Positions 1 to 64,000 of a stretch of DNA of 64,000 nucleotides are shown here, in pieces. Source of the DNA: Bacillus sp. CGMCC 1.16541 (GTDB taxonomy: Bacteria; Bacillota; Bacilli; Bacillales; Bacillaceae_H); contig NZ_QFRU01000011.1 in the NCBI RefSeq assembly GCF_003184905.1, forward strand, positions 1-64,000. The letters run 5' to 3'. The notes beneath the pieces are model-generated. The model was not told where the DNA came from and ran no database searches. It saw only the letters and a program-made list of their open reading frames with translations. Numbering within the stretch: position 1 is the first letter of the stretch; every line of letters begins with the position of its first letter. The position numbers and the translations under genes were made by a program.

Positions 1-1176
1 TAAATCCGAAAAAGTATTAAACTGAAAATTCAAACTATATTTATGCAACGCTAGTGACTTATTATAAATACCTTGATATATTTCATCAGTAAATGCAATG
101 GCTTGGTTGCTGGTTAATCTCTCACCCGCAATTCCCATTTTACCTACGCTCGCACCATACATAGCAAACATAACCGCGTTGGGTTTTATCCACTTTGCAC
201 TACTATTCTTAAAACCTTCTTCTGTTATTGTTTTCTCAGTTTTAATAACGACATTATTATTTAAATCGCCTATAACTGCCCAAGGTATTTCTCCACCATA
301 ATATTCCTTTACACTTGATTTTGGAGTACCACCTGAGGACCACTTCATTAAATCTTGTGTTTGAACCCAACTCCAGCTTTCTGGGATTGCATAAGGATAT
401 TCTTCAATACCTATCGGTACAATTTCTACCTTTTTCTTTCCTTCGCTCCGGTATTGTTCAATTTCTTGTAATAACTCATTAGTATTCCCTTCTTCAATTT
501 CTTGTTGGACTAACTCACCTCTAAAAGCTCTTCTAAATAAGGCTTCGCGACGTCTGGAAATTAATTCTCTAGCGTGATTAATTTTATCTTTGGCATTATC
601 AATAATATCAAAGGAATTCCTTAACTTTTCAACAATCCTTCTTTGCTCTTCAATAGGAGGTAAAGGGAAGCAAATATTTTTAAACCACTTTGTAGGCACA
701 CGCTTTTGCCCTGCAGAGCCAGTCATATTCTTTTCAGCGTATTTTCTGAAAGATTTCTGTCTTAAAAATGCATGTAAAAATTCTGGAACAGTTGCACCAA
801 CTGAACGGAATACATGAAATTCTGTTGAACCAGCCCCATAACCATTTACTAGGTTTGTTAAAACTACACACTTCCCATTTTCCATACAAGGAGTAATTTT
901 AGCAAAAATCACATCATTCTCAGCCATATGAGTATAACCTTTTTTTAATTCTACCCAAGTCTTTTTCTCTTCCCCAAGATATATACCTTTTTTGTCATCC
1001 ACAGAAGCCATGGGAACAAATGAAACAATATCATCATCTTTAAGGACTTTATTTCTAGGATTTATTTCTCCTACACTATCAAGTAAAACCCATTGCCAAC
1101 TCTCAGGCAGTTCATAAGGTTGTTCTTCAAGAGGAACTATTGCTTTATCAATAAATTTTTCGTATTTTTTACTCAC
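1..1176 (-). CDS. hsdS: Type I restriction-modification specificity subunit HsdS (partial, 3' end outside window)
   Basis: Read on the minus strand, an open frame runs from a GTG at 1176 to the window edge, giving 392 residues without a stop. It has the two-repeat plan of HsdS: a first target recognition half (residues ~15-180, ending in PLPPIEEQRRIV), a helical spacer rich in Glu/Arg, and a second half starting PESWSWVQ. PLPPIEEQRRIV is the usual junction motif of the conserved helices. HsdS selects the DNA site and docks two HsdM and two HsdR subunits. GTG overlaps the hsdM stop as GTGA, so translation is probably coupled. Only the last part of the second recognition domain is missing. Confidence 0.93.
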   Translation of the reverse strand, partial: MSKKYEKFIDKAIVPLEEQPYELPESWQWVLLDSVGEINPRNKVLKDDDIVSFVPMASVDDKKGIYLGEEKKTWVELKKGYTHMAENDVIFAKITPCMENGKCVVLTNLVNGYGAGSTEFHVFRSVGATVPEFLHAFLRQKSFRKYAEKNMTGSAGQKRVPTKWFKNICFPLPPIEEQRRIVEKLRNSFDIIDNAKDKINHARELISRRREALFRRAFRGELVQQEIEEGNTNELLQEIEQYRSEGKKKVEIVPIGIEEYPYAIPESWSWVQTQDLMKWSSGGTPKSSVKEYYGGEIPWAVIGDLNNNVVIKTEKTITEEGFKNSSAKWIKPNAVMFAMYGASVGKMGIAGERLTSNQAIAFTDEIYQGIYNKSLALHKYSLNFQFNTFSDL

Positions 1177-2627
1177 TTTCTATCACCACTTATATCAAAG
1201 GAAGAAACCAACGATAGAGCATCCTCTAATAAAATTTGAATTTCTTTTGAATAATCTTCTGGTTCCATTAAGTCCTCTTCCTCATTCTTGTGAGGGTTAT
1301 ATTGACTTGCAGATAGGTTTATATCATTTCCAAATATTTCTTCTGTTGATACCAACCAACTATGTTCTGTCTCTTTTCTTTCTTTAAAGATTTTACTTGC
1401 ATGTTCAAAATGTTTTAAAGAAATACCGTTATTTTTTGTTAGTTTTTTCCCCTCAATTAACGGTATTTCATAAAACCAAACGTCTTTAGTTGTTTTAGTT
1501 TTGTCAAAGAATAGTATAGAAGTTTTAACAGGTGAGTATGGCAGGAATACTCCATTGGGCAAACTCACTATACTATGTAAATTAAACTTCTCTATTAATT
1601 CTTTCTTTACAGCCTTATAAGCACAGTTATTAGTCTGAAATAACACACCTTCTGGAACAACTACACCAGCTTTCCCATCGAACTTTAATGATTTCATTAT
1701 ATATTGAAGGAAGAGAACTTCCGTCGACTGTGTTTGGTAAGGGAAGTTCTGTTGAATAATCTTTTGCTCTTTTCCACCAAATGGTGGATTAGCCATAATG
1801 ATATCGAATTTATCTGACTCATCGATTTCTCTAATATTTACGTTTAAAGTATTGGTCTTCTCAATCTGCGGATAGTCGACGCCATGAAGAAGCATATTCA
1901 TAAGTCCTAAAAGGTACGCTAAAGGAGTTTTTTCTTTTCCATAGAATGTTTCTTCTTTTAATTTTCTTACTTTTGCTGCAGTATCAGCTTTAGAGCTCAA
2001 GTAATCATTACTCTCTACTAAGAAACCACAGGAACCCGCAGCTGGGTCAAAAATTGTCTGTCCAATTTCCGGACCAATTGTTTCAACAATAAAGCGTACT
2101 ACTGGGCGAGGTGTATAAAACTCACCAGAGTTACCACCATCATCACCCATTTTTTGAAGTAAGCTTTCATATAATACTGATAAGGTATGAATATCATCAG
2201 AACTATTAAATTGAATATCATCAATTTTTAATAGCACATCTTTAAGTAAATATCCGCTATTCACACGGTTTGTAACCTCAGAGAAAATAGAACTAATAAC
2301 TTCACGTCTATCCGCCTTCTTCTCTCCCCTAAGTGCTGCCAGATAAGGAATGAGTTCTTCATTAACGAATTTAATTAACTCCGTACCCGTTAAATCCGGG
2401 TTCTTAGCCCAGCTTCCCCAGCGATACTTTTCATCAAGAATGTAATCGTATTCTTCAAATTCCATTTCAGCTTCAAGAGCTGCCTCTTTTTCTTGGTCAT
2501 CAAGAAATTTCAGAAACAAAATCCAGCTTAATGCCTCCGTATAGTGAACAGAACCACTAATTCCATCATCGGTTCTTAAAATGTTTGTACAATTTTTTAT
2601 TAAATTCTCTAAACTATCTCTTGTCAT
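1173..2627 (-). CDS. hsdM: Type I restriction-modification DNA methyltransferase subunit HsdM
   Basis: A 484-residue N6-adenine methyltransferase subunit. The N-terminal helical HsdM_N region (about 1-130) is followed by the catalytic domain with the SAM-binding motif FDPAAGSCGF near 193-202 and the adenine methyltransferase motif NPPF at 280-283. Length is normal for the family. The ATG overlaps the end of hsdR as ATGA, and its own stop overlaps the hsdS start, so R, M and S form one tightly coupled leftward operon. In the cell it methylates host recognition sites and, with HsdR, forms the restriction complex. Confidence 0.96.
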   Translation of the reverse strand: MTRDSLENLIKNCTNILRTDDGISGSVHYTEALSWILFLKFLDDQEKEAALEAEMEFEEYDYILDEKYRWGSWAKNPDLTGTELIKFVNEELIPYLAALRGEKKADRREVISSIFSEVTNRVNSGYLLKDVLLKIDDIQFNSSDDIHTLSVLYESLLQKMGDDGGNSGEFYTPRPVVRFIVETIGPEIGQTIFDPAAGSCGFLVESNDYLSSKADTAAKVRKLKEETFYGKEKTPLAYLLGLMNMLLHGVDYPQIEKTNTLNVNIREIDESDKFDIIMANPPFGGKEQKIIQQNFPYQTQSTEVLFLQYIMKSLKFDGKAGVVVPEGVLFQTNNCAYKAVKKELIEKFNLHSIVSLPNGVFLPYSPVKTSILFFDKTKTTKDVWFYEIPLIEGKKLTKNNGISLKHFEHASKIFKERKETEHSWLVSTEEIFGNDINLSASQYNPHKNEEEDLMEPEDYSKEIQILLEDALSLVSSFDISGDRK

Positions 2628-5068
2628 GCTGTATACTTCCCTTCATAAAAATGCGACTGAACATATTTAAATGCCGACAACATTTCATCTTTTGAACCAA
2701 AGACCTCTTGAACATCATTTATCGTGCTTATATTTAAGTCTCTGAAACGGCTAGTTCTGAACACATCTGGACTAATTTGCAGTGGTTTATACTCTTCATA
2801 CTCATAGATTTCAAGTATTGTCTCTAACACTTCACTAGCCTGTTCTTTGTATTTTTTAAAAAACTCTTTATGTTGCTTTTTAAATTCTTTTATACGGTCT
2901 GACTTTGACTTAAATTGATAACCGAAGGCTAAGTTCATTATTATATCAAATAAATCAACATCTTTGCGGTCATGTTCAATACAGAATAATTCTGCTAATG
3001 TATCAACTTTGATGCTCATCTCTTCTACTTTTTCAAATATCATTTTTCTCGATTTCGGATTTTCCCATGCTTGCCTAAATGCTTCTGCATCAGCATACAT
3101 TGTTCTTATCTTTCCTGAATGATACTGAATGAACTCAGAAGGAGATAGCGTTTGACCATCTTCTCCAAGAAGATTTAGAACTTCCATTGACTCTCGAACT
3201 TGGTCTCGCATGAAATCGTCAGATAGACGATATCTTACTCGCTTTACAACTTCTTCGTCATCTCCACCATTAGTTCCAAAATCATCGTCTCCCCCATTGT
3301 CACCATCATCTCCGTTGCCAGTATCGTCCTCATCTTCATTGTCAATAAACTCAGGCTCTCCGTCAAACTCCGGGTCATAGAAAAGACTTGTTGATGTATT
3401 TCCATACTCAAGAATGGTGAAGCCAAGCTTCTGAGTTAATTCATTGCCAGTATCGTATATCCGGGTTCCACGACCAATAATCTGTTTAAATTCCGACATA
3501 GAGCCTATCTGGGTAAAGATTACGATGTTTTTTATGTTTTTAACATCTACTCCTGTAGTCAGTAATTTTGAAGTTGTTACTACTACTGGCACTTGTTGTT
3601 CTAGGTCTTGAAATCGTTCAAGGTCTAAATATCGTCCATTTTGGCTCTTATCATTACTTGTAATTCGCAATGCATAATCAGTAATTTCTGGTAAACCTTT
3701 TTCTTTTACTAGCTTCTTATATGCTTCATTTACATACTTAGCCATATCAGCAGCATGTCGTTGGTCTACACAAAAGATAATCGTTTTCCCTAACAAATCA
3801 GTCTTATATAAATGATTTATCAAATGCTTTGCATAGAAACGAGTTCTTTCAGGAAATGACAACTTACGTTCAAAGTCCTTCATTTCAAAGTTTTTTTCCT
3901 CAATTTCGTTCCCATGAACATCTAGGAGATATCCTTCAGGTTGAAAACCAAAGGTATCAAGTTCAGAGCGAACTCGCTTAATAACATAAGGAGCAAGATA
4001 ACCATCATTAATTCCATCTTTTAAACTATAAGTTACAACTGGTTCTCCAAAATATGAATAGGTGTTGACTGACTCTGTTCTCCTCGGAGTAGCAGTTAAT
4101 CCAACTTGAACCGCTGACTTAAAGTATTCTAATAACCTAAACCATTGCCCTTCTTCATTTGCACCCCCCCGGTGGCACTCATCGATAACAATTAAATCAA
4201 AAAAGTCAGGAGGAAACTCTTTAAACCTGTCTTCTCTTTTACCAGTTGGGTTTCCTTCATCATCTTCCGTCCCTACAAGACTCTGATAAATACCGAAGTA
4301 TACGCTCCTGCCCTTATTAAAACTTTTTTCATCAGGCCTTAATCTCCAACAAGCTCCTTTTTCAAAAGCAGTGTCAAAATCTTTAAAAGCTTGGTCAGCT
4401 AAAATATTTCTATCCACTATAAATAAAATTCTTTTTACAGCTTTAGAAGACCATAGTTTATAGATGGTTTGAACAGATGTAAATGTCTTACCGGTTCCAG
4501 TTGCCATGTTTACTAGAACACGCTTTTCTCCTTCAATTACCGCTTCTATTACCTTTTGAACTGCTTTTTCCTGATAATAGCGTGGACTTCTTTTATTAAT
4601 TCCTATCCCTGTCTCCTCATAGTAATCTTGAAGCAATGCTTTAACCCAGTCTTTATTTTTTAGCTCTAAGCCTTCTTGGTACATTTTCCACAGTTCTTCT
4701 GGCGAGTGGAAGGACTGGACCGTTTCTTGAGTATTGTTTTCAATATCAATGAACTCAATTTCGTGACCATTAGTTGTATAAGCAAAACGAATACCCATTT
4801 TCAGAGCATAATCCTTAACTTGCTTTAAGCCTTCTAAGTGACCAAGTTCTTCTTTCTTGGCTTCTATTAAAGCAATCCGTACTGATGACTTATAACGAAG
4901 TAAATAATCTGCGTATTGTGGATTGCTACGAACACCTTTTTTACCATCGAACGTAATCCGTCCATCTGTCACTTTATATTCACGTTGTATTTGTGCTTCA
5001 TTCCAACCGGCATCTTTTAATTTAGGGTCAATCAACTTACTTCTTGTATCCGCTTCTGATAATCCCAC
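2624..5068 (-). CDS. hsdR: Type I restriction endonuclease subunit HsdR
   Basis: An 814-residue HsdR. The N-terminal nuclease region shows D54 and E69-A-K71 of a PD-(D/E)xK site. It is followed by a superfamily 2 translocase with Walker A ATGTGKT near 189-195, DECH at 296-299 and the motif VI-like IGRGTRIYD. A very acidic Asp/Gly-rich linker (about residues 575-610) separates the motor from the C-terminal helical part that binds HsdM. The start is a GTG preceded by AAGGGGG eight bases upstream. It cleaves unmethylated foreign DNA after ATP-driven translocation. It is the first gene of the leftward hsd operon. Confidence 0.95.
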   Translation of the reverse strand: MGLSEADTRSKLIDPKLKDAGWNEAQIQREYKVTDGRITFDGKKGVRSNPQYADYLLRYKSSVRIALIEAKKEELGHLEGLKQVKDYALKMGIRFAYTTNGHEIEFIDIENNTQETVQSFHSPEELWKMYQEGLELKNKDWVKALLQDYYEETGIGINKRSPRYYQEKAVQKVIEAVIEGEKRVLVNMATGTGKTFTSVQTIYKLWSSKAVKRILFIVDRNILADQAFKDFDTAFEKGACWRLRPDEKSFNKGRSVYFGIYQSLVGTEDDEGNPTGKREDRFKEFPPDFFDLIVIDECHRGGANEEGQWFRLLEYFKSAVQVGLTATPRRTESVNTYSYFGEPVVTYSLKDGINDGYLAPYVIKRVRSELDTFGFQPEGYLLDVHGNEIEEKNFEMKDFERKLSFPERTRFYAKHLINHLYKTDLLGKTIIFCVDQRHAADMAKYVNEAYKKLVKEKGLPEITDYALRITSNDKSQNGRYLDLERFQDLEQQVPVVVTTSKLLTTGVDVKNIKNIVIFTQIGSMSEFKQIIGRGTRIYDTGNELTQKLGFTILEYGNTSTSLFYDPEFDGEPEFIDNEDEDDTGNGDDGDNGGDDDFGTNGGDDEEVVKRVRYRLSDDFMRDQVRESMEVLNLLGEDGQTLSPSEFIQYHSGKIRTMYADAEAFRQAWENPKSRKMIFEKVEEMSIKVDTLAELFCIEHDRKDVDLFDIIMNLAFGYQFKSKSDRIKEFKKQHKEFFKKYKEQASEVLETILEIYEYEEYKPLQISPDVFRTSRFRDLNISTINDVQEVFGSKDEMLSAFKYVQSHFYEGKYTA

Positions 5069-5325
5069 TTAGCAATCCCCCTTATTTACCGACAATGCTC
5101 TCATTCTATATACCTATTTTAACAGATATAGTAAATTAACTGTACAAATCTTCTCTAACTAACAACAAATACTACTAATAAGAAAAGTGATAAATTGTTG
5201 CATAATTTGCAGCTTCTGATATTATGTAAGGGCCTTGAAGCTAAGGTATGATGCGTATGATTATTTTAAACGAGGGATGCTACGTTTCTAAAATTAGAAA
5301 AACACAGTGCCCTTAGATACAATCG

Positions 5326-5381
5326 AGAAGTAAATACAAAAAGACACTTTTTAATGAAAGTGTCTTTTTGTATTTACTTCT
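5326..5381. repeat. Perfect 25-bp inverted repeat with 6-base loop
   Basis: The arm at 5326-5350 (ending AAGACACTTT) is exactly complementary to 5357-5381 (starting AAAGTGTCTT) around the loop TTAATG. It lies 260 bases upstream of hsdR in a gene-free stretch (5069-6337). It could be a bidirectional terminator, although no coding gene reads into it from either side in this window, or the end of a lost element. Apart from this and the structured patch at 5640-5990, I see nothing convincing in 5069-6337. Confidence 0.8.
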
Positions 5382-5639
5382 TTATGTATTGTTACTATAT
5401 TCATTTTTTAATCGTTGTAGTAGGTTCCTCATGGTTAACACGATATTTGGACTATCCATCTGACCTTACTCTATTATTTGATATATACAGCAGTTTTGCG
5501 AGAATACTATTACAAGATTATTCAATTGAAATAGTACTTAGGCTAAACTGGTCTATCAATGATTTAGAATTATAAATAATTCCTAATCCCTTGTTTTTTT
5601 AATGTTTAAGGTTTGTTTTTATAAGTTGATTGAATACTA

Positions 5640-5990
5640 AAGCGCAGCGTCAAAAAATTACCCCTTTACTAAAGGGTAGAAAATGCATAAAAAATTGCAA
5701 CTAAAACGCTGAACAAGTAAACTTGCTCAATTTGCCACAGGTCCTGCTTTACCAAACTTACTACCACAGTAAACGTTCTAGACTACCTCGCAAAAGCGAC
5801 AGGCACGGGATGTGTAGTCAACTAACTCTTAGTTGCTACTCTGGGAAATGTGATGCCCATCTAACGGGAGAACACCGGCAGTTAGCCGGAGCCAAAGGCA
5901 AGACGGGATGCCTTCGGATAATTAGTTTGCCGTCTTTTATACAACACAGAGGATGCCTACCACCCAAATGAGGAGCGCTTCGCCACATAC
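5640..5990. other. GC-richer, hairpin-dense non-coding patch, possible structured RNA
   Basis: Base composition rises clearly above the AT-rich surroundings, with no credible reading frame. Self-complementary pairs follow one another: CCCCTTT/AAAGGG, GAACAAG/CTTGCTC, GACTAC/GTAGTC enclosing TCGC-AAAA-GCGA, AACTA/TAGTT, CCGGC/GCCGG, AAGGC/GCCTT and AAGACGG/CCGTCTT. Several interleave as pseudoknots would. This density suggests an RNA fold or a remnant of one. A guide-type RNA of an IS200/IS605 relative is possible, but I cannot recognise a family, and neither strand nor ends are certain. Confidence 0.35.
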
Positions 5991-6337
5991 TAAATTGTTC
6001 CTATTTATCATTTTCAAGTAAATTTATTTTTTCCTAGGGCAACTTTTAAAATTGTTATTTATTATTAATCAATAGTTTTTTGTTTTAATGTAAACTTCAC
6101 CAAATACAATCCCTTTATATTTTTGAATTACTTTAACAATAAACATATGAATTTCATCAAAAATGGTTGAAATATCAATATTATTTTGCTGAGCATGATT
6201 ATATTACTGGATAGATAAGCCTCTTTAAGTCACATCTCGATTAACACACTAAAAAGTTCTCTACCCTTGCCAACAATTTAAGATATTAATAAAATAGACT
6301 TTTATACATCTAGAAGCTGCTTTTGGGAGGATATCAC

Positions 6338-6670
6338 ATGTTAAGCTACGAGGAAATTACAAATAACAGAAGAGTTGAATACAATAAAAATCGATTTATA
6401 AGTTTGAAAACAATTCTTTCAAATATTAATGAAGATGAAGTTCTTAATACCATTCAGAATAAGATATCAGAAGAAACCACAAAAGAGATGCTGTTTGATA
6501 CATTTGTCGAAGGTCTAGCCGAGAATGAAAAATCCAAACTGCTTAATTTAGTCGATGATATTTTCAATGACAAAACATTTCAAATAGATAGGGATTTACA
6601 GAACCAATTTACTCTACTGGATATTATGTGGGTGTTACGTGAACAGCATAACGTTCCTAATGGTGAATAA
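6338..6670 (+). CDS. Hypothetical protein, 110 residues
   Basis: I do not recognise this protein. The ATG at 6338 is chosen because GGGAGG lies seven bases upstream; a TTG further upstream would include that ribosome site in the coding region. The product is soluble, mostly helical and acidic, without signal peptide or membrane segments. It contains several Asn/Glu/Lys-rich helices and a hydrophobic patch LLDIMWVLREQ near its end. It stands alone, 17 bases before the tandem repeat array beginning at 6688, so the array may be transcribed as its 3' region. No function is claimed. Confidence 0.65.
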   Translation: MLSYEEITNNRRVEYNKNRFISLKTILSNINEDEVLNTIQNKISEETTKEMLFDTFVEGLAENEKSKLLNLVDDIFNDKTFQIDRDLQNQFTLLDIMWVLREQHNVPNGE

Positions 6671-6687
6671 AATACTATCAAAACGTT

Positions 6688-7848
6688 AGTTAACAGTTAA
6701 ACAGGAGTCCTTTTCTGCTGCTAACTACGTACAATATGGCTCTATCCCTTATTTTACAAGGGCTCAGACCATTATTATTGCTCTAATGGTAGTTAACAGT
6801 TAAACGAGAGTCCTTTTCCACTGTTAACTACGTTTCAATATGGCTCTATCCCTTATTTTACAAAGGCTCAGACCATTATTATTGCTCTAATGGTAGTTAA
6901 CAGTTAAACGAGAGTCCTTTTCCACTGTTAACTACGTTTCAATATGGCTCTATCCCTTATTTTACAAAGGCTCAGACCATTATTATTGCTCTAATGGTAG
7001 TTAACAGTTAAACAGGAGTCCTCTTCTACTGCTAACTACGTACAATATGGCTCTATCCCTTATGTTATAAGGGCTCAGACCATTATTATTGCTCTAATGG
7101 TAGTTAACAGTTAAACAGGAGTCCTCTTCTACTGCTAACTACGTACAATATGGCTCTATCCCTTATGTTATAAGGGCTCAGACCATTATTATTGCTCTAA
7201 TGGTAGTTAACAGTTAAACAGGAGTCCTCTTCTACTGCTAACTACGTACAATATGGCTCTATCCCTTATGTTATAAGGGCTCAGACCATTATTATTGCTC
7301 TAATGGTAGTTAACAGTTAAACAGGAGTCCTCTTCTACTGCTAACTACGTACAATATGGCTCTATCCCTTATGTTATAAGGGCTCAGACCATTATTATTG
7401 CTCTAATGGTAGTTAACAGTTAAACGAGAGTCCTTTTCCACTGTTAACTACGTTTCAATATGGCTCTATCCCTTATTTTACAAAGGCTCAGACCATTATT
7501 ATTGCTCTAATGGTAGTTAACAGTTAAACAGGAGTCCTCTTCTACTGCTAACTACGTACAATATGGCTCTATCCCTTATGTTATAAGGGCTCAGACCATT
7601 ATTATTGCTCTAATGGTAGTTAACAGTTAAACAGGAGTCCTCTTCTACTGCTAACTACGTACAATATGGCTCTATCCCTTATGTTATAAGGGCTCAGACC
7701 ACTATTATTGCTCTAATGGTAGTTAACAGTTAAACGAGAGTCCTTTTCTGCTGTTAACTACGTTTCAATATAGCTCTATTCCTTATATTATAAGGGCTCA
7801 GACCATTATTATTGCTCTAATGGTAGTTAACAGTTAAACGGGAGTCCT
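6688..7848. repeat. Tandem array: eleven 103/104-bp units plus a 24-bp partial unit
   Basis: Unit starts are 6688, 6791, 6895, 6999, 7102, 7205, 7308, 7411, 7515, 7618 and 7721, with a truncated copy at 7825. There is no spacer DNA. Two sequence types are interspersed: a 103-bp type (CTACGTACAATATGG) and a 104-bp type (CTACGTTTCAATATGG). Every unit holds three dyads: GTAGTTAACAG with CTGTTAACTAC (CTGCTAACTAC in the 103-bp type), CCCTTAT with ATAAGGG or a variant, and ACCATTA with TAATGGT. No reading frame crosses the array. It is bounded by the 110-residue gene on the left and by a terminator hairpin at 7891 on the right. Confidence 0.95.
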
Positions 7849-7890
7849 GTCCCCGATGGAATAACGACATTATTAACTAAATAAAAAAAC

Positions 7891-7941
7891 GTCAAAAAAC
7901 CACCTTTGTTACATTGCGAGAGAAGGTGGTTTTTTGATTGA
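7891..7941. terminator. Bidirectional terminator hairpin
   Basis: Arms AAAAAACCACCTT and AAGGTGGTTTTTT pair across about 14 bases, with A-tract and T-tract on both sides. It can end rightward transcription leaving the repeat array and leftward transcription of the five-gene small operon that ends at 7990. Confidence 0.85.
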
Positions 7942-7989
7942 CAGACATACAGATTGCTCTAGAAAACTGTGTGTCTTATTAATTGTATC

Positions 7990-8193
7990 TTAGGCATTTT
8001 CTTCTGGCAAATTATCGCATAACCATTGAAAAAAATCGGCTTGTTTTTCTTCAATAAGCTTGTTTATTTCGTATATCTTCAGGCCAGTTGCTGCGGAAAT
8101 CTCTTCTGCATCGAGTTTATCGCATAGCCTTTTTGCAATCTTCTTACGCTCATTCTGGACAGCTTCATAAACAGATAAATAATTACTCTTCAT
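7990..8193 (-). CDS. Small hypothetical protein, 67 residues (fifth gene of small operon)
   Basis: Unrecognised helical protein. The central segment AEEISAATGLKIYEINKL resembles the short C-terminal helix-turn-helix seen at the end of Rpn/PD-(D/E)xK transposase-like proteins, but nothing else of that family is present, so this is a weak likeness. The ATG overlaps the stop of the preceding gene as ATGA. It is the last gene of the leftward operon 9052-7990 and is followed by the terminator at 7891-7941. Confidence 0.65.
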   Translation of the reverse strand: MKSNYLSVYEAVQNERKKIAKRLCDKLDAEEISAATGLKIYEINKLIEEKQADFFQWLCDNLPEENA

Positions 8194-8321
8194 TTCTTAC
8201 GGTCTTTTCTAGAAGAAACAATCTGCTTAGCTTCTTTCATGAATTCTATTTTTTCTTCAGAATGCTTGTCTTCTACTATTTCTTTTAAAATATCACGATT
8301 ATCTTCAGGATTTAGTTTCAT
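8190..8321 (-). CDS. Small hypothetical protein, 43 residues (fourth gene of small operon)
   Basis: A 43-residue, strongly charged reading frame starting MKLNPEDNRDIL and ending SSRKDRKK. It begins inside the end of the 52-residue gene (17-base overlap) and its TGA overlaps the next ATG. TAGGACTAGGA precedes the start. Acceptance rests on the packing of the operon: each neighbour is linked by an overlapping stop and start. No function can be assigned. Confidence 0.55.
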   Translation of the reverse strand: MKLNPEDNRDILKEIVEDKHSEEKIEFMKEAKQIVSSRKDRKK

Positions 8322-8463
8322 TCCTAGTCCTACCTTTCCACAAAATTGCTTTTATTTTTCTTTGATATATCTTTGCTTCGGCTGCTGTTCTTGAGCTTTC
8401 TAGTTTGAATATGTAATGCTCATACAAATCTCGCTCTTCTGAAGTTAAGAATACAACGCTCAT
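8305..8463 (-). CDS. Small hypothetical protein, 52 residues (third gene of small operon)
   Basis: Frame beginning MSVVFLTSEERDLYEHYI and ending GRTRNETKS, helical and basic at its end. The ATG overlaps the stop of the 136-residue gene as ATGA, so it is probably translated by re-initiation. I do not recognise the family. Its size and position between small overlapping genes resemble phage or mobile-element accessory genes. Confidence 0.55.
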   Translation of the reverse strand: MSVVFLTSEERDLYEHYIFKLESSRTAAEAKIYQRKIKAILWKGRTRNETKS

Positions 8464-8870
8464 TGTTTTTCCAACTTTTTCAATGTATTTAGGACTTCTT
8501 CGTGTTTATTCACTATTATCGCTCCTTGAAACAGCTCTAAAACAGACATATTAGCTCGAATTCTATCCACTACATTAAATCCAAAACTATTCGATATGGC
8601 TTTCCATACTGGCTCTTCGTACTTTTCGTAATGATTAGTTGCTAAGATGTTGTCTATTGATTGTATAGCGTGATTTTTATCTTCTTCTAAATTACTATCG
8701 GTTATCTTGGACAATCCTTCAGAGTAATCTAGGAACTCGACTATTTCATTCATGTATCTTTTAAGCCAAGTAAAGTCTTCTGGAGAGTGACATACTTCCT
8801 TCTCTCTCTCTTCCATCCACCTCAAAGAACCTTCTCTGGCCTCTTCTAATAGTGCAATTGAATTTTTCAT
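8460..8870 (-). CDS. Hypothetical protein, 136 residues (second gene of small operon)
   Basis: A soluble, helical, acidic protein with no recognised domain, signal peptide or membrane segment. The start MKNSIALLEEAREG at 8870 is preferred to an upstream ATG at 8882 because it overlaps the preceding stop as ATGA, the same junction found throughout this operon, and GGGG lies seven bases before it. Tryptophans in LRWMEERE, FTWLKRYM and EEPVWKAI suggest a folded globular protein. It is the largest member of the operon and the most likely effector, but this is inference only. Confidence 0.65.
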   Translation of the reverse strand: MKNSIALLEEAREGSLRWMEEREKEVCHSPEDFTWLKRYMNEIVEFLDYSEGLSKITDSNLEEDKNHAIQSIDNILATNHYEKYEEPVWKAISNSFGFNVVDRIRANMSVLELFQGAIIVNKHEEVLNTLKKLEKQ

Positions 8871-9052
8871 CGTATTCCCCATTTCGCTTTCGCCATTTTG
8901 ATAACTTCTTCATTAAACTCCTCATCTGTTATTTCACCATCTAAATTCTTTTTTACCAATTTTATGTGATGTTCTTCTATTTTGAGTCCTTCAGCTTCTA
9001 AAGATGCTTTCGCTTTTTTCAAATACTTATCCCATTCTTGTTTCAAAAGCAC
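8867..9052 (-). CDS. Small protein with VbhA-like helix, 61 residues (first gene of small operon)
   Basis: A charged helical protein. The segment VKKNLDGEITDEEFNEEVIKMAK loosely resembles the inhibitory helix region of VbhA-type antitoxins (…G-E-I-T-x-E-E…), yet no Fic-domain toxin is adjacent. The start is a GTG at 9052, three bases after GGAGG; a TTG six bases further in has better spacing and may be the true start. Its stop overlaps the next ATG. It leads the leftward five-gene operon and lies divergent from the recombinase operon. Confidence 0.6.
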   Translation of the reverse strand: MLLKQEWDKYLKKAKASLEAEGLKIEEHHIKLVKKNLDGEITDEEFNEEVIKMAKAKWGIR

Positions 9053-9239
9053 AAACCTCCTACCTGAGCCGATTATTTTCTTCGCAGAAGCGACTACCTC
9101 AAAACAGCTGAAGCAACGGAAAAGCTGCTACTAAAAAATAATAGATTGATTAGCTTATTTACCTTAGTTCTCTACTCTATAATTCAACCTTAACACGAAC
9201 TAGGGTTCGATAAAATGATTTTAGAAAAAAAGCATAAAA

Positions 9240-9299
9240 TTCTATGTTATTCAACGATTTTCTACGTTTTTCTAAGTTATTCTATTTCTTTCTATGTTG
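9240..9299. repeat. Six phased 10-bp direct repeats
   Basis: Six consecutive decamers start at 9240, 9250, 9260, 9270, 9280 and 9290, with consensus TTCTAYGTTA; the second (TTCAACGATT) and fifth (TTCTATTTCT) are the most diverged. The exact 10-bp spacing places each copy on the same face of the helix. They sit in the 493-base gap between the divergent small operon and the recombinase operon, as expected of an operator or iteron-like binding site. Confidence 0.75.
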
Positions 9300-9473
9300 C
9301 TAAATAGCTTAGAAGTAAACTCAACTGTAGTCCACCTCTAATATATAATCTTAATATCTATCTTTCTGTGAATATATTTTTCCCCACTTACAAAATAAGT
9401 CTAAAGTCCTAAAAAGTTTTTGGCGTTTTTCTACTTTTCGACTTTTATTCTTTGTATTATTGAAACACATCAA

Positions 9474-9520
9474 GATGGTTTTAACTTTTAATTACAGCGC
9501 TGTTCTTCTTGTTAACCATC
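9474..9520 (+). promoter_or_regulatory. Imperfect dyad in leader of recombinase operon
   Basis: GATGGTTTTAAC at 9474-9485 pairs with GTTAACCATC at 9511-9520, apart from two extra T residues. It lies 25 bases before the 49-residue leader gene, so it could be an operator or an RNA hairpin controlling the recombinases. Confidence 0.4.
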
Positions 9521-9545
9521 CAATCAAAATTTGGAGGTTTTATAG

Positions 9546-9695
9546 ATGGAACTAAAAAAACAATTCTTTGGAAATAATCAACCTACCTTTGAGGATAAAA
9601 TGAAAACAATTTTGGATATTGAGATACAAAAGGTTATTGAGTCAATATTGGACGAACAATACACCGACGAAGAGAAAACTATGGAGGCGGCTTAA
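9546..9695 (+). CDS. Small protein (49 residues) upstream of serine recombinase
   Basis: ATG at 9546 is preceded by TTGGAGG. The 49-residue product begins MELKKQFFGNN, ends YTDEEKTMEAA and is mainly helical. Its TAA at 9693-9695 is followed one base later by the recombinase ATG, and the recombinase ribosome site (GGAGG, 9683-9687) lies inside this gene, so the two are almost certainly co-translated. I do not recognise it. A directionality or excision helper is conceivable because of its place, but no sequence motif shows this. Confidence 0.6.
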   Translation: MELKKQFFGNNQPTFEDKMKTILDIEIQKVIESILDEQYTDEEKTMEAA

Positions 9696-9696
9696 A

Positions 9697-11184
9697 ATGA
9701 AGAATGCAGCAATTTATATTCGAGTTTCTACAGAACGTGAAGAACAAAAAATTTCAAAAAGAAACCAGAAAGAACTATGTATGGAAATTATTAAAGAAAA
9801 TAATTGGCCCTTACATGGAACTTATGAGGATGAAGTATCTGGGTTAATTAGTGACCGACCAATGTTTAAAAAGCTTTTAGATGATATGGAAAAAGGATTT
9901 ATTCAAGTTATCGTTGTAAAAGAAGGGAGCCGACTTGCAAGAAGCGTGACGACCTTTGAAAAAATTCGTGAACTCGCAACTAAAAGAAATATTAACCTTA
10001 TCAGTGTGGATGGTGAATTGGACACCTTTAAAAAAGGATACGAATGTATTACACAAATTGGAGCTGATGCACAAAAAGAAGCAGAAAGAATTTCCAAAAG
10101 AGTGAAAAACTCTATTCGTATGAATGCTAAAAGAGGTGAATTCACTGGTTCAATTGCTCCTTATGGATATTATATTGAAGATAAAAAACTATATCCACGG
10201 AACGATGAAACAGTAAAAGTTGTACAAAGAATATATTATAGTTACCTTAATGGTAAAGGAGCCAAAAGTATTGCAAAAGAACTCCAAGATGAGCAAATTC
10301 CTACACCATCAATGATTGCTAGGAAACGTAATGCCACAGCAAACTGGAATGATACAACTATTTACGGAATACTTGAAAATGAAGCGTATATTGGTAATCT
10401 TGTTCAATCAGTTGAAGAAACATACTTTGCTAATGAAGAGCGTAAACGCAAGAAAAAATCTGAAGAAAATATTATTAGAACAGACGGTACGCATACAGCA
10501 ATTATTCCCAAATATGTTTTTGATGATGTACAACATTTAAAAGCTTCCAAACCTAAGTCTGGAGCAAAAGCACAGCACCATTTGTTTTCAAACATCCTAT
10601 ACTGTAAAGACTGTGGTAGTAAACTTAGTTTCAAAAGGGGTTGGGGGAAAGGTTCATATGTATGTTCAACTTATTCAAAGAAAGGGGCTAAATATTGTTC
10701 CAATCACGCTGTTAGTGAGAATAAACTCATATCAAAGTTAAGTGAAGAATTAGTTAAATTTAATCAATTAAATTTTGATGTTCTTAGCCAAAAAGCTGAG
10801 CGTAAATTGAAACAATTAATCAGGAAGCTTGATGGTCAATTATCAGCATTACAATTTGAAGTTCGAACTATAGAAAACCGAATTGATAGTCTTGAGGATG
10901 ATATATTCGATGAGCCCTCAAAAAAAAGTGACTTAATGCATTCTATCCAAAAGCAACGAAAGAAATTATCTATAAAAAAAGCAGAAATAACCAAAATTCA
11001 AACTAAAATAGACTATTTAAAAACACCACAAACAAATTCTAAAGTCAGAAAGGAACTTATGAATGCTTTTGAATTTAAAAAATTCAATCTCATGACTGTT
11101 AATACGTTTATATCTAAGATAGATGTAAATGAAGATAAAACTCTTGAAGTTCACTATCGTTTTAGTGAAGCAGAAGCATCTTAA
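9697..11184 (+). CDS. Large serine recombinase, 495 residues (first of pair)
   Basis: N-terminal resolvase catalytic domain with IYIRVST (catalytic Ser11) and the later GSRLARS and IGADAQKEAERIS elements. A recombinase domain (about 150-260) follows, then a zinc ribbon with CKDC and CSTYSKKGAKYC, then a long coiled coil (about 365-460) of the kind that mediates synapsis. Length suits integrases of SCC-like or ICE-like elements. The start at 9697 is chosen from GGAGG nine bases before it and alignment of RVST; an upstream in-frame start would overlap the 49-residue gene. It cuts and joins DNA at attachment sites in the cytoplasm. A terminator hairpin follows directly. Confidence 0.93.
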   Translation: MKNAAIYIRVSTEREEQKISKRNQKELCMEIIKENNWPLHGTYEDEVSGLISDRPMFKKLLDDMEKGFIQVIVVKEGSRLARSVTTFEKIRELATKRNINLISVDGELDTFKKGYECITQIGADAQKEAERISKRVKNSIRMNAKRGEFTGSIAPYGYYIEDKKLYPRNDETVKVVQRIYYSYLNGKGAKSIAKELQDEQIPTPSMIARKRNATANWNDTTIYGILENEAYIGNLVQSVEETYFANEERKRKKKSEENIIRTDGTHTAIIPKYVFDDVQHLKASKPKSGAKAQHHLFSNILYCKDCGSKLSFKRGWGKGSYVCSTYSKKGAKYCSNHAVSENKLISKLSEELVKFNQLNFDVLSQKAERKLKQLIRKLDGQLSALQFEVRTIENRIDSLEDDIFDEPSKKSDLMHSIQKQRKKLSIKKAEITKIQTKIDYLKTPQTNSKVRKELMNAFEFKKFNLMTVNTFISKIDVNEDKTLEVHYRFSEAEAS

Positions 11185-11216
11185 ACCCATTGTCTTGTAA
11201 AAAGACATGGGTTTTT
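11183..11216 (+). terminator. Terminator between the two recombinases
   Basis: AAACCCATTGTCTT pairs with AAGACATGGGTTT (one bulge) followed by T residues. It overlaps the stop codon of the first recombinase, implying that the second has its own promoter or depends on read-through. Confidence 0.75.
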
Positions 11217-11294
11217 CTTTTGACTATTTTTATGTTTATTATCTATTATAAGATTAACCTAAGAAGGCTGGTACATCTCAAGGAGGAAAATGAA

Positions 11295-12788
11295 ATGAGA
11301 TGTGCAAGTTACATTCGTGTTTCAACTGATAAAGAAGAACAAAAATCATCGATAGCAAACCAAAAGAATATCTTTATTAATTATATCCAAGAGAACAATT
11401 GGTCTCTCCATGACTTTTATATTGATGTAGAGACTGGAACAACTGGAAATCGTGAGAACCTTCAACGCCTAATTCAAGATGCTAAGAATAAGAATTTTGA
11501 TGTGATTATTGCAAAAGAACTGTCTAGGCTGGCTAGAAACGGGAGTTTATCCTATCAAATTCGTGATATTGCTCAACAAAATCGTATTGGTATTATTACT
11601 CTAGATGGAGCAATAAACAGTATTAATGGTGATGTGAGTAAGTACGGACTGTATACATGGCTTTACGAAGAAGAGTCTCAACGCACAAGTGAGCGTGTTA
11701 AAAGTTCTTTAAAAGCAAGAGCTGCAAAGGGGTTGTTCAAGGGAGCACATCCACCCTATGGATATGAAATCCATAATGGAAAGCTATTCTTGAGGGATGA
11801 CCGTTCTCCTGAAGTAGTTAAATGGATTTATGAACAATACATCTCCGGTAGAGGTTTTGATGCAATTGCAAAGGAGTTATATGTTAAAGGGGTTACTTCT
11901 CCTTCTACTTTGGCAGAAAAAAAGAACTCTAGTCCGAAATGGCATGGTAGCAGCGTAAGATTTATCCTTGAGAACCCTCACTATACAGGAAACCTTGTAC
12001 AACAGCGTGAAACTACGCTAAGTGTAACAAACAAAGTCCGAGTTATAAATCCGAAAGAACAGATGATTATAGTCCCTAACACTCACGAGCCTCTTATATC
12101 AGAAGCTACTTTTGATTTGGTACAAGATTTAATCAGAAGTCGTGCAAAGAAACGTATTTCCTCTTGTAAACATTTGTTTTCTGGTATTATCACGTGTAAT
12201 GACTGCGGTACAGCGATGCATTATAAGTATAACCGTAAAGGTTATATTTGTGGCCGTTACGTTAAGCTTTCAAAAAAAGCATGCACACATCATGCTGTTA
12301 AGGAAACTTCAATTATCGAAAAAATCCTAACTGATACAAAACAATGTGGTGAGTTAATCTTGAACTCAGATACCAGTCAGAGATTACTAGAAATTAACCA
12401 AAGAGAATACAAAAGACTTTTAAAGAAATTAACAACAGTGAAATCAAAAATTGAAAGTGTTCAAGTTAGAAAATCTAAATTACTTACTCTTTTGATGGAA
12501 GAAACAATAAGCAAGTTAGATTATCAACATGCTGTTAGCTCCTTAGATAAAGAAATTAATGCATTAAAAACTGATGAAGCACATTTGCAATACATTTTAG
12601 ATAAGAAGGACGATATCGAGGAAATTGAAAACCTTAAAGCTTTATTAAGAGAAATCTCAACAGCTTCCGATATCACCAACCTAACAGTAAATAAGTTAAT
12701 CAAAAGTATACGAGTAAAAGAAAACGGCACTCCATTAATCGAGTACCGCTTTCAAACTTTAAATCACTTAGGTGAATTTTTAAGTTGA
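11295..12788 (+). CDS. Large serine recombinase, 497 residues (second of pair)
   Basis: Same plan as its neighbour: catalytic SYIRVSTDKEEQ (Ser10), ELSRLARN, EEESQRTSERVKSS, a recombinase domain (about 150-270), zinc ribbon with CNDC and CGRYVKLSKKAC, and a C-terminal coiled coil. ATG 11295 is selected because AAGGAGG lies eight bases upstream. The two proteins are similar in length and architecture but clearly diverged, reminiscent of the ccrA/ccrB pair of staphylococcal cassettes. The gene ends 63 bases from the stop of rlmCD, with which it converges, so the target site is probably at the rlmCD 3' end. Confidence 0.93.
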   Translation: MRCASYIRVSTDKEEQKSSIANQKNIFINYIQENNWSLHDFYIDVETGTTGNRENLQRLIQDAKNKNFDVIIAKELSRLARNGSLSYQIRDIAQQNRIGIITLDGAINSINGDVSKYGLYTWLYEEESQRTSERVKSSLKARAAKGLFKGAHPPYGYEIHNGKLFLRDDRSPEVVKWIYEQYISGRGFDAIAKELYVKGVTSPSTLAEKKNSSPKWHGSSVRFILENPHYTGNLVQQRETTLSVTNKVRVINPKEQMIIVPNTHEPLISEATFDLVQDLIRSRAKKRISSCKHLFSGIITCNDCGTAMHYKYNRKGYICGRYVKLSKKACTHHAVKETSIIEKILTDTKQCGELILNSDTSQRLLEINQREYKRLLKKLTTVKSKIESVQVRKSKLLTLLMEETISKLDYQHAVSSLDKEINALKTDEAHLQYILDKKDDIEEIENLKALLREISTASDITNLTVNKLIKSIRVKENGTPLIEYRFQTLNHLGEFLS

Positions 12789-12834
12789 CAGAATATTCTT
12801 TATTTAAATTTCTATTTAACAGGGTTGCCTAAAC

Positions 12835-12861
12835 CATTGATAAATTAGGGTTTAATCAATG
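12835..12861. other. Dyad over rlmCD stop codon, candidate attachment site or terminator
   Basis: CATTGAT (12835-12841) and ATCAATG (12855-12861) are exact inverted repeats flanking the rlmCD stop codon (12852-12854). It is at the boundary of the AT-rich island, next to a serine recombinase. Serine integrase sites are imperfect dyads of this size class, but a weak terminator is equally possible. Confidence 0.35.
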
Positions 12862-14240
12862 CGAGATATACCTGCTACGCACTCCACGTGCGCCGTATGC
12901 GGAAACATATCCACAGGTTGCACATATTCCACTTCATAAAACTTCGATAGCTGTTTTATGTCCTTTGCCAATGTAGAAGGATTACACGATACATACACAA
13001 CCTTTTTCGGTTTTACCTGCATGATCGCGTTTAGGAGTTTGTCGTCACAGCCTGTTCGTGGTGGATCGACGACAACGACGTCTGGTTTCCAGCCTTCTTT
13101 GACCCATTTTGGGAGCCATTTTTCGGCTGGGCCTGTGACGTACGTGGCGTGATTGAAGCCGTGTCGTTTGGCGTTTTTGCGCGCGTCGACAATCGATTCT
13201 TCAATCGTGTCCATACCGCGGATTTCTTTGGCGTCTTTTGCGAGCCATAGCCCAATCGTTCCGACTCCGCAGTATGCATCGACGATCTTTTCGTTACCTG
13301 TGAGTGCCGCTGCTTTTTTCACTTCGTCATACAACTTCACCGTTTGAATCGGATTCAATTGAAAGAATGCACGCGCGGATAGTTCAAATGAGATGTCTCC
13401 TAATGTTTCTTGGATGACGTCTTTGTTTGCGAGTGTAAACGTTTCATCTCCGAAAATCAGTGATGTTTTTTGACCGTTTACGTTTTGCACAATCGATTTG
13501 ACTTCCGGTAAGCGACGTTGAATCTCTTCAATCAGTAGCTCTTTACGCGGAATGTCACGTTTAGCGGTAATTAAGACGATTTGTACTTCACCTGTTTGGA
13601 ACCCAACACGTGACACAATCGTACGAATGATGCCGCTTCTTTTGCGCTCGTTATAAATAGGAATTTTCAAGTCCTGTAGAATCGTTTTTACAACCTTTGT
13701 GACTTTGTTTGTAGATTCGTGCTGAATCGGACAGTTCTCAATGTCAATGAGACGATGTGAGTTAATACCATATAGTCCTGCGATGATCTTCCCTTTTTTG
13801 TCTAAACCAACTTGAAACTGCGATTTGTTTCGGTAGCGCCATGGATCTTCCATGCCGATTGTGAAACGTGTTTTACTTGCGATGTTTTGTTGACTTGTAT
13901 GGCGTTCGAACGCTTGAAGGACGATATCTCGCTTCGCGTCTAGTTGTCCACTGTACGATAAGTGCTGAAGTTGACAGCCCCCGCATTGTTCGTAGATTGG
14001 ACATGGTGGGTTTGTGCGATCGGGTGACTTTTTACGAATTTTATTGATTTTCGCTTCTGCGAAGTTATTACGTACATTGGTCACTTCTGCGACCACTTCT
14101 TCGTTTGGCAATGCCCCTGGTACGAAAACAACTTGTTTTTTAAAATAGCCGACACCTTCACCGTTGATGCCGAGACGTTTGATCGTGAGTGGAAACTTTT
14201 GACCTTTTTCCACTTTCACTCCTGTTTTTTGTTTGTTCAT
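12852..14240 (-). CDS. rlmCD: 23S rRNA (uracil-5-)-methyltransferase RlmCD/RumA family
   Basis: A 462-residue RNA m5U methyltransferase. An N-terminal TRAM domain (about 8-65) precedes the iron-sulphur motif [11 protein letters not shown]. The Rossmann methyltransferase half has [22 protein letters not shown] and the catalytic YVSCNPST. The end HTAHVECV is the family's conserved C-terminal motif, followed here by AGISRID. In Bacillus one enzyme of this family methylates two uridines of 23S rRNA. It is monocistronic here. Its 3' end adjoins the accessory island; the homologous rum gene is an integration site for serine-integrase ICEs in streptococci (family knowledge). Confidence 0.93.
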
Positions 14241-14341
14241 CTATTTACAACTCCGATTACGTGATTTTCATGTCAAACACAACTCAAATAAGAATAACAC
14301 GTTTTCCTTCCTCGTTTCATCTTTTTCCGATTATCGCACAA

Positions 14342-14386
14342 CGTAAACGTGGCTGACCCGTTCGGATCAGCCTGTTTATCGTAAAA
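14342..14386 (-). terminator. Hairpin downstream of pdaA
   Basis: GGCTGA and TCAGCC pair around a short loop just after the pdaA stop. The T-tract is weak, so efficiency is uncertain. Confidence 0.4.
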
Positions 14387-15167
14387 TCGGTGACATGTTT
14401 TTTTCTGCGGTCAGTTCGTCAATGCTTTTGAACTCGTATCCTTCTTTACGCAAATCATCAATCGCTTTTCCTAATGCATCTGCGTTGTCTTTGGATACAG
14501 TATGAAGCAGTAAAATCGCACCTGGATGAACTTGGCTCATGATGTTGTCATAAGAATAGCGCCATCCTTTTTGTTGGTCGGTGAACCAATCCACAAAAGC
14601 AAGTGACCAAAAGACACTAATGTAGCCTTCATCACGTGCTAGAGCGAGTGTGCGTTCACTAAAAATACCACGAGGTGGACGTAAATACTGCATGTCATTG
14701 CGACCAGTTAGTTGTTCATACTCACGTTTTACACGGTCTAATTCTTCACGGAGGCGGTCATCGTCCACTTGTGTTAAGTCTGGATGATGCCACGAGTGAT
14801 TGCCGACAATGTGGCCTTCTTTGACCATACGCTTTACTAAATCGGGTCGGTCTTTTAAATAATGACCGGTCACGAAAAAGGCAGCGGGTACTTTTTTCTC
14901 TTTTAATACGTCTAGTACTTGTTCTGTGTAGCCATTTTCATAGCCGTTATCAAACGTTAAGTAAATGTTTTTTTGATCCTCAGCTCCAAGATAGAAGCCA
15001 TCATATTTTGTCAACAGCGTTTCAAGCTGTTTACCTGCGGATGCTTGTTTATGGTTTTTACTTTTACTAAAGCCCCAGCTTAATGGTTTGTTTGAATAAG
15101 CGGTAGCCGATGCGAATGATGTAAATGCGAATAGAAAGGCAAAAAAGAAAAGGATTCCACGACGCAT
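14376..15167 (-). CDS. pdaA: Peptidoglycan N-acetylmuramic acid deacetylase PdaA
   Basis: A 263-residue carbohydrate esterase 4 protein with an N-terminal signal/anchor (FFFAFLFAFTSFASA). It has the PdaA-type first motif TFDNGYENGY (Asn in place of the second Asp of other deacetylases), then GNHSWHHPDL, RPPRG and LLLHTVSKDNA. PdaA deacetylates muramic acid residues after side-chain removal so that the muramic delta-lactam of spore cortex forms; it is needed for germination. The start at MRRGIL is set by AAAGGAG seven bases before 15167. A SigG-like promoter lies upstream (15199-15227), as known for pdaA in B. subtilis. Confidence 0.9.
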   Translation of the reverse strand: MRRGILFFFAFLFAFTSFASATAYSNKPLSWGFSKSKNHKQASAGKQLETLLTKYDGFYLGAEDQKNIYLTFDNGYENGYTEQVLDVLKEKKVPAAFFVTGHYLKDRPDLVKRMVKEGHIVGNHSWHHPDLTQVDDDRLREELDRVKREYEQLTGRNDMQYLRPPRGIFSERTLALARDEGYISVFWSLAFVDWFTDQQKGWRYSYDNIMSQVHPGAILLLHTVSKDNADALGKAIDDLRKEGYEFKSIDELTAEKNMSPILR

Positions 15168-15198
15168 ACAGTTGCTCCTTTCCATGTTCATTTACGTT

Positions 15199-15227
15199 TA
15201 GTATCTGTTTGCATCATTCGTTCATAC
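15199..15227 (-). promoter_or_regulatory. Candidate SigG promoter of pdaA
   Basis: On the minus strand GTATG (15227-15223) is followed after 17 bases by GATACTA (15205-15199). This fits the forespore SigG pattern GnATR-N17/18-CATnnTA with one mismatch, about 32 bases before the pdaA start. Confidence 0.5.
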
Positions 15228-15454
15228 GAGACAGTGTTTACCATCTAAAAAAGAAAAGAGAACAGAAGTGCTTCTTACGTATCACTTTCTAGACGTAAAC
15301 GTTTAACGAATGTTCGTAACGTTCTCTCATCATAAAAAAAGCTGCATAAAAGAGAGGGCATATCCTTCCTTTTACACAACCTATTTTATCCTCTCCTTTC
15401 TTTTCTCTTTCTGCCTTACTATAACTTGTAAAAAAAACATTCATCTAATCCATC
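15228..15454. other. Intergenic, nothing recognised
   Basis: The gap between pdaA and fumA holds only the SigG-like promoter at one end and the fumA terminator at the other. The central part is AT-rich, and I see no gene or strong repeat. Confidence 0.5.
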
Positions 15455-15497
15455 AAAAAAGTCGAGTATGTGACCTATATGGTTTCATACTCGACTT
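15455..15497 (-). terminator. fumA terminator
   Basis: AAGTCGAGTATG and CATACTCGACTT form a 12-bp perfect stem, followed on the minus strand by six T residues, just after the fumA stop. Confidence 0.9.
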
Positions 15498-15505
15498 GTT
15501 GATAC

Positions 15506-17047
15506 TTATTTAAAAACAGGCTCTTTAAACTGTGATAGTTTTTCAAGCGATGATTTATCCACATCTTCATGTAGACTGTTTCCGTGTGAATCCATCGTTA
15601 CAACCGCTGTGAACCCTTCAACTTTTAAGTGCCACATTGCTTCTGGAATGCCAAACTGCATCAGGTCAACGCCTTCAACCGATTTAATGCAGTCTGCGTA
15701 ATATTGCGCTGCACCACCGATTGCGTTTAAGTACACGCCGCCGTGCTCTTTTAAGGCCGCGAGTGTTTTCGGACCCATGCCCCCTTTTCCGATTACCGCG
15801 CGAATGCCAAATTTCTTCATGATGTCCCCTTGATAAGGCTCTTCACGAATACTCGTTGTCGGGCCAGCCGCCGTCACATGCCACTTGCCGTCTTCGTCTT
15901 TTAACATAACCGGTCCACAGTGATAAATGACTTGGCCATTTAAATCCACAGGTGAATCGTTGTCGCTTAAATATTTATGAATCGCATCGCGGCCAGTGTA
16001 CATCATGCCGTTAATGCGCACAACGTCACCGACTTTTAACTCGCGAATTTGTTCTTCTGTAATTGGTGCTTGAAGGACAATCTCACGTGTTTCTTCTGCG
16101 ACTTCTTCTTCTTTTTGTTCCGCTTCTTTACGGAAATCAATTTCTTCGCCTTCTTGATAAAGCCACTCTTGAACCATGCCTGTTGCAGCATCAAGCTTGA
16201 TGCCTAAACGACGGTATGCCCAACAGTTGTACGCAACCGATACGAAGAAACTTGCAGGAATACGGTTCATCACGCCAATTTTACAGCCAAGTAGCGTTGT
16301 TTCCCCACCAAAGCCCATCGTACCAATACCTAGTTTGTTTGCATTTTCCATAATGTATGCTTCTAATTGCTTTAATTCTTGGTTTGGATTTTCATCATCT
16401 AAGCTTCTAAATAGCTGTTCCTTTGCTAGTTCATAGCCTGATGTACGGTCGCCACCGATTCCAACGCCGATGACGCCGGCACTACAGCCTTGTCCTTGTG
16501 CTTGGTACACCGAATGCATAATACATTTACGGATACCATCTAGATCACGGCCCGCGCGGCCAAGTCCTTCTAGTTCACATGGTAAGCTATATTGAATGTT
16601 TTTATTTTCACAGCCGCCACCTTTTAAAATTAAACGTGCGTCAATGTAGTCTTTTTCCCATTGTTCAAACTTAATCACCGGTGTTCCTGGTCCTAAGTTG
16701 TCCCCACTGTTGTGACCTGTTAGTGAGTCCACTGAGTTTGGACGAAGCTTTCCGTGTTTCGTTGCTTCATTGATTGCCCAGTAAATCGCTTCTTTGATTT
16801 CAAGTTGATTAACCCCAATTGGTGTTTTAATTTTAAACGTAGGCAGTCCTGTATCCTGACAAATTGGTGAAAGGTTCTCGTCTGCCATTGAAATGTTGTT
16901 TGTAATCGTCGCAAGTGACATCGCTGCACGCGTTCCGGCATTTTCACGTGCCTTCGCGCCCGCAATCGCACGGCGTACGTCTTTCGGTAACTTTGTGGAT
17001 GTTTCAACGACTAAATCATACATGCTTTTCTTTAACTGCTCGATCAT
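15506..17047 (-). CDS. fumA: Class I fumarate hydratase (iron-sulphur)
   Basis: A 513-residue fused class I hydro-lyase. The N-terminal alpha part carries SPICQDTGLPTF, GGGCENKN and GFGGETTLLGC with cysteines suited to a 4Fe-4S cluster. The C-terminal beta part carries GDVVRINGMMYTGRDA, GPTTS and GKGGMG. It converts fumarate to malate in the citric acid cycle. B. subtilis uses the class II enzyme, whereas B. cereus relatives have this type. ATG 17047 is chosen because GGGGAGGAG lies seven bases before it. It is monocistronic, with a strong terminator and an unusual tandemly repeated upstream region. Confidence 0.93.
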   Translation of the reverse strand: MIEQLKKSMYDLVVETSTKLPKDVRRAIAGAKARENAGTRAAMSLATITNNISMADENLSPICQDTGLPTFKIKTPIGVNQLEIKEAIYWAINEATKHGKLRPNSVDSLTGHNSGDNLGPGTPVIKFEQWEKDYIDARLILKGGGCENKNIQYSLPCELEGLGRAGRDLDGIRKCIMHSVYQAQGQGCSAGVIGVGIGGDRTSGYELAKEQLFRSLDDENPNQELKQLEAYIMENANKLGIGTMGFGGETTLLGCKIGVMNRIPASFFVSVAYNCWAYRRLGIKLDAATGMVQEWLYQEGEEIDFRKEAEQKEEEVAEETREIVLQAPITEEQIRELKVGDVVRINGMMYTGRDAIHKYLSDNDSPVDLNGQVIYHCGPVMLKDEDGKWHVTAAGPTTSIREEPYQGDIMKKFGIRAVIGKGGMGPKTLAALKEHGGVYLNAIGGAAQYYADCIKSVEGVDLMQFGIPEAMWHLKVEGFTAVVTMDSHGNSLHEDVDKSSLEKLSQFKEPVFK

Positions 17048-17080
17048 CTTAAAACTCCTCCCCATGTCCCCTTTGTATGT

Positions 17081-18050
17081 AACTAACTCTTTCTACTCAT
17101 TATTATACTCTTTTGAATAATTTTTGAAAGCACTTTAACCTGATAATCAGACAACAAAAAAGAGTTAATAACCTTCCAACAAAGTCGTTTATTTCCGCTT
17201 CAGATTGCTCGCTGTCCTCGGAGCAACAAACCTCTCACACAAACATTTACACCACTCCAATCCATCAACCCACTAACCCCAACACCTCCCCGAACTCACC
17301 CACAAAGCCCTTCCTAAGCACATGGTGTCAACCACGCACCGCTTAGGGCTAGAAAAAAGGGACATGGTCGCCTTCCACTATGTCCCTTTTTGTATATAAC
17401 TAACTCTTCCTACCCACTATTACACTCTGTTGAATGATTTTCGAAAGCACTTTAACCTCATAATCAAACAACAAAAAAGAGTCAATAACTTTCCAACAAA
17501 GTCGTTCATTTCCGATTCAGATTGCTCGCTGTCCCCGGGGCGATGAACCTCTCACACAAACGCTTAGACCACTCCACCCCAAAAAACCTCCCCGAACTCA
17601 CCCACAAAGCCCTTCCTAAGCGCATGGTGTCAACCCCGCAAGGGGGACACCATGCGCTTAGGGTTAGAAAAAAAGGACATGGTCGCCTTCCACCATGTCC
17701 CTTTTTGTATATAACTAACTCTTCCTACCCACTATTACACTCTGTTGAATGATTTTCGAAAGCACTTTAACCTCATAATCAAACAACAAAAAAAGAGTCA
17801 ATAACCTTCCAACGAAGTCGTTTATTTCCGCTTCAGATTGCTCGCTGTCCCCGGGGCGATGAACCTCTCACACAAACGCTTACACCACTCCAATCCATCA
17901 ACCCACTCCACCCAAAAAAACCTCCCCGAACTCACCCACAAAGCCCTTCCTAAGCGCATGGTGTCAGCCCCGCAAGGGGGACACCATGCGCTTAGGGTTA
18001 GAAAAAAAGGACATGGTCGCCTTCAACCATGTCCCTTTTTTCTAACTCGA
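17081..18050. repeat. Three tandem ~316-bp imperfect repeats upstream of fumA
   Basis: The landmark AACTAACTCT recurs at 17081, 17398 and 17713 (periods 317 and 315). Each unit holds GAAAGCACTTTAACC, GATTGCTCGCTGTCC, a large hairpin with arms CCTAAGC…/…GCTTAGG, and a terminator-like hairpin around GGACATGGT/ACCATGTCC (diverged to ACTATGTCC in unit 1). In units 2 and 3 the large hairpin has perfect 17-bp arms (17615-17631 with 17646-17662; 17949-17965 with 17980-17996) around AACCCCGCAAGGGG or a one-base variant; in unit 1 it has decayed. This fills the ~1-kb gene-free gap. Confidence 0.9.
18002..18040 (-). terminator. Terminator of the 58-residue gene (last hairpin of the repeat block)
   Basis: GGACATGGT and ACCATGTCC pair with A and T tracts on either side, 16 bases beyond the stop at 18056. 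The terminator is part of the third tandem repeat unit. Confidence 0.8.
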
Positions 18051-18055
18051 TTCAA

Positions 18056-18232
18056 TTACTTCTTGAATTGTTCGCACTTTAGCTCTAGATCATCAATCAT
18101 CGCAATCAAACGATCAATATCTTCTAAATCTGTATGTTCAGGCTCAATCGAATCTAACACTTCTGCAAACATGTTTAAACGTTCTTTTAAATACTTCACT
18201 TGTGAATCTTTATCTCGTACTGCATTTCCCAT
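18056..18232 (-). CDS. SE1561-like small conserved protein, 58 residues
   Basis: Small helical protein starting MGNAVRDKDSQ and ending LELKCEQFKK. The acidic middle (SIEPEHTDLEDIDRL) matches my recollection of the short SE1561 family of Bacillaceae and staphylococci; its function is unknown. Start 18232 is taken because AAAGGAG precedes it by eleven bases; an ATG 39 bases upstream has no ribosome site. It lies head to head with yfkAB. Confidence 0.75.
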   Translation of the reverse strand: MGNAVRDKDSQVKYLKERLNMFAEVLDSIEPEHTDLEDIDRLIAMIDDLELKCEQFKK

Positions 18233-18404
18233 TAGTGGTTCACTCCTTTTCGTTGGTGTGTTATTGTTCATGCTACCGAATTATTTCATAATTGACAACC
18301 TGTCAAAATAAAATCCATAATAGTCACTGGTGTTCTTTTTTACCTGATTCCTTGCCTTTGCAAGTTAAATAATGAGATCTTTACATTCATTAAAGGAGAT
18401 TTTT

Positions 18405-19523
18405 ATGAAAACTTTACAATCAATTACCCCTTCGTACGATCCTTGGGAAGCGTACTTAGATATGAAGCAGTATGGAAAACCAACGTTAACGAATGTGGAG
18501 TTTACGACGACTACTCTTTGTAATATGAGATGTGAGCATTGTGCGGTTGGTTACACACTGCAACCAAAAGACCCGAATGCATTGCCACTCGATTTAATTT
18601 TAAAACGATTAGACGAAGTCCCAACACTACGTGCTCTTAGCATTACAGGCGGGGAGCCGATGATGTCTCTTTCATCTGTGAAAAATTACGTCGTGCCGCT
18701 GTTAAAATATGCCCATGAACGCGGCATTCGTACGCAGATCAATTCCAATTTAACGTTGGATTTAGCACGTTATGAGCTTATTATTCCCTATCTGGACGTT
18801 TTACATATCTCACATAACTGGGGAACAATGGATGATTTTGTTGAAGCCGGTTTTGCAATGATGGACCGAAAGCCAACGTATGAACAGCGTGCGAAATATT
18901 TCGACCGCATGATTGAAAACAGCCGTGCCCTTGTAAAAGCCGGTGTGACGGTATCAGCCGAGACGATGTTGAACAAACGAACGCTGCCTCATATTGAAAA
19001 AATTCACCGTCAAATCGTCGATGACATGCTTTGTCAACGCCATGAGGTGCACCCTATGTACCCAAGTGATTTCGCTAGCACACTTGAAACTCTTTCATTA
19101 GAAGAAACAAGACAAGCGATTCATCATTTACTTGATATTCGTGATGAAAACGTATGGATGCTGTTTGGAACACTGCCGTTTTACGCGTGCAGTGACCACC
19201 CTGACGACATTGCTTTACTTGAGCGACTACATGCGTCTAAAAATGTGACCGTTCGAAACGACCCAGACGGCCGCTCGCGCTTAAACGTCAACATCTTTAA
19301 CGGCGATGTGATTGTGACGGACTTTGGCGACACGCCACCGCTTGGAAACATTCAGCACACAGCGCTTCAACAAGCGTTTGACACGTGGCAAGCTTCTACA
19401 TTATCAAAGGAATTAAGCTGTCACTGTCCAGCTGTTGAGTGTTTAGGTCCAAACATTTTAGTAAAAAACAGCTACTACAAAGACATCGATTTCTCAACAC
19501 GTCGTGCCGTTATTTCAAAATAA
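18405..19523 (+). CDS. yfkAB: Radical SAM protein YfkAB
   Basis: A 372-residue radical SAM enzyme with the cluster motif C39-NMR-C43-EH-C46 and GGEP near residue 86. The tail has CHCPAVEC, the CxCxxxxC signature that names this family. B. subtilis has it as yfkAB next to yfkD, the same order as here. Substrate is unknown. ATG 18405 is supported by AAAGGAG eight bases upstream. A shared bidirectional terminator separates it from yfkD. Confidence 0.9.
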   Translation: MKTLQSITPSYDPWEAYLDMKQYGKPTLTNVEFTTTTLCNMRCEHCAVGYTLQPKDPNALPLDLILKRLDEVPTLRALSITGGEPMMSLSSVKNYVVPLLKYAHERGIRTQINSNLTLDLARYELIIPYLDVLHISHNWGTMDDFVEAGFAMMDRKPTYEQRAKYFDRMIENSRALVKAGVTVSAETMLNKRTLPHIEKIHRQIVDDMLCQRHEVHPMYPSDFASTLETLSLEETRQAIHHLLDIRDENVWMLFGTLPFYACSDHPDDIALLERLHASKNVTVRNDPDGRSRLNVNIFNGDVIVTDFGDTPPLGNIQHTALQQAFDTWQASTLSKELSCHCPAVECLGPNILVKNSYYKDIDFSTRRAVISK

Positions 19524-19530
19524 ACACACC

Positions 19531-19568
19531 AAAAGGGTGATTCATCTTCAACGATGAATCACCCTTTT
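19531..19568. terminator. Bidirectional terminator of yfkAB and yfkD
   Basis: AAAAGGGTGATTCATC and GATGAATCACCCTTTT form a perfect 16-bp stem with a six-base loop between convergent genes. Confidence 0.9.
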
Positions 19569-19571
19569 CAT

Positions 19572-20384
19572 TTATCTCGGTTGGTCGTATGCGGCGAAGC
19601 CAAATGACACATGATCTTGAACTGGAATCCATGCTCCAATTCCTTGCGATGTCACATTTTTCACGACGATAAATCGCTTGCTTCCTTTGACTGTCACATA
19701 CACTTCACCGTATGTCACTTTCCCTTTTTCACTTACAGCGGGTGTATAACTATATAGGTATCCCACTTTTTTCGGTGGGATGTTGTACACTTGGTCTTTT
19801 TTCGTACCTGCACCGATAATCGTTGTAAAACCAAGAGGTAACCCTGTCTTTTTCGCTGCTTTTAACAACATCATTGACTGAACATGATTACTGTTTGGTA
19901 CTTTCGCTGTGAGTCCACCTTTTACAAGACGTTGCTCTTCTTGCACATATTTAATTTGATGTGGAGTCTTTCCACCTCGGTTATCAAAACGGTTGGTGTT
20001 CGTACGTTGATACTCCCAATTTACCGTCGTTTCCGTCGATTCATAGTTTAACGGCCATTGCCCTAAATAAATCGTTGCACGCAACCCGATTGCCCATGGT
20101 GTTTTTGAGATGCTTGATTCATTTAACATACGAATGAGATCTGGATTTTCAATTTTCACTTTTGATTCTTTTAACAATTCTTCTGCGAACTCACTCGGTT
20201 GTAAATAAGGCAAATCTTGTGTTGCGTTTGGATAAGTATTTTCTTTTGAAATATTTAAAACCGAGCTCGGAATTTTCATACTTGCTTGTTTCGCTACTGG
20301 AGCTGTTTCAGCAGCATACGATGGTGTTGTGACAGTAAAACAAACAAGGAAAGCAAGTCCAAGCGTTGCGATTTGACGTAGCAT
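19572..20384 (-). CDS. yfkD: YfkD family exported protein
   Basis: A 270-residue protein with a Sec signal peptide (LGLAFLVCFTVTTPSYA) cleaved about residue 28. The mature part is conserved in Bacillaceae as YfkD; key stretches are PYLQPSEFA, TPWAIGLRATIYLGQWPLNYES and IGAWIPVQDHVSFGFAAYDQP. Its role is not known; it is presumed to act outside the membrane. Start 20384 follows AAAGGGG at good spacing; a longer frame upstream lacks a ribosome site. Synteny with yfkAB and yfkE supports the call. Confidence 0.88.
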   Translation of the reverse strand: MLRQIATLGLAFLVCFTVTTPSYAAETAPVAKQASMKIPSSVLNISKENTYPNATQDLPYLQPSEFAEELLKESKVKIENPDLIRMLNESSISKTPWAIGLRATIYLGQWPLNYESTETTVNWEYQRTNTNRFDNRGGKTPHQIKYVQEEQRLVKGGLTAKVPNSNHVQSMMLLKAAKKTGLPLGFTTIIGAGTKKDQVYNIPPKKVGYLYSYTPAVSEKGKVTYGEVYVTVKGSKRFIVVKNVTSQGIGAWIPVQDHVSFGFAAYDQPR

Positions 20385-20469
20385 ATACGTACCCCTTTCA
20401 AAATTGAGTATAAATTCTTGCATAGTTTCTGCAAATTGAAAGGGATTTATGACAACAGTTCGTCTTTTT

Positions 20470-20770
20470 TTGAAAACGCTTTTAATTTTTCAGAATATTA
20501 AGTTTTATACCGTCATAGTTATCTAATACATCTTTTTTAGAAAGGAGGTTCTACACCTACTAAAGTCAGTGGAAGGGAGGCTCACATAACGCACGTCATA
20601 CGTACTTACTGATAAACGAGTTTTAATCCCACATTAGAAAGAACTGCCTACCAAAAGGGTTAGTGACTCTTCTACTTGTATACAGGTACCTACTACATGT
20701 AAGGGAGACTGTATCACGCCGACGTAGAGAGAACCACACCTTTCAGCGAGGCAGCTCTTTTTTTATTAGT
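20470..20770 (+). ncRNA. Candidate rightward small RNA between yfkD and yfkE
   Basis: The 397-base gap has no reading frame but contains several GC-richer blocks. TTGAAA at 20470 and AATATT 18 bases on could be a promoter. The region ends with GAGGCAGCTC followed by seven T residues near 20766. The closing strand AGGCAGCTCT pairs with upstream AGAACTGCCT (9 of 10), giving a long-range helix before the T-tract. Both flanking genes read leftwards, so this would be a stand-alone RNA. I recognise no known family. Confidence 0.3.
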
Positions 20771-20781
20771 ATATGAGAGCA

Positions 20782-21840
20782 CTACAATAAATAGAAGCCA
20801 ATTCCCATAATGAGATACGCCGCCAACAGCGTTGCCCCTTCAAACCAGTTCGTATCGCCATCATTTGAAAGAATGACACCAAGTAAAACAGCTGTCACCA
20901 TTGCGGTTAGTTCTGGCAACGTGAACACAAGCGGCATGCTTTCTTTGAAAAAGAGCGACAACAGCACTAACACGGGTGCAACAAACATCGCGACTTGAAG
21001 CGTCGATCCAATCGCAATCTCTACCGCTACGTTCATGCGGTTTTTATATGCCATAATAATTGCTGATGCATGCTCCGCTGCATTTCCGACAACCGCTACG
21101 ATAATGACCCCAATGAATAATTCACTCCAGCCAAAGCGCGTTCCAACCGTTTCAAACGTGTGAACTAAGCTTTCCGAAACAAATGCCACGGCTCCTGTGG
21201 CTACAAGTAAAATAAGCAGTGCTTTTCCTTTCGTCCACTCTGGTTCTTCTTCATGCCCCGCTCCTTCTTCTCCCTGTGTTTGGTACACACCTCGATGCGT
21301 AACAAGGCGGAAAAATAAAGCAGCAAGATAAAGCGTAATTAAAATCACGGAAACCCCAATACTCATCGCCATCGTTTTCCCTTCTGGCATCCCTTGTGCA
21401 AACACTTCGGGAATAACAAATGCGACAATGACCGCAAACATGAGTAACCCTGAGTTATGTCTTGCATCGTACACATTAAACTCTTGGCGTTTGTACTTTA
21501 AGCCTCCTACGAAAAAGGACAACCCAGCTACTAATAACAAGTTTCCAAGAACAGAACCTGTCAGTGAAGCTAATACGATCGCAACGAGCCCTTCTTTTAA
21601 CGCAAAAATAGAAATAATCAATTCGACAGCATTTCCAAACGTCGCATTTAAAAGCCCTCCAACACGCGGCCCTGATACAATCGCTAAACTTTCTGTTGCT
21701 CGACCCATATAGCCTGCAAGCGCTACAATCGTTAAACAGTAAATGATAAACATGAGCACTTCCGACCAATGCAAAAGCCGCCCCACAACAGATAGCGGAA
21801 CACCCGCTAAAACGGTTATAAAAAAGATTTTATTCACCAT
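20782..21840 (-). CDS. yfkE: Ca2+/H+ antiporter YfkE (CaCA family)
   Basis: A 352-residue integral membrane antiporter with about eleven helices arranged as two repeats. Each repeat contains the CaCA alpha motif: GGLLNATFGNAVELI (about residues 60-75) and GNAAEHASAI (about 247-256), whose Glu residues bind Ca2+. An acidic loop GEEGAGHEEEPE lies in the middle. It exports Ca2+ in exchange for protons. ATG 21840 is preferred to an upstream start because AGAGGG lies seven bases before it. Confidence 0.9.
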   Translation of the reverse strand: MVNKIFFITVLAGVPLSVVGRLLHWSEVLMFIIYCLTIVALAGYMGRATESLAIVSGPRVGGLLNATFGNAVELIISIFALKEGLVAIVLASLTGSVLGNLLLVAGLSFFVGGLKYKRQEFNVYDARHNSGLLMFAVIVAFVIPEVFAQGMPEGKTMAMSIGVSVILITLYLAALFFRLVTHRGVYQTQGEEGAGHEEEPEWTKGKALLILLVATGAVAFVSESLVHTFETVGTRFGWSELFIGVIIVAVVGNAAEHASAIIMAYKNRMNVAVEIAIGSTLQVAMFVAPVLVLLSLFFKESMPLVFTLPELTAMVTAVLLGVILSNDGDTNWFEGATLLAAYLIMGIGFYLL

Positions 21841-22001
21841 GTGCTTACCCTCTTTTCTTGTTGGTTCAATATGTAAAGAAATGACACTATCCATAGAATA
21901 TTCAATCTCGCTCGTTTTTATTGATTGGCATGTTTTATACGTTTAAAAACCAAGCAAACGACAGACATTAAAGAGAGAAATGATCAAAAGGAGTTGAACA
22001 C

Positions 22002-22415
22002 ATGGCAAACAATACGAAAGAAAAAGTGTTAAAACTTTTTCAAGATCATAAAATTGGAACACTCGCAACCATTCGAGATGGCAAGCCGTACTCTCGTTTC
22101 ATGATGTTTTTTAATGAAGATCTCGTGCTTTATACGGCAACAAACAAGAACACACATAAAGTCGAAGATATTGAAGAAAATCCATACGTACATGTTTTAC
22201 TTGGCTATGAAGGACAAGGGTGGAATGACGCTTATGTTGAAATTGAAGCAAAAGCAAACGTCGAAGAACGAAGCGAATTAAAAGAAAAGTTCTGGAACGA
22301 CCACTTACGTGAATGGATTAGCGGCCCGGATGATCCAAACTACGTGTTGCTGCAACTAACGCCTGAATGCATCCTTTACTTCGATAAAGCAGGTAGTGAA
22401 GCTGAAGAGATTTAA
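22002..22415 (+). CDS. YdaG-like general stress protein, pyridoxamine phosphate oxidase fold
   Basis: A 137-residue split-barrel flavin-binding-type protein starting MANNTKEKVLKLFQDHKIGTLATIRDGKPYSRFMMF. It resembles B. subtilis YdaG (general stress protein 26) in length and in the motifs KVEDIEENPYVHVL and WISGPDDPNY. Cofactor (FMN or F420-like) and substrate are not evident. AAAAGGAG precedes the ATG. It is monocistronic and divergent from yfkE; I could not find a convincing SigB promoter. Confidence 0.8.
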   Translation: MANNTKEKVLKLFQDHKIGTLATIRDGKPYSRFMMFFNEDLVLYTATNKNTHKVEDIEENPYVHVLLGYEGQGWNDAYVEIEAKANVEERSELKEKFWNDHLREWISGPDDPNYVLLQLTPECILYFDKAGSEAEEI

Positions 22416-22421
22416 CGACAG

Positions 22422-22456
22422 AAAAAAGCCCCTCACATGCGTAAGGGGCTTTTGCT
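22422..22456. terminator. Bidirectional terminator
   Basis: AAAAGCCCCT and AGGGGCTTTT pair around TCACATGCGTA-type loop sequence between convergent genes. Confidence 0.9.
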
Positions 22457-22460
22457 TATA

Positions 22461-22844
22461 CTAAACTAATTCAAATGATTCCGTTACCTCAATGCTATTT
22501 ACAACCGATTGAAGCATCGAGCAATTTTTACGAGCCAGTTCAATTGACTTCTCAATCTTGTCTTCCTGAAGGTTTTCACCTTTAATCATGTAGTGAAGGT
22601 GGATTTTTTCAATGCGATTTGCTTCCGCTTCGTTTCGTGTCACATCTGCTTTAATCGTCATGTCCTCAATCTCAATGCGCTTTTTCGTTAAAATCGTACG
22701 CAACACGCCACCACTACAAACCGCAATTGATGACACCATTAATTGAAAGGGACGAAAGCCGTGCGCCTCGTCTCCTGCGACATGAAGCTCACCAAATGAT
22801 AGTTCCGTTGTAAACCCAAGTTCTTGTTTCATTTTAAATTCCAT
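22461..22844 (-). CDS. OsmC/Ohr family peroxiredoxin-like protein
   Basis: A 127-residue OsmC-fold protein. The two redox cysteines of the family are visible in SIAVCSGGVLRTIL (about residue 42) and ARKNCSMLQSVVNS (about 107). These proteins reduce organic or fatty acid hydroperoxides in the cytoplasm. Start MEFKMKQ at 22844 follows AGAAGGAG by eight bases; the upstream ATG at 22871 has no ribosome site. It converges with the YdaG-like gene. Confidence 0.85.
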   Translation of the reverse strand: MEFKMKQELGFTTELSFGELHVAGDEAHGFRPFQLMVSSIAVCSGGVLRTILTKKRIEIEDMTIKADVTRNEAEANRIEKIHLHYMIKGENLQEDKIEKSIELARKNCSMLQSVVNSIEVTESFELV

Positions 22845-23018
22845 GACGAACACTCCTTCTCTTGCACTCATTTTTCTCTTTATATCATGTCTTCCTTTCT
22901 TTCACAAATATACCGTCTTAAGATTTTGTAAATCCATATATGTGGACAAGGTTTGTCTGCTATACTGAACAATGGAACGGAATAAGAACACTTATTACAC
23001 ATCAACCGAGGTAACGCT

Positions 23019-24206
23019 ATGAATCAATTTCGATTTTGGATTTTAGTTAGCATCGTCGCCATTTCAGGATTTAGTCAAGGCATGCTGTTGCCGCTTTTAG
23101 CGGTGATGCTCGAAAAAAGCGGCACGTCTTCCTCTCTAAATGGCTTGAACGCGGCCGCTTTATACATTGGAATTTTACTCGCATCACCTTTTATGGAACA
23201 GCCTTTACGAAAGTTTGGGTACCGACCAATTATCATTTTTGGTGGACTGCTTGTATTTGTATCGATTGGGTTATTTCCACTTTGGCACTCATTTTGGTTT
23301 TGGTTTGTTTTACGCTTATTTATTGGGATTGGAGATCACGCTCTGCACTTTGCAACACAAACGTGGATTACATCGTCTTCTCCACACGAACGTCGCGGGC
23401 GTAACATTGCACTATATGGCTTATTTTTTGGCATTGGCTTTGCCGCTGGACCGTTAATGACACCTCTTGTGGACATTAATCCAGCCTTACCGTTTATGTT
23501 ATCGTCAGCTCTTTGTCTCATCGGCTGGGCATTTGTGTTTTTCTTAAAAAACGAATACCCCGAACAAGATATGGGCGTCAGTTCGTTTTCACAAAGCATG
23601 AAACGATTCTCACAAGCATGGAAATATGCATGGGTTGCATTTTTGCCTCCGCTTGGCTATGGAATTTTAGAAACATCGATTAACGGGATTTTCCCTGTTT
23701 ATGGATTACGAATCGGCATGGAAGTAAAGGAGATCTCCTTTTTACTCACTGCGTTTGCGGTTGGAGGCATTTTGACACAATTGCCATTGGGCATCATTAG
23801 TGACCGATACGGCCGCCGAAACATTTTAACATTCATTTTATTCTTCGGCTTCCTTGCTTTTTTGGGCGCAAGCTTTATGGAGAATTCCTTTATCGGACTC
23901 GTCATTTGCTTATCGTTTGCAGGAATGTTGTTAGGATCGACCTTCTCCCTCGGTATTTCGTATATGACTGATTTAACGCCAGCTCATTTATTGCCAACAG
24001 GAAACCTCATGTGCGGCATTTTCTTTAGCATCGGTAGCTTAATTGGACCATTCGTTGGTGGCTTTTTTATTCAATACGTCCAACAGCTAAGTTTCTTTCA
24101 TATTTTAAGCGGGCTCATTTTACTTATCTTCTGTGCCGTTTTCTTTTCAAAAAAAGGAACAGTCGTCGCAACAAATTCAATGGAACAGAACGAACAAGCA
24201 CTCTAG
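23019..24206 (+). CDS. yfkF: MFS transporter YfkF
   Basis: A 395-residue major facilitator with twelve predicted membrane helices. It shows the loop 2-3-like PLRKFGYRP and the second-half copy GIISDRYGRRN, plus the usual helix-5 GIGFAAGP. Substrate cannot be read. The place after yfkE matches B. subtilis yfkF. The ribosome site (GAGG) is weak. The terminator overlaps the stop codon. Confidence 0.85.
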   Translation: MNQFRFWILVSIVAISGFSQGMLLPLLAVMLEKSGTSSSLNGLNAAALYIGILLASPFMEQPLRKFGYRPIIIFGGLLVFVSIGLFPLWHSFWFWFVLRLFIGIGDHALHFATQTWITSSSPHERRGRNIALYGLFFGIGFAAGPLMTPLVDINPALPFMLSSALCLIGWAFVFFLKNEYPEQDMGVSSFSQSMKRFSQAWKYAWVAFLPPLGYGILETSINGIFPVYGLRIGMEVKEISFLLTAFAVGGILTQLPLGIISDRYGRRNILTFILFFGFLAFLGASFMENSFIGLVICLSFAGMLLGSTFSLGISYMTDLTPAHLLPTGNLMCGIFFSIGSLIGPFVGGFFIQYVQQLSFFHILSGLILLIFCAVFFSKKGTVVATNSMEQNEQAL

Positions 24207-24225
24207 AGCGGAGTGCTTGTTTGTT
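24193..24225 (+). terminator. Terminator overlapping the yfkF stop codon
   Basis: AACAAGCACTC (24193-24203) pairs with GAGTGCTTGTT (24211-24221); the TAG stop lies at the loop side. Confidence 0.8.
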
Positions 24226-24419
24226 GTTGTCTGTTTTACAGTTCTATAACAGTTGCGTGAACGATACGGATTCTTACACCTAGTAAACATGAATATCTAT
24301 GAGTACAGCCTATTTTTTTGCCTATTTTGAAAAAAAGTCTACACAAAATCATTTTTCTGTTATATAATACAAATAAATATAATAAACTGTATTAAAACAG
24401 ATTGAAAGGGGAAATAAAC

Positions 24420-24566
24420 ATGAGCAGACAAGAACGGAAAAACATGATCGATTTTATTGAGAGAATGAAAGGGACTGACCGCGAAACATTAATGTATATG
24501 ACAGACGCAGACGTTGAACACATCTATAACTCAACTTATTACTTCTATGAGCAAATCGCTGAATAA
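24420..24566 (+). CDS. BH0509-like small protein, 48 residues
   Basis: A 48-residue frame MSRQERKNMIDFIERMKG…YFYEQIAE preceded by AAAGGGG. The pattern 'R-x-x-MIDFI … LMYMTDADVEHIYN' fits the short BH0509 family of Bacillaceae, of unknown function. A TATAAT hexamer lies about 50 bases upstream (24362-24367). A strong terminator follows at once, so it is transcribed alone. Confidence 0.75.
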   Translation: MSRQERKNMIDFIERMKGTDRETLMYMTDADVEHIYNSTYYFYEQIAE

Positions 24567-24571
24567 TAATC

Positions 24572-24612
24572 AAATGCCCTTGCTTATCTCGTCATAAGCA
24601 AGGGCATTTTTT
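24572..24612 (+). terminator. Terminator of the 48-residue gene
   Basis: AAATGCCCTTGCTTA pairs perfectly with TAAGCAAGGGCATTT, followed by T residues. Confidence 0.9.
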
Positions 24613-24644
24613 ATTTTTTCTATTTATAGAAGGCCATGCACATG

Positions 24645-24659
24645 TTATAATGATTCTAA
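24645..24659 (+). promoter_or_regulatory. PerR box overlapping the -10 of the P1B-4 ATPase gene
   Basis: TTATAATGATTCTAA differs at one position from the PerR consensus TTATAATnATTATAA. It includes a TATAAT hexamer that can serve as -10 element. PerR is known to control the homologous peroxide-inducible iron exporter of B. subtilis (PfeT, formerly ZosA/YkvW). Confidence 0.7.
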
Positions 24660-24696
24660 ATAAAATAAACAACTAGATATAAAACCAATGAAATGT

Positions 24697-24733
24697 GCTG
24701 CTATCGCTTAGATGGCAGCTTTCGTGCTTTTTT
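24697..24733 (+). terminator. Terminator-like hairpin in the ATPase leader
   Basis: GCTGCTATC pairs with GATGGCAGC (one G-U) around GCTTA, followed by a T-rich run ending in six T residues. It lies after the PerR-box promoter and 60 bases before the start codon, so it may attenuate transcription of the ATPase gene. Confidence 0.6.
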
Positions 24734-24793
24734 AGGGGTAATGATTGTGATTATTCTTCTCAATGAAAAACAGAAAAAGAAGGAGAGATGTGT

Positions 24794-26713
24794 ATGGAAG
24801 CAAAAGTTTCAATAAAAAGTCGAGATAAAGAGGAAGGTCAATCTCCATTTCTTTCCTCTCTTACGACACACGGTGAATTAATCGCCGCACTTACAAGTGG
24901 AGTACTTATTTTAATTGCTTGGCTATTATCAAAAGCAGATCAAGGAACGTTATCTGTTACATTCTTTGTATTAGCTTATGTAATTGGTGGATTCGCCAAA
25001 GCGAAAGAAGGTATTGAAGAAACGATCGAAAACAAAGAATTAAACGTCGAGATGCTCATGATTTTTGCAGCCATTGGCGCAGCAATTATCGGTTATTGGG
25101 CAGAAGGGGCGATGTTGATCTTTATCTTCGCCTTAAGTGGTGCGCTTGAAACCTATACAATGAACAAAAGTAACCGTGAAATCACGGCCCTTATGGAACT
25201 ACAGCCACAAGAAGCAACGCGTATTACAAACGGTAACGAAGAAATCGTCTCAGTGGCTGATTTACGCATCGGAGACCGTATTCTAGTCAAACCAGGAGAG
25301 CGTGTTCCATCTGATGGAACGATCGTCTCAGGTCAAACAACGATTGACCAAGCGGCCATTACTGGTGAATCGGTGCCTGTTCTGAAAAACATCGGCATGG
25401 ACGTGTTCGCAGGAACGGTAAATATGAAAGGTGCCATTACCGTTGAAATCACAAAAACGAGTGAAGATACGTTATTCCAAAAGATCATTCAACTCGTCCA
25501 AAGTGCACAAGACGAAAAATCACCTTCGCAATTGTTTATCGAAAAATTTGAAGGGCTGTACGTTAAACTCGTCCTTACATTTGTTGCTATTATGATGGTT
25601 CTTCCTCATTACGTACTTGGCTGGAGCTGGACGGAAACATTTTACCGTGCGATGATTTTACTCGTTGTCGCCTCCCCTTGTGCGCTTGTCGCATCAATTA
25701 CACCTGCGTCACTATCAGCGATTTCAAATGGCGCGCGAAAAGGAATGCTGTTTAAAGGTGGCGTTCATCTCGAGCGACTCGCTCACTTAAAAGCAATCGC
25801 ATTTGATAAAACAGGAACACTGACAAAAGGAACACCTGAAGTTACAAACGTTGTAGTTCGTCCATCTATCAGTGAAGACGACTTTTTAATCAAAATCGGC
25901 TCAATCGAACGTCAATCAAATCACCCGCTTGCTCAAGCAATTGTACAGTACGTACGTGTTGAAAAAGGACTTCAACTCGTGCAGCCAGATTCATTAGAAG
26001 ATGTACCAGGTTGGGGCGTCATTGGTTCGGTTGGTAATGAGTCGTGGAAGATTGGAAAAGCGGATTTTGTTGGAAAAGAGCTGGTTGAAAACTTTGAGCA
26101 AAATATCGCATCCACACTTGCTGAAGAAGGAAAAACGGTCGTCTACGCAAAAGACGATGAAGGAATTGTCGGTCTTATTGCGTTAAAAGACATCGTGCGC
26201 GAAGAAGCGATTCAAGCAATTGAACAGTTAAAAGAGCTTGGTGTATATACAATCATGTTAACAGGTGACAGCGAAAAAACAGCGGAAGCCATTTCAAAAG
26301 AAACACACGTCAATGACTACATCGCAGAATGCTTGCCTGAAAACAAGGTGGAACACATTAAACAATTAAAAACAAAGTATGATACCGTTTCAATGGTGGG
26401 AGATGGCATTAATGACGCTCCTGCCCTTGCCACCTCTCACGTTGGCGTTGCGATGGGCGAAGGAACAGACGTCGCCCTTGAAACAGCCGACATCGTGTTA
26501 ATGAAAAATGATTTATCACGAATCGCAGAAGCGGTGAAACTGTCTAAACGAATGAACCGCATTGTCAAACAAAACATTATCTTTTCAATTAGTGTCATCG
26601 TGTTATTAATTTGCTCGAACTTCCTGCAAATTTTAGATATGCCGTTTGGCGTCATCGGTCATGAAGGTAGTACAATTCTTGTTATTTTAAATGGATTACG
26701 ATTACTGAAATAA
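24794..26713 (+). CDS. pfeT: P1B-4 type metal-exporting ATPase (PfeT/ZosA-like)
   Basis: A 639-residue heavy-metal P-type ATPase without an N-terminal metal-binding domain. Motifs: TGES in the actuator domain, SPC in membrane helix 4 (VVASPCALVA), DKTGTLT with D338, HP in SNHPLAQ, GDGINDAPAL, and HEGST in the last helix. SPC with HEGxT defines the P1B-4 class, which exports Fe2+ or Co2+. With the PerR box upstream, iron efflux during peroxide stress is the most probable role. ATG 24794 is selected over ATG 24788 because AAGGAG is then eight bases away. Confidence 0.88.
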   Translation: MEAKVSIKSRDKEEGQSPFLSSLTTHGELIAALTSGVLILIAWLLSKADQGTLSVTFFVLAYVIGGFAKAKEGIEETIENKELNVEMLMIFAAIGAAIIGYWAEGAMLIFIFALSGALETYTMNKSNREITALMELQPQEATRITNGNEEIVSVADLRIGDRILVKPGERVPSDGTIVSGQTTIDQAAITGESVPVLKNIGMDVFAGTVNMKGAITVEITKTSEDTLFQKIIQLVQSAQDEKSPSQLFIEKFEGLYVKLVLTFVAIMMVLPHYVLGWSWTETFYRAMILLVVASPCALVASITPASLSAISNGARKGMLFKGGVHLERLAHLKAIAFDKTGTLTKGTPEVTNVVVRPSISEDDFLIKIGSIERQSNHPLAQAIVQYVRVEKGLQLVQPDSLEDVPGWGVIGSVGNESWKIGKADFVGKELVENFEQNIASTLAEEGKTVVYAKDDEGIVGLIALKDIVREEAIQAIEQLKELGVYTIMLTGDSEKTAEAISKETHVNDYIAECLPENKVEHIKQLKTKYDTVSMVGDGINDAPALATSHVGVAMGEGTDVALETADIVLMKNDLSRIAEAVKLSKRMNRIVKQNIIFSISVIVLLICSNFLQILDMPFGVIGHEGSTILVILNGLRLLK

Positions 26714-26716
26714 GAC

Positions 26717-26750
26717 AAAGACCCCGTCCTCATGTGGCGGGGCCTTTTCG
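26717..26750 (+). terminator. Terminator of the ATPase gene
   Basis: AAAGACCCCG…CGGGGCCTTTT hairpin with T-tract directly after the stop. Confidence 0.85.
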
Positions 26751-26767
26751 TATGCAAAGCCTACGGT

Positions 26768-26875
26768 TTAGTGATAACCGTTTTGTCCGTTTTGGCTGTT
26801 GCTTGTTTTATGTTTAGGGCTACTTTTTTTATTTTGCTTTGTGTTGCTTCCATCTTTTTTCGTATGTTTTGTCAT
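26768..26875 (-). CDS. Very small basic protein, 35 residues
   Basis: On the minus strand AAGGAGGGG precedes an ATG that opens a 35-codon frame MTKHTKKDGSNTKQNK…NGQNGYH, rich in Lys, Asn, Ser and Gln. The composition resembles small spore or cold-shock type peptides, but I recognise no family. The strong ribosome site is the main support. It stands alone between the ATPase terminator and yfkH. Confidence 0.5.
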   Translation of the reverse strand: MTKHTKKDGSNTKQNKKSSPKHKTSNSQNGQNGYH

Positions 26876-26944
26876 TGTGTACCCCTCCTTCCTTGTACGC
26901 TTAGTATGTGCGCAAGAAAGAGGAAACACGTTGCCAATATGTGT

Positions 26945-27784
26945 CTACGCTTCTCGTTTGCGACGCTCATAAAACATCGCATTGATCTCGCCACCGATGA
27001 CGATGATCATTCCTGAAAGGTACAACCAAATGAGAAGCACAATAATTCCACCAAGACTTCCATATGTCGCGGTGTAGTTACTAAAATTGTTCACATAATA
27101 CGAAAATGCTAATGAAACGGCCATCCAACCAATGGTCGCGAACGCCGCACCTTTTGCGACATTACGTGCAAGTAAATGCTTATTAGGCGCAAAATAATAA
27201 AGAGCCATGAAGACAATAAATAAAATAGCGGAACTAATAATCCACCTTGACGCAGACCAAATGGCTAAAAACGTCTCCGATAATCCTAACGTTGAAAACA
27301 AATACAACCCAATCATCTGACCAAACACAGGAAGCAACAAGGCAACGACAATAATAAAAATCATCGCAAACGTTAATAAAATTGACATGCCTCTTGCGAC
27401 AATAAACGGTCGATTCTCTTCTACTTGATACGCTCGGTTAAACGCACGGACAATCGCGTTAATTCCGTTTGATGCAGACCAAATCGTCGCAATTAAACCA
27501 ATCGATAAGAGCTCGCCGTTTTGTTGACCAATAACGGTCGTTAAGTTGCTTTCAATCATGCTCATTGTCTGTTCAGGCGCAAACTCATCAATCATTTGTA
27601 AAATATCAGGAACTTGGAGAGGTAAAAAGCCAATTAGCGTAATCAAGAAAATTAAAAACGGAAACATTGATAGTAGAAAGTAATACGCGAGCTCGGCTGA
27701 CAAACTCGGGATTTCGTCTCGTTGAATACGCGCTACTAACTCTTTTCCAAACGATAAAACAGATCGTTTCTTTACATCGCCCAT
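26945..27784 (-). CDS. yfkH: YihY/BrkB family membrane protein YfkH
   Basis: A 279-residue membrane protein with six predicted helices. The family pattern appears as IPSLSAELAYYFLLSMFPFLIF at the N-terminus and GSLGGIIVLLIWLYLSGMIIVIGGEINA at the end. The family was once called ribonuclease BN; its function is unresolved. It ends the operon yfkJ-yfkI-yfkH, with spacings of 42 and 21 bases. The start is preceded by GAGAGGTG. Confidence 0.88.
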   Translation of the reverse strand: MGDVKKRSVLSFGKELVARIQRDEIPSLSAELAYYFLLSMFPFLIFLITLIGFLPLQVPDILQMIDEFAPEQTMSMIESNLTTVIGQQNGELLSIGLIATIWSASNGINAIVRAFNRAYQVEENRPFIVARGMSILLTFAMIFIIVVALLLPVFGQMIGLYLFSTLGLSETFLAIWSASRWIISSAILFIVFMALYYFAPNKHLLARNVAKGAAFATIGWMAVSLAFSYYVNNFSNYTATYGSLGGIIVLLIWLYLSGMIIVIGGEINAMFYERRKREA

Positions 27785-27805
27785 CCTTTCACCTCTCTTT
27801 TCAAG

Positions 27806-28147
27806 TTACTTCTCGTCGTCTACTTGTGCTTTTGCGGTAAACGCTTCTTTCGTATCTTGCACAATTTCCATCACTTGTGGTGTTGCTTCTTTTAGCTGCT
27901 CCACTTTGCCAGCAATAAATGCCACATCTTCTGATACTTGTTCAATCGTTGTTCGGACGTCTTCATACTTTTCTTTTAACGTTGCCGTCACCACTTGTGG
28001 GTTTTGAACGGCAAACATCGTTTTGTCTTTTAATTTCTTACTTTGTTGAATGGTATGTTCACGTGTTTCTTTATGTAACATCGAGACAGCTGCCCCAACC
28101 AATGCACCAATTAAAATCCCATCAAGTAATTTACTCTTCTTCACCAT
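27806..28147 (-). CDS. yfkI: YtxH-like protein YfkI
   Basis: A 113-residue protein with one N-terminal glycine-rich hydrophobic segment (DGILIGALVGAAVSML) followed by a long amphipathic helical region, the layout of YtxH/gas-vesicle-like stress proteins. It sits between yfkJ and yfkH as in B. subtilis. GAGAGTG precedes the ATG. Its molecular role is not known. Confidence 0.75.
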   Translation of the reverse strand: MVKKSKLLDGILIGALVGAAVSMLHKETREHTIQQSKKLKDKTMFAVQNPQVVTATLKEKYEDVRTTIEQVSEDVAFIAGKVEQLKEATPQVMEIVQDTKEAFTAKAQVDDEK

Positions 28148-28189
28148 TGTTTCACTCTCCTATTTGTTCATTTCCTTTATTTTCTTTTC

Positions 28190-28663
28190 TTAAACATCTA
28201 GTTTTTCGCTTACAATGTGATCAAGTAATCGACGACACCCTTCTGTTACAAGGTCATAAACTTCATCAAAGTTACCTGTAAAGTACGGATCTGGTACATC
28301 TTCTACTTTCGCTTCTGGAACAAAATCTAACAAACGACCGATGTAGCCTGTTTTGTTGAATCCAGCAAGTCGACGTACATTGCCGATATTCTCTGCATCC
28401 ATCCCGATAATGTAATCAAACGAAGATAAGTCTTTCTCAACTACTTGTCTTGCTTTCATTCCTTCAAACGAAATGCTGTTTTTCGTTAAAATGTTTCGCG
28501 TTCCTTCATGAGGCGGGTGACCGATGTGCCAGTCGCCTGTTCCGGCAGAATCGACTTGAATTTTATGTGAGAGCCCTCTCTTTTCGACTAAATCCCGAAA
28601 TACCGCTTCGGCCATTGGAGAACGACAAATATTCCCTAGGCACACAAATAATACGTTAATCAT
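28190..28663 (-). CDS. yfkJ: Low-molecular-weight protein tyrosine phosphatase YfkJ
   Basis: A 157-residue LMW-PTP. The phosphate loop C8-LGNIC-R14-S and the acid loop DPYFTG near residue 126 are intact, so catalysis by cysteine phosphointermediate is expected. It removes phosphate from tyrosine in cytoplasmic proteins; a stress-resistance role is reported for B. subtilis YfkJ. It is the first gene of the yfkJ-yfkI-yfkH operon; AAAGGAG precedes the start. It is divergent from yfkK. Confidence 0.92.
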   Translation of the reverse strand: MINVLFVCLGNICRSPMAEAVFRDLVEKRGLSHKIQVDSAGTGDWHIGHPPHEGTRNILTKNSISFEGMKARQVVEKDLSSFDYIIGMDAENIGNVRRLAGFNKTGYIGRLLDFVPEAKVEDVPDPYFTGNFDEVYDLVTEGCRRLLDHIVSEKLDV

Positions 28664-28818
28664 AGTCTCGACTCCTTTTGCTTTTTACAAACATTATACA
28701 CCATACATTCGCATGACACTCCCCTTTCACCAACAGAACAAGCTTAATTTGAAACAGCCTGTTCATTCAGTGAAAACGTGTTACAATAAGAAAAAAAGAA
28801 CGTGGAAGGATGAACAAA

Positions 28819-29040
28819 GTGGATTTATCAAAAAACACACCTGAAAACATTGAATACATGGTAAACGCGATTAGTGAAAAACTACGCATGTTAAACATGG
28901 GTGCCATTAAAGGCTCCGCGTTTGACGAAGAAACATACGAAGACTTAAAGTACCTGTACGAAATGGTCATGAAAAAAGACTCGTTCAGTCCGAGCGAAAT
29001 GCAAGCCATCGCAGAAGAACTAGGCTCTTTACGTAAATAA
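28819..29040 (+). CDS. yfkK: DUF1128 family protein YfkK
   Basis: A 73-residue helical protein matching Yfk[21 protein letters not shown] and [16 protein letters not shown] are the conserved parts. I choose GTG 28819 ([10 protein letters not shown]) since GGAAGG is then about nine bases upstream; an ATG at 28810 directly abuts the ribosome site. Function unknown. Divergent from yfkJ. Confidence 0.85.
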
Positions 29041-29047
29041 ATTGATC

Positions 29048-29093
29048 TAAAAAATACACCGTGACGGTAGAGCTGTCACGGTGTATTTTTTAG
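29048..29093 (+). terminator. yfkK terminator
   Basis: AAAAAATACACCGTGACGG is matched by the complementary strand of TGTCACGGTGTATTTTTT; long stem with T-tract. Confidence 0.9.
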
Positions 29094-29174
29094 ACCTTTT
29101 TGGGTGATTCGATGAAGATCTTGATAGCACGTTGTAATGTATTTTAGCAAATAGTTCGTTCCGCAACATTAGAC

Positions 29175-29310
29175 GTGATTGATTGAAGCGAAAGGTGCGA
29201 AACTCCAGCGGGAGCAGCGGGACAGGTGAGACCCCACAGGAGCTTTATGCGACGAGGAGGCTCACCGCACGCCCCGCGGAAAGCGAGCAACCTGAAGCAG
29301 AAATCAACCA
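29175..29310. repeat. Dispersed intergenic repeat, family 2 (copy 1)
   Basis: Contains CTCACCGCACGCCCCGCGG followed by AAAGCGAGCAACC and GACAGGTGAGACC. Its reverse complement matches the block at 56808-56938 over nearly the whole length. GC-rich and palindromic, it is not coding. It occupies most of the gap between yfkK and the ade riboswitch. Confidence 0.8.
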
Positions 29311-29510
29311 TTACCCTATCTTGATTGAATTTAGATAACAGAACAAAGTGCTTCTTTCCCCTCACATGTACCCGCTACATGTGAGTTTTTTTATAATAGC
29401 CTGCATATACTGTCTCTACTCTCTTACCGTTTCCTTTCATTTTCCTGCACAAAGAGGATTGACGAATGATTGGATCCCTTATAGAATAGACCGCAATACT
29501 TTTTATTTTT

Positions 29511-29633
29511 CTCGTATAATCTTGGAAATAAGGTCCAAGAGTCTCTACCAAACTACCGTAAATAGTTGGACTACGAGAGTTGAACATTTTCATACCCTCA
29601 TTTTATCTTCAGGATGTTCTACTCTTTTTAGTC
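29511..29633 (+). promoter_or_regulatory. Purine riboswitch (guanine class) with terminator platform upstream of ade
   Basis: The aptamer 29511-29577 shows P1 CTCGTA/TACGAG, the J1/2 core TATAATC, the P2-L2-P2' segment ending AAGTCT-type sequence, J2/3 CTCTACC, L3 ACCGTAAA and J3/1 GGACTACG. The specificity base before TACGAG is C, the guanine/hypoxanthine class. Downstream, GAGTTGAACAT pairs with ATGTTCTACTC (one mismatch) and is followed by five T residues: an intrinsic terminator (about 29575-29633). Binding of purine should stabilise P1 and allow termination. Confidence 0.9.
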
Positions 29634-29662
29634 CTTTATTCTAAAATAAAGGAGCGTTTCTC

Positions 29663-31390
29663 ATGAATAACACTTTTCTACAAAAACAAATTGCAAGTGC
29701 AAACAAACAAATGCCAGTTGATCTCGTCATTCAAAACGGAAAAATCATCGATGTTTTTACACTCAGTATCATTGAAGGTGATATTGCCATTCATAATGGT
29801 CAAATCGTTGGAATTGGTGATTATGAAGGCATTCAAACGATTGATGCGAACGGAAAATATATTTCACCAACGTTTATTGACGGCCACGTTCACATTGAAT
29901 CTTCGATGGTTACACCAAGTGAGTTTGCGAAATTAGTTGTGCCTCGTGGTGTGACGACCGTCATCACCGATCCTCATGAAATTGCGAATGTCGCTGGTAG
30001 CAAAGGCATTCAGTTCATGCTTGATGATTCAGAAGATCTTCCGCTTGATGTATTCGTCAATTTACCATCAAGCGTACCGGCCACACCATTTGAAAACGCA
30101 GGTGCCGTTTTACGTGCTGCCGATTTAGAACCTTTCTTTTCACATCCTCGCGTTCTTGGACTAGCAGAAGTCATGGAATTTCCATCGGTTCGCGATGGCG
30201 AAAATGACATGCTTGATAAGCTGTTGATGGCGAAAAAGCGCGGTGCCGTCATTGATGGTCACGGTGCGGGGTTAGATGCAACAGGTATCAACATTTATCG
30301 AACAGCAGGCATCACAACGGATCACGAATGCATCACAGCTGACGAAGCACTCGATCGTGTGAAACGTGGCATGTACGTCCTTATTCGCGAAGGCTCTGTC
30401 GCAAAAGACTTAAAACAGCTTCTTCCTGCGGTCACAGAACGAAACGCGCGGCGCTTTTTATTTTGCACAGACGATAAGCACTTAGACGACTTATTAACAG
30501 AAGGATCTGTCGATCACAACATTCGTTTAGCGATTAAAGAAGGACTTGACCCACTGATTGCGATTCAAATGGCTTCGTTAAATGCAGCCGAGTGCTACCA
30601 ACTAAACGGAAAAGGCGCAATTGCACCAGGGTACGATGCAGACTTGGTGTTACTAAACGATCTTCACACACTTGAAATTGACAGTGTTTATAAAAACGGA
30701 ATGCTTGTCGCTAAAAAGAATGAGTTCCTAAACGACTCCAACAAAACAACAGACTCATCATCCCTGCAGCAATCAGTTCACTTACCAGAAATTACAACGA
30801 CATCCTTTCAGTTACCGATTTCAACGGGAAAAGCGAATGTAATGGAGATCATCCCAAACAGTTTAGTAACGAACCACCTTGTCGAAGATGTTCAAACAAC
30901 AAACGGATACTTTGAGCCGTCTACCGAGCGTGATCAGCTCAAAATGGCCGTCATTGAACGCCATCACCTCACAGGAAACATTGGATTAGGCATTGTGAAA
31001 GGATTTGAGCTAAAAAGCGGTGCGATTGCGACAACGATTGCGCATGACTCTCACAACATTGTCGCAGTTGGTACAAACGATGAAGATCTAGTACTTGCGG
31101 TCCAAACGATTCAACAAATCGGCGGAGGTATTGTGCTTGTAAAAGACGGTTGCGTGCTTCATTCACTTCAACTGTCCATCGGTGGTTTAATGTCCACGCA
31201 AAACGTAAATGAAGTAAACGACACACTTACACATGTGCACGAAGCGTTACATGAGCTTGACGTGACCGAGGCATTTAATCCGTTATTAACGCTCTCGTTT
31301 TTAAGTCTACCAGTCATTCCGTCTTTAAAATTAACCGATAAAGGATTATTTAATGTTAAAACGTTTCAACATCTTAAGGTGGAAGCGTAG
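29663..31390 (+). CDS. ade: Adenine deaminase
   Basis: A 575-residue amidohydrolase. Metal-site motifs DGHVHIESSM (about 73-82), the PRGVTTVITDPHEIANV segment, DGHGAGL and TTDHECITADEA are all present. It deaminates adenine to hypoxanthine in purine salvage. Length equals B. subtilis AdeC (about 577). AAAGGAG precedes the ATG. It is controlled by a guanine-class riboswitch, whose ligands include the reaction product hypoxanthine. Confidence 0.95.
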   Translation: MNNTFLQKQIASANKQMPVDLVIQNGKIIDVFTLSIIEGDIAIHNGQIVGIGDYEGIQTIDANGKYISPTFIDGHVHIESSMVTPSEFAKLVVPRGVTTVITDPHEIANVAGSKGIQFMLDDSEDLPLDVFVNLPSSVPATPFENAGAVLRAADLEPFFSHPRVLGLAEVMEFPSVRDGENDMLDKLLMAKKRGAVIDGHGAGLDATGINIYRTAGITTDHECITADEALDRVKRGMYVLIREGSVAKDLKQLLPAVTERNARRFLFCTDDKHLDDLLTEGSVDHNIRLAIKEGLDPLIAIQMASLNAAECYQLNGKGAIAPGYDADLVLLNDLHTLEIDSVYKNGMLVAKKNEFLNDSNKTTDSSSLQQSVHLPEITTTSFQLPISTGKANVMEIIPNSLVTNHLVEDVQTTNGYFEPSTERDQLKMAVIERHHLTGNIGLGIVKGFELKSGAIATTIAHDSHNIVAVGTNDEDLVLAVQTIQQIGGGIVLVKDGCVLHSLQLSIGGLMSTQNVNEVNDTLTHVHEALHELDVTEAFNPLLTLSFLSLPVIPSLKLTDKGLFNVKTFQHLKVEA

Positions 31391-31463
31391 GCTTATTTTT
31401 TTACAGTCTATCCACGTGCCCTTATAATGAAGATGCTTATCCTTCATGAAAGCAGGTGATCAC

Positions 31464-32342
31464 ATGGATACTATTACACATACGCTGTTTGGGCTTGGTA
31501 TTTACGGAGCCATTAATAAAGAGCACATGTCCAAAAAAGAAAGACGTGTGCTCCTTTTAACCGCTGTTGGCGCAAGTCAAATCCCGGACATTGACGTCAT
31601 TTCACAACTTTGGGATACAGACGGCCGCTACCAAATGTGGCATCGGGGCATTACACATTCAATTTTCCTTACACCAATTTGGGCTATTCTGTTTTACGTC
31701 GTGAGCTGGCTTCTATTTAAATTTAAAAGCAAGACCATCTTTTTCACCGCACTCATTGCCGTCATCATTCATAACACAAGTGACGTATTTAATGCGTGGG
31801 GAACAGGTTATCTAGAGCCATTTTCAACCGCTCGCCTTACACTAGGGACAATTCCTATTGTCGACTTTGTCATTTGGTTCGTGTTTCTTGCGGCATTTCT
31901 TCTATCACGAAAGCAAAAAGAACAGCGCGTCAAAATCTACCGAGTCGGTTGGGCGCTCATCGCCCTGCATGTTTTCATTCAATCCGCTCAAGGTTATGCC
32001 CTTTATCACAAATACGACAAAGATTACGAGCAAGTGGCGCTTTCTGCTAGCTTTGTACCATGGAATTTTTCCGTCATTGCTAAATCAGGCGATCAAGTGA
32101 ACATCATTGACGAAACAATTTTCACAGAAGGCAAGATTAAAGACGTCATCAAATCAAGTGATGACGCAAACCTTGACCAATTATTTGCCGAAAACCCACG
32201 TGCCAAAACACTATACGAATGGGCACCATTTGTTGTTGTCGTTGAAGACGACAACACATTCGGTATCTATGACCCACGCTTTTACCGAAACGGACAATCT
32301 TTCTTATTTGAATACATGGAACATGGGAAGATTGATAAGTAA
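31464..32342 (+). CDS. Membrane-bound metal-dependent hydrolase, YdjM/DUF457 type
   Basis: A 292-residue protein starting MDTITHTLFGLGIYG, with the family's histidine/aspartate pattern: THT at 4-6, PDIDVIS near 44, HRGITHS near 65 and HNTSDVFNAWG near 106. About five membrane helices follow, and the last ~110 residues form a soluble domain. Members such as YfhP are thought to be membrane metal hydrolases, unproven. ATG 31464 is chosen for AGGTGAT upstream. Confidence 0.8.
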   Translation: MDTITHTLFGLGIYGAINKEHMSKKERRVLLLTAVGASQIPDIDVISQLWDTDGRYQMWHRGITHSIFLTPIWAILFYVVSWLLFKFKSKTIFFTALIAVIIHNTSDVFNAWGTGYLEPFSTARLTLGTIPIVDFVIWFVFLAAFLLSRKQKEQRVKIYRVGWALIALHVFIQSAQGYALYHKYDKDYEQVALSASFVPWNFSVIAKSGDQVNIIDETIFTEGKIKDVIKSSDDANLDQLFAENPRAKTLYEWAPFVVVVEDDNTFGIYDPRFYRNGQSFLFEYMEHGKIDK

Positions 32343-32378
32343 TAATGAAATGACAACAGGCTTAAAGAATGAGCAAAC

Positions 32379-32413
32379 AAAAACTCGGAGCAATCGATGC
32401 TTCGAGTTTTTAG
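32379..32413. terminator. Bidirectional terminator
   Basis: AAAAACTCGGAGCA and TGCTTCGAGTTTTT pair with one G-U; it reaches into the last codon of the leftward gene ending at 32410. Confidence 0.8.
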
Positions 32414-32892
32414 CTTGTTCGCTTTTTTATTGGTATAAGTAAATCAACCTTTAATTTTCCTTCCGCATCTTCCCACGGGTTATTCATCGTAAATTCTAGA
32501 TTATATCGATTGTCATCTGCTTCATACTCACTACATGGCAACCATTGTTCAAACATATATTTATAAGCGATATTCAACTTGTCAGGCTGATCATAAAAGG
32601 GATACAATACATATTTCCCGCCATCTAATGTTTTGAATCGCATAGTAGGATGACTCTCTTTTGGAAAGCCTTCAGGAATCGTAACACAAGCATCATGACG
32701 ACAATGATGACTTTCAACAACATCAGGGTTATCTAATGATAGGCCAATAAATGATTGATCAGGTGGAAAAAGTCCACGTTCGTTTGCCCAATGCAATAAT
32801 TTTCCCCAATGATCTTGTGGCTCAAAATAACTTCCTGTTCGTCTAACAAATGCTACCTCATATTTTGGTAATTCTTTAATCATTATTTTCAT
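32410..32892 (-). CDS. GyrI-like effector-binding domain protein
   Basis: A 160-residue stand-alone AraC-type effector-binding (GyrI/SHOCT-like) domain: KELPKYEVAFVRRTGSY at the start and FEQWLP…YNLEFTMNN…LKVDLLIPIKK at the end are typical. In such proteins it binds small amphipathic ligands. ATG 32892 is set by GGGAGA upstream. An in-frame extension to 33003 (about 37 residues) has no ribosome site and no helix-turn-helix. Confidence 0.8.
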   Translation of the reverse strand: MKIMIKELPKYEVAFVRRTGSYFEPQDHWGKLLHWANERGLFPPDQSFIGLSLDNPDVVESHHCRHDACVTIPEGFPKESHPTMRFKTLDGGKYVLYPFYDQPDKLNIAYKYMFEQWLPCSEYEADDNRYNLEFTMNNPWEDAEGKLKVDLLIPIKKRTS

Positions 32893-33090
32893 GTGAATCA
32901 TCTCCCATAATAGCACTGATTTCTTTATTCGCTGTTTGATAGTTAAATCCTTTTTCACGTAGCTCACCTTTTCTTCATCAGCTTTTGATTTATCACTAAA
33001 CAACTACTATTCAATAAGCTTAAATGTTTGAACTACCCTCACTTACTCATTAGCATTCCTTGAAGTAGAGGTTTTCTCGCCTATTTTAGA

Positions 33091-33131
33091 TAAAAAAATG
33101 AGTCCGGTGCAATACCGAACTCATTTTGAGA
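33091..33131 (-). terminator. Terminator of the 39-residue gene
   Basis: AATGAGT and ACTCATT with inner CGGT/ACCG form the stem; on the minus strand seven T residues follow. The rest of 32893-33273 shows no gene. Confidence 0.75.
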
Positions 33132-33273
33132 AAGCTACCTAGCGGAATAACCATATCTTACTTTTAGGGGACCTTAATTCAATTGAATAGAACTGCTTTT
33201 TCATGTACTCATTATGTTTTATTAAATCCATTATGTACTGGATTTTAAAAAAGATGATTTCATCTAGATTTGC

Positions 33274-33393
33274 TTATTTATAATGCTTAGGCCCTCTAGG
33301 CGTTCGTTTTCTTGTTTTATAATAATTATATCCTTCTTTTACAAGGATCGGAAAGACTGCCACTAAAATACGACGAATTAGTTTTCTCATCAT
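33274..33393 (-). CDS. Very small basic protein, 39 residues
   Basis: Frame MMRKLIRRILVAVFPILVKEGYNYYKTRKRTPRGPKHYK after AGAGGTG. A short hydrophobic helix is flanked by basic ends, so it is probably membrane-associated. I recognise no family. The following terminator and clear ribosome site support it. Confidence 0.5.
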   Translation of the reverse strand: MMRKLIRRILVAVFPILVKEGYNYYKTRKRTPRGPKHYK

Positions 33394-33456
33394 TCGACAC
33401 CTCTCATTACGATTTCTTATATTTACTATACCCTAAAATTCAAACAGAAAACATGT

Positions 33457-33490
33457 AAAAAGCTCACCCCAAATGGAGTGAGCTTTTCAT
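33457..33490 (-). terminator. Terminator of the CAP protein gene
   Basis: AAAAGCTCAC and GTGAGCTTTT pair around CCCAAATGGA, just after the stop. Confidence 0.85.
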
Positions 33491-33504
33491 TTAATTACCA
33501 TTCA

Positions 33505-34236
33505 TTACTTCGCGATAAACATTTGAGTCCAGTGAGGCATTTCACCTTCTACATACCCTACACCGATGTGTGTGAAGTCAGGGCTCATGATGTTTTTACG
33601 GTGACCATCACTGTTCATCCAGCCTTCCATTACTTCTTCAGGTGTTTTTTGACCTTTTGCGATATTTTCACCTGCAGCTGTATATTCAATGCCAAATTGC
33701 TTCATCATATCAAATGGAGAACCGTACGTTGGTGAATTGTGATCAAAATATCCTTTTTCTTTCATGTCTTTTGATTTCTCACGTGCAACGTCACTTAACT
33801 CTTTATCTAACTCTAACGGTTTTAAACCTTGTTTCTCACGCTCTTGGTTTACTAATTGAACGACTTGTTGCTCATACTCACTTACATCACCAGCTTCAGC
33901 TTTTTGTTCTGTTTGCTCTGACTCTTGTGCTGGTTGCGCTTCAGCTTGCTGTGGTGCTTGTGCTTGCTCTTGTGGTTGAGCTTCAGCTTGTTTTTCTGGC
34001 GCTGGTGCTGGTGCTGGTGCTGCTTGTTGTGGTGCTTGAGCTTGTGCTTGAACGTTAAACTTTTTCATTAACTCGTCTACGTTAATGTTTTGTGCCGCTT
34101 GTGCATCTTTTACTGTGATGTTTTTAGGTACATTGCAGTCTGGAGTTGCTGGTGTTGCTGCACTTGCTTGTCCTGCTGTTAATAAACCTACTGATACGGC
34201 ACCTGCGATTGCGGCTACACGAAATTTCTTTTTCAT
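33505..34236 (-). CDS. Secreted CAP/SCP-domain protein (YkwD-like)
   Basis: A 243-residue exported protein. Signal peptide residues 1-26 end in AGQASA. A Gln/Ala/Pro-rich low-complexity linker spans about 50-130. The CAP domain (about 131-243) shows LVNQEREKQGLKPL, YFDHNSPTYGSPFDMM, AGENIAKGQKTPEEVMEGWMNSDGHRKNIM and HIGVGYVEG, with the two conserved His and Glu residues. CAP proteins of spore formers are extracellular, often cell-wall or coat associated. AAGGAGG precedes the start at 34236. Two small paralogues of its N-terminus lie upstream. Confidence 0.88.
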   Translation of the reverse strand: MKKKFRVAAIAGAVSVGLLTAGQASAATPATPDCNVPKNITVKDAQAAQNINVDELMKKFNVQAQAQAPQQAAPAPAPAPEKQAEAQPQEQAQAPQQAEAQPAQESEQTEQKAEAGDVSEYEQQVVQLVNQEREKQGLKPLELDKELSDVAREKSKDMKEKGYFDHNSPTYGSPFDMMKQFGIEYTAAGENIAKGQKTPEEVMEGWMNSDGHRKNIMSPDFTHIGVGYVEGEMPHWTQMFIAK

Positions 34237-34323
34237 AATAAAAATTCCTCCTTGGATTTTATGACCAATAGTCATTTTTTAATTAAAACTCTTACTCTAT
34301 TAAAAACGAAACGTTAGATAGTC

Positions 34324-34533
34324 TTACTTCGTTGGAGCAGTTTGACATAATTGATTGATTAATTGCTGTAAATCAATTTGTTGCGCTTGTGGCGCTTGCT
34401 CTTGTTGTACTTGCTGTGGCGCTTGAGCTTGACCTACATTACAGTTTGGCGTTGCTGCACTTGCTTGTCCTGCTGTTAATAAACCTAATGACACGGCACC
34501 TGCGATTGCTGATACACGAAATTTCTTTTTCAT
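34324..34533 (-). CDS. Small secreted protein, paralogue of CAP protein N-terminus
   Basis: A 69-residue protein whose first 27 residues are almost identical to the signal peptide of the CAP protein, followed by TPNCNV and a Gln-rich tail ending IDLQQLINQLCQTAPTK. Mature length is about 43 residues, with two cysteines. It has its own AGGAGG ribosome site and lies 88 bases from the CAP gene. Role unknown; not a pseudogene fragment by appearance, since it ends cleanly and a second paralogue is conserved. Confidence 0.75.
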   Translation of the reverse strand: MKKKFRVSAIAGAVSLGLLTAGQASAATPNCNVGQAQAPQQVQQEQAPQAQQIDLQQLINQLCQTAPTK

Positions 34534-34606
34534 AATGAATTCCTCCTTAAGATGTTTAATCGTACGTCTTAATGAATCGATCTATGAAAAAACAATCAAT
34601 GTTGTT

Positions 34607-34816
34607 TTATTTCGCTGACACATTCACACCTAACTGATTAAATAATTGTTGTAGATCAACTTGTTGCATTTGTTGAACTTGTTCTTGCTGCCCTTGTTGT
34701 GGAGTTGGGGCTTGACCTACATTACAATTTGGAGTGGCTGCACTTGCTTGTCCCGCTGTTAACAACCCTAATGATACGGCACCTGCAATTGCGGCTACGC
34801 GGAATTTCTTTTTCAT
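34607..34816 (-). CDS. Small secreted protein, second paralogue
   Basis: A 69-residue protein closely similar to the neighbour at 34324-34533: the same signal peptide, TPNCNVGQA, Gln-rich middle and VDLQQLFNQLGVNVSAK end. The mature part has a single cysteine. AGGAGG precedes the ATG. The three tandem genes share the DNA of the signal peptide, implying local duplication. Function unknown. Confidence 0.75.
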   Translation of the reverse strand: MKKKFRVAAIAGAVSLGLLTAGQASAATPNCNVGQAPTPQQGQQEQVQQMQQVDLQQLFNQLGVNVSAK

Positions 34817-35105
34817 AAAGTGAATTCCTCCTTAACATGTTTACTTGTAAGTCTTACTGAACTTCGTTAAAAAGCAACGCGCTAATTTGTTGCGCTGTTT
34901 TGTAACGCACATTCATTGTTTCATGAAAACTGGTACTCTATCAACCTTTTATCGCTACCAATATTCACTATAATTTAGCTAAATTTAGTTTCAAAACTTT
35001 TCCACCACGCTCAGCACTTGAGGCTGTAAGGCTCGTAAAAATGTCAAAAATGCAAACAAATGCTTCCGTAACTTAACTGTAATATGCATGTTATATAAGT
35101 CATCA
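34817..35105. other. Intergenic, nothing recognised apart from probable promoters
   Basis: Leader region of the small secreted proteins. It is AT-rich, with no reading frame or clear repeat. Confidence 0.5.
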
Positions 35106-35106
35106 A

Positions 35107-35146
35107 AAAAGACGCTCTAAAAAGGTTGTTTCCTCTTCAGAACGTC
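35107..35146 (-). terminator. Terminator of the SLC13 transporter gene
   Basis: GACGCTCT and AGAACGTC-type arms with six T residues on the minus strand, downstream of the stop at 35181. Confidence 0.65.
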
Positions 35147-35180
35147 CTAAAATAAGGTCTTCCTACAACTTTATGGATAA

Positions 35181-36809
35181 TTATCCTTTTAATGCTTCTG
35201 GAAATGTCGTTAAATCAATTCCCCAAATCGTTGGAAGGGCGTAAAAGATCATTAACGTAATTAATACGATACAGAAGAGGTTAATCCAGAACCCAGCTTT
35301 CACCATATCGCCAATCTTAATCATACCTGAACCAAACACAATCGCATTTGGCGGCGTTGCTACTGGCATCATGAATGCACAAGATGCTGCCACACCACTT
35401 GCAATCATTAAACTATACGGGTGAACATTAAGTGCTAACGCTAATGATGCCATGATTGGGAACATCATTGTTGCTGTCGCTGTATTGGATGTTAGCTCGG
35501 TTAAGAAAATAACAAGTGCCGTAACCATCGCTACTACGATAATAAATTGAACACCTTGTAAAATTGTTAATCGCTCTCCAATCCACGTCGCTAATCCTGT
35601 TTCTTTAAATCCAGCCGCAATCGCAAGACCTCCTCCGAATAAAAGCAAAATGCCCCATGGAAGGTTCTTTGCGTCACTCCACGCTAAAATACGCGTTTCT
35701 CCTTTGTTTTTCGCTGGTAGTAAAAAGAGAAGAATTCCTGCAAAGATCGCAATCATCGTATCATCTAAATTGGGAATGTACTTCGTTAAAATAAACGTAC
35801 GTGTCATCCAACAAAATGCTGTAAAAACGAATACGACAAAGATTAAGCGTTCTTCAAAGCTTGGTGTGCCTAATGCTTTCTTTTCGTTTTGAATCACTTG
35901 CTTTCCACCCGGTAGCTCTTTCATTTTAGTAGGAAAAGCAATCTTCACTAAGTAAAACCATGTTGCTCCTAATAAAATAACCGCTAACGGTACCCCAAAC
36001 ATCATCCACTTCGCAAACGAAATTTCAATGCCATACATTTGCTTCACAACAGATGCGAAAATCGTATTCGGAGGTGTTCCGATTAACGTTCCAAGCCCAC
36101 CGATTGATGCTCCGTATGCAATCCCAAGCATAATCGCTTTACTAAAATTCGTCGTTTGTTCTTTTGACTCTTTCATTGAATCTTGTACTTGATAAATAAC
36201 CGCTAACGCAATTGGCATCATCATCATCGCTGTCGCTGTATTTGAAATCCACATCGATAAAAAGCCTGTAGACACCATAAATCCTAAAATAAGACGCTCT
36301 GTGCTTGTCCCCATCACAAGTAAAATGTTCATCGCAATTCGCTTATGCAAATTCCACTTTTCCATCGCAAGCGCAATCATAAAACCGCCCATGAAAAGAA
36401 AAATATTCGCATCGGCATACGCACTCGTAATCGTACCTGCTGACTCAACTGCTCCTGTTAATGGAAACAACACAATCGGCAACAATGAAGCAACTGGAAT
36501 CGGAACAGCCTCGGTAATCCACCATGTGGCAATCCATGCCGTACTCGCTAAAACGGCTAAGGCTTCTTTCGACATACCTTCTGGACTTAAAAACAACAAA
36601 ATGAATAAAAACAACGCCGGCCCTAAAAACAACCCTACTTTTTGTCTCGTTGTATAGTTCGGCTTTTTTTCTCTGTTTACGTTGTTCAGCTCCCCTTTAG
36701 CTGACTCCGTTGTTGGTGTTGGCGCATCACTCGACATCATCAATGTCTTTTTCGCTTTGTGATGTATCCCCCACATTTTCCCCCATACTGACTGAATTAC
36801 TTCTCCCAT
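35181..36809 (-). CDS. SLC13/DASS family sodium-dicarboxylate symporter (SdcS-like)
   Basis: A 542-residue transporter with about 12-14 membrane segments. The two SNT sodium/substrate motifs are present: WISNTATAMMMMPIA near 187 and LTSNTATATMMFPIM near 437. The N-terminal ~50 residues are hydrophilic. It probably imports succinate, malate or fumarate with Na+. AAGGGGG precedes the ATG. It is monocistronic, with its own terminator. Confidence 0.9.
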   Translation of the reverse strand: MGEVIQSVWGKMWGIHHKAKKTLMMSSDAPTPTTESAKGELNNVNREKKPNYTTRQKVGLFLGPALFLFILLFLSPEGMSKEALAVLASTAWIATWWITEAVPIPVASLLPIVLFPLTGAVESAGTITSAYADANIFLFMGGFMIALAMEKWNLHKRIAMNILLVMGTSTERLILGFMVSTGFLSMWISNTATAMMMMPIALAVIYQVQDSMKESKEQTTNFSKAIMLGIAYGASIGGLGTLIGTPPNTIFASVVKQMYGIEISFAKWMMFGVPLAVILLGATWFYLVKIAFPTKMKELPGGKQVIQNEKKALGTPSFEERLIFVVFVFTAFCWMTRTFILTKYIPNLDDTMIAIFAGILLFLLPAKNKGETRILAWSDAKNLPWGILLLFGGGLAIAAGFKETGLATWIGERLTILQGVQFIIVVAMVTALVIFLTELTSNTATATMMFPIMASLALALNVHPYSLMIASGVAASCAFMMPVATPPNAIVFGSGMIKIGDMVKAGFWINLFCIVLITLMIFYALPTIWGIDLTTFPEALKG

Positions 36810-36911
36810 AAGCTTCCCCCTTTATGTTTATACAATTATATGTTATCTGAAATTTTAAAACATTGTCAACTATCCTTACAAATAATGTATCTTTTTGTCG
36901 TTTTATCTCAA

Positions 36912-36950
36912 AAAGAAAACCCCTTTGCTGATTTGCAAAGAGGCTTTTCA
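36912..36950 (-). terminator. Terminator of the BCCT transporter gene
   Basis: CCCCTTTGC and GCAAAGAGG pair around TGATTT; T residues follow on the minus strand. Confidence 0.8.
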
Positions 36951-36956
36951 TCACTT

Positions 36957-38456
36957 TTATATTCGTGTCTTTTTCACTCGTTCAATTTTCTCCTCATTTA
37001 ATGCTTTGTACAGTGAGTACATCATTAAAATCATAATGATTGAAAACGGGAATGCTGCTGAAATGAGTGCATTTTGCAATGCTTGAAGTCCGCCTGTATA
37101 TAGTAGAATTGCTGCGATAGCAGACTGCGCGATTCCCCACGTTAATTTAACACTTGATGACGGGTTTAACGAACCGTTTGTCGTTTGCATCCCTAAAACG
37201 AATGTTGCAGAGTCTGCTGATGTAATAAAGAACGTACCAATTAAAAGAATACCGATAATGGATAAGATAGTTCCAAGCGGAAGGTTTGCAAACAGTCCGA
37301 ACAACATCTCTTCTGTTGCTAAATCCGCTAAATTCGCAAGGCCGTTTTGTTCAAGGTTAATCCCACTTGAGCCAAACGCTGAAAACCATAGAAATCCAAC
37401 TAAACAAGGTAACAGTAGGACACCAATTAAAAACTCACGAATCGTTCGTCCGCGAGATACACGTGCAATGAAGATCCCGACAAATGGTGACCATGCAATC
37501 CACCAAGCCCAATAAAAAATCGTCCATCCATTGATCCATTCTCGTGCTTCTGGTGAGTTTGGCGCAATGCGAAAGCTCATCTGCGGTAAGTATTGCAAGT
37601 AAGCACCAAGCGTGTTTGTAAATGTATTTAAGATATATTGAGTCGGTCCAAGGAATAACACACACAGAAATAACAGCGCCGTAATCGCCATGTTTGTATT
37701 ACTTAAAATTTTAATTCCTTTATTTAAGCCTGTAGAAGCCGAAATCATAAATAAAACGGTGACAATGACAATGATGATAAACTGAACGGTAAAACTTGAT
37801 GGGATATCATATAAAAATGACAATCCACCATTGATTTGCGCGGCCCCAAAACCAAGCGTGGTCGCAACCCCAACAATCGTCGCAAATACCGCAATCACAT
37901 CGATTGCTTTTTCAAGTCCGCCTTTCATCTTGTCGCCAAAAATCGGCATAAGTGTCGCACTAATCAAGCCAGGTGCACCTTTACGGAACTTGAAATAAGC
38001 TAAACAAAGCGCGACTAACGCATAAATGGCCCATGCATGAACCCCCCAATGAAAGAACGTATAGCGCATCGACTCACGGATCGCTTCAGGTGTACCTGTT
38101 TCAGCGGTTGGAGCATTAATTAAATAGTGATTGATCGGCTCTGCTACTCCCCAAAAGACAAGTCCAATTCCCATTCCTGCACTAAACAGCATCGAGAACC
38201 ATGTGAGATTTTTATATTCTGGCTTTTCATCTGGCTTTCCTAGTCTCACATCACCAAACTTTGAAAAAATAAGATAAATACAAAAGACCACAAACACGGT
38301 CACAATGATTAAATAATACCAACCAAAGCTATCAATAATGCCTCCTTGCAGCGCTGCGGTGGAGGATTCTAAACCCTTTGGAAACGCTGCGCCAAATGCT
38401 ACTAAAATCGCAACAAGCGTAAGCGTAATCCAAAAGACACTTGTAATCTGCTTCAT
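36957..38456 (-). CDS. BCCT family betaine/choline/carnitine transporter (OpuD-like)
   Basis: A 499-residue transporter with twelve helices. Family signatures are [14 protein letters not shown] near 97-110, the tryptophan-rich segment [32 protein letters not shown] (split here as WTIFYWAWW and WSPFVGIF), and [12 protein letters not shown]. It imports glycine betaine or a similar osmolyte with Na+. AGGGGAG precedes the ATG. Confidence 0.92.
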
Positions 38457-38529
38457 AAAAACTCCCCTTTATTCATACTTATTGCTTATAGGTTGTCCGA
38501 AAATCCTATGTTTCTTTCATGAACAACAA

Positions 38530-38556
38530 AAAGAAGGACCTCTGCATCTAGAGGCC
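38530..38556 (-). terminator. Terminator of yfkM
   Basis: CCTCTGCATCTAGAGG dyad with T-rich sequence following on the minus strand. Confidence 0.65.
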
Positions 38557-38585
38557 CTGTATCTTTTTTTAACATGTCTCACTTA

Positions 38586-39101
38586 TCATTTCAACAAATT
38601 TGCTGACTCACGAATAAATGCAGGAAGATCATCAGGTGTACGGCTTGTCACTAATTGATTGCCACATACAACCACTTCTTTATCATGGAAGTTCGCACCT
38701 GCATTTTTCAAATCAACCGCAATCGACTTATATCCTGTCACATCGCGCCCTTTTAGCGTTTCTGCTGTAATTAACAGCTGTGGTCCATGACAAATCGCCA
38801 TCACAGGCTTTTTGTCATCCATGAATGCTTTTGTGAACGCCACAACGCGATCATCAGCACGTAAAATATCTGGTGAAAAGCCACCTGGTAAAAACAACGC
38901 GTCAAAATCAGAAGGATTGACCTCATCAATTCCTTTATCAATTGTAACTGTCGCTTCTCCTTGTTTTCCTTTTACGCTTTTTCCTTTTTCCACATCAATC
39001 GTTGTTAGTTCATGTCCAGCTTCTTTAAATGCGTCGGCTGGTTCTGTGTATTCCGAGTCCTCAAACAAATCTGTAATCAAAACAGCAATTTTTTTACTCA
39101 T
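38586..39101 (-). CDS. yfkM: DJ-1/PfpI family general stress protein YfkM
   Basis: A 171-residue DJ-1/PfpI protein. The nucleophile elbow MAICHGPQ has C104-H105, and E14 in FEDSEY is the usual acidic partner. Such proteins are deglycases or chaperones of the cytoplasm; B. subtilis YfkM is general stress protein 18. A near-consensus SigB promoter is present 50 bases upstream. GGAGTGG precedes the ATG. Confidence 0.92.
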   Translation of the reverse strand: MSKKIAVLITDLFEDSEYTEPADAFKEAGHELTTIDVEKGKSVKGKQGEATVTIDKGIDEVNPSDFDALFLPGGFSPDILRADDRVVAFTKAFMDDKKPVMAICHGPQLLITAETLKGRDVTGYKSIAVDLKNAGANFHDKEVVVCGNQLVTSRTPDDLPAFIRESANLLK

Positions 39102-39151
39102 GATTCAACCACTCCTTCTTTTTAATCCTGAACATGTATCACACAAATAAG

Positions 39152-39176
39152 ATACCCTACAGACATCTTTCTAAAC
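39152..39176 (-). promoter_or_regulatory. SigB promoter of yfkM
   Basis: On the minus strand GTTTAG (39176-39171), a 13-base spacer and GGGTAT (39157-39152) match the SigB consensus GTTTAA-N12-15-GGGTAT with one mismatch. This fits the known SigB control of yfkM. Confidence 0.8.
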
Positions 39177-39199
39177 ACACGCACACAAAAAAAAGAGAG

Positions 39200-39499
39200 T
39201 GGGACATAACGAAATGATTCCTTCTCAAAAACGAACAATAACGTTTCTGTCATCGTTATGTTACAACAACAAGTTCGTTCCATTTCGCTCCAGCCACTCG
39301 CTTTCCGCGGGGAGGAACCTGAGCCTCCTCGTTCCTGTGGGGTCTCAGCCTTTCCTCTATTTCCCGCAGGAGTCGAGTGTCCTACGCTCCATTCCACTAT
39401 TCTTTTAAACTTGTTTTTTAATCAAAAATATCCGAACTATAAATAAAATATAACTATAAATAGTTCGGATTTCTTACCGACTGAAACACTTATGTCCCA
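39200..39499. mobile_element. MITE-like element, 300 bp (copy 1)
   Basis: Bounded by TGGGACATAA and its inverse TTATGTCCCA (10-bp terminal inverted repeats). The body contains CTCGCTTTCCGCGG and GAGCCTCCTCG and encodes nothing. A second 300-bp copy is at 44560-44859 and a deleted copy at 54166-54368. It fills the gap between yfkM and the AGCS gene. Confidence 0.75.
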
Positions 39500-39511
39500 G
39501 CCCCTTTACAC

Positions 39512-40849
39512 TTATTTTGCTTTAAAATCCTTATAGATTTTTACAACTACTGGACTTAAGATGAAGAGTGCTAAAATGTTTGGAAACACCATCAGTGCAT
39601 TAAACGTATCCGCAAGCTCCCATACGAGAGGAACGTTAATCGTTGTACCTACCACAATAAATAAAAGAACAAGTGTCCGATACGGATTGATTCCTTTTTG
39701 ACCAAATAAGTATTTCACATTTGTCTCCCCGAAATAGTACCAACCTAAAATGGTTGTAAAGGCAAAGAAGAATAAACAAATCGCAATAAACGGATAACCA
39801 AATTCACCTAATCCACGCGTAAAGCTTTCTTGCGTAAGCTGAATACCTGTCATCCCTGATTCATACGACTTTGTTAAAATAATCACAAGAGCAGTAAGCG
39901 TACAAATGATGACTGTGTCAATGATGACCGCCATAATCGCCACTAACCCTTGTTCCGCTGGATGTTTCACTTTCGCTACAGCATGAGCATGAGGCGTTGA
40001 ACCCATTCCCGCTTCATTTGAAAATAACCCACGCGCAACTCCATAACGAATCGCTTCTTTAATGGTCGCACCGATCACCCCACCTGTTGCGGCTTCTGGA
40101 TTAAACGCTGCATAGAAAATCAATTCAAAGGCTGCTAACACATCAGCAAAATTCGCTACGACAATAATTAAACTTCCACTAATATAAAATAACGCCATAA
40201 ACGGTACAACTGTTGACGCAATTTTGGCAATACGCTGAATGCCACCAAAAATAATAAACCCAATTAAGATAGCTACAATGATTCCAATTGCAATTCTCGG
40301 AACATTAAACGTATCAAAAGCTGCTGCAATTGAGTTTGACTGCACCATGTTTCCGACAAATCCAAGTGCTAAAATAATCGATACCGCAAAAAACACAGCA
40401 AGCGCCTTGCTCCCTACTCCTTTTTGAATATAGTAAGCAGGTCCACCAACAACTTGACCATCTTTTTCTTCTTTGTACTTCTGCGCTAAAACCGCTTCTG
40501 CGAAAATCGTCGCCATTCCTAAAAACGAGCTAATCCACATCCAAAAAATCGCCCCTGGACCACCTGCTGCGATTGCAGTTGCGACACCTGCTAAATTTCC
40601 TGTTCCTACTTGAGCAGCAATAGACGTGGCTAGCGCTTGAAACGATGTAATACCGCCGCCTTCTTCGTTTCCTTTCTTTTTAAACAATCCACCAAACGTT
40701 TGGTAAAATGCCTGTTTGACCATTGTTATTTGAATAAATCGTAGCCGAAACGTATATAAAATCCCTGCTCCTAATAAGAACGCAAGCATAAATGGACCCC
40801 ATAAAACTTCGTTTATTTTATCAATGATTTGAAACCAATCCACTTTCAA
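39512..40849 (-). CDS. Alanine/glycine:sodium symporter (AGCS family)
   Basis: A 445-residue transporter with about eleven helices. Signatures: GGGITSFQALATSIAAQVGTGN split as GGGITSFQAL and AAQVGTGN near residue 70-85, GGPGAIFWMW, and RGLFSNEAGMGSTPHAHA near 255-272. It imports alanine or glycine with Na+. Start is a TTG at 40849 with GAGGTG just upstream. Monocistronic. Confidence 0.92.
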   Translation of the reverse strand: MKVDWFQIIDKINEVLWGPFMLAFLLGAGILYTFRLRFIQITMVKQAFYQTFGGLFKKKGNEEGGGITSFQALATSIAAQVGTGNLAGVATAIAAGGPGAIFWMWISSFLGMATIFAEAVLAQKYKEEKDGQVVGGPAYYIQKGVGSKALAVFFAVSIILALGFVGNMVQSNSIAAAFDTFNVPRIAIGIIVAILIGFIIFGGIQRIAKIASTVVPFMALFYISGSLIIVVANFADVLAAFELIFYAAFNPEAATGGVIGATIKEAIRYGVARGLFSNEAGMGSTPHAHAVAKVKHPAEQGLVAIMAVIIDTVIICTLTALVIILTKSYESGMTGIQLTQESFTRGLGEFGYPFIAICLFFFAFTTILGWYYFGETNVKYLFGQKGINPYRTLVLLFIVVGTTINVPLVWELADTFNALMVFPNILALFILSPVVVKIYKDFKAK

Positions 40850-41027
40850 TCTTCACCTCATTTATGTTTACTTCAAAAATATTTTCTTATCATACCATAA
40901 ATCTCAGTCGTTTGACTGCTTGTTGTAAATGAGAATTTATGGACACAATTACAGCTAGCCCTTCACTCTTTCTCACCATCGACACGTGCCAAAAGTCTGA
41001 CTGATTATTATACCGAAAAAACGTAAA

Positions 41028-41059
41028 AAACACAAAATGAACGGTGTCATTTTGTGTTT
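41028..41059 (-). terminator. Terminator overlapping the end of the N-hydroxylase gene
   Basis: AAACACAAAATGA and TCATTTTGTGTTT form a perfect 13-bp stem. The stop codon and last codons of the gene are in the stem itself. Confidence 0.85.
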
Positions 41060-42357
41060 GGTGTAAATTGCTGAAATGTAGTGTTCTGCGGAATTGGATA
41101 AACCCCTTTCCCAGTAATTTTATTAATAATATGCTGATTGCGCTGCACAGACAATCCTAAGTTTGTAGCCCCTGCTCCGTGAGAATGCTCTAAATTAGTC
41201 AGAGTAAACAGATGATTATTTCGCTCCTTTTTAAACGCAATGCGGTAATCTCTCGTTACTTTAAAGCGCTTCTCATCTTCCCATACAATTTCATCACGCA
41301 TGTTGTCTAACCATTTAGGTACATACGGCTTGTACCCTGTTGCTAAAATCAGCTTATTCGTCTCCATTTCAAACGTTTGATCTGTTTGATGCTGATAGCA
41401 CGACACCGAATACGTACCGTCTTTCACGGACTGCACACTTTTTACTTCTGTTGAAGCTTGAATCGTCACGGACAAGTCAGTTGTTGTCACCGAACGATGA
41501 TACAACAGATCGTAAATTTGCTGCAATGTTGCCTTTTCGACACCATTTCGTAACGGTCTTAACGACTCTAACGTATTCATGCGTTCATCAAACGACAGAG
41601 AATGAAAATAGTTTACGTAATCCGGTGAAAACACTTCTTGTGCGATTTTTGATTCTTCGAGCTGTTGAAAATGAGGAGACCTCGTTAACCAATTCAACTG
41701 ATACCCACAGCGATCTTGCTCTTTCAATAAATCATGAAACACTTCCGCTGCACTTTGCCCAGAGCCAACAACGGTAATCACGTTACCTCTCTTAACATCC
41801 TCTTTACGATTCAGGTATGAACTTGTATGTAAAAGGTCTTCATTTAAAGCCTCTTCTAACTTTTCTGGCACTAATGGAACACTTCCTGTTCCGAGAACAA
41901 GGTGCTTGGCATAAAATGTGGCCATCTCTTCGGTCTTCACATTCATCACGCTTACTTCATAATAAGCATCGTCTCCTTGATGATCCTTTACATCAACCAC
42001 ACGTTTCCCAAACTGACAAGACGTCAACTGCTTGGACACCCACTTTGCATATTCATTGTACTCTTGCCTTGGAATATCAAAGCGATTAAAGAAAAAGAAT
42101 GAATACAATCGATTGTGTGTATGTGCATAATTTAAAAACGTATACGGACTTGTTGGATCCGCAAATGTCACTAAATCTGCAATAAACGGCACTTGCAAAT
42201 CTGTTCCTTGAATGAGCATGCCAGGATGCCACTCGAAATAAGGATCTTTATCAAAAAACAACGCATCAATCTCATCTACTGGATCTAAAAGTGCCGCAAG
42301 CCCTAAATTAAACGGGCCAATGCCGATGCCAATCACATCATATCGTTTCTGCTTCAC
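41047..42357 (-). CDS. L-lysine N6-hydroxylase / L-ornithine N5-oxygenase family flavoprotein
   Basis: A 436-residue class B N-hydroxylating monooxygenase. FAD motif GIGIGPFNLGLA (11-22), substrate-region FEWHPGMLIQGTDLQVPF, NADPH motif VVGSGQSAAEVF near 195, and the C-terminal ATNLGLSVQRNQHI are all intact. Such enzymes make N-hydroxy-lysine or -ornithine for hydroxamate siderophores. No IucA/IucC synthetase, NRPS or transporter gene is nearby, so the product is unclear. I saw no Fur box upstream. AAGGTGAAG precedes the ATG. Confidence 0.85.
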   Translation of the reverse strand: MKQKRYDVIGIGIGPFNLGLAALLDPVDEIDALFFDKDPYFEWHPGMLIQGTDLQVPFIADLVTFADPTSPYTFLNYAHTHNRLYSFFFFNRFDIPRQEYNEYAKWVSKQLTSCQFGKRVVDVKDHQGDDAYYEVSVMNVKTEEMATFYAKHLVLGTGSVPLVPEKLEEALNEDLLHTSSYLNRKEDVKRGNVITVVGSGQSAAEVFHDLLKEQDRCGYQLNWLTRSPHFQQLEESKIAQEVFSPDYVNYFHSLSFDERMNTLESLRPLRNGVEKATLQQIYDLLYHRSVTTTDLSVTIQASTEVKSVQSVKDGTYSVSCYQHQTDQTFEMETNKLILATGYKPYVPKWLDNMRDEIVWEDEKRFKVTRDYRIAFKKERNNHLFTLTNLEHSHGAGATNLGLSVQRNQHIINKITGKGVYPIPQNTTFQQFTPNTK

Positions 42358-42540
42358 CTTACCACTTCCTTCTTTCCATAAGTTGCTCTTAGTTTAAACG
42401 AAGCACCTCTAGAACATGCCCCGCCATACAAAAAGAGCTAACAACGTAATCGTTATTAGCTCTTTACCCCTTTTTCATTCTATTTAATCAAATCATATAC
42501 CCCAAACAACACACCTCTCCGAACACACCCACAAAGATCT

Positions 42541-42630
42541 CCTAAAGGTTATGACGCCAACCCCGCAAGGGGGGCGTCATAACCTTAGGTCTAAACAGCG
42601 AGACATAACAGCCCTTCCGTTATGTCCAGC
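42541..42630. repeat. Double-hairpin intergenic repeat related to the 17-18 kb block
   Basis: CCTAAAGGTTATGACGCC (42541-42558) pairs with GGCGTCATAACCTTAGG (42573-42589), one bulge, around AACCCCGCAAGGGG. A second hairpin GACATAACAG…CGTTATGTC follows. The loop and flanks (CCTCTCCGAAC, CACCCACAAAG) match units at 17.3-18.0 kb, but the stem sequence differs. The second hairpin may serve as the hmp terminator. Confidence 0.8.
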
Positions 42631-42633
42631 TGT

Positions 42634-43836
42634 TTAGATCAATCCACCTTGTTTTGGTCCGAAAAACTCATAATGAACGCTCTCATCTTGTACACCTAAC
42701 TCCTTTAATGTGTGTAAAATGGACTTCATAAACCCTTCTGATCCGCACACATAATAAAGCGCATCTCTTTGTTCAATCCATTGACTTAATACGTCTTGAG
42801 CAATTCGGCCTTCAAGATCAAACTCGTTGCGTTCGTAATCTGAAATTGTTGGTTGACTGTACGCCACATACGAGCGAATGTTGCTCTTTAAGGCTTCTAC
42901 GTCACTCTTTAATGCGAAATGTGCACTGTTTTTCACCGCATGAATGTGTGTAATTGATGAAGCAGACTTATCCTTCACAAGTTGTTTCATCATACTCACA
43001 ACCGGTGTAATTCCTACACCTGCGGTAATAAACACAACTGGCTTTTCACCGTTCGCTTCATACACAAAATCACCCGCTGGCGCACTTAACGGTAAAATGT
43101 CGCCTTCTTTCACTTGCTCATGTAAGTACGTCGATACAACACCCTCTTCTACACCTGTTTCTCGCTTTACTGTTATGCGATAATAATTCTTTCCTGGCGC
43201 ATCAGATAAACTATACTGACGAATATGCGTATATGTTTCATGTGGAACACTTAGCTTCACACTCACATATTGTCCTGGCGCAAATGTCGCAAGCGGTTGA
43301 TGATCACTTGGCTTCAAATAGTAAGACGTAATTTCAGACGTTTCTTTTACTACTTGATCTACATAGAAATCTCGATAACCTTCCCATCCACCTGTTTGAT
43401 GCTCTGCTTCTTCGTACATGTCTTTTTCGACTTGAATGAACACATCAGCAATGACACCGTATGCTTCTCCCCACGCTTGGATGATGTCATCTGTCGCTGC
43501 GTCTTGTAACACATCTTTAATTGCACGAAGTAAGTATTCACCCACAATTGGGTAATGCTCCGCTTTGACACCGATACTGCGGTGCTTATGTCCGATTTGC
43601 TTCACCACCGGAAGCAATGTTTCTAATCGATCAATGTGTAATGCCGCTGCATACACTGTATTGGCAAGTGCTGTTTGTTGGCGTCCTGCTTTTTGATTCG
43701 TTTGGTTAAAAATATTCAAAAGCGCTGGGTGATCACGAAATAATGTTTCATAAAAGCGCATTGTAATGTCTTTTCCGTGTACTTGTAAAACGGGTGCTGT
43801 ACTTTTCACAATTTGAATCGTTTGTTCACTTAACAT
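42634..43836 (-). CDS. hmp: Flavohaemoglobin (nitric oxide dioxygenase)
   Basis: A 400-residue three-domain protein. The globin domain (1-140) has HKHRSIGV with the proximal His and the Tyr of MRFYETLF. The FAD domain (about 150-255) contains IRQYSLSD. The NAD domain has FITAGVGITPVVSMM and YVCGSEGFM. It oxidises NO to nitrate using O2 and NAD(P)H. ATG 43836 is set by GGGGG upstream. Two NsrR operators overlap its promoter and nsrR lies divergently. Confidence 0.95.
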   Translation of the reverse strand: MLSEQTIQIVKSTAPVLQVHGKDITMRFYETLFRDHPALLNIFNQTNQKAGRQQTALANTVYAAALHIDRLETLLPVVKQIGHKHRSIGVKAEHYPIVGEYLLRAIKDVLQDAATDDIIQAWGEAYGVIADVFIQVEKDMYEEAEHQTGGWEGYRDFYVDQVVKETSEITSYYLKPSDHQPLATFAPGQYVSVKLSVPHETYTHIRQYSLSDAPGKNYYRITVKRETGVEEGVVSTYLHEQVKEGDILPLSAPAGDFVYEANGEKPVVFITAGVGITPVVSMMKQLVKDKSASSITHIHAVKNSAHFALKSDVEALKSNIRSYVAYSQPTISDYERNEFDLEGRIAQDVLSQWIEQRDALYYVCGSEGFMKSILHTLKELGVQDESVHYEFFGPKQGGLI

Positions 43837-43860
43837 AGCTTTTTCCCCCATCCACTTCAA

Positions 43861-43883
43861 AAGATGTATTTTAGATACACCTT
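43861..43883 (-). promoter_or_regulatory. NsrR operator, proximal to hmp
   Basis: Half-sites AAGATGTAT (43861-43869) and ATACACCTT (43875-43883), inverted with one mismatch, match the NsrR dyad (AAGATGTAT type). It lies directly downstream of a -10 TATAAT (minus strand, 43890-43885). Confidence 0.85.
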
Positions 43884-43906
43884 TATTATATAAAGAAGAA
43901 AGAAAA

Positions 43907-43929
43907 AAGATATATTTTGTATACATCTT
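43907..43929 (-). promoter_or_regulatory. NsrR operator, distal
   Basis: Half-sites AAGATATAT (43907-43915) and ATACATCTT (43921-43929), inverted with one mismatch. It overlaps the expected -35 region of hmp and may also touch the nsrR promoter. Confidence 0.85.
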
Positions 43930-44090
43930 TTAAAAAGTTGTCACAATTACCTTGTTTTACTAAGTCCCTTCAAAGTTAGATGAAAAATCTATTTATTACC
44001 AGTTTCTTTACATTTGAGTCAGAAGCGTTCCAATTTAGCACTTTATCGTGCTATCATAAAGATATTGTTAATAAGAAAGAAGGTTTTCTT

Positions 44091-44543
44091 ATGAGGTTGA
44101 CGCAATACACAGACTACTCCTTGCGAGTATTACTATATTTAGCCACATACAAGCCCGATGAATTAAGTAATATAAAAGAAATTGCAGATGCATATAACAT
44201 CTCGAAAAATCACCTAATGAAAGTCATTCATGAACTAGGAAAGCTCGGTTTAATTGAAACGATAAGAGGTCGAAACGGTGGCATTCGTTTAGCTAAATCT
44301 CCTTCTGACATTAACATTGGTGCCGTCGTGCGAAAAACAGAAGAAGACTTTCATATTGTTGAATGTTTTAACCGAGAAGGAAATCAATGCATTTTGTCTC
44401 CTTCATGTAAGCTAAAGAACGTATTACATGAGGCCCTACAAGCATTTATCCACGTTCTTGATCAATACACGTTAGCCGACCTGATTCAAAACCAAGACGA
44501 ACTTGCCTTTTTATTTTCATCAAATCGTTCATCTGACACATAA
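44091..44543 (+). CDS. nsrR: Nitric oxide-sensing repressor NsrR (Rrf2 family)
   Basis: A 150-residue Rrf2 repressor: winged helix at the N-terminus (MRLTQYTDYSLRVLLYLA, ISKNHLMKVIHELGKLG, GRNGGIRLA) and three cluster cysteines C92, C100 and C106, the same spacing as in B. subtilis NsrR. Its 4Fe-4S cluster reacts with NO and releases the operators of hmp. ATG 44091 is preferred; AAGAAGG lies upstream, whereas an in-frame ATG at 43980 has none. Confidence 0.93.
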   Translation: MRLTQYTDYSLRVLLYLATYKPDELSNIKEIADAYNISKNHLMKVIHELGKLGLIETIRGRNGGIRLAKSPSDINIGAVVRKTEEDFHIVECFNREGNQCILSPSCKLKNVLHEALQAFIHVLDQYTLADLIQNQDELAFLFSSNRSSDT

Positions 44544-44559
44544 TCTTTTCACTCGAGGG

Positions 44560-44859
44560 TGGGACATAAAGAAATGATTTCTTTCCAAAAACGAACAATG
44601 CCGTTTCTATCATCGTTAAGTTACAACAACAAGTTCGTTCCATTTCGCTCTAGCCACTCGCTTTCCGCGGCGAGGAACCTGAGCCTCCTCGTTCCTGTTG
44701 AGTCTCAGCCTTTCCTCTATTTCCCACAGGAGTCGAGTGTCCTACGCTCCATTCCACTATTTTTTTAAACTTGTTTTTAATCAAAAAACATCCTAACTAT
44801 AAATAGAATATAACTATAAATGGTTCGGATGTCTTATCGACTGAAACACTTATGTCCCA
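44560..44859. mobile_element. MITE-like element, 300 bp (copy 2)
   Basis: Ends TGGGACATAA and TTATGTCCCA. Nearly identical in sequence, and equal in length, to the copy at 39200-39499. It lies in the gap between nsrR and the next gene and could also act as the nsrR transcription end. Confidence 0.75.
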
Positions 44860-45003
44860 GCCGCTTTTTCATTTAAAGCTTCTTTCGTATGTATCAGTTT
44901 TTCTTCCTAACTAATGAGAAGTGAGTGATTTTCGTTTCAGGTTGCTTCCTTTCAGCAAACAAATAAACCTTCTAGAAAACGACTCAAACAAAAAAAAACG
45001 AGC

Positions 45004-45327
45004 TTACGTTGTATGCAGCTCGTCTAAAATGTGAAGCGATTTAATTTTCATTTTCGTTTCATCCGTTCCAAGATCATAAAGAACGGTGAATAAGTTGGTG
45101 ATAAGCTGATGTTGTTTTTCTCTTCGCTCGATTCCTTCACTTTCTTTCAACGGTTTTAATAAAATCGGCGTAAACTCATACTCTAGCTCTCGTAATTCTG
45201 TAAAAATGTGTTGCAGATCATAATGTTCTCTCGTCGTTGCATTAATTTCATAATAGTTCACTTGATCATCAAATGGCTTCTTATGAATAACCCCTGTCTC
45301 AACCGCTACATAATAACGCTCTTTCAT
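45004..45327 (-). CDS. Hypothetical protein, 107 residues
   Basis: A soluble protein beginning MKERYYVAVETGVIHKK, with mixed strands then helices (HIFTELRELEYEFTPILL, LITNLFTVLYDLG). I do not recognise the family. ATG 45327 is preferred over one six bases upstream because of the distance to AAGGGAG. No operon partners. Confidence 0.7.
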   Translation of the reverse strand: MKERYYVAVETGVIHKKPFDDQVNYYEINATTREHYDLQHIFTELRELEYEFTPILLKPLKESEGIERREKQHQLITNLFTVLYDLGTDETKMKIKSLHILDELHTT

Positions 45328-45552
45328 CACCATCTCTCCCTTCTTTGTACACCTATTCCCTTCTTGAAAATCTTGTAAACCATTTCCTAAAAACCAAAGA
45401 AAGAATTGATAACAACTTTTTTCGAATCGCCCCTTTTTTCAGCATTTCTCAGATGTTACAATGAACGCCCAAGGAAAGACAGACGTCTTCCATTTGAGCA
45501 AAGAATGAACCTCATTCGATTCCTAGAAATAAGAAAAGAAAGGGTGTTTAGC

Positions 45553-45684
45553 ATGCACGCTGGAAGCAAAGGTTGGTACGTACAAGAGTTAAAAAAACGA
45601 GGTGTTCGTCGCTACGAAGACCGAAAAGTAGAAAGCTACAAAACTCACATCTTAGCCAACTTATTAGATAAACATAGAAAATAA
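45553..45684 (+). CDS. yflJ: YflJ-like small protein (DUF2639 type), 43 residues
   Basis: MHAGSKGWYVQELKKRGV…KVESYKTHILANLL is the pattern I associate with YflJ, a short basic protein next to nos in B. subtilis. AAAGGGTG precedes the ATG. Function unknown. A longer upstream frame in the same phase lacks a ribosome site. Its position near nos supports the call. Confidence 0.7.
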   Translation: MHAGSKGWYVQELKKRGVRRYEDRKVESYKTHILANLLDKHRK

Positions 45685-45688
45685 GTGA

Positions 45689-45728
45689 AAAGCCCTGTTA
45701 CTTTTCGTCAAAAGTAACAGGGCTTTTA
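45689..45728. terminator. Bidirectional terminator
   Basis: AAAAGCCCTGTTACTTTT is matched by the inverse AAAAGTAACAGGGCTTTT; perfect 18-bp arms. Confidence 0.92.
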
Positions 45729-45735
45729 TGTATTC

Positions 45736-46452
45736 TTACCGTTTATGTGTCATATCCCACACCTCTTGCAACACAGGCATTTTCTTTTTCTCTTCTTCCG
45801 TTACATGCTCCCACAGAATGCCTGTTGGCTTTTCATACGGTGTGTGCGTTTCAATTAATCCTTCCTCAGTCGCGATCCAATCGACTGTTAAATCATACGC
45901 ATCACGCGGTAAGTCATCATCTACGACTTGTGTGCTATGCACCGATGTAATAACAGGCACAGGGCGATTACCAAGCTCTCGAATAATCGCATATTCTCGG
46001 TCAGCATAACCTTCTCCTTTTCCAATACGTCTTCCATCACGATGCATCGCCACCGAACCGACGACAATCAAATCGATTTGCGGCATTTCCTCTAAAGACA
46101 ACACCGTCCCATACGAATTCATATGCTTCAAGCTCGCTGCTTTTCGTTCTTCTCCTTTTGGCACCCATTCTGGTTTAATTTGAACAAACCCATTTTTTAA
46201 CCGTGGTGTGGGAATCAACAACACCTTCCCATCCCGCAACACTTGCGCTCGCAACGGTAATTGCGGTGCATCCGGATTCACTTTCACAACATTCGCTTGC
46301 TTATATACATCCATCTCAACAATATATTTGGCGGCTTGTTCCGCTCCTTTAAAATTTGGAATTCGGTTATGAAGCGGAAATGGAAACCGTCCGAGTTTGT
46401 TTTCGACAAGTGCATCCCACACGCGATGTCGAATTTGATCTTTTGAATTCAT
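45736..46452 (-). CDS. 5-formyltetrahydrofolate cyclo-ligase family protein (MTHFS-domain type)
   Basis: A 238-residue protein of the MTHFS fold. The phosphate/folate loop GRRIGKGEGYADREYA near 136-151 is the key signature; VLLIPTPRLKNGFVQI is also conserved. It is longer than classical 5-FCL (about 190), resembling the MTHFSD-like subgroup, so substrate is uncertain. ATG 46452 follows GAGGTG. It is leftward, 90 bases after nos. Confidence 0.8.
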   Translation of the reverse strand: MNSKDQIRHRVWDALVENKLGRFPFPLHNRIPNFKGAEQAAKYIVEMDVYKQANVVKVNPDAPQLPLRAQVLRDGKVLLIPTPRLKNGFVQIKPEWVPKGEERKAASLKHMNSYGTVLSLEEMPQIDLIVVGSVAMHRDGRRIGKGEGYADREYAIIRELGNRPVPVITSVHSTQVVDDDLPRDAYDLTVDWIATEEGLIETHTPYEKPTGILWEHVTEEEKKKMPVLQEVWDMTHKR

Positions 46453-46489
46453 CTTACTCACCTCTTTTGTCTGTATGTCCTTACTAAAA

Positions 46490-46531
46490 TACCTTGCCCA
46501 AAGACGGTGCTAAACGTCAAAGGCAAGGTAT
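46490..46531 (-). terminator. nos terminator
   Basis: ACCTTGCC (46491-46498) pairs with GGCAAGGT (46522-46529), extended by GACG/CGTC inside, after the nos stop. Confidence 0.8.
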
Positions 46532-46543
46532 ATAAATCATCTG

Positions 46544-47644
46544 CTAGTTCTGATTCTCAAATGGCTGGTCCTGATAAAAATAATTTGGCGTTACAATCTC
46601 ATTTCGATACGACTTATGAAAAATGTGCGTCGTCGCGGGTGAAACAGGTGGGATGAGCCACGTCCAGTCACCTGTGACATCGCGGCCACTTTGTTGTTCA
46701 CGCTGTTCAAACAACTTAAATTGTTGAGCGGCTGTATGATGATCGACAATACTAACTCCTTTTTCTTTAAACGATTGTAAAACCGCAATGTTTAGCTCAA
46801 TCAGCGCTTTATCTTTCCATAACGTTGCATTTGAGCTCATATTCAGCCCCATCATGTCTGCAACTTTTGGCAGTAAATTATAACGATACTCATCTGCTAA
46901 ATTACGCGCGCCAATTTCCGTTTCCATGTACCATCCGTTAAACGGAGCCGCCACATAGTCGATGCCGCCAATTTCAAGACGCATATCTGAAATGATTGGC
47001 ACCCCATACCACTTAATACCAAGCTCATTAAACGCCGCAAGCTCTGGATGCTGAATCGGTACTTCTATCACCACGTCTTTTGGAATCTCATACCACTTTG
47101 GCTGTTGATTGTTCACTTGAATCACAAGCGGAAGCAAATCAAAATGAGTACCTTCTCCTTGCCAGCCAAGTTCCTCACATACTTTCGTAAACGCAAGTGA
47201 TGCAGGATCTCCTATTATGCCATATTCTGTTTCGTATCCAGCATAACGAAGCAATTGATGATTCCAGATTCGTACTTGATCTTGTTCGTTCACCTTTGGT
47301 TGAAACACCGTAATCGTTGGGCGAATCTTTCCGTTGTTTGTGGCATAGTCAATATGCTCCACTAACGCGTGAAAAATGGCTTTCTCATCTTGCAGTGACC
47401 GCGCATCGATAACCTGAAGCGACTGCCAAAACAAACGACCAATGCATTTATTACTATTTCGCCATGCTAACCGCGCCCCATGCTCAATCTCTTCAAACGT
47501 ATGCGTATATGTCCCATGTACGTTAATTTCTTCTTTTATATCAGCTAATCTTGCTTGAATTTGCTCACTCGTCTTTCCAAACTCTTCATAGCAAATGGTT
47601 ATAAAATGCTCTGCCTCTTCATAAAGCAGACGTTGTTCACTCAC
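46544..47644 (-). CDS. nos: Bacterial nitric oxide synthase oxygenase
   Basis: A 366-residue NOS oxygenase without reductase domain. The haem-thiolate C67 lies in [10 protein letters not shown], and the substrate/pterin regions [17 protein letters not shown] and [10 protein letters not shown] are intact. It makes NO from arginine via N-hydroxyarginine using cellular reductases. Start is a GTG with AGGAGG seven bases before it. It lies 2.7 kb from hmp; in B. subtilis nos is yflM, near yflJ. Confidence 0.95.
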
Positions 47645-47827
47645 GACGATTTCCTCCTAGCTAAAACATCACTTCGTAAAAAGAGAGAACGCATACTTGC
47701 TTAAACTCTCTCAAACCTCGAAAGAATCTGACATGATAGCACTCACACTCTTTCAGTTCATCTATTTAAGTATAACATTCTGCTTATACGAAACACGCAC
47801 CGATCCTTTTCAATTTCATGAACCTTT

Positions 47828-48763
47828 TTAGTATCCTCTTTGCACATTTACTTTATTAGAAAGAGGTTGTCCTTTTTCAATTCGCTCTAACGTATCAACG
47901 AAACAAGCAACCGCTTCTTCTGGCGTTGTCACTGCTGAAATATGCGGCGTCACAGCCACATTCGGATGATTCCACAACCACAAATCTTTTGGCAAAGGCT
48001 CCTCTTCAAACACATCAAGCACCGCTTGACGAACAAATCCTGTCTCAAGCGCTTTTCGTAATGCTTCTAGCTCTACAGTGCCACCTCGCCCTACATTCAT
48101 AAAACAAGCAGACCGCAACTGACTAAAAAATGCTTCATTAAATATCTTGTTTGTTTCTGACGTCAATGGAAGTGTACTAATGATCCAGTTCGCTTCATTT
48201 ACCACTTCGTTCTCATTAGAACGAGACACCACTTGTTTAAATCCATCTTTTTGAGCCCCACTTGCTGACACTCCATAGACGGTGACGCCTAACTGTGATA
48301 ACACCCGTCCGATGTGCGACCCAATCTCACCGGTTCCGTAAATCACAACCGTTTGAGTCGACAACATAACAGGTGCAAGTGAATGCCACTCCTTTTGTTT
48401 TTGCTGCTTCGCATAGACATCATGCTGTTGCACATCCCTCAATACATAACTTAAGCAATATTCGCTCATTCGCTGACCAAATGAACAAATCGTTCGCGTT
48501 AATAACACTTCTTCATCCCACGTTCCCCTTCTTAAAAAGGAATCTACGCCGGCACCTAACGAGTGCACCCATTTTACACCTTTATAATTACTCATCTGTT
48601 CAGTTGGTCCAAAACTTACATAAGCATCTGCCCACTGCACATCTTCTTTCCCTATTTCATCTTCTGCAAGAAACCGAAATTCTTGATGAAGTGACTTCTG
48701 TTCCACGATGTGTTCAATTTCTTTATATAATCGTCCCGTCACTAAAATACGTTCAATGTTCAT
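47828..48763 (-). CDS. D-isomer-specific 2-hydroxyacid dehydrogenase family protein
   Basis: A 311-residue NAD(P)-dependent dehydrogenase. The Rossmann motif GTGEIGSHIGRVL (about 143-155), NVGRGG with the catalytic Arg, DVFEEEPLP with the Glu, and HPNVAVTPHIS with the His are present. The N-terminal half is short, as in GhrA-type glyoxylate/hydroxypyruvate reductases. Substrate unknown. Start at 48763 is preceded by AAGGGAG. Confidence 0.88.
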   Translation of the reverse strand: MNIERILVTGRLYKEIEHIVEQKSLHQEFRFLAEDEIGKEDVQWADAYVSFGPTEQMSNYKGVKWVHSLGAGVDSFLRRGTWDEEVLLTRTICSFGQRMSEYCLSYVLRDVQQHDVYAKQQKQKEWHSLAPVMLSTQTVVIYGTGEIGSHIGRVLSQLGVTVYGVSASGAQKDGFKQVVSRSNENEVVNEANWIISTLPLTSETNKIFNEAFFSQLRSACFMNVGRGGTVELEALRKALETGFVRQAVLDVFEEEPLPKDLWLWNHPNVAVTPHISAVTTPEEAVACFVDTLERIEKGQPLSNKVNVQRGY

Positions 48764-48858
48764 GCTCCCATCTCCCTTTTACGTTCTACCTTTCTCTCAT
48801 TATGAAGGAAAGAAAATCATTGTTCTAGCATATAAGTGTACAAAAGGGAGGCGATACT

Positions 48859-49026
48859 ATGTTAACACTTTGGCTTGCCACACTATCATTAGTCTTGCTT
48901 TTATTATTGCTCGGAGGTGTATTCCTTCACTTTGTCCGCAACGCGTTACACAGTGAAGACTCGACCCGGATCGATCCATTACCTGAAAAGAACCAATCCG
49001 CTACTACCCTTGCCAGCGACGAATAA
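48859..49026 (+). CDS. Small single-span membrane protein, 55 residues
   Basis: GGGAGG lies seven bases before this ATG. The product has one Leu-rich membrane helix (residues 2-24), then a basic HFVRNALH and an acidic/polar tail. I recognise no family. The strong ribosome site and a terminator right after the stop support it as a gene. Confidence 0.65.
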   Translation: MLTLWLATLSLVLLLLLLGGVFLHFVRNALHSEDSTRIDPLPEKNQSATTLASDE

Positions 49027-49032
49027 TGGACA

Positions 49033-49073
49033 CAAAAAGCGTATGCCCACAATCGTGAACATACGCTTTTTTT
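49033..49073. terminator. Bidirectional terminator
   Basis: AAAAAGCGTATG and CATACGCTTTTT pair around a 14-base loop between convergent genes. Confidence 0.9.
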
Positions 49074-49845
49074 AATTTACAGATAGTTGTAAAGACGGTT
49101 GCACAAGAAACCGATTAACAGCTTCCATTAAATTCGATAGATACTCGATTTCTACATCCATCTCAATTTGATTTAACGTCACAGCATGTTTAGGTGTTAA
49201 ACCTGAAAGATAAGGAGTTACACCCATCAGCTTAAAGTCAGCAATTAATTTAACAAACACCTTAATGCCTTCTTCGTCTAGCGACCCAATTGCTTGAAAG
49301 TCGATGATGACGCGCTCAACGTCTTCATTGTCTATACTATTTAACAACTTGTTGCGATTACCTTCAATGAGTTCTTTTGTTAAATCACCAAATAACGGAA
49401 TTAACACCGTATCCTTCGATAATAGAATCGCTGGACCTGACAGTAAAATAATTCGTTGTAGTGACTTTTCTAATTCCTCTTTTTTTAAAAGAAGAGCCAT
49501 GTCCGTTTCCTCTAACCGCTGTCTATGCTCATTTACCTTTTTCATTAAGTTCTCAATATGTTGATCTTGTTCAATACAAAGAATGTGTCCAATCTCTGCT
49601 ACCCAGTTCGTACATACTTTAAATAGGGCAAATGGTGACCGGTTTGTTTTCAAGACAAGCTCTGTTTCTAATTCTTCGCTTTGTAAAAGATGATTTTTAG
49701 CTTTTTCTTTACTTTCATCATCTACCAAATCTAAGAATTGACGTCCAATGTGAAATGTCTGTTTCGCACAATCTGAAACGTCTAGAATCTCAAAGGAAGA
49801 ATTGATCTTGAAATAGGGAAGAGGTAAATATTTGTTAGTCGACAA
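49072..49845 (-). CDS. PAS-like/STAS-domain protein (RsbR/YtvA-type architecture)
   Basis: A 257-residue protein: an N-terminal PAS-like sensory region (about 8-115), a coiled coil (HRQRLEETDMALLLKKEELEKSLQ), then a STAS domain (about 135-250) with ILLSKDTVLIPLFGDL, RVIIDFQAIGSLDEEG and LMGVTPYLSGLTPKHA. This is the layout of stressosome RsbR paralogues and YtvA. The start is TTG 49845, since AGGGAGG lies eight bases upstream; ATG 49866 has no ribosome site. It overlaps the B12-binding gene by eleven bases, so the pair is translationally coupled. Likely cytoplasmic signalling output; which sigma pathway is unknown. Confidence 0.82.
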   Translation of the reverse strand: MSTNKYLPLPYFKINSSFEILDVSDCAKQTFHIGRQFLDLVDDESKEKAKNHLLQSEELETELVLKTNRSPFALFKVCTNWVAEIGHILCIEQDQHIENLMKKVNEHRQRLEETDMALLLKKEELEKSLQRIILLSGPAILLSKDTVLIPLFGDLTKELIEGNRNKLLNSIDNEDVERVIIDFQAIGSLDEEGIKVFVKLIADFKLMGVTPYLSGLTPKHAVTLNQIEMDVEIEYLSNLMEAVNRFLVQPSLQLSVN

Positions 49846-50491
49846 CCTTCTTTCCTCCCTTGTCATAGCTCAACCAATTACTTAGTTCTGTTAGAGACTG
49901 AATAACTTTTGTTTGGTTTTGGCTATAATTTGAAAAATCATAATGAGAGACTAATCTACCACCAATGACTATCATTGGTTTATGGTCTAACTGCTCCAAT
50001 TCTATCACATATTCAGAAAGTTTGGTCGCATGATAGAGAATGCTAAACGATAAACCAATCACATCAGGCTTCCACTTTTTTGCCGCTGAAAGTGTATATT
50101 CAAGTGGAAGATTCGCTCCAAGAAGCTGTGTATCCCACCCATGCTCTTCAAACAAAAGCGAAACCATCTTGATTCCGAGGTAATGTTGTTCATCTTCAAG
50201 GCATAAAAACATGGCTTTTTTCACATGTTGTTTGTTTTGATCTTTCTGTTGAAGCATTTGATAACGAGAAAGCAAATAATCGCACGTCATCGTTGCTAAA
50301 TGCTCATCCGCCACTTTTATTTCATTCGTTTCCCACAGCTCACCAATATACGTCATGGATGGCGCAATCAGCTCCTGAAACAGCGTTACACTACTCATAC
50401 CTTTACGATGTTCTTCTAAAATTAGCTTCCACGCACGATCCTCATCTCCTTGTAAAAGAAGATTCGCTAGCTTTTCAACATGTAAATACAA
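49835..50491 (-). CDS. Cobalamin-binding (CarH/LitR-like) sensor domain protein without DNA-binding domain
   Basis: A 218-residue protein. Residues 1-85 form a four-helix cap with W53-x9-E63-H64, the motif of adenosylcobalamin photoreceptors such as CarH. Residues 92-200 form the B12 Rossmann domain with E101-x-H103-x-x-G106, S148 and GG177-178 at canonical spacing, so H103 should ligate cobalt. The MerR helix-turn-helix of CarH is absent. TTG start at 50491 with AGAGGTG upstream. It is translationally coupled to the PAS/STAS gene, which probably supplies the output. Confidence 0.85.
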   Translation of the reverse strand: MYLHVEKLANLLLQGDEDRAWKLILEEHRKGMSSVTLFQELIAPSMTYIGELWETNEIKVADEHLATMTCDYLLSRYQMLQQKDQNKQHVKKAMFLCLEDEQHYLGIKMVSLLFEEHGWDTQLLGANLPLEYTLSAAKKWKPDVIGLSFSILYHATKLSEYVIELEQLDHKPMIVIGGRLVSHYDFSNYSQNQTKVIQSLTELSNWLSYDKGGKKVVD

Positions 50492-50532
50492 AGAAACACC
50501 TCTTTAGAACGAAAAGTATGTATGAAACTCTT

Positions 50533-50560
50533 CTAGAGCGAGCAAAACCACTCGCCCTAG
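50533..50560 (-). terminator. Dyad after the methionine gamma-lyase gene
   Basis: CTAGAGCGAG and CTCGCCCTAG pair imperfectly between the lyase stop and the B12 gene. The T-tract is poor, so read-through into the sensor operon is possible. Confidence 0.4.
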
Positions 50561-50570
50561 AAAGGATGTT

Positions 50571-51764
50571 TTATACCGTTTCGGCCATCTTAATTTGATA
50601 GAATGCTTGATTTAAATCTTCCCATATATCTTCCCACGCTTCAAGTCCAACAGATAACCGAATCAATTGATCCGTAATCCCCATCCGTTCTCGCACATCA
50701 GCAGGAATGACCGAATGAGTCATCGTCGCAGGGTGCTGAATCAACGTTTCTGCATCACCAAGGCTCACCGCAATTTTCACCATTCGTAAAGCATTTAGAA
50801 AATTCTGAGCATCTTGTTTTGTGCCGTTTATTTCAAATGAAATCAATCCGCCACCGTGTTTCATTTGTTTTCTCGTAATCTCATAATCAGCGTGTTCTTT
50901 ATCTCCTGGATAGTAAACAGCTTTTACTTTCGGATGTTCTTTTAACGCTTGATAAAGTTGCATCGCATTTGCGCAATGACGATCCATCCTGACAGGTAGC
51001 GTTTTAATTCCTCGCAACAACAACCACGCATCAAATGGAGAAATAATACCACCAATGTCTTTTTGAGTGGTCATCGCCACTTCATGCATGAGTGCAGCCG
51101 TTCCAACAGCTAAGCCTGCCACTACATCTCCATGACCACAAATGTATTTCGTTGCACTATGCACAACCACATCGCATCCTAATGTAAGTGGTTGCTGCAG
51201 ATAAGGAGAGGAAAAGGTATTATCGACGACGACTTTTATGTTGTACTCTTTTGCGACTCGCACCACCATCTCAAGGTCAATCATTTTCATGGTCGGATTA
51301 ATGGGCGTTTCGACATAAATACAGACCGTTTCAGGAAGAATGGCCTGGCGAATTTGTTCTTCATTTTGCATCGCACAAAATTCATGAGAAATGTTGTACT
51401 TTTCATTCATTAATTTTAATAATCCAAACGTACATCCATATAATCCAGGTGAACAAATTAAATGATCATTCGCTTTCGTTAAAGCAAGCAAAACCGCCGA
51501 TACAGCAGCCATCCCAGAGCTAAAGGCTAAGCCAACCTCTCCTCCTTCTAACGTCGCGATCGTCTCTTCTAATACCGTAACTGTTGGATTTCCAAGTCTT
51601 GAATAAATATACCCGTTCTCTTCCCCTGCAAACCGCTTTTCCCCTTGTTCTGCGGTATCAAATGTAAACGTAGACGTTTGAAAAATAGGAACCGTTAAAC
51701 TTCCCAAATGCTCCTTTGAATCATATCCCCCGTGAATGACTGATGTTTCAAACCGTTTTTTCAT
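50571..51764 (-). CDS. Methionine gamma-lyase (Cys/Met metabolism PLP enzyme)
   Basis: A 397-residue fold-type I PLP enzyme. The PLP lysine is K206 in HSATKYICGHGD, and the substrate loop PGLYGCTFGL has C111, the cysteine that marks methionine gamma-lyases among gamma-family enzymes. YSRLGNPT and SSGMAA bind phosphate. It splits methionine to methanethiol, 2-oxobutyrate and ammonia. Cystathionine lyase activity cannot be excluded. Leftward, 79 bases before the B12 sensor gene. Confidence 0.88.
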   Translation of the reverse strand: MKKRFETSVIHGGYDSKEHLGSLTVPIFQTSTFTFDTAEQGEKRFAGEENGYIYSRLGNPTVTVLEETIATLEGGEVGLAFSSGMAAVSAVLLALTKANDHLICSPGLYGCTFGLLKLMNEKYNISHEFCAMQNEEQIRQAILPETVCIYVETPINPTMKMIDLEMVVRVAKEYNIKVVVDNTFSSPYLQQPLTLGCDVVVHSATKYICGHGDVVAGLAVGTAALMHEVAMTTQKDIGGIISPFDAWLLLRGIKTLPVRMDRHCANAMQLYQALKEHPKVKAVYYPGDKEHADYEITRKQMKHGGGLISFEINGTKQDAQNFLNALRMVKIAVSLGDAETLIQHPATMTHSVIPADVRERMGITDQLIRLSVGLEAWEDIWEDLNQAFYQIKMAETV

Positions 51765-51847
51765 TTCTTCTCCCCCTTAACATAAACGACCCTCACCTTC
51801 TATATTATGTGAGCACAACGCCTTTTGAAAGCGTTTTCTTTTTAGAT

Positions 51848-51880
51848 ATAAAAAAGACGCTCATCATTAGCGCCTTTTAC
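51848..51880 (-). terminator. Weak terminator of the MaoC-like gene
   Basis: GACGCT and AGCGCC-type arms around CATCATT with six T residues on the minus strand; it overlaps the gene end. Confidence 0.5.
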
Positions 51881-52286
51881 TTACTAACTTCATCACTACT
51901 GCTTCTCCATCAATGACGAGGCTATCAAATTGGTTATACACCTCTGTTTTCACCTTCATAATCCGTTTCGCCTCTTTCTTTTCTAACACTGTCACTTTCG
52001 CCGTAATGGTGTCACCTATTTTAACCGGTGCCTTAAATGAAAAAGTTTGTGACAGATAAATGGATTCTGGCCCTGGTAACTTCATCCCAAGCACAGTCGA
52101 AATAAAACTTCCTGTCAGCAATCCATGAGCAATTCGCTCTTTAAACATCGTCTGCTCTGCATACTCCGCATCCACATGGACCGGATTAAAGTCACCCGTT
52201 ATACCTGCAAACTGATAAATATCACTCTCACTAATCGTCTTTGAAAATGAAGCGCAATCTCCTACTTGAATATCCTCATATCGCAC
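51867..52286 (-). CDS. MaoC-like (R)-specific enoyl-CoA hydratase
   Basis: A 139-residue hot-dog fold protein. The hydratase motif ITGDFNPVHVDAEYA gives the catalytic Asp and His, followed by AHGLLTGSFIS and GDTITAKVTV. It probably hydrates trans-enoyl-CoA to (R)-3-hydroxyacyl-CoA, as PhaJ does. GTG 52286 is chosen because AGGAGG lies seven bases upstream; the ATG at 52316 is upstream of that site. Confidence 0.85.
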   Translation of the reverse strand: MRYEDIQVGDCASFSKTISESDIYQFAGITGDFNPVHVDAEYAEQTMFKERIAHGLLTGSFISTVLGMKLPGPESIYLSQTFSFKAPVKIGDTITAKVTVLEKKEAKRIMKVKTEVYNQFDSLVIDGEAVVMKLVSKRR

Positions 52287-52464
52287 ATGATTTCCTCCTT
52301 CTTCCTTCCCTACCATATATATCGCTTGACTGTTCCAATTATTCTCTTCTACATAGGTCTAGAAATTAGTTTAAAAGTCCAAGAAACTCATATATAATCG
52401 AGTTTGTGAAACCATTTGTCGCATAACGTTGTACGTTTTAAATAAATTTCAAGGATGTGTAAAC

Positions 52465-54021
52465 ATGAGTGTGTTAACAGTCAAAAACTTAAGCCATGGC
52501 TTCGGTGACCGCGCCATTTTTAACGACGTTTCATTCCGTCTCTTAAAAGGTGAGCACATCGGATTAATTGGAGCAAACGGTGAAGGTAAATCAACCTTTA
52601 TGAATATTATTACAGGTAAGTTAGAACCTGACGCTGGAAAAGTAGAATGGGCCAAAAAAGTACGTGTTGGTTACCTTGATCAGCACACAGTACTTGAAAA
52701 AGGCATGACCATTCGCGACGTGTTAAAAAGTGCGTTTCAGTACTTATTTGACATGGAAGCAGAAATGAACGAGATTTATGAAAAAATGGGTGAAGCCACA
52801 CCTGAAGAACTTGAACAATTACTTGAAGAAGTGGGTGTCCTTCAAGATAGCTTAACAAACAATGATTTCTATATTATTGATGCGAAAGTAGAAGAAATTG
52901 CACGTGGACTTGGCCTTGAAGACATCGGTCTTGAACGTGATGTACACGATTTAAGTGGTGGTCAGCGTACAAAAGTCTTACTCGCAAAGCTCTTACTTGA
53001 AAAGCCAGACATTTTACTACTTGATGAGCCAACCAACTATCTAGATGAGCAGCATATTACGTGGTTAAAGCGTTATTTACAAGAATACGAAAATGCCTTT
53101 GTGTTAATTTCGCATGATATCCCATTCTTAAATAGCGTCATCAACTTAATTTATCATATGGAAAACCAAGAGCTAAATCGTTACGTTGGAGACTATGATG
53201 ACTTTATGAAAGTCTATGAAATGAAAAAGCAACAACTAGAATCTGCTTATAAAAAGCAACAGCAAGAAATTGCTGACTTAAAAGACTTCGTTGCTCGCAA
53301 CAAAGCGCGTGTTTCAACCCGAAACATGGCCATGTCTCGTCAAAAGAAACTCGATAAAATGGATATGATTGAGCTTGCGCATGAAAAGCCAAAGCCAGAA
53401 TTCAACTTCAAAGAAGCTCGAACGTCTAGTAAGTTAATTTTCGAAACAAAAGACTTGGTCATTGGATACGATGAGCCACTATCAAAACCGTTAAACTTAC
53501 GCATGGAACGCGGTCAAAAAATTGCGTTAATGGGCGCAAACGGAATCGGAAAGACGACTCTTTTAAAAAGTATCCTTGGTGAAATTAGCCCCCTCTCTGG
53601 TTCTGTTGAAAAAGGTGATTACCAAGAAATCGGCTACTTCGAGCAAGAAATTAAAAATGCCAACTACAACACATGTATTGATGAAGTATGGAATGAGTTT
53701 CCATCATTCACGCAATACGAAGTGCGCGCAGCTCTTGCGAAATGTGGATTAACAACGAAACACATTGAAAGTAAAGTCGAAGTGTTAAGTGGTGGAGAAA
53801 AAGCAAAAGTACGCCTATGCAAACTCATCAACCGCGAAACAAACATTTTAGTACTCGATGAGCCGACGAACCACTTAGACGTCGATGCAAAAGACGAACT
53901 AAAACGTGCGTTAAAAGCATACAAAGGAAGCATCCTCATCATTTGTCACGAACCTGAATTTTATCAAGATGTGGTGACAGATGTTTGGAACTGCGAGTCA
54001 TGGACAACTAAATTGTTTTAA
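52465..54021 (+). CDS. ABC-F family ATP-binding protein (YkpA/YbiT-like)
   Basis: A 518-residue soluble protein with two ABC domains: Walker A GANGEGKST and GANGIGKTT, signatures LSGGQRTK and LSGGEKAK, Walker B LLLDEPTNYLDE and LVLDEPTNHLD. The charged helical linker (about 240-320, KKQQLESAYKKQQQEIADL) is the P-site tRNA interaction motif of ABC-F factors. No membrane helices. These proteins act on ribosomes. AAGGATG precedes the ATG at 52465; a strong terminator follows. Confidence 0.92.
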   Translation: MSVLTVKNLSHGFGDRAIFNDVSFRLLKGEHIGLIGANGEGKSTFMNIITGKLEPDAGKVEWAKKVRVGYLDQHTVLEKGMTIRDVLKSAFQYLFDMEAEMNEIYEKMGEATPEELEQLLEEVGVLQDSLTNNDFYIIDAKVEEIARGLGLEDIGLERDVHDLSGGQRTKVLLAKLLLEKPDILLLDEPTNYLDEQHITWLKRYLQEYENAFVLISHDIPFLNSVINLIYHMENQELNRYVGDYDDFMKVYEMKKQQLESAYKKQQQEIADLKDFVARNKARVSTRNMAMSRQKKLDKMDMIELAHEKPKPEFNFKEARTSSKLIFETKDLVIGYDEPLSKPLNLRMERGQKIALMGANGIGKTTLLKSILGEISPLSGSVEKGDYQEIGYFEQEIKNANYNTCIDEVWNEFPSFTQYEVRAALAKCGLTTKHIESKVEVLSGGEKAKVRLCKLINRETNILVLDEPTNHLDVDAKDELKRALKAYKGSILIICHEPEFYQDVVTDVWNCESWTTKLF

Positions 54022-54030
54022 ATTGATATT

Positions 54031-54073
54031 AAATCAAGAGGGATGACGGAAGAGCCGTCATCCCTCTTGATTT
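54031..54073 (+). terminator. ABC-F gene terminator
   Basis: AAATCAAGAGGGATGACGG and CCGTCATCCCTCTTGATTT form a perfect 19-bp stem. Confidence 0.92.
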
Positions 54074-54165
54074 AGACCTTTGAGGGAACTTTGTAGAATG
54101 ACTGGATAACCGTTTGTATTGTTGACATAGCGATGGGAGATTACAGCTATTTGTCTTACGGTGGG

Positions 54166-54368
54166 TGGGACATAATGAAATAATTCCTTCTCAAAAACGA
54201 ACAATGACGTTTCTATAATTGTTAGGTTGCAACAACAAGTTCATTCCATTGCGCTCCATTCCACTATTCTTTTAAACTTGTTTCTTTAATCAAAAAACAT
54301 CTGAATTATCAAGAGTATATAACTCAAAATAGTTCGGATATCTTATCAACTGAAACACTTATGTACCA
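54166..54368. mobile_element. MITE-like element, internally deleted (copy 3)
   Basis: Ends TGGGACATAA and TTATGTACCA (one change). It matches the outer parts of the 300-bp copies, but the central GC-rich segment is missing. The join falls at CGCTCCA, which flanks that segment as a direct repeat in the full copies. Confidence 0.75.
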
Positions 54369-54400
54369 GTCTCTTTTTATGTGTTACTCGTTTTTCTATT

Positions 54401-54868
54401 CTAATTAAACTTCTTCATCATATTGACACTGGTAACTTCAAAGCCTAGTCGTTCGTAGAGTCGTTTTGCGCCTGTGTTGTGAGCGAAAACGTGTAAACCA
54501 AATGATTTTACACCTTTTTCTTTTAACCACTTCTCGGCTTCTTTTAACGCAGCTGTTCCAAATCCTTTTCCTTGCTTGTTTTCATCAATAAAGATATTGT
54601 ACAAAAATGAACTGTGATTTTCTTCATTAATATAAAGCCATACGTTTCCAATAACCTGTTCTTGTCCTTCTACTAAAAACACATAATGACTGGGCGTATG
54701 AATTCCTTCTGAAAGTAGCTCCTCAATTTGCTTACTCCCTCTTTCAAACGCTTCTTCAAACGATATGTTGCGACTTTTTGCAACATTATGAGCGTAACGT
54801 ACTTTTTCTTCTTCTAAAAATTGATTAAACTCCTTTTCATTTACTAACCGAAGTGTCACTTCACTCAT
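54401..54868 (-). CDS. GNAT family N-acetyltransferase
   Basis: A 155-residue GNAT protein with strand-helix order typical of the fold. The acetyl-CoA loop is NKQGKGFGTAAL near 100-111 (Q/RxxGxG/A), followed by FGLHVFAHNTGAKRLYERLGFEV. Substrate unknown. ATG 54868 follows GAGGGG. Monocistronic. Confidence 0.88.
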   Translation of the reverse strand: MSEVTLRLVNEKEFNQFLEEEKVRYAHNVAKSRNISFEEAFERGSKQIEELLSEGIHTPSHYVFLVEGQEQVIGNVWLYINEENHSSFLYNIFIDENKQGKGFGTAALKEAEKWLKEKGVKSFGLHVFAHNTGAKRLYERLGFEVTSVNMMKKFN

Positions 54869-55063
54869 CGAACCCCTCTTTTCTCTCAATAAAAATACTA
54901 CTTTCCCTTATCATATTAGTTCTCCTACCCTACCACATAAGGAATTCGACAATACATTCAACTATCCTTGTCGAATTTTCTTGAATGATTATACGAATTA
55001 ACTGTTTAAAAAATCTAAATATTTTGTATAATTTAAGAGAAAGCTAACAAAGGGGGAAAATGT

Positions 55064-56647
55064 ATGCTAAGAGATGAACTTATTGCTCCAGATCTGTACA
55101 ATCTTGTAAGTGAGGTAGAAAAATTCGCACAAGACCCGACAAAGCTAGCACTTCAATGGGAGAACGAAGAAGGAGAAAAGCAAGAGATTACATATGCTCA
55201 CCTTCTCGAAAAAGCGAATCGTTTTGGAAGCGCTTTATTATCAAAAGGGTTAACAATTGGTGATAAAGTGTTAGTCATGATTCCTCGCTTAATTGATGCA
55301 TATGCCGTTTATTTAGGCGCTTTAAAAGCGGGGCTTGTGGTCATTCCGAGCTCTGAGATGCTACGTACAAAAGATTTACAATATCGTGTGACACATGGGG
55401 ATGTGAAGGGATTAGTTGTTTTTGCACCGTACGTAGAAGAATTCAAAGGCCTTAATGAGTACGATGAATTACAAAAATTTATCGTAGATGGTACACAAGA
55501 TGAGTGGTATTCACTAGAAGAGGAAGCAGTCAAACAATCTGGTGAACTTCCACTAGCAGATACAAAGCGTGATAGTCATGCATTCCTTTCCTATACATCT
55601 GGTACAACAGGCAATCCAAAAGGTGTTGTACATACACATGGATGGGCATACGCACATTTACGCACTGCTGCTCAACACTGGCTCGCAATTAATGAAGGCG
55701 ATAAAGTATGGGCAACAGCTGGACCTGGTTGGCAAAAGTGGATTTGGAGTCCGTTCTTATCGGTTTTAGGTAGCGGGGCGACTGGCTATGTTTATCAGGG
55801 TAAATTTGAACCAAAGAAATATTTACAACTTCTACAAGACTATCAAATAAACGTACTGTGTTGTACACCAACTGAATACCGCTTAATGGCGAAAGTAGAT
55901 GGTCTTCACCACTATTCACTAACAGCTCTTCACAGCGCTGTTTCTGCAGGTGAGCCGTTAAACCGTGAAGTCATCGACACATTCCAAAAACACTTTAACG
56001 TGGAAGTGCGCGATGGCTACGGCCAAACGGAAAACACACTTCTTGTTGGTGTGTTAAAAGGAATGGAAATTAAGCCTGGATCAATGGGGAAACCAACACC
56101 AGGAAACCAAGTTGAAGTTATTAACGATGACGGCGACGTATGTCCAATTGGCGAAGTAGGTGATATTGCCGTTCACGTATCAACACCTGCTTTATTCAAA
56201 GAATACTATAAAGATGCCGAGCGTACAGCGATGCAGTTTAGAGGCGATTACTACATTACTGGTGACCGCGCTCGTAAAGATGAAGACGGCTATTTCTGGT
56301 TTGAAGGTCGACGTGATGATATTATCATTAGTTCTGGCTACACAATCGGGCCATTTGAAGTAGAAGATGCACTTGTGAAACATCCTTTCGTAAAAGAATG
56401 TGCAGTTGTCGCAAGCCCTGATGAAATTCGTGGTAGCATCGTCAAAGCGTTCGTCGTACTTCAAGATGACATCGACGAAAACGATGCGCAGTTAATTCCT
56501 ACTTTACAAGAACACGTAAAAGAATTAACCGCTCCATACAAGTATCCACGTAAAATCGAATTCGTCAAAGATTTACCGAAAACAACATCAGGCAAGATTC
56601 GCCGCATCGAATTGCGCCAAAATGAACTCGCAAAAGCAAATGTATAA
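55064..56647 (+). CDS. mbcS: Acyl-CoA synthetase MbcS-like
   Basis: A 527-residue adenylate-forming enzyme. Core motifs: SYTSGTTGNPKG (about 176-187), DGYGQTE, YYITGDRARKDEDGYFWFEGRRDDIIISSGYTIGP (split as YITGDRA and GRRDDIIISSG) and the C-terminal PKTTSGKIRR with the catalytic Lys. It resembles B. subtilis MbcS (YtcI), which activates branched-chain or short fatty acids. AAGGGGG precedes the ATG; TATAAT at 55027-55032 is a probable -10. Confidence 0.88.
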   Translation: MLRDELIAPDLYNLVSEVEKFAQDPTKLALQWENEEGEKQEITYAHLLEKANRFGSALLSKGLTIGDKVLVMIPRLIDAYAVYLGALKAGLVVIPSSEMLRTKDLQYRVTHGDVKGLVVFAPYVEEFKGLNEYDELQKFIVDGTQDEWYSLEEEAVKQSGELPLADTKRDSHAFLSYTSGTTGNPKGVVHTHGWAYAHLRTAAQHWLAINEGDKVWATAGPGWQKWIWSPFLSVLGSGATGYVYQGKFEPKKYLQLLQDYQINVLCCTPTEYRLMAKVDGLHHYSLTALHSAVSAGEPLNREVIDTFQKHFNVEVRDGYGQTENTLLVGVLKGMEIKPGSMGKPTPGNQVEVINDDGDVCPIGEVGDIAVHVSTPALFKEYYKDAERTAMQFRGDYYITGDRARKDEDGYFWFEGRRDDIIISSGYTIGPFEVEDALVKHPFVKECAVVASPDEIRGSIVKAFVVLQDDIDENDAQLIPTLQEHVKELTAPYKYPRKIEFVKDLPKTTSGKIRRIELRQNELAKANV

Positions 56648-56731
56648 ACTATTTGTCTATGAAACATAAAAGACATGTATAAACAATTAAAAAGGGGCAA
56701 TACTATAAATGTATTCCCCCTTAGTTGAATG

Positions 56732-56766
56732 GGAGCTGATTCGGAGTCAGCTCCTTCTTTTTTTGT
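56732..56766 (+). terminator. mbcS terminator
   Basis: GGAGCTGA and TCAGCTCC pair around TTCGGAG-type loop sequence, followed by a T-rich tract. Confidence 0.85.
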
Positions 56767-56807
56767 TCTATCTGTCCATTTTCTTTTGAACGAATGAGTA
56801 GTGGGTC

Positions 56808-56938
56808 ATGGTTCTTTTCCGCTCTAGGTTGCTCGCTTTCCGCGGGGCGTGCGGTAAGCCTCCTATTTGTAAGCTCTTGTTTGGTCTCACCTGTCTCGGC
56901 TCCCGCAGGAGTCTCGCACCTTCTGCTCCAATGAACCA
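56808..56938. repeat. Dispersed intergenic repeat, family 2 (copy 2)
   Basis: Contains GGTTGCTCGCTTTCCGCGG and GGTCTCACCTGTC. It is the reverse complement of the copy at 29175-29310 with scattered changes. Non-coding. It fills most of the gap between mbcS and helD. Confidence 0.8.
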
Positions 56939-56980
56939 CAAACAAGTTTCAACAATCTACTCTCTTTTAGAAAGGACGGT

Positions 56981-59260
56981 TTAGTCATACAATTCCCCGT
57001 CAATCCGGTCTAGCAGCAAGTCCTCTTCTCTCTTCCCGTATAAAACAAGTCGGTGCAACGGCCTTGTCATGGATACATATAGAAGCTTAATATCAATCTC
57101 ATTGTCTTCATACACTTCATCTACTAAACAAATGATGACCGCATCAAACTCTAACCCTTTTGATAGATGCGAACTCACAATGACTACCGCTTCTTTATTA
57201 ATCTCTTCATTTTCTTTTAACAGTTGAACATTTTTCGTTGAATAGCGCTTAAACCACTGTGCCATCTTCTTACATTCTCGATTTGTCTTATTAATAATCG
57301 CAATTGTTTGATGCCCTTCTTCATATAATTGTTCAATCGTACGTTCTAGCGATGCAATGGAATCGTTCGCCTCTTCACTCATTAGCTGAAACCTCGGTTT
57401 TAATCCGTGACGAACAACGGGTTCAACGGTCGGCAATTGTAAATTTAACAACTGCAACACACCATTCGCTGTATTCATAATTTCAACCGTCGTACGATAG
57501 CTTTTTTGTAGTGTTTTATACGTGGCTCTCGGTAAGATCTCGCGTTGCACAATCCTCCAATCTTGAATACCTCGATACGAATGAATACCTTGCGCTAAGT
57601 CACCAACAATTGTAAACATATCCGTCTGCAGCGTGCTTTTTAACGCATATAGTTGAAAATAACTATAATCTTGCGCTTCATCCACTACCACATTTTTTAC
57701 TTGTAGCTCTTCTTTAATGCCATAAAGTTTCCCTTGCAAGTACAATAAAGGGGCTAAATCTTCTACTTCATACATCTTTTCTTCGTGCAGTTCCGTTTGA
57801 TACTGACAAAAAAATGCGACTTGCTCATTCGTCAGTACGTCACCCGCGTACTTTTTCATAAGTTTTTCACTCGTCACAAGCTGCTTATAATAGTAGAACA
57901 CATCATGATGAGGAAGCTTTTTTATGTAGGCGGTCACTGCTGTTTTCACACCGGATTGAATGTTCTTTAACGCTTCTTCCTTTTTATCTAACGCTTTCGA
58001 CACATAAGCTTTCCGCTGAGGGGATTCATCATATTGAAACAGTGCTTTTTCAAGTTTTTGATCGTAAAAAGCAGTCACTCGCTTGATCATCTCTTTCTTT
58101 TCTGTGCGTACATAATTTTGAAGCACTCGCTTCACCTTATCAATCCGCTTGTAATAAGGTAAATACGCATATTCTTCACACAGCAAATGATGAATCTTCT
58201 TTGCTTTGTATAAACGAAAGTTCGCCACGAAAAAGTCGTCTTTCGGTAGCAATGTTTGTAAAACATCCTCTAAATAACGGTCAACCATATCACGGAACGG
58301 AAGTGATCCTTTAAACGAAGAAAGCCACTGCATTTGATTCGGATTTTCATACTCTTTATTTAAGAATGCCAGCAGCTTTTCATCTGAATGCTTTAGTTTC
58401 ACAGGTTTACCTAAACACTTTTTCACATAATCAACAAACGTCGTCTGCAGAATATTGTCCACACCAAGCTCCGGCAACACGTCTGAAATGTAATCAATAA
58501 ACAGACGGTTCGGTGCGAGTACCATGAGTTGCTGCGGAAGAAAGTGCTCGGCGTATGTATAAATAAAATATGAAATCCTGTGAAGTGCAATGGTCGTCTT
58601 TCCACTCCCTGCTGCTCCTTGCACGATAATTGGTTTGTTTAAATCTGCACGAATGATGCTGTTTTGTTCTTCTTGAATTGTCGACACAATATCGGTTAAT
58701 CGGTTACTTGCATTACCAGATAGCGATTGCTGTAACAGTTCATCTGTTGTCGTGAGGTCTACATCGCGAATCTCTTCTAGCTGTCCATCTTCAATAATAA
58801 ATTGACGCTTTAGTGAAAGATGACCCTTGTATTCATCGCCTTCTGCCTCATACGCTACATCACCTAATCGACCATCATAGTACAGATTCGCAATCGGAGA
58901 GCGCCAATCTACAATAATTGGCTTTTGTGTTTCTTTATCAAAAAGGGACACTTTCCCGAAATATAGTTCTTCTTTTTCACCTGTCTCATCACGACGAAAA
59001 TCGATTCGCGCAAAATAGGGTTTGTTTCGAAATCTCTTTAACTTTTTCACTTCGTCACTCGTTCTTTTTAAAAGGTTTGAGTTCGTTAACATGTTCATGT
59101 AACTAAAACTACTATCTTTAAAATCAATGCCATCTAGTGCTTGTTTTAAATGTTGTTTAAACTGATCTTCACTTGACTCTGACGCTTGAATGACAATCTC
59201 CATGTACTGCTTCGCAAACGTTAACCATTCATTCTCTGTTTCATAATCTGGGTGTTTCAT
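56981..59260 (-). CDS. helD: RNA polymerase recycling motor HelD
   Basis: A 759-residue UvrD/Rep-like ATPase. The N-terminal coiled arm precedes DFRRDETGEKEELYFGK and VDWRSPIANLYYDG, conserved in HelD. Walker A is GAAGSGKTT near 216-224; VVDEAQDYS is motif II; SSHLSKGLEFDAV and LLYVSMTRPLHRLVLYG are motifs V and VI. HelD frees stalled RNA polymerase from nucleic acid. ATG 59260 is preferred over one nine bases upstream because of spacing to GAAGGG. Leftward and monocistronic. Confidence 0.92.
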   Translation of the reverse strand: MKHPDYETENEWLTFAKQYMEIVIQASESSEDQFKQHLKQALDGIDFKDSSFSYMNMLTNSNLLKRTSDEVKKLKRFRNKPYFARIDFRRDETGEKEELYFGKVSLFDKETQKPIIVDWRSPIANLYYDGRLGDVAYEAEGDEYKGHLSLKRQFIIEDGQLEEIRDVDLTTTDELLQQSLSGNASNRLTDIVSTIQEEQNSIIRADLNKPIIVQGAAGSGKTTIALHRISYFIYTYAEHFLPQQLMVLAPNRLFIDYISDVLPELGVDNILQTTFVDYVKKCLGKPVKLKHSDEKLLAFLNKEYENPNQMQWLSSFKGSLPFRDMVDRYLEDVLQTLLPKDDFFVANFRLYKAKKIHHLLCEEYAYLPYYKRIDKVKRVLQNYVRTEKKEMIKRVTAFYDQKLEKALFQYDESPQRKAYVSKALDKKEEALKNIQSGVKTAVTAYIKKLPHHDVFYYYKQLVTSEKLMKKYAGDVLTNEQVAFFCQYQTELHEEKMYEVEDLAPLLYLQGKLYGIKEELQVKNVVVDEAQDYSYFQLYALKSTLQTDMFTIVGDLAQGIHSYRGIQDWRIVQREILPRATYKTLQKSYRTTVEIMNTANGVLQLLNLQLPTVEPVVRHGLKPRFQLMSEEANDSIASLERTIEQLYEEGHQTIAIINKTNRECKKMAQWFKRYSTKNVQLLKENEEINKEAVVIVSSHLSKGLEFDAVIICLVDEVYEDNEIDIKLLYVSMTRPLHRLVLYGKREEDLLLDRIDGELYD

Positions 59261-59530
59261 CGCAACCATCCCTTCACCCCTTCATAATCTAGACAGAAAA
59301 AAACATGAATGCGTAACCGTCATTCATGGCTCTTGCGTCTTTTGTTCATGTATATCTAGTATAGCCGATGTTCCTTTAAATGGAAAACAAATAAAGCGTT
59401 TAAGACGAAAAATAGAGGAAAAAAACGTACTATGAACTTATTTAAAAAAGTTTAATATAACGTGCAAACTTTTATCTTACATTATTTAAACCTGCTCACA
59501 TGCCATCACTTTTAAACAGGAGGCGTCATC

Positions 59531-60010
59531 ATGTTCAATGCAGAAGATTTACAAACATTTTTCTGGGGTTTCTTTCTTATTTTACCGATTGTCTCCCTGA
59601 TCCACCAAACTGGACACATGGCTTTTGCTGCTTTATTCGGTGGAAACATCTCTCTCACACTAGGACGAGGTAGCACACTCGTTAAACTTGGTCCACTAGA
59701 AGTAAAAAAGATTTACTTTCTCGACTCATTTTGCAATTACTCTAACCTAAAGGTGAACACACGCTTTACCCATGCATGCATCTATGCAGGGGGCTCCATT
59801 TTTAACATGATGTCTGTATTCATTATCAACATGCTCATTATGCATGATATTCTAGCGCCGCATTTGTTTTTTTATCAGTTTGGCTATTTTTCCTTTTACT
59901 TTGCTTTCTTTTCGCTCTTACCTGTTCAATATTCTGACAAGCATATGAGCGATGGAAAAGCGATTTACACCGTGCTTCGTTACGGAAAGCCCTGTGATGT
60001 CGTTGAATAA
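59531..60010 (+). CDS. Membrane protein resembling site-2 protease (M50), catalytic Glu replaced
   Basis: A 159-residue membrane protein with about three to four helices. The first helix holds H25-Q26-T27-G28-H29 followed by MAFAALFGG, where M50 proteases have HExGH and a similar Ala/Gly-rich tail. A later SDGK (D141) matches the third metal ligand region. Gln in place of Glu predicts loss of proteolysis while metal binding remains possible. AGGAGG precedes the ATG. Function unknown. Confidence 0.65.
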   Translation: MFNAEDLQTFFWGFFLILPIVSLIHQTGHMAFAALFGGNISLTLGRGSTLVKLGPLEVKKIYFLDSFCNYSNLKVNTRFTHACIYAGGSIFNMMSVFIINMLIMHDILAPHLFFYQFGYFSFYFAFFSLLPVQYSDKHMSDGKAIYTVLRYGKPCDVVE

Positions 60011-60018
60011 GAAGTTTA

Positions 60019-60057
60019 ACAAGGCCAATCGATAAATTCGACTGACCTTGTTTTTTT
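60019..60057. terminator. Bidirectional terminator
   Basis: AACAAGGCCAATCGA pairs with TCGACTGACCTTGTT (G-U pairs), followed by T residues. Confidence 0.85.
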
Positions 60058-61483
60058 ATGCCTTCACTAAGTAAGCTTGTTTCGGATGATTTGGCTGATC
60101 AGGATATTTCAACGACACTCTTCCTTCATCTAATAACTTCGCAAGATAATTGTTTCGTAAACCATCAGGCGTTCTCGCGACTAAATCCGCTAACTCTTTT
60201 AACATGAGTGGCTTTTGCTCACAAAGCCGCACTAAGATGTCTTCCATCATACTGGGCTTTAATCGCTTTTTCTCACGAGCCAATTGAGCAGTCTTCCAAA
60301 GTACCTCATCAACGGAGGAATGATCTTCTATTATGTCGGTTTTTAATGAATCCTTCTGTTTGTTTTCTTCTTCTAAATAACCCTTACTATTATAGGAGTT
60401 ATGTTTTTTATTATCGGAGTTAACCTCATTATTATAGGAGTAATTCTGTTTTTTATAGGGATTTTCATCGTTATTATATAAGTTAACTTCATCAATAGCG
60501 GACTTAATTTGGTTATTATAGGACTTATTATTGTTGTTACTGGAGTAAACCTCATTATTATAGGAGTCTTCACTTTTATTAACGGAGTTCTGTTCGACAT
60601 AAATCTCTGTCTTTTTTTGATTAAAATCGACAGTGTCGACATTATTTCCCATGTCTGTAATGGCGATTTCTTCGAGAGTGTCTTTCCAAAAACGATGGTG
60701 TTGTCCTTCTTGAGAAGACACGATAGGTAGCTCTAGTTGTGTACGTTGCATTTGTGAATCTTGAATAAGTTCCGGTTGAGTATCATGATTATGTGTATAA
60801 GTTGTGGATATTATTTTCAAACCAGAACCTGCACGCTTACAAAGATGAATAAAGCCGAACAATTTAAATAAAATAGGGTTTCGTAAGTTACTAATGGTCG
60901 CTTCAAATGCTTGATCGTGATTAATCCGTAAAAGACCTGGATTAGAGAAGCGATACGCTGCTGAGTTCTTTTCAATCACAACGCCACCTTCTCCATTGTA
61001 ATCACAATGAACAATTGCATTCATAAGTGCTTCATGAAAAGAGGAAGCGATTGATCCATTCTCGTCCATTTGTTCACGTTCATGCGCCATGACACGAAAA
61101 TAAAAATCATACACATTGCCAGACCACGTTCCATCTTGAGAAGTAAACCGCGTCGTCCACTCGTCTTGTTCGGAATCCGAACACTCTCGGTACTCTAAAA
61201 AGTATTGTGGTAACACTTCTGTAATCACTCTTTCTTCACTAAACATGAGTAATCCAGCCAGTGTTAGCCCTTCTTTACTAGTATTACGCACCTTCCCCCA
61301 CGCCCCTATTTTATAAAGAAACTCTTTCGTCTCTAGTCCGTTCCAAGGGTGGTTAGGTTTATCCGCTGCAAATCGCCCACGGTAACTACTTACCGTTTCA
61401 AAATTAAGCTCATTTAACCCATAATGCTCTAATATTACATTGTCCTGTAATGCAGATGATACATCTATTTCGTATTTATCCAA
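60056..61483 (-). CDS. AlbA/Schlafen-class ATP-binding regulator lacking the AlbA domain
   Basis: A 475-residue protein. Residues 1-100 correspond to the middle of AlbA_2-type regulators (FAADKPNHPWNGLETKEFL, GLTLAGLLMF). The HATPase_c_4 part has SFHEALMNAIVHCDY (N box), FSNPG and RAGSGLKII. Then comes an Asn/Tyr/Ser-rich low-complexity region (about 290-372), then a winged helix (PLMLKELADLVARTPDGLRNNYLAKLL). The N-terminal AlbA domain of homologues is absent. The start is a TTG with GAGGGAG upstream, so the short form seems genuine rather than a frame broken here. Confidence 0.78.
   Translation of the reverse strand: MDKYEIDVSSALQDNVILEHYGLNELNFETVSSYRGRFAADKPNHPWNGLETKEFLYKIGAWGKVRNTSKEGLTLAGLLMFSEERVITEVLPQYFLEYRECSDSEQDEWTTRFTSQDGTWSGNVYDFYFRVMAHEREQMDENGSIASSFHEALMNAIVHCDYNGEGGVVIEKNSAAYRFSNPGLLRINHDQAFEATISNLRNPILFKLFGFIHLCKRAGSGLKIISTTYTHNHDTQPELIQDSQMQRTQLELPIVSSQEGQHHRFWKDTLEEIAITDMGNNVDTVDFNQKKTEIYVEQNSVNKSEDSYNNEVYSSNNNNKSYNNQIKSAIDEVNLYNNDENPYKKQNYSYNNEVNSDNKKHNSYNSKGYLEEENKQKDSLKTDIIEDHSSVDEVLWKTAQLAREKKRLKPSMMEDILVRLCEQKPLMLKELADLVARTPDGLRNNYLAKLLDEGRVSLKYPDQPNHPKQAYLVKA
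60385..60600. repeat. Degenerate 24-bp coding minisatellite
   Basis: Within the regulator gene, units around TTATTATAGGAGT recur about every 24 bases on the plus strand, encoding eight-residue blocks on the minus strand such as SYNNEV. About nine degenerate copies are visible. It corresponds to the low-complexity linker. Confidence 0.7.
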
Positions 61484-61710
61484 CGTAATCTCCCTCTACT
61501 ATTATCAATCTTTTTATTATATAAAGCTTATTTTATCATTTTTTTGAACAGGTCTCTGCACGTTACACCGAAAAGACACAATGATAATTTATCCATTCCC
61601 TTTATTTTTATTTCAATATAACTTCTTTTCCACTCAATTCTTATTATTTAACTGTTTTAAGGCCTTCTGTTATAATAACTCATAATTAATCAGTAAAAGA
61701 GGGATGAAGG

Positions 61711-62226
61711 ATGGAAAAAGCAACATTTGCTGGTGGATGCTTCTGGTGTATGGTGACGCCATTTGAAGAGCTAGACGGTATTCACGGAATTGTATCAGGT
61801 TATTCAGGCGGTCATGTTGAAAACCCTACGTATGAGCAAGTCAAAACAGGGACAACAGGTCATTATGAAGTTGTTCAAATTACGTTTGATCCTGACGTAT
61901 TTCCGTATGAAAAGCTACTTGAGCTATATTGGCCACAAATTGATCCAACCGATGCAGAAGGTCAATTCCAAGATCGTGGCCCTCAATACCGCGCTGCGAT
62001 TTTTTATCACAACGACAAACAAAAAGAAGCTGCTGAGAAAACGAAAGCAGAACTAGCGGCAAGCGGACGCTTTAAACAGCCAATCGTGACGGAGGTTTTA
62101 CCTGCTACACCGTTCTATCCAGCAGAAGAGTATCACCAAGATTATCATAAAAAGAATCCAAAACATTACAAAGAAGACCGCGCCGCCTCTGGTCGTGACG
62201 AGTTCATCAACGAAAACTGGAAATAA
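61711..62226 (+). CDS. msrA: Peptide methionine (S)-S-oxide reductase MsrA
   Basis: A 171-residue MsrA with the catalytic GGCFWC (C10) near the N-terminus, [29 protein letters not shown] and [10 protein letters not shown]. It reduces methionine sulfoxide in oxidised proteins. Preceded by GAGGGATGAAGG. No msrB is adjacent; a terminator follows. Confidence 0.95.
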
Positions 62227-62290
62227 TTTCTGAATAAATAAAATGAACTCTGTTCGTAAAACAAAGATTAACATGCAACACAGCATGTTT

Positions 62291-62345
62291 TTGAGCTGAA
62301 CTGAATGAGAGCACTTTTGTCTCTTTCAATTCAGCTCTTTTATTT
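62291..62345 (+). terminator. msrA terminator
   Basis: GAGCTGAA and TTCAGCTC with inner GAGAG/CTCTT form a long imperfect stem ending in T residues. Confidence 0.8.
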
Positions 62346-62470
62346 TTCTACTATAATATCCTCCTCTCTCTTGCTCCTCCTGCATAAAACCAATTCCCTT
62401 TATTCATACTAAAAGACGACTTAACCATTTTGAACGTCTCGTGATAAATCGGCTAGAGGGGGAACCACCT

Positions 62471-63976
62471 TTGAAAAAATCAGAGAAGAAGAAACAAAAT
62501 CAAGCGGCAAATGAAGCGATCGGTGAACACGAAATTAAAACTCTTCACTTTTACGGAGGACCATTCATCGCTACGATCCCCCTTGTTTTTTTCATTATTT
62601 GGGCCATTACATTAAGTGTAATGCAGCTAGTTACAGAAGAAGCACTTGTTCTCGGAATTGTCATTGGAATTGCAGTGGGGCTTTTCTTTTGTAAGTCTAA
62701 GTGGAAAAACTACGCACAAGCACTGTTTGCTGGAATGGCTCAACCAATCGGAGTTATTGCCGTTATCGCTTGGTTTTGGGCAGGTATGTTCGCGAAGCTT
62801 CTAGCAGCTGGAGGGCTTGTAGAAGGACTCATTTGGGTGGGATTTCAGACCAATTTAAAAGGTGGACTCATTGTTGGTTTAACCTTTTTACTATCAGCTT
62901 TGTTTTCAACAGCGGTCGGAACAGGGTTCGGAACAGTTGCGACATTTGGTATTCTCATGTTTCCCGCAGGCATTATTTTAGGAGCAGATCCTGTCATTTT
63001 ACTTGCTTCGATTTTAAGCGGAGCAGTCTTTGGTGACAACTTGGCTCCTGTTTCTGATACGACTATCATTTCCGCTACAACCCAAGAAGCAGATGTACCT
63101 GGTGTGGTGCGTTCACGTTTTAAATATTCAATCGCCGCAGCAATTCCCGCTCTTATTATGTTTGTCATTCTTGGTGGCGGTGGTGAAGGGTTTGGGAATC
63201 AACAAGTGTTAGCAGAACTTCAAGAGAAAGTTTCTCCGGCAGGATTGTTTATGTTAATACCTTTCTTGCTGGTCTTGGTGCTCGCACTAACAGGACGACA
63301 TCTTCTTACCTCATTAACGTGGGGAATTGTCTCATCGATTGTTGTGATGATTTTAATTGGAACACCTTTTTCTGAGATTATTAACTTCTCGAAAAACAAA
63401 GCTGGAGATCCCGTTGTAGGTGGGGCACTGATGAGCGGAATTAGTGGCTATTTTAATATGGCGATTCTTATCCTGTTTATTTTAGCAGCTGCTCATTTGT
63501 TGGATGTAGCCGGAACAATGGACATTATTAAATCGTTCTTTTTAAAAATCATTAACGGTGTTGTCCGAAGAGCAGAAATGTCTATGTTTGCGATTGTGGC
63601 TTTCTTAAATGTCTTTATCACTATTAATACAGCAGCAGAGATTACAGCCGGTCCATTCATTCGCAATCTAGGCAAAGAGTTTAACATTCATCCATATCGA
63701 CGCGCTAATTTATTAGATACCGTTTCCTCTTCTCTCGGCTACATTTTCCCGTGGAGCGGAGGCGTTCTACTCGCCTGGTCGACCATTAAAGGTGCAGCAA
63801 AGGAATACGATTTTATCCCAATTGTGGGCCCAACAGAAGTGTTTCCCTATGTGTTTCAGGCTTGGTTTTTATTAATTGTCATGTTTATCGTGACCATTAC
63901 TGGTTGGGGATTGCGCTTCTCAGGTAAAAACGGCGAAGAGTTAACAAAAGAAGAGTACGAAAAACTCCAGGAATAA
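62471..63976 (+). CDS. NhaC family Na+/H+ antiporter
   Basis: A 501-residue transporter with about twelve helices. Family segments: LFSTAVGTGFGTVATFGILMFP (split as TAVGTGFGTV) near 160, GAVFGDNLAPVSDTTIISA near 198, and FPWSGGVLLAW near 437. It probably exchanges Na+ for H+, though malate/lactate-type relatives exist. Start is TTG 62471, nine bases after GAGGGGG. The gene ends 24 bases before the window edge. Confidence 0.88.
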   Translation: MKKSEKKKQNQAANEAIGEHEIKTLHFYGGPFIATIPLVFFIIWAITLSVMQLVTEEALVLGIVIGIAVGLFFCKSKWKNYAQALFAGMAQPIGVIAVIAWFWAGMFAKLLAAGGLVEGLIWVGFQTNLKGGLIVGLTFLLSALFSTAVGTGFGTVATFGILMFPAGIILGADPVILLASILSGAVFGDNLAPVSDTTIISATTQEADVPGVVRSRFKYSIAAAIPALIMFVILGGGGEGFGNQQVLAELQEKVSPAGLFMLIPFLLVLVLALTGRHLLTSLTWGIVSSIVVMILIGTPFSEIINFSKNKAGDPVVGGALMSGISGYFNMAILILFILAAAHLLDVAGTMDIIKSFFLKIINGVVRRAEMSMFAIVAFLNVFITINTAAEITAGPFIRNLGKEFNIHPYRRANLLDTVSSSLGYIFPWSGGVLLAWSTIKGAAKEYDFIPIVGPTEVFPYVFQAWFLLIVMFIVTITGWGLRFSGKNGEELTKEEYEKLQE

Positions 63977-64000
63977 TTATTTTGATATAACAAAAAGGGT

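Follow-up and report, generated by a model that had tools for sequence, protein, structure and literature searches.

Stressosomes integrate many signals, but their sensor proteins have, to our knowledge, few genuine ligands; in Bacillus, the clear case for light is YtvA, which uses flavin. In YtvA and the RsbR co-antagonists, a sensor domain is followed by a helix and a STAS domain. CarH and LitR, which are MerR-family adenosylcobalamin (AdoCbl) photoreceptors, combine a MerR DNA-binding domain with a helical cap and a Rossmann domain displaying a Wx9EH motif, a lower-ligand His, and the Ser and GG parts of the cobalamin signature. In photocobilins such as SasPcob and AbDPcob, a B12 domain and a bilin-type globin are found within one chain and, in the available portions of the source (PMC10979010), SasPcob is predicted from interaction networks to contact STAS and SpoIIE-type proteins, and control of a separate enzyme domain through contact is demonstrated for a photocobilin. 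A separate B12 protein can also be encoded beside biliverdin-binding globins, i.e. BBAG-2 and its relatives, which come with a PcyA-like reductase or a heme oxygenase and are in some cases found in Myxococcales (PMC10151467, available portions); the words Firmicutes, Bacillus and STAS are absent from the main text of that paper. Finally, in the AerR-CrtJ and AppA-PpsR pairs of purple bacteria, a B12-fold protein regulates a PAS protein whose output is a DNA-binding regulator, by contacting the helix that follows the PAS domain, as seen in the AppA-PpsR crystal structure, where the long helix that follows the N-terminal PAS carries the B12-fold SCHIC domain (PMC9144470, available portions).

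The locus described here is made of parts that all belong to known kinds, and it is their combination that appears new. In the window, i.e. the whole stretch of 64,000 nucleotides of Bacillus sp. CGMCC 1.16541 that was analysed, the reverse strand encodes a B12 subunit with a CarH-type cap (49835..50491, 218 aa, TTG start) and then a PAS-helix-STAS protein (49072..49845, 257 aa from a TTG, or 264 aa from an ATG at 49866). As the sequence-only reading of this DNA had it, the two genes overlap by eleven bases (49835..49845, reverse strand), provided that the second starts at TTG 49845, eight bases downstream of a GGGAGG ribosome-binding site (49854-49859); a start at ATG 49866 would instead make the overlap 32 bases. 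Unlike CarH/LitR, the B12 subunit has no MerR domain and its output is a separate PAS protein; unlike YtvA/RsbR, the PAS-STAS protein has no LOV cysteine motif and would receive its input from another subunit. The likeness to AerR-CrtJ and AppA-PpsR is one of design, and the AppA-PpsR complex is among the Foldseek matches of the PAS-STAS model (rank 30, weak similarity). This B12/PAS-STAS pair is a conserved module, of which the window shows the minimal version; in its larger form, the module frequently includes an ABM protein and a bilin-type globin as well.

Other features of the window can be listed briefly. Upstream of the module is a gene for a PLP enzyme of Cys/Met metabolism (50571-51764, reverse strand), a like gene being found downstream of a related module (L011, 135-1322, reverse strand), and between it and the B12 gene an inverted repeat, CTAGGGCGAG/CTCGCTCTAG, which is perhaps a terminator, was spotted by eye (50533-50560, reverse strand). 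The second gene downstream of the module encodes a bacterial nitric oxide synthase oxygenase (46544-47644, reverse strand; Pfam, 8.4e-176). Rfam matches in the window are a purine riboswitch (29492-29593, forward strand) and an EGFOA sRNA (5700-5850, reverse strand), and there are none in five related loci.

Three features had been attributed to the upstream protein from its letters alone – a B12-binding signature, the W-x9-EH cap motif of CarH and the lack of a MerR DNA-binding domain – and all three were borne out. Both B12 domains were identified by Pfam and alignment, namely the helical cap (B12-binding_2, residues 6-71, 1.3e-14; 50279..50476, reverse strand), which contains G50xxW53 and E63H64, and the cobalamin-binding Rossmann domain (B12-binding, residues 92-182, 3.5e-15; 49946..50218, reverse strand), which contains the presumed lower-ligand His103. 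The signature [ED]xHxxG-x41-Sx[TS]-x22-27-GG spans residues 101-178, W53-x9-E63H64 is exact, and no MerR domain was found among Pfam matches up to an E value of 1, nor any globin domain by Pfam within this chain. Each of these two motifs occurs in only one of the 59 window ORFs of at least 100 aa and, in 20,000 shuffles of the B12 subunit, the full signature never came up and Wx9EH did so 300 times. CarH is the best NCBIfam model (5.3e-12), at 45.6 bits, far under its cut-off of 400, and no NCBIfam match is at or above cut-off.

When the window protein was aligned with 147 relatives, near-copies included, W53, E63, E101, H103 and G106 proved invariant in all 148 B12 subunits, position 64 was His in 145 and Tyr in 3, and the G and P of GxxxP were present in 139 and 141, respectively. 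According to the available part of the SignatureFinder study (PMC11796333), light-responsive cobalamin domains bear a signature made of GxxW, EH, GxxH and GxxxP, three elements of which are exact in the window protein. The fourth, GxxH, reads DxxH; just 52 of the 148 aligned proteins have Gly at its first position, so a strict pattern search for the light signature would miss the window B12 subunit. At the position of the Thermus CarH bis-His residue, the B12 subunits have Glu (129/148, including the window protein) or Gln (16/148) and never His (0/148), and other photoresponsive proteins have Arg, Gln or Tyr there, again according to the available part of PMC11796333. Judged by these aligned residues, the pocket of the B12 subunit is probably of the light-sensing type. 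Among the eight B12-binding-domain loci of the genome from which the window comes, GxxW-x9-E[HY] is found in three, those of the window subunit, its paralogue and a CarH-like MerR-B12 protein. The latter (L007, on contig 4 of the window genome, G000, near 269 kb), whose cap reads GDMWEKGQITSAHEH, has a MerR and both B12 domains by Pfam, likewise has Glu at the bis-His position, and matches CarH best among NCBIfam models with 147.6 bits, also under the cut-off of 400. In three other loci (L016, L080 and L150), the B12 subunit gene is spread over two frames, owing either to decay or to an error of assembly.

The second protein consists of a PAS domain (residues 1-93; 49567..49845, reverse strand), which we labelled RCV as a working name and which is also found in the histidine kinase of a second module (see below), a long signalling helix (residues 95-135 in the predicted model; 49441..49563, reverse strand) with conserved L111, L118 and E126, and a STAS domain (residues 144-234, by Pfam and alignment; 49144..49416, reverse strand) without the phospho-threonines of RsbR. 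The RsbR/YtvA design proposed for it from the sequence holds well: Pfam detects the STAS domain (6.9e-10) and, weakly and below cut-off, PAS_9 (0.045), the AlphaFold2 model (mean pLDDT 82, pTM 0.49) predicts a PAS fold, the helix and STAS, and the top Foldseek match to this model is full-length YtvA (1.7e-11). The LOV motif NCR[FY]LQ is absent from the ORFs at all 11 STAS loci of the window genome. Eight PAS positions (P8, S24, F31, D42, S45, K48, E62 and L74) are largely retained in STAS and kinase classes, which fits a common job across classes, either for a ligand or for the B12 partner. As for the helix, L111, L118 and E126 are conserved in both classes alike, and R110 and T114 mark the STAS class only; the helix may thus be conserved for STAS reasons, and its conservation was rejected as proof of a docking site. 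At one locus (L187), the PAS-STAS gene is broken into two overlapping frames.

With the whole PAS-STAS protein as query, a second match was found in the window genome, which covers the PAS half only. On contig 24, this domain forms the N-terminal part of a histidine kinase of 370 aa, the gene of which likewise overlaps an upstream B12 gene. This second module (G000 contig 24, ~51.6-54.2 kb; L160, 2171-4624, reverse strand) encodes a B12 subunit, the PAS-histidine kinase, ABM and a bilin-type globin, in that order. Within the order, 135 of the 299 genomes sampled have the RCV domain. We hand-picked 100 regions from the RCV matches and searched each with profiles derived from the loci themselves, 99 being used because one (L176) has no PAS ORF. 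A B12 gene is directly upstream on the same strand for 62 of 65 RCV-STAS genes, 11 of 12 RCV-kinase genes and all 14 genes of a third, shorter class (about 165-220 aa), i.e. at 87/91 loci across three output classes. The figure drops to 2/8 for lone RCV domains under 160 aa. The commonest B12/RCV overlap in these hand-picked regions is 14 bases. Starting from the B12 side, an RCV gene adjoins 78 of 80 B12 genes and the operon order ABM, bilin-type globin, B12 protein and PAS-STAS is seen in 53 of them, these being the best 80 of 348 named relatives, with several strains of one species included. Moreover, a maximum-likelihood tree of 86 B12 subunits is sorted by output class with three changes, the minimum possible (shuffled mean 24.5), the kinase group forming one side of a branch (support 89/89). 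Therefore, the B12 subunit has kept its PAS partner through a few changes of output.

Several side observations concern unusual arrangements. One of the three STAS exceptions (L086) is a PAS-STAS gene without an adjoining B12 gene, and on a different contig of the same genome (L276) there is an ABM-globin pair with a B12 gene beside it. Lone RCV copies of 139-145 aa with no B12 gene nearby (L152, L154, L172, L173 and L177) are found in one genus. At six third-class loci (L171, L121, L123, L127, L131 and L147), where the PAS protein is ~206-220 aa, a giant histidine kinase gene is converging or near; the sole one examined, at L171, is a CheB-CheR-PAS-kinase protein by Pfam. We considered whether the C-terminal part of third-class proteins is a degenerate kinase dimerisation domain, for which Pfam gave nothing convincing in three proteins. 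Partial matches also occur on Priestia plasmids; spread by plasmids was rejected, as eight records match parts of the PAS-STAS protein and none reaches 80% coverage. So was a wider spread, with RCV found in 3 of 348 phylum-wide genomes, namely the window genome, one of the same order and one of the same class.

On the basis of the pairing, signatures, predicted folds and co-occurrence with RsbS (see below), we think it reasonably probable that the module is a multi-subunit cobalamin photoreceptor for the SigB stressosome, akin to a photocobilin split into subunits and acting via a PAS adaptor. AdoCbl would be held in the B12 subunit between the helical cap and the Rossmann domain, its cobalt having His103 on the lower side and its adenosyl group being covered by Trp53, Glu63 and His64. 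Under light of green or shorter wavelengths, the Co-C bond would break and the cap would rearrange. Through protein contact, of which AppA-PpsR offers a precedent, this change would reach the PAS domain and the following helix of the second protein, and thence an RsbR/YtvA-type STAS seated in the stressosome with RsbR and RsbS. Light would thus alter the release of the RsbT kinase and hence, upwards or downwards, the activity of SigB. Where ABM and globin genes are present, the globin would bind a bilin and widen the colour range, like a photocobilin cut into chains. Counting against the photoreceptor reading are (i) the Asp in GxxH, (ii) the missing bis-His residue, (iii) a STAS domain without the RsbR threonines, (iv) the lack of globin and ABM genes at the window module, (v) the location of the module away from the sigB contig, (vi) the Ser of ABM discussed below, (vii) the RCV genomes with no globin detected and (viii) the occurrence of RsbS beyond the STAS form, both of which are also taken up below.

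The nature of the signal is where a first alternative has to be weighed. The same pair, with the same stressosome output, could sense cobalamin supply or redox state, the protein reporting bound AdoCbl and not light, which we regard as unlikely. CarH tetramers form upon AdoCbl binding in the dark, according to the part of the literature available, the bis-His residue is absent from the B12 subunits, and no globin was detected in 21 of the 135 RCV genomes, so the B12 pair can exist alone. However, the adenosyl-cap residues are conserved, and the strong association with a bilin-type globin is hard to explain for a vitamin sensor. This globin, which resembles phycocyanin and, with a similar fold, the bilin half of photocobilins (88 sequences, near-copies included), is associated with the B12 protein across the family, the window locus being an exception: neither a globin nor an ABM gene is found beside the module within the window, and in the window genome both adjoin the kinase module on contig 24. 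In contrast to photocobilins, where B12 domain and globin are one chain, the two are separate ORFs in the loci scanned, and the module has its own PAS transmitter and an ABM gene. Production of the bilin by ABM is doubtful, because a Ser (84 of 85 aligned sequences, with one gap) stands where IsdG has its catalytic Asn. In two loci (L273 and L274), the ABM-globin pair is apart from the B12 pair, the L273 pair lying ~2.5 kb downstream of a LOV-STAS (ytvA-like) gene. Rfam found no cobalamin riboswitch in the window or five related loci, on which ground such control of the module was rejected; on a supply sensor, this is weak evidence either way. The adenosyltransferase PF01923 was dropped as a marker of AdoCbl supply because it is present in 296/299 genomes and discriminates nothing.

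The destination of the signal is the second point of debate. The sequence-only reading had suggested that a B12-dependent signal is passed to a STAS partner-switching pathway instead of directly to DNA; of this, the pair is real and its STAS domain belongs with stressosome proteins, and we infer the cobalamin binding, the response to light and the contact. It could also be that the B12 protein regulates its PAS partner in AerR-CrtJ style and that the STAS output does not go to SigB but to another partner-switching pathway or serves as a decoy, which we find rather improbable. The STAS domain has no phosphorylatable threonines, the positions of RsbR T171 and T205 being Lys and Glu in the window protein, with Glu as the commonest residue at each of them in its relatives; against this, YtvA is not known to have RsbR-type phospho-threonines either, and the nearest relatives of the linker and STAS are YtvA and stressosome proteins. 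The window genome has other kinds of STAS protein, and in it module and sigB locus are on different contigs, with no linkage to sigB or ytvA. This sigB locus (L260) has the layout rsbR, rsbS, rsbT, rsbU, rsbV, rsbW, sigB and rsbX, SigB and RsbW passing NCBIfam cut-offs and the other names coming from gene order and weaker matches.

Across the 299-genome sample, where an RsbS match was counted as strong at E below 1e-40, an RsbS-like protein is found in all 97 genomes with a gene of RCV-STAS size (among the matches listed), which argues against a non-SigB output, and in 132 of the 202 others (the STAS class being drawn from the matches listed). The class is defined by an open-frame length of 245-310 aa assigned by hand, the STAS domain itself having been checked in 65 loci; a truncated 199-aa frame (G098) was excluded and a 250-aa frame with a stop (G302) included. 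RsbS is found in two of seven genomes with the kinase form only. It is equally common (30/31, among the matches listed) in the RCV genomes that lack genes of STAS or kinase size, most of which have the third class, and is therefore not specific to the STAS form, as a non-SigB output would have it. Since phylogeny was ignored and class set by frame length, co-occurrence with RsbS is supportive and not decisive. Physical linkage was read by eye: at least 17 genomes from two families have the module upstream of rsbS, no more than about 8 kb away and in the same orientation. In three sigB-linked regions, ORFs of rhomboid, acpS, alanine racemase and MazEF-like types lie between, these types being confirmed by Pfam in L267 or L268. 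In one genome (G015), taken as Priestia aryabhattai/megaterium-like from a gene order identical to L208 and endowed with four RCV copies, a LOV-STAS (ytvA) gene and an rsbR-like STAS gene run divergently from one such pair, and coordinates in two more genomes of its genus agree with this ytvA-side arrangement. The possibility that the module replaces YtvA is not supported, genomes such as G008, G012 and G015 having both when read by eye; the window genome has no YtvA match at 1e-50.

That the B12 subunit is instead a corrinoid protein of a methyltransferase system beside an unrelated STAS gene, as weak NCBIfam matches to MtgC (5.4e-10) and MtaC (1.4e-8) might suggest, is scarcely credible given that CarH is the best model and none reaches cut-off, that no methyltransferase is found among the five neighbours scanned, that the pairing holds across output classes, and that GxxW-x9-EH is common only to the paralogue and the CarH-like protein within the window genome.

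Returning to the photoreceptor reading, a broader version of it is possible, which we put forward tentatively: an AdoCbl protein and a bilin globin, with ABM making or loading the bilin, would form a two-chromophore photoreceptor and work through one interchangeable PAS adaptor into (i) the SigB stressosome, (ii) a histidine kinase or (iii) CheB-CheR-type giant kinases, the last by gene neighbourhood. No report of such an output swap behind one PAS adaptor, or of a split photocobilin in Bacillales, was found in full-text searches of an open library. Nor was there one in which a separate B12 subunit and a PAS-STAS protein form a pair, in keeping with the earlier remark that this pair was not recognised as described, but part of it is possibly mentioned in Schneider et al. 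2022 (photoglobins).

If this three-output reading is true, many Bacillales report near-UV to red colour to their general stress response, by a route invisible in Bacillus subtilis, which is not among the 12 of 14 control genomes in which a B12-binding domain was found. Stressosome sensing would gain a new class of chromophore from a cobalamin subunit, frequently joined by a bilin globin, which would show that a stressosome sensor may come as a separate part open to exchange. Such a subunit would also be a natural modular B12 switch for kinase or partner-switching outputs, of use in optogenetics, and the question of light sensing is testable in tractable species, e.g. Priestia. In conclusion, these modules may represent a little-noticed bacterial way of turning light into a stress alarm.
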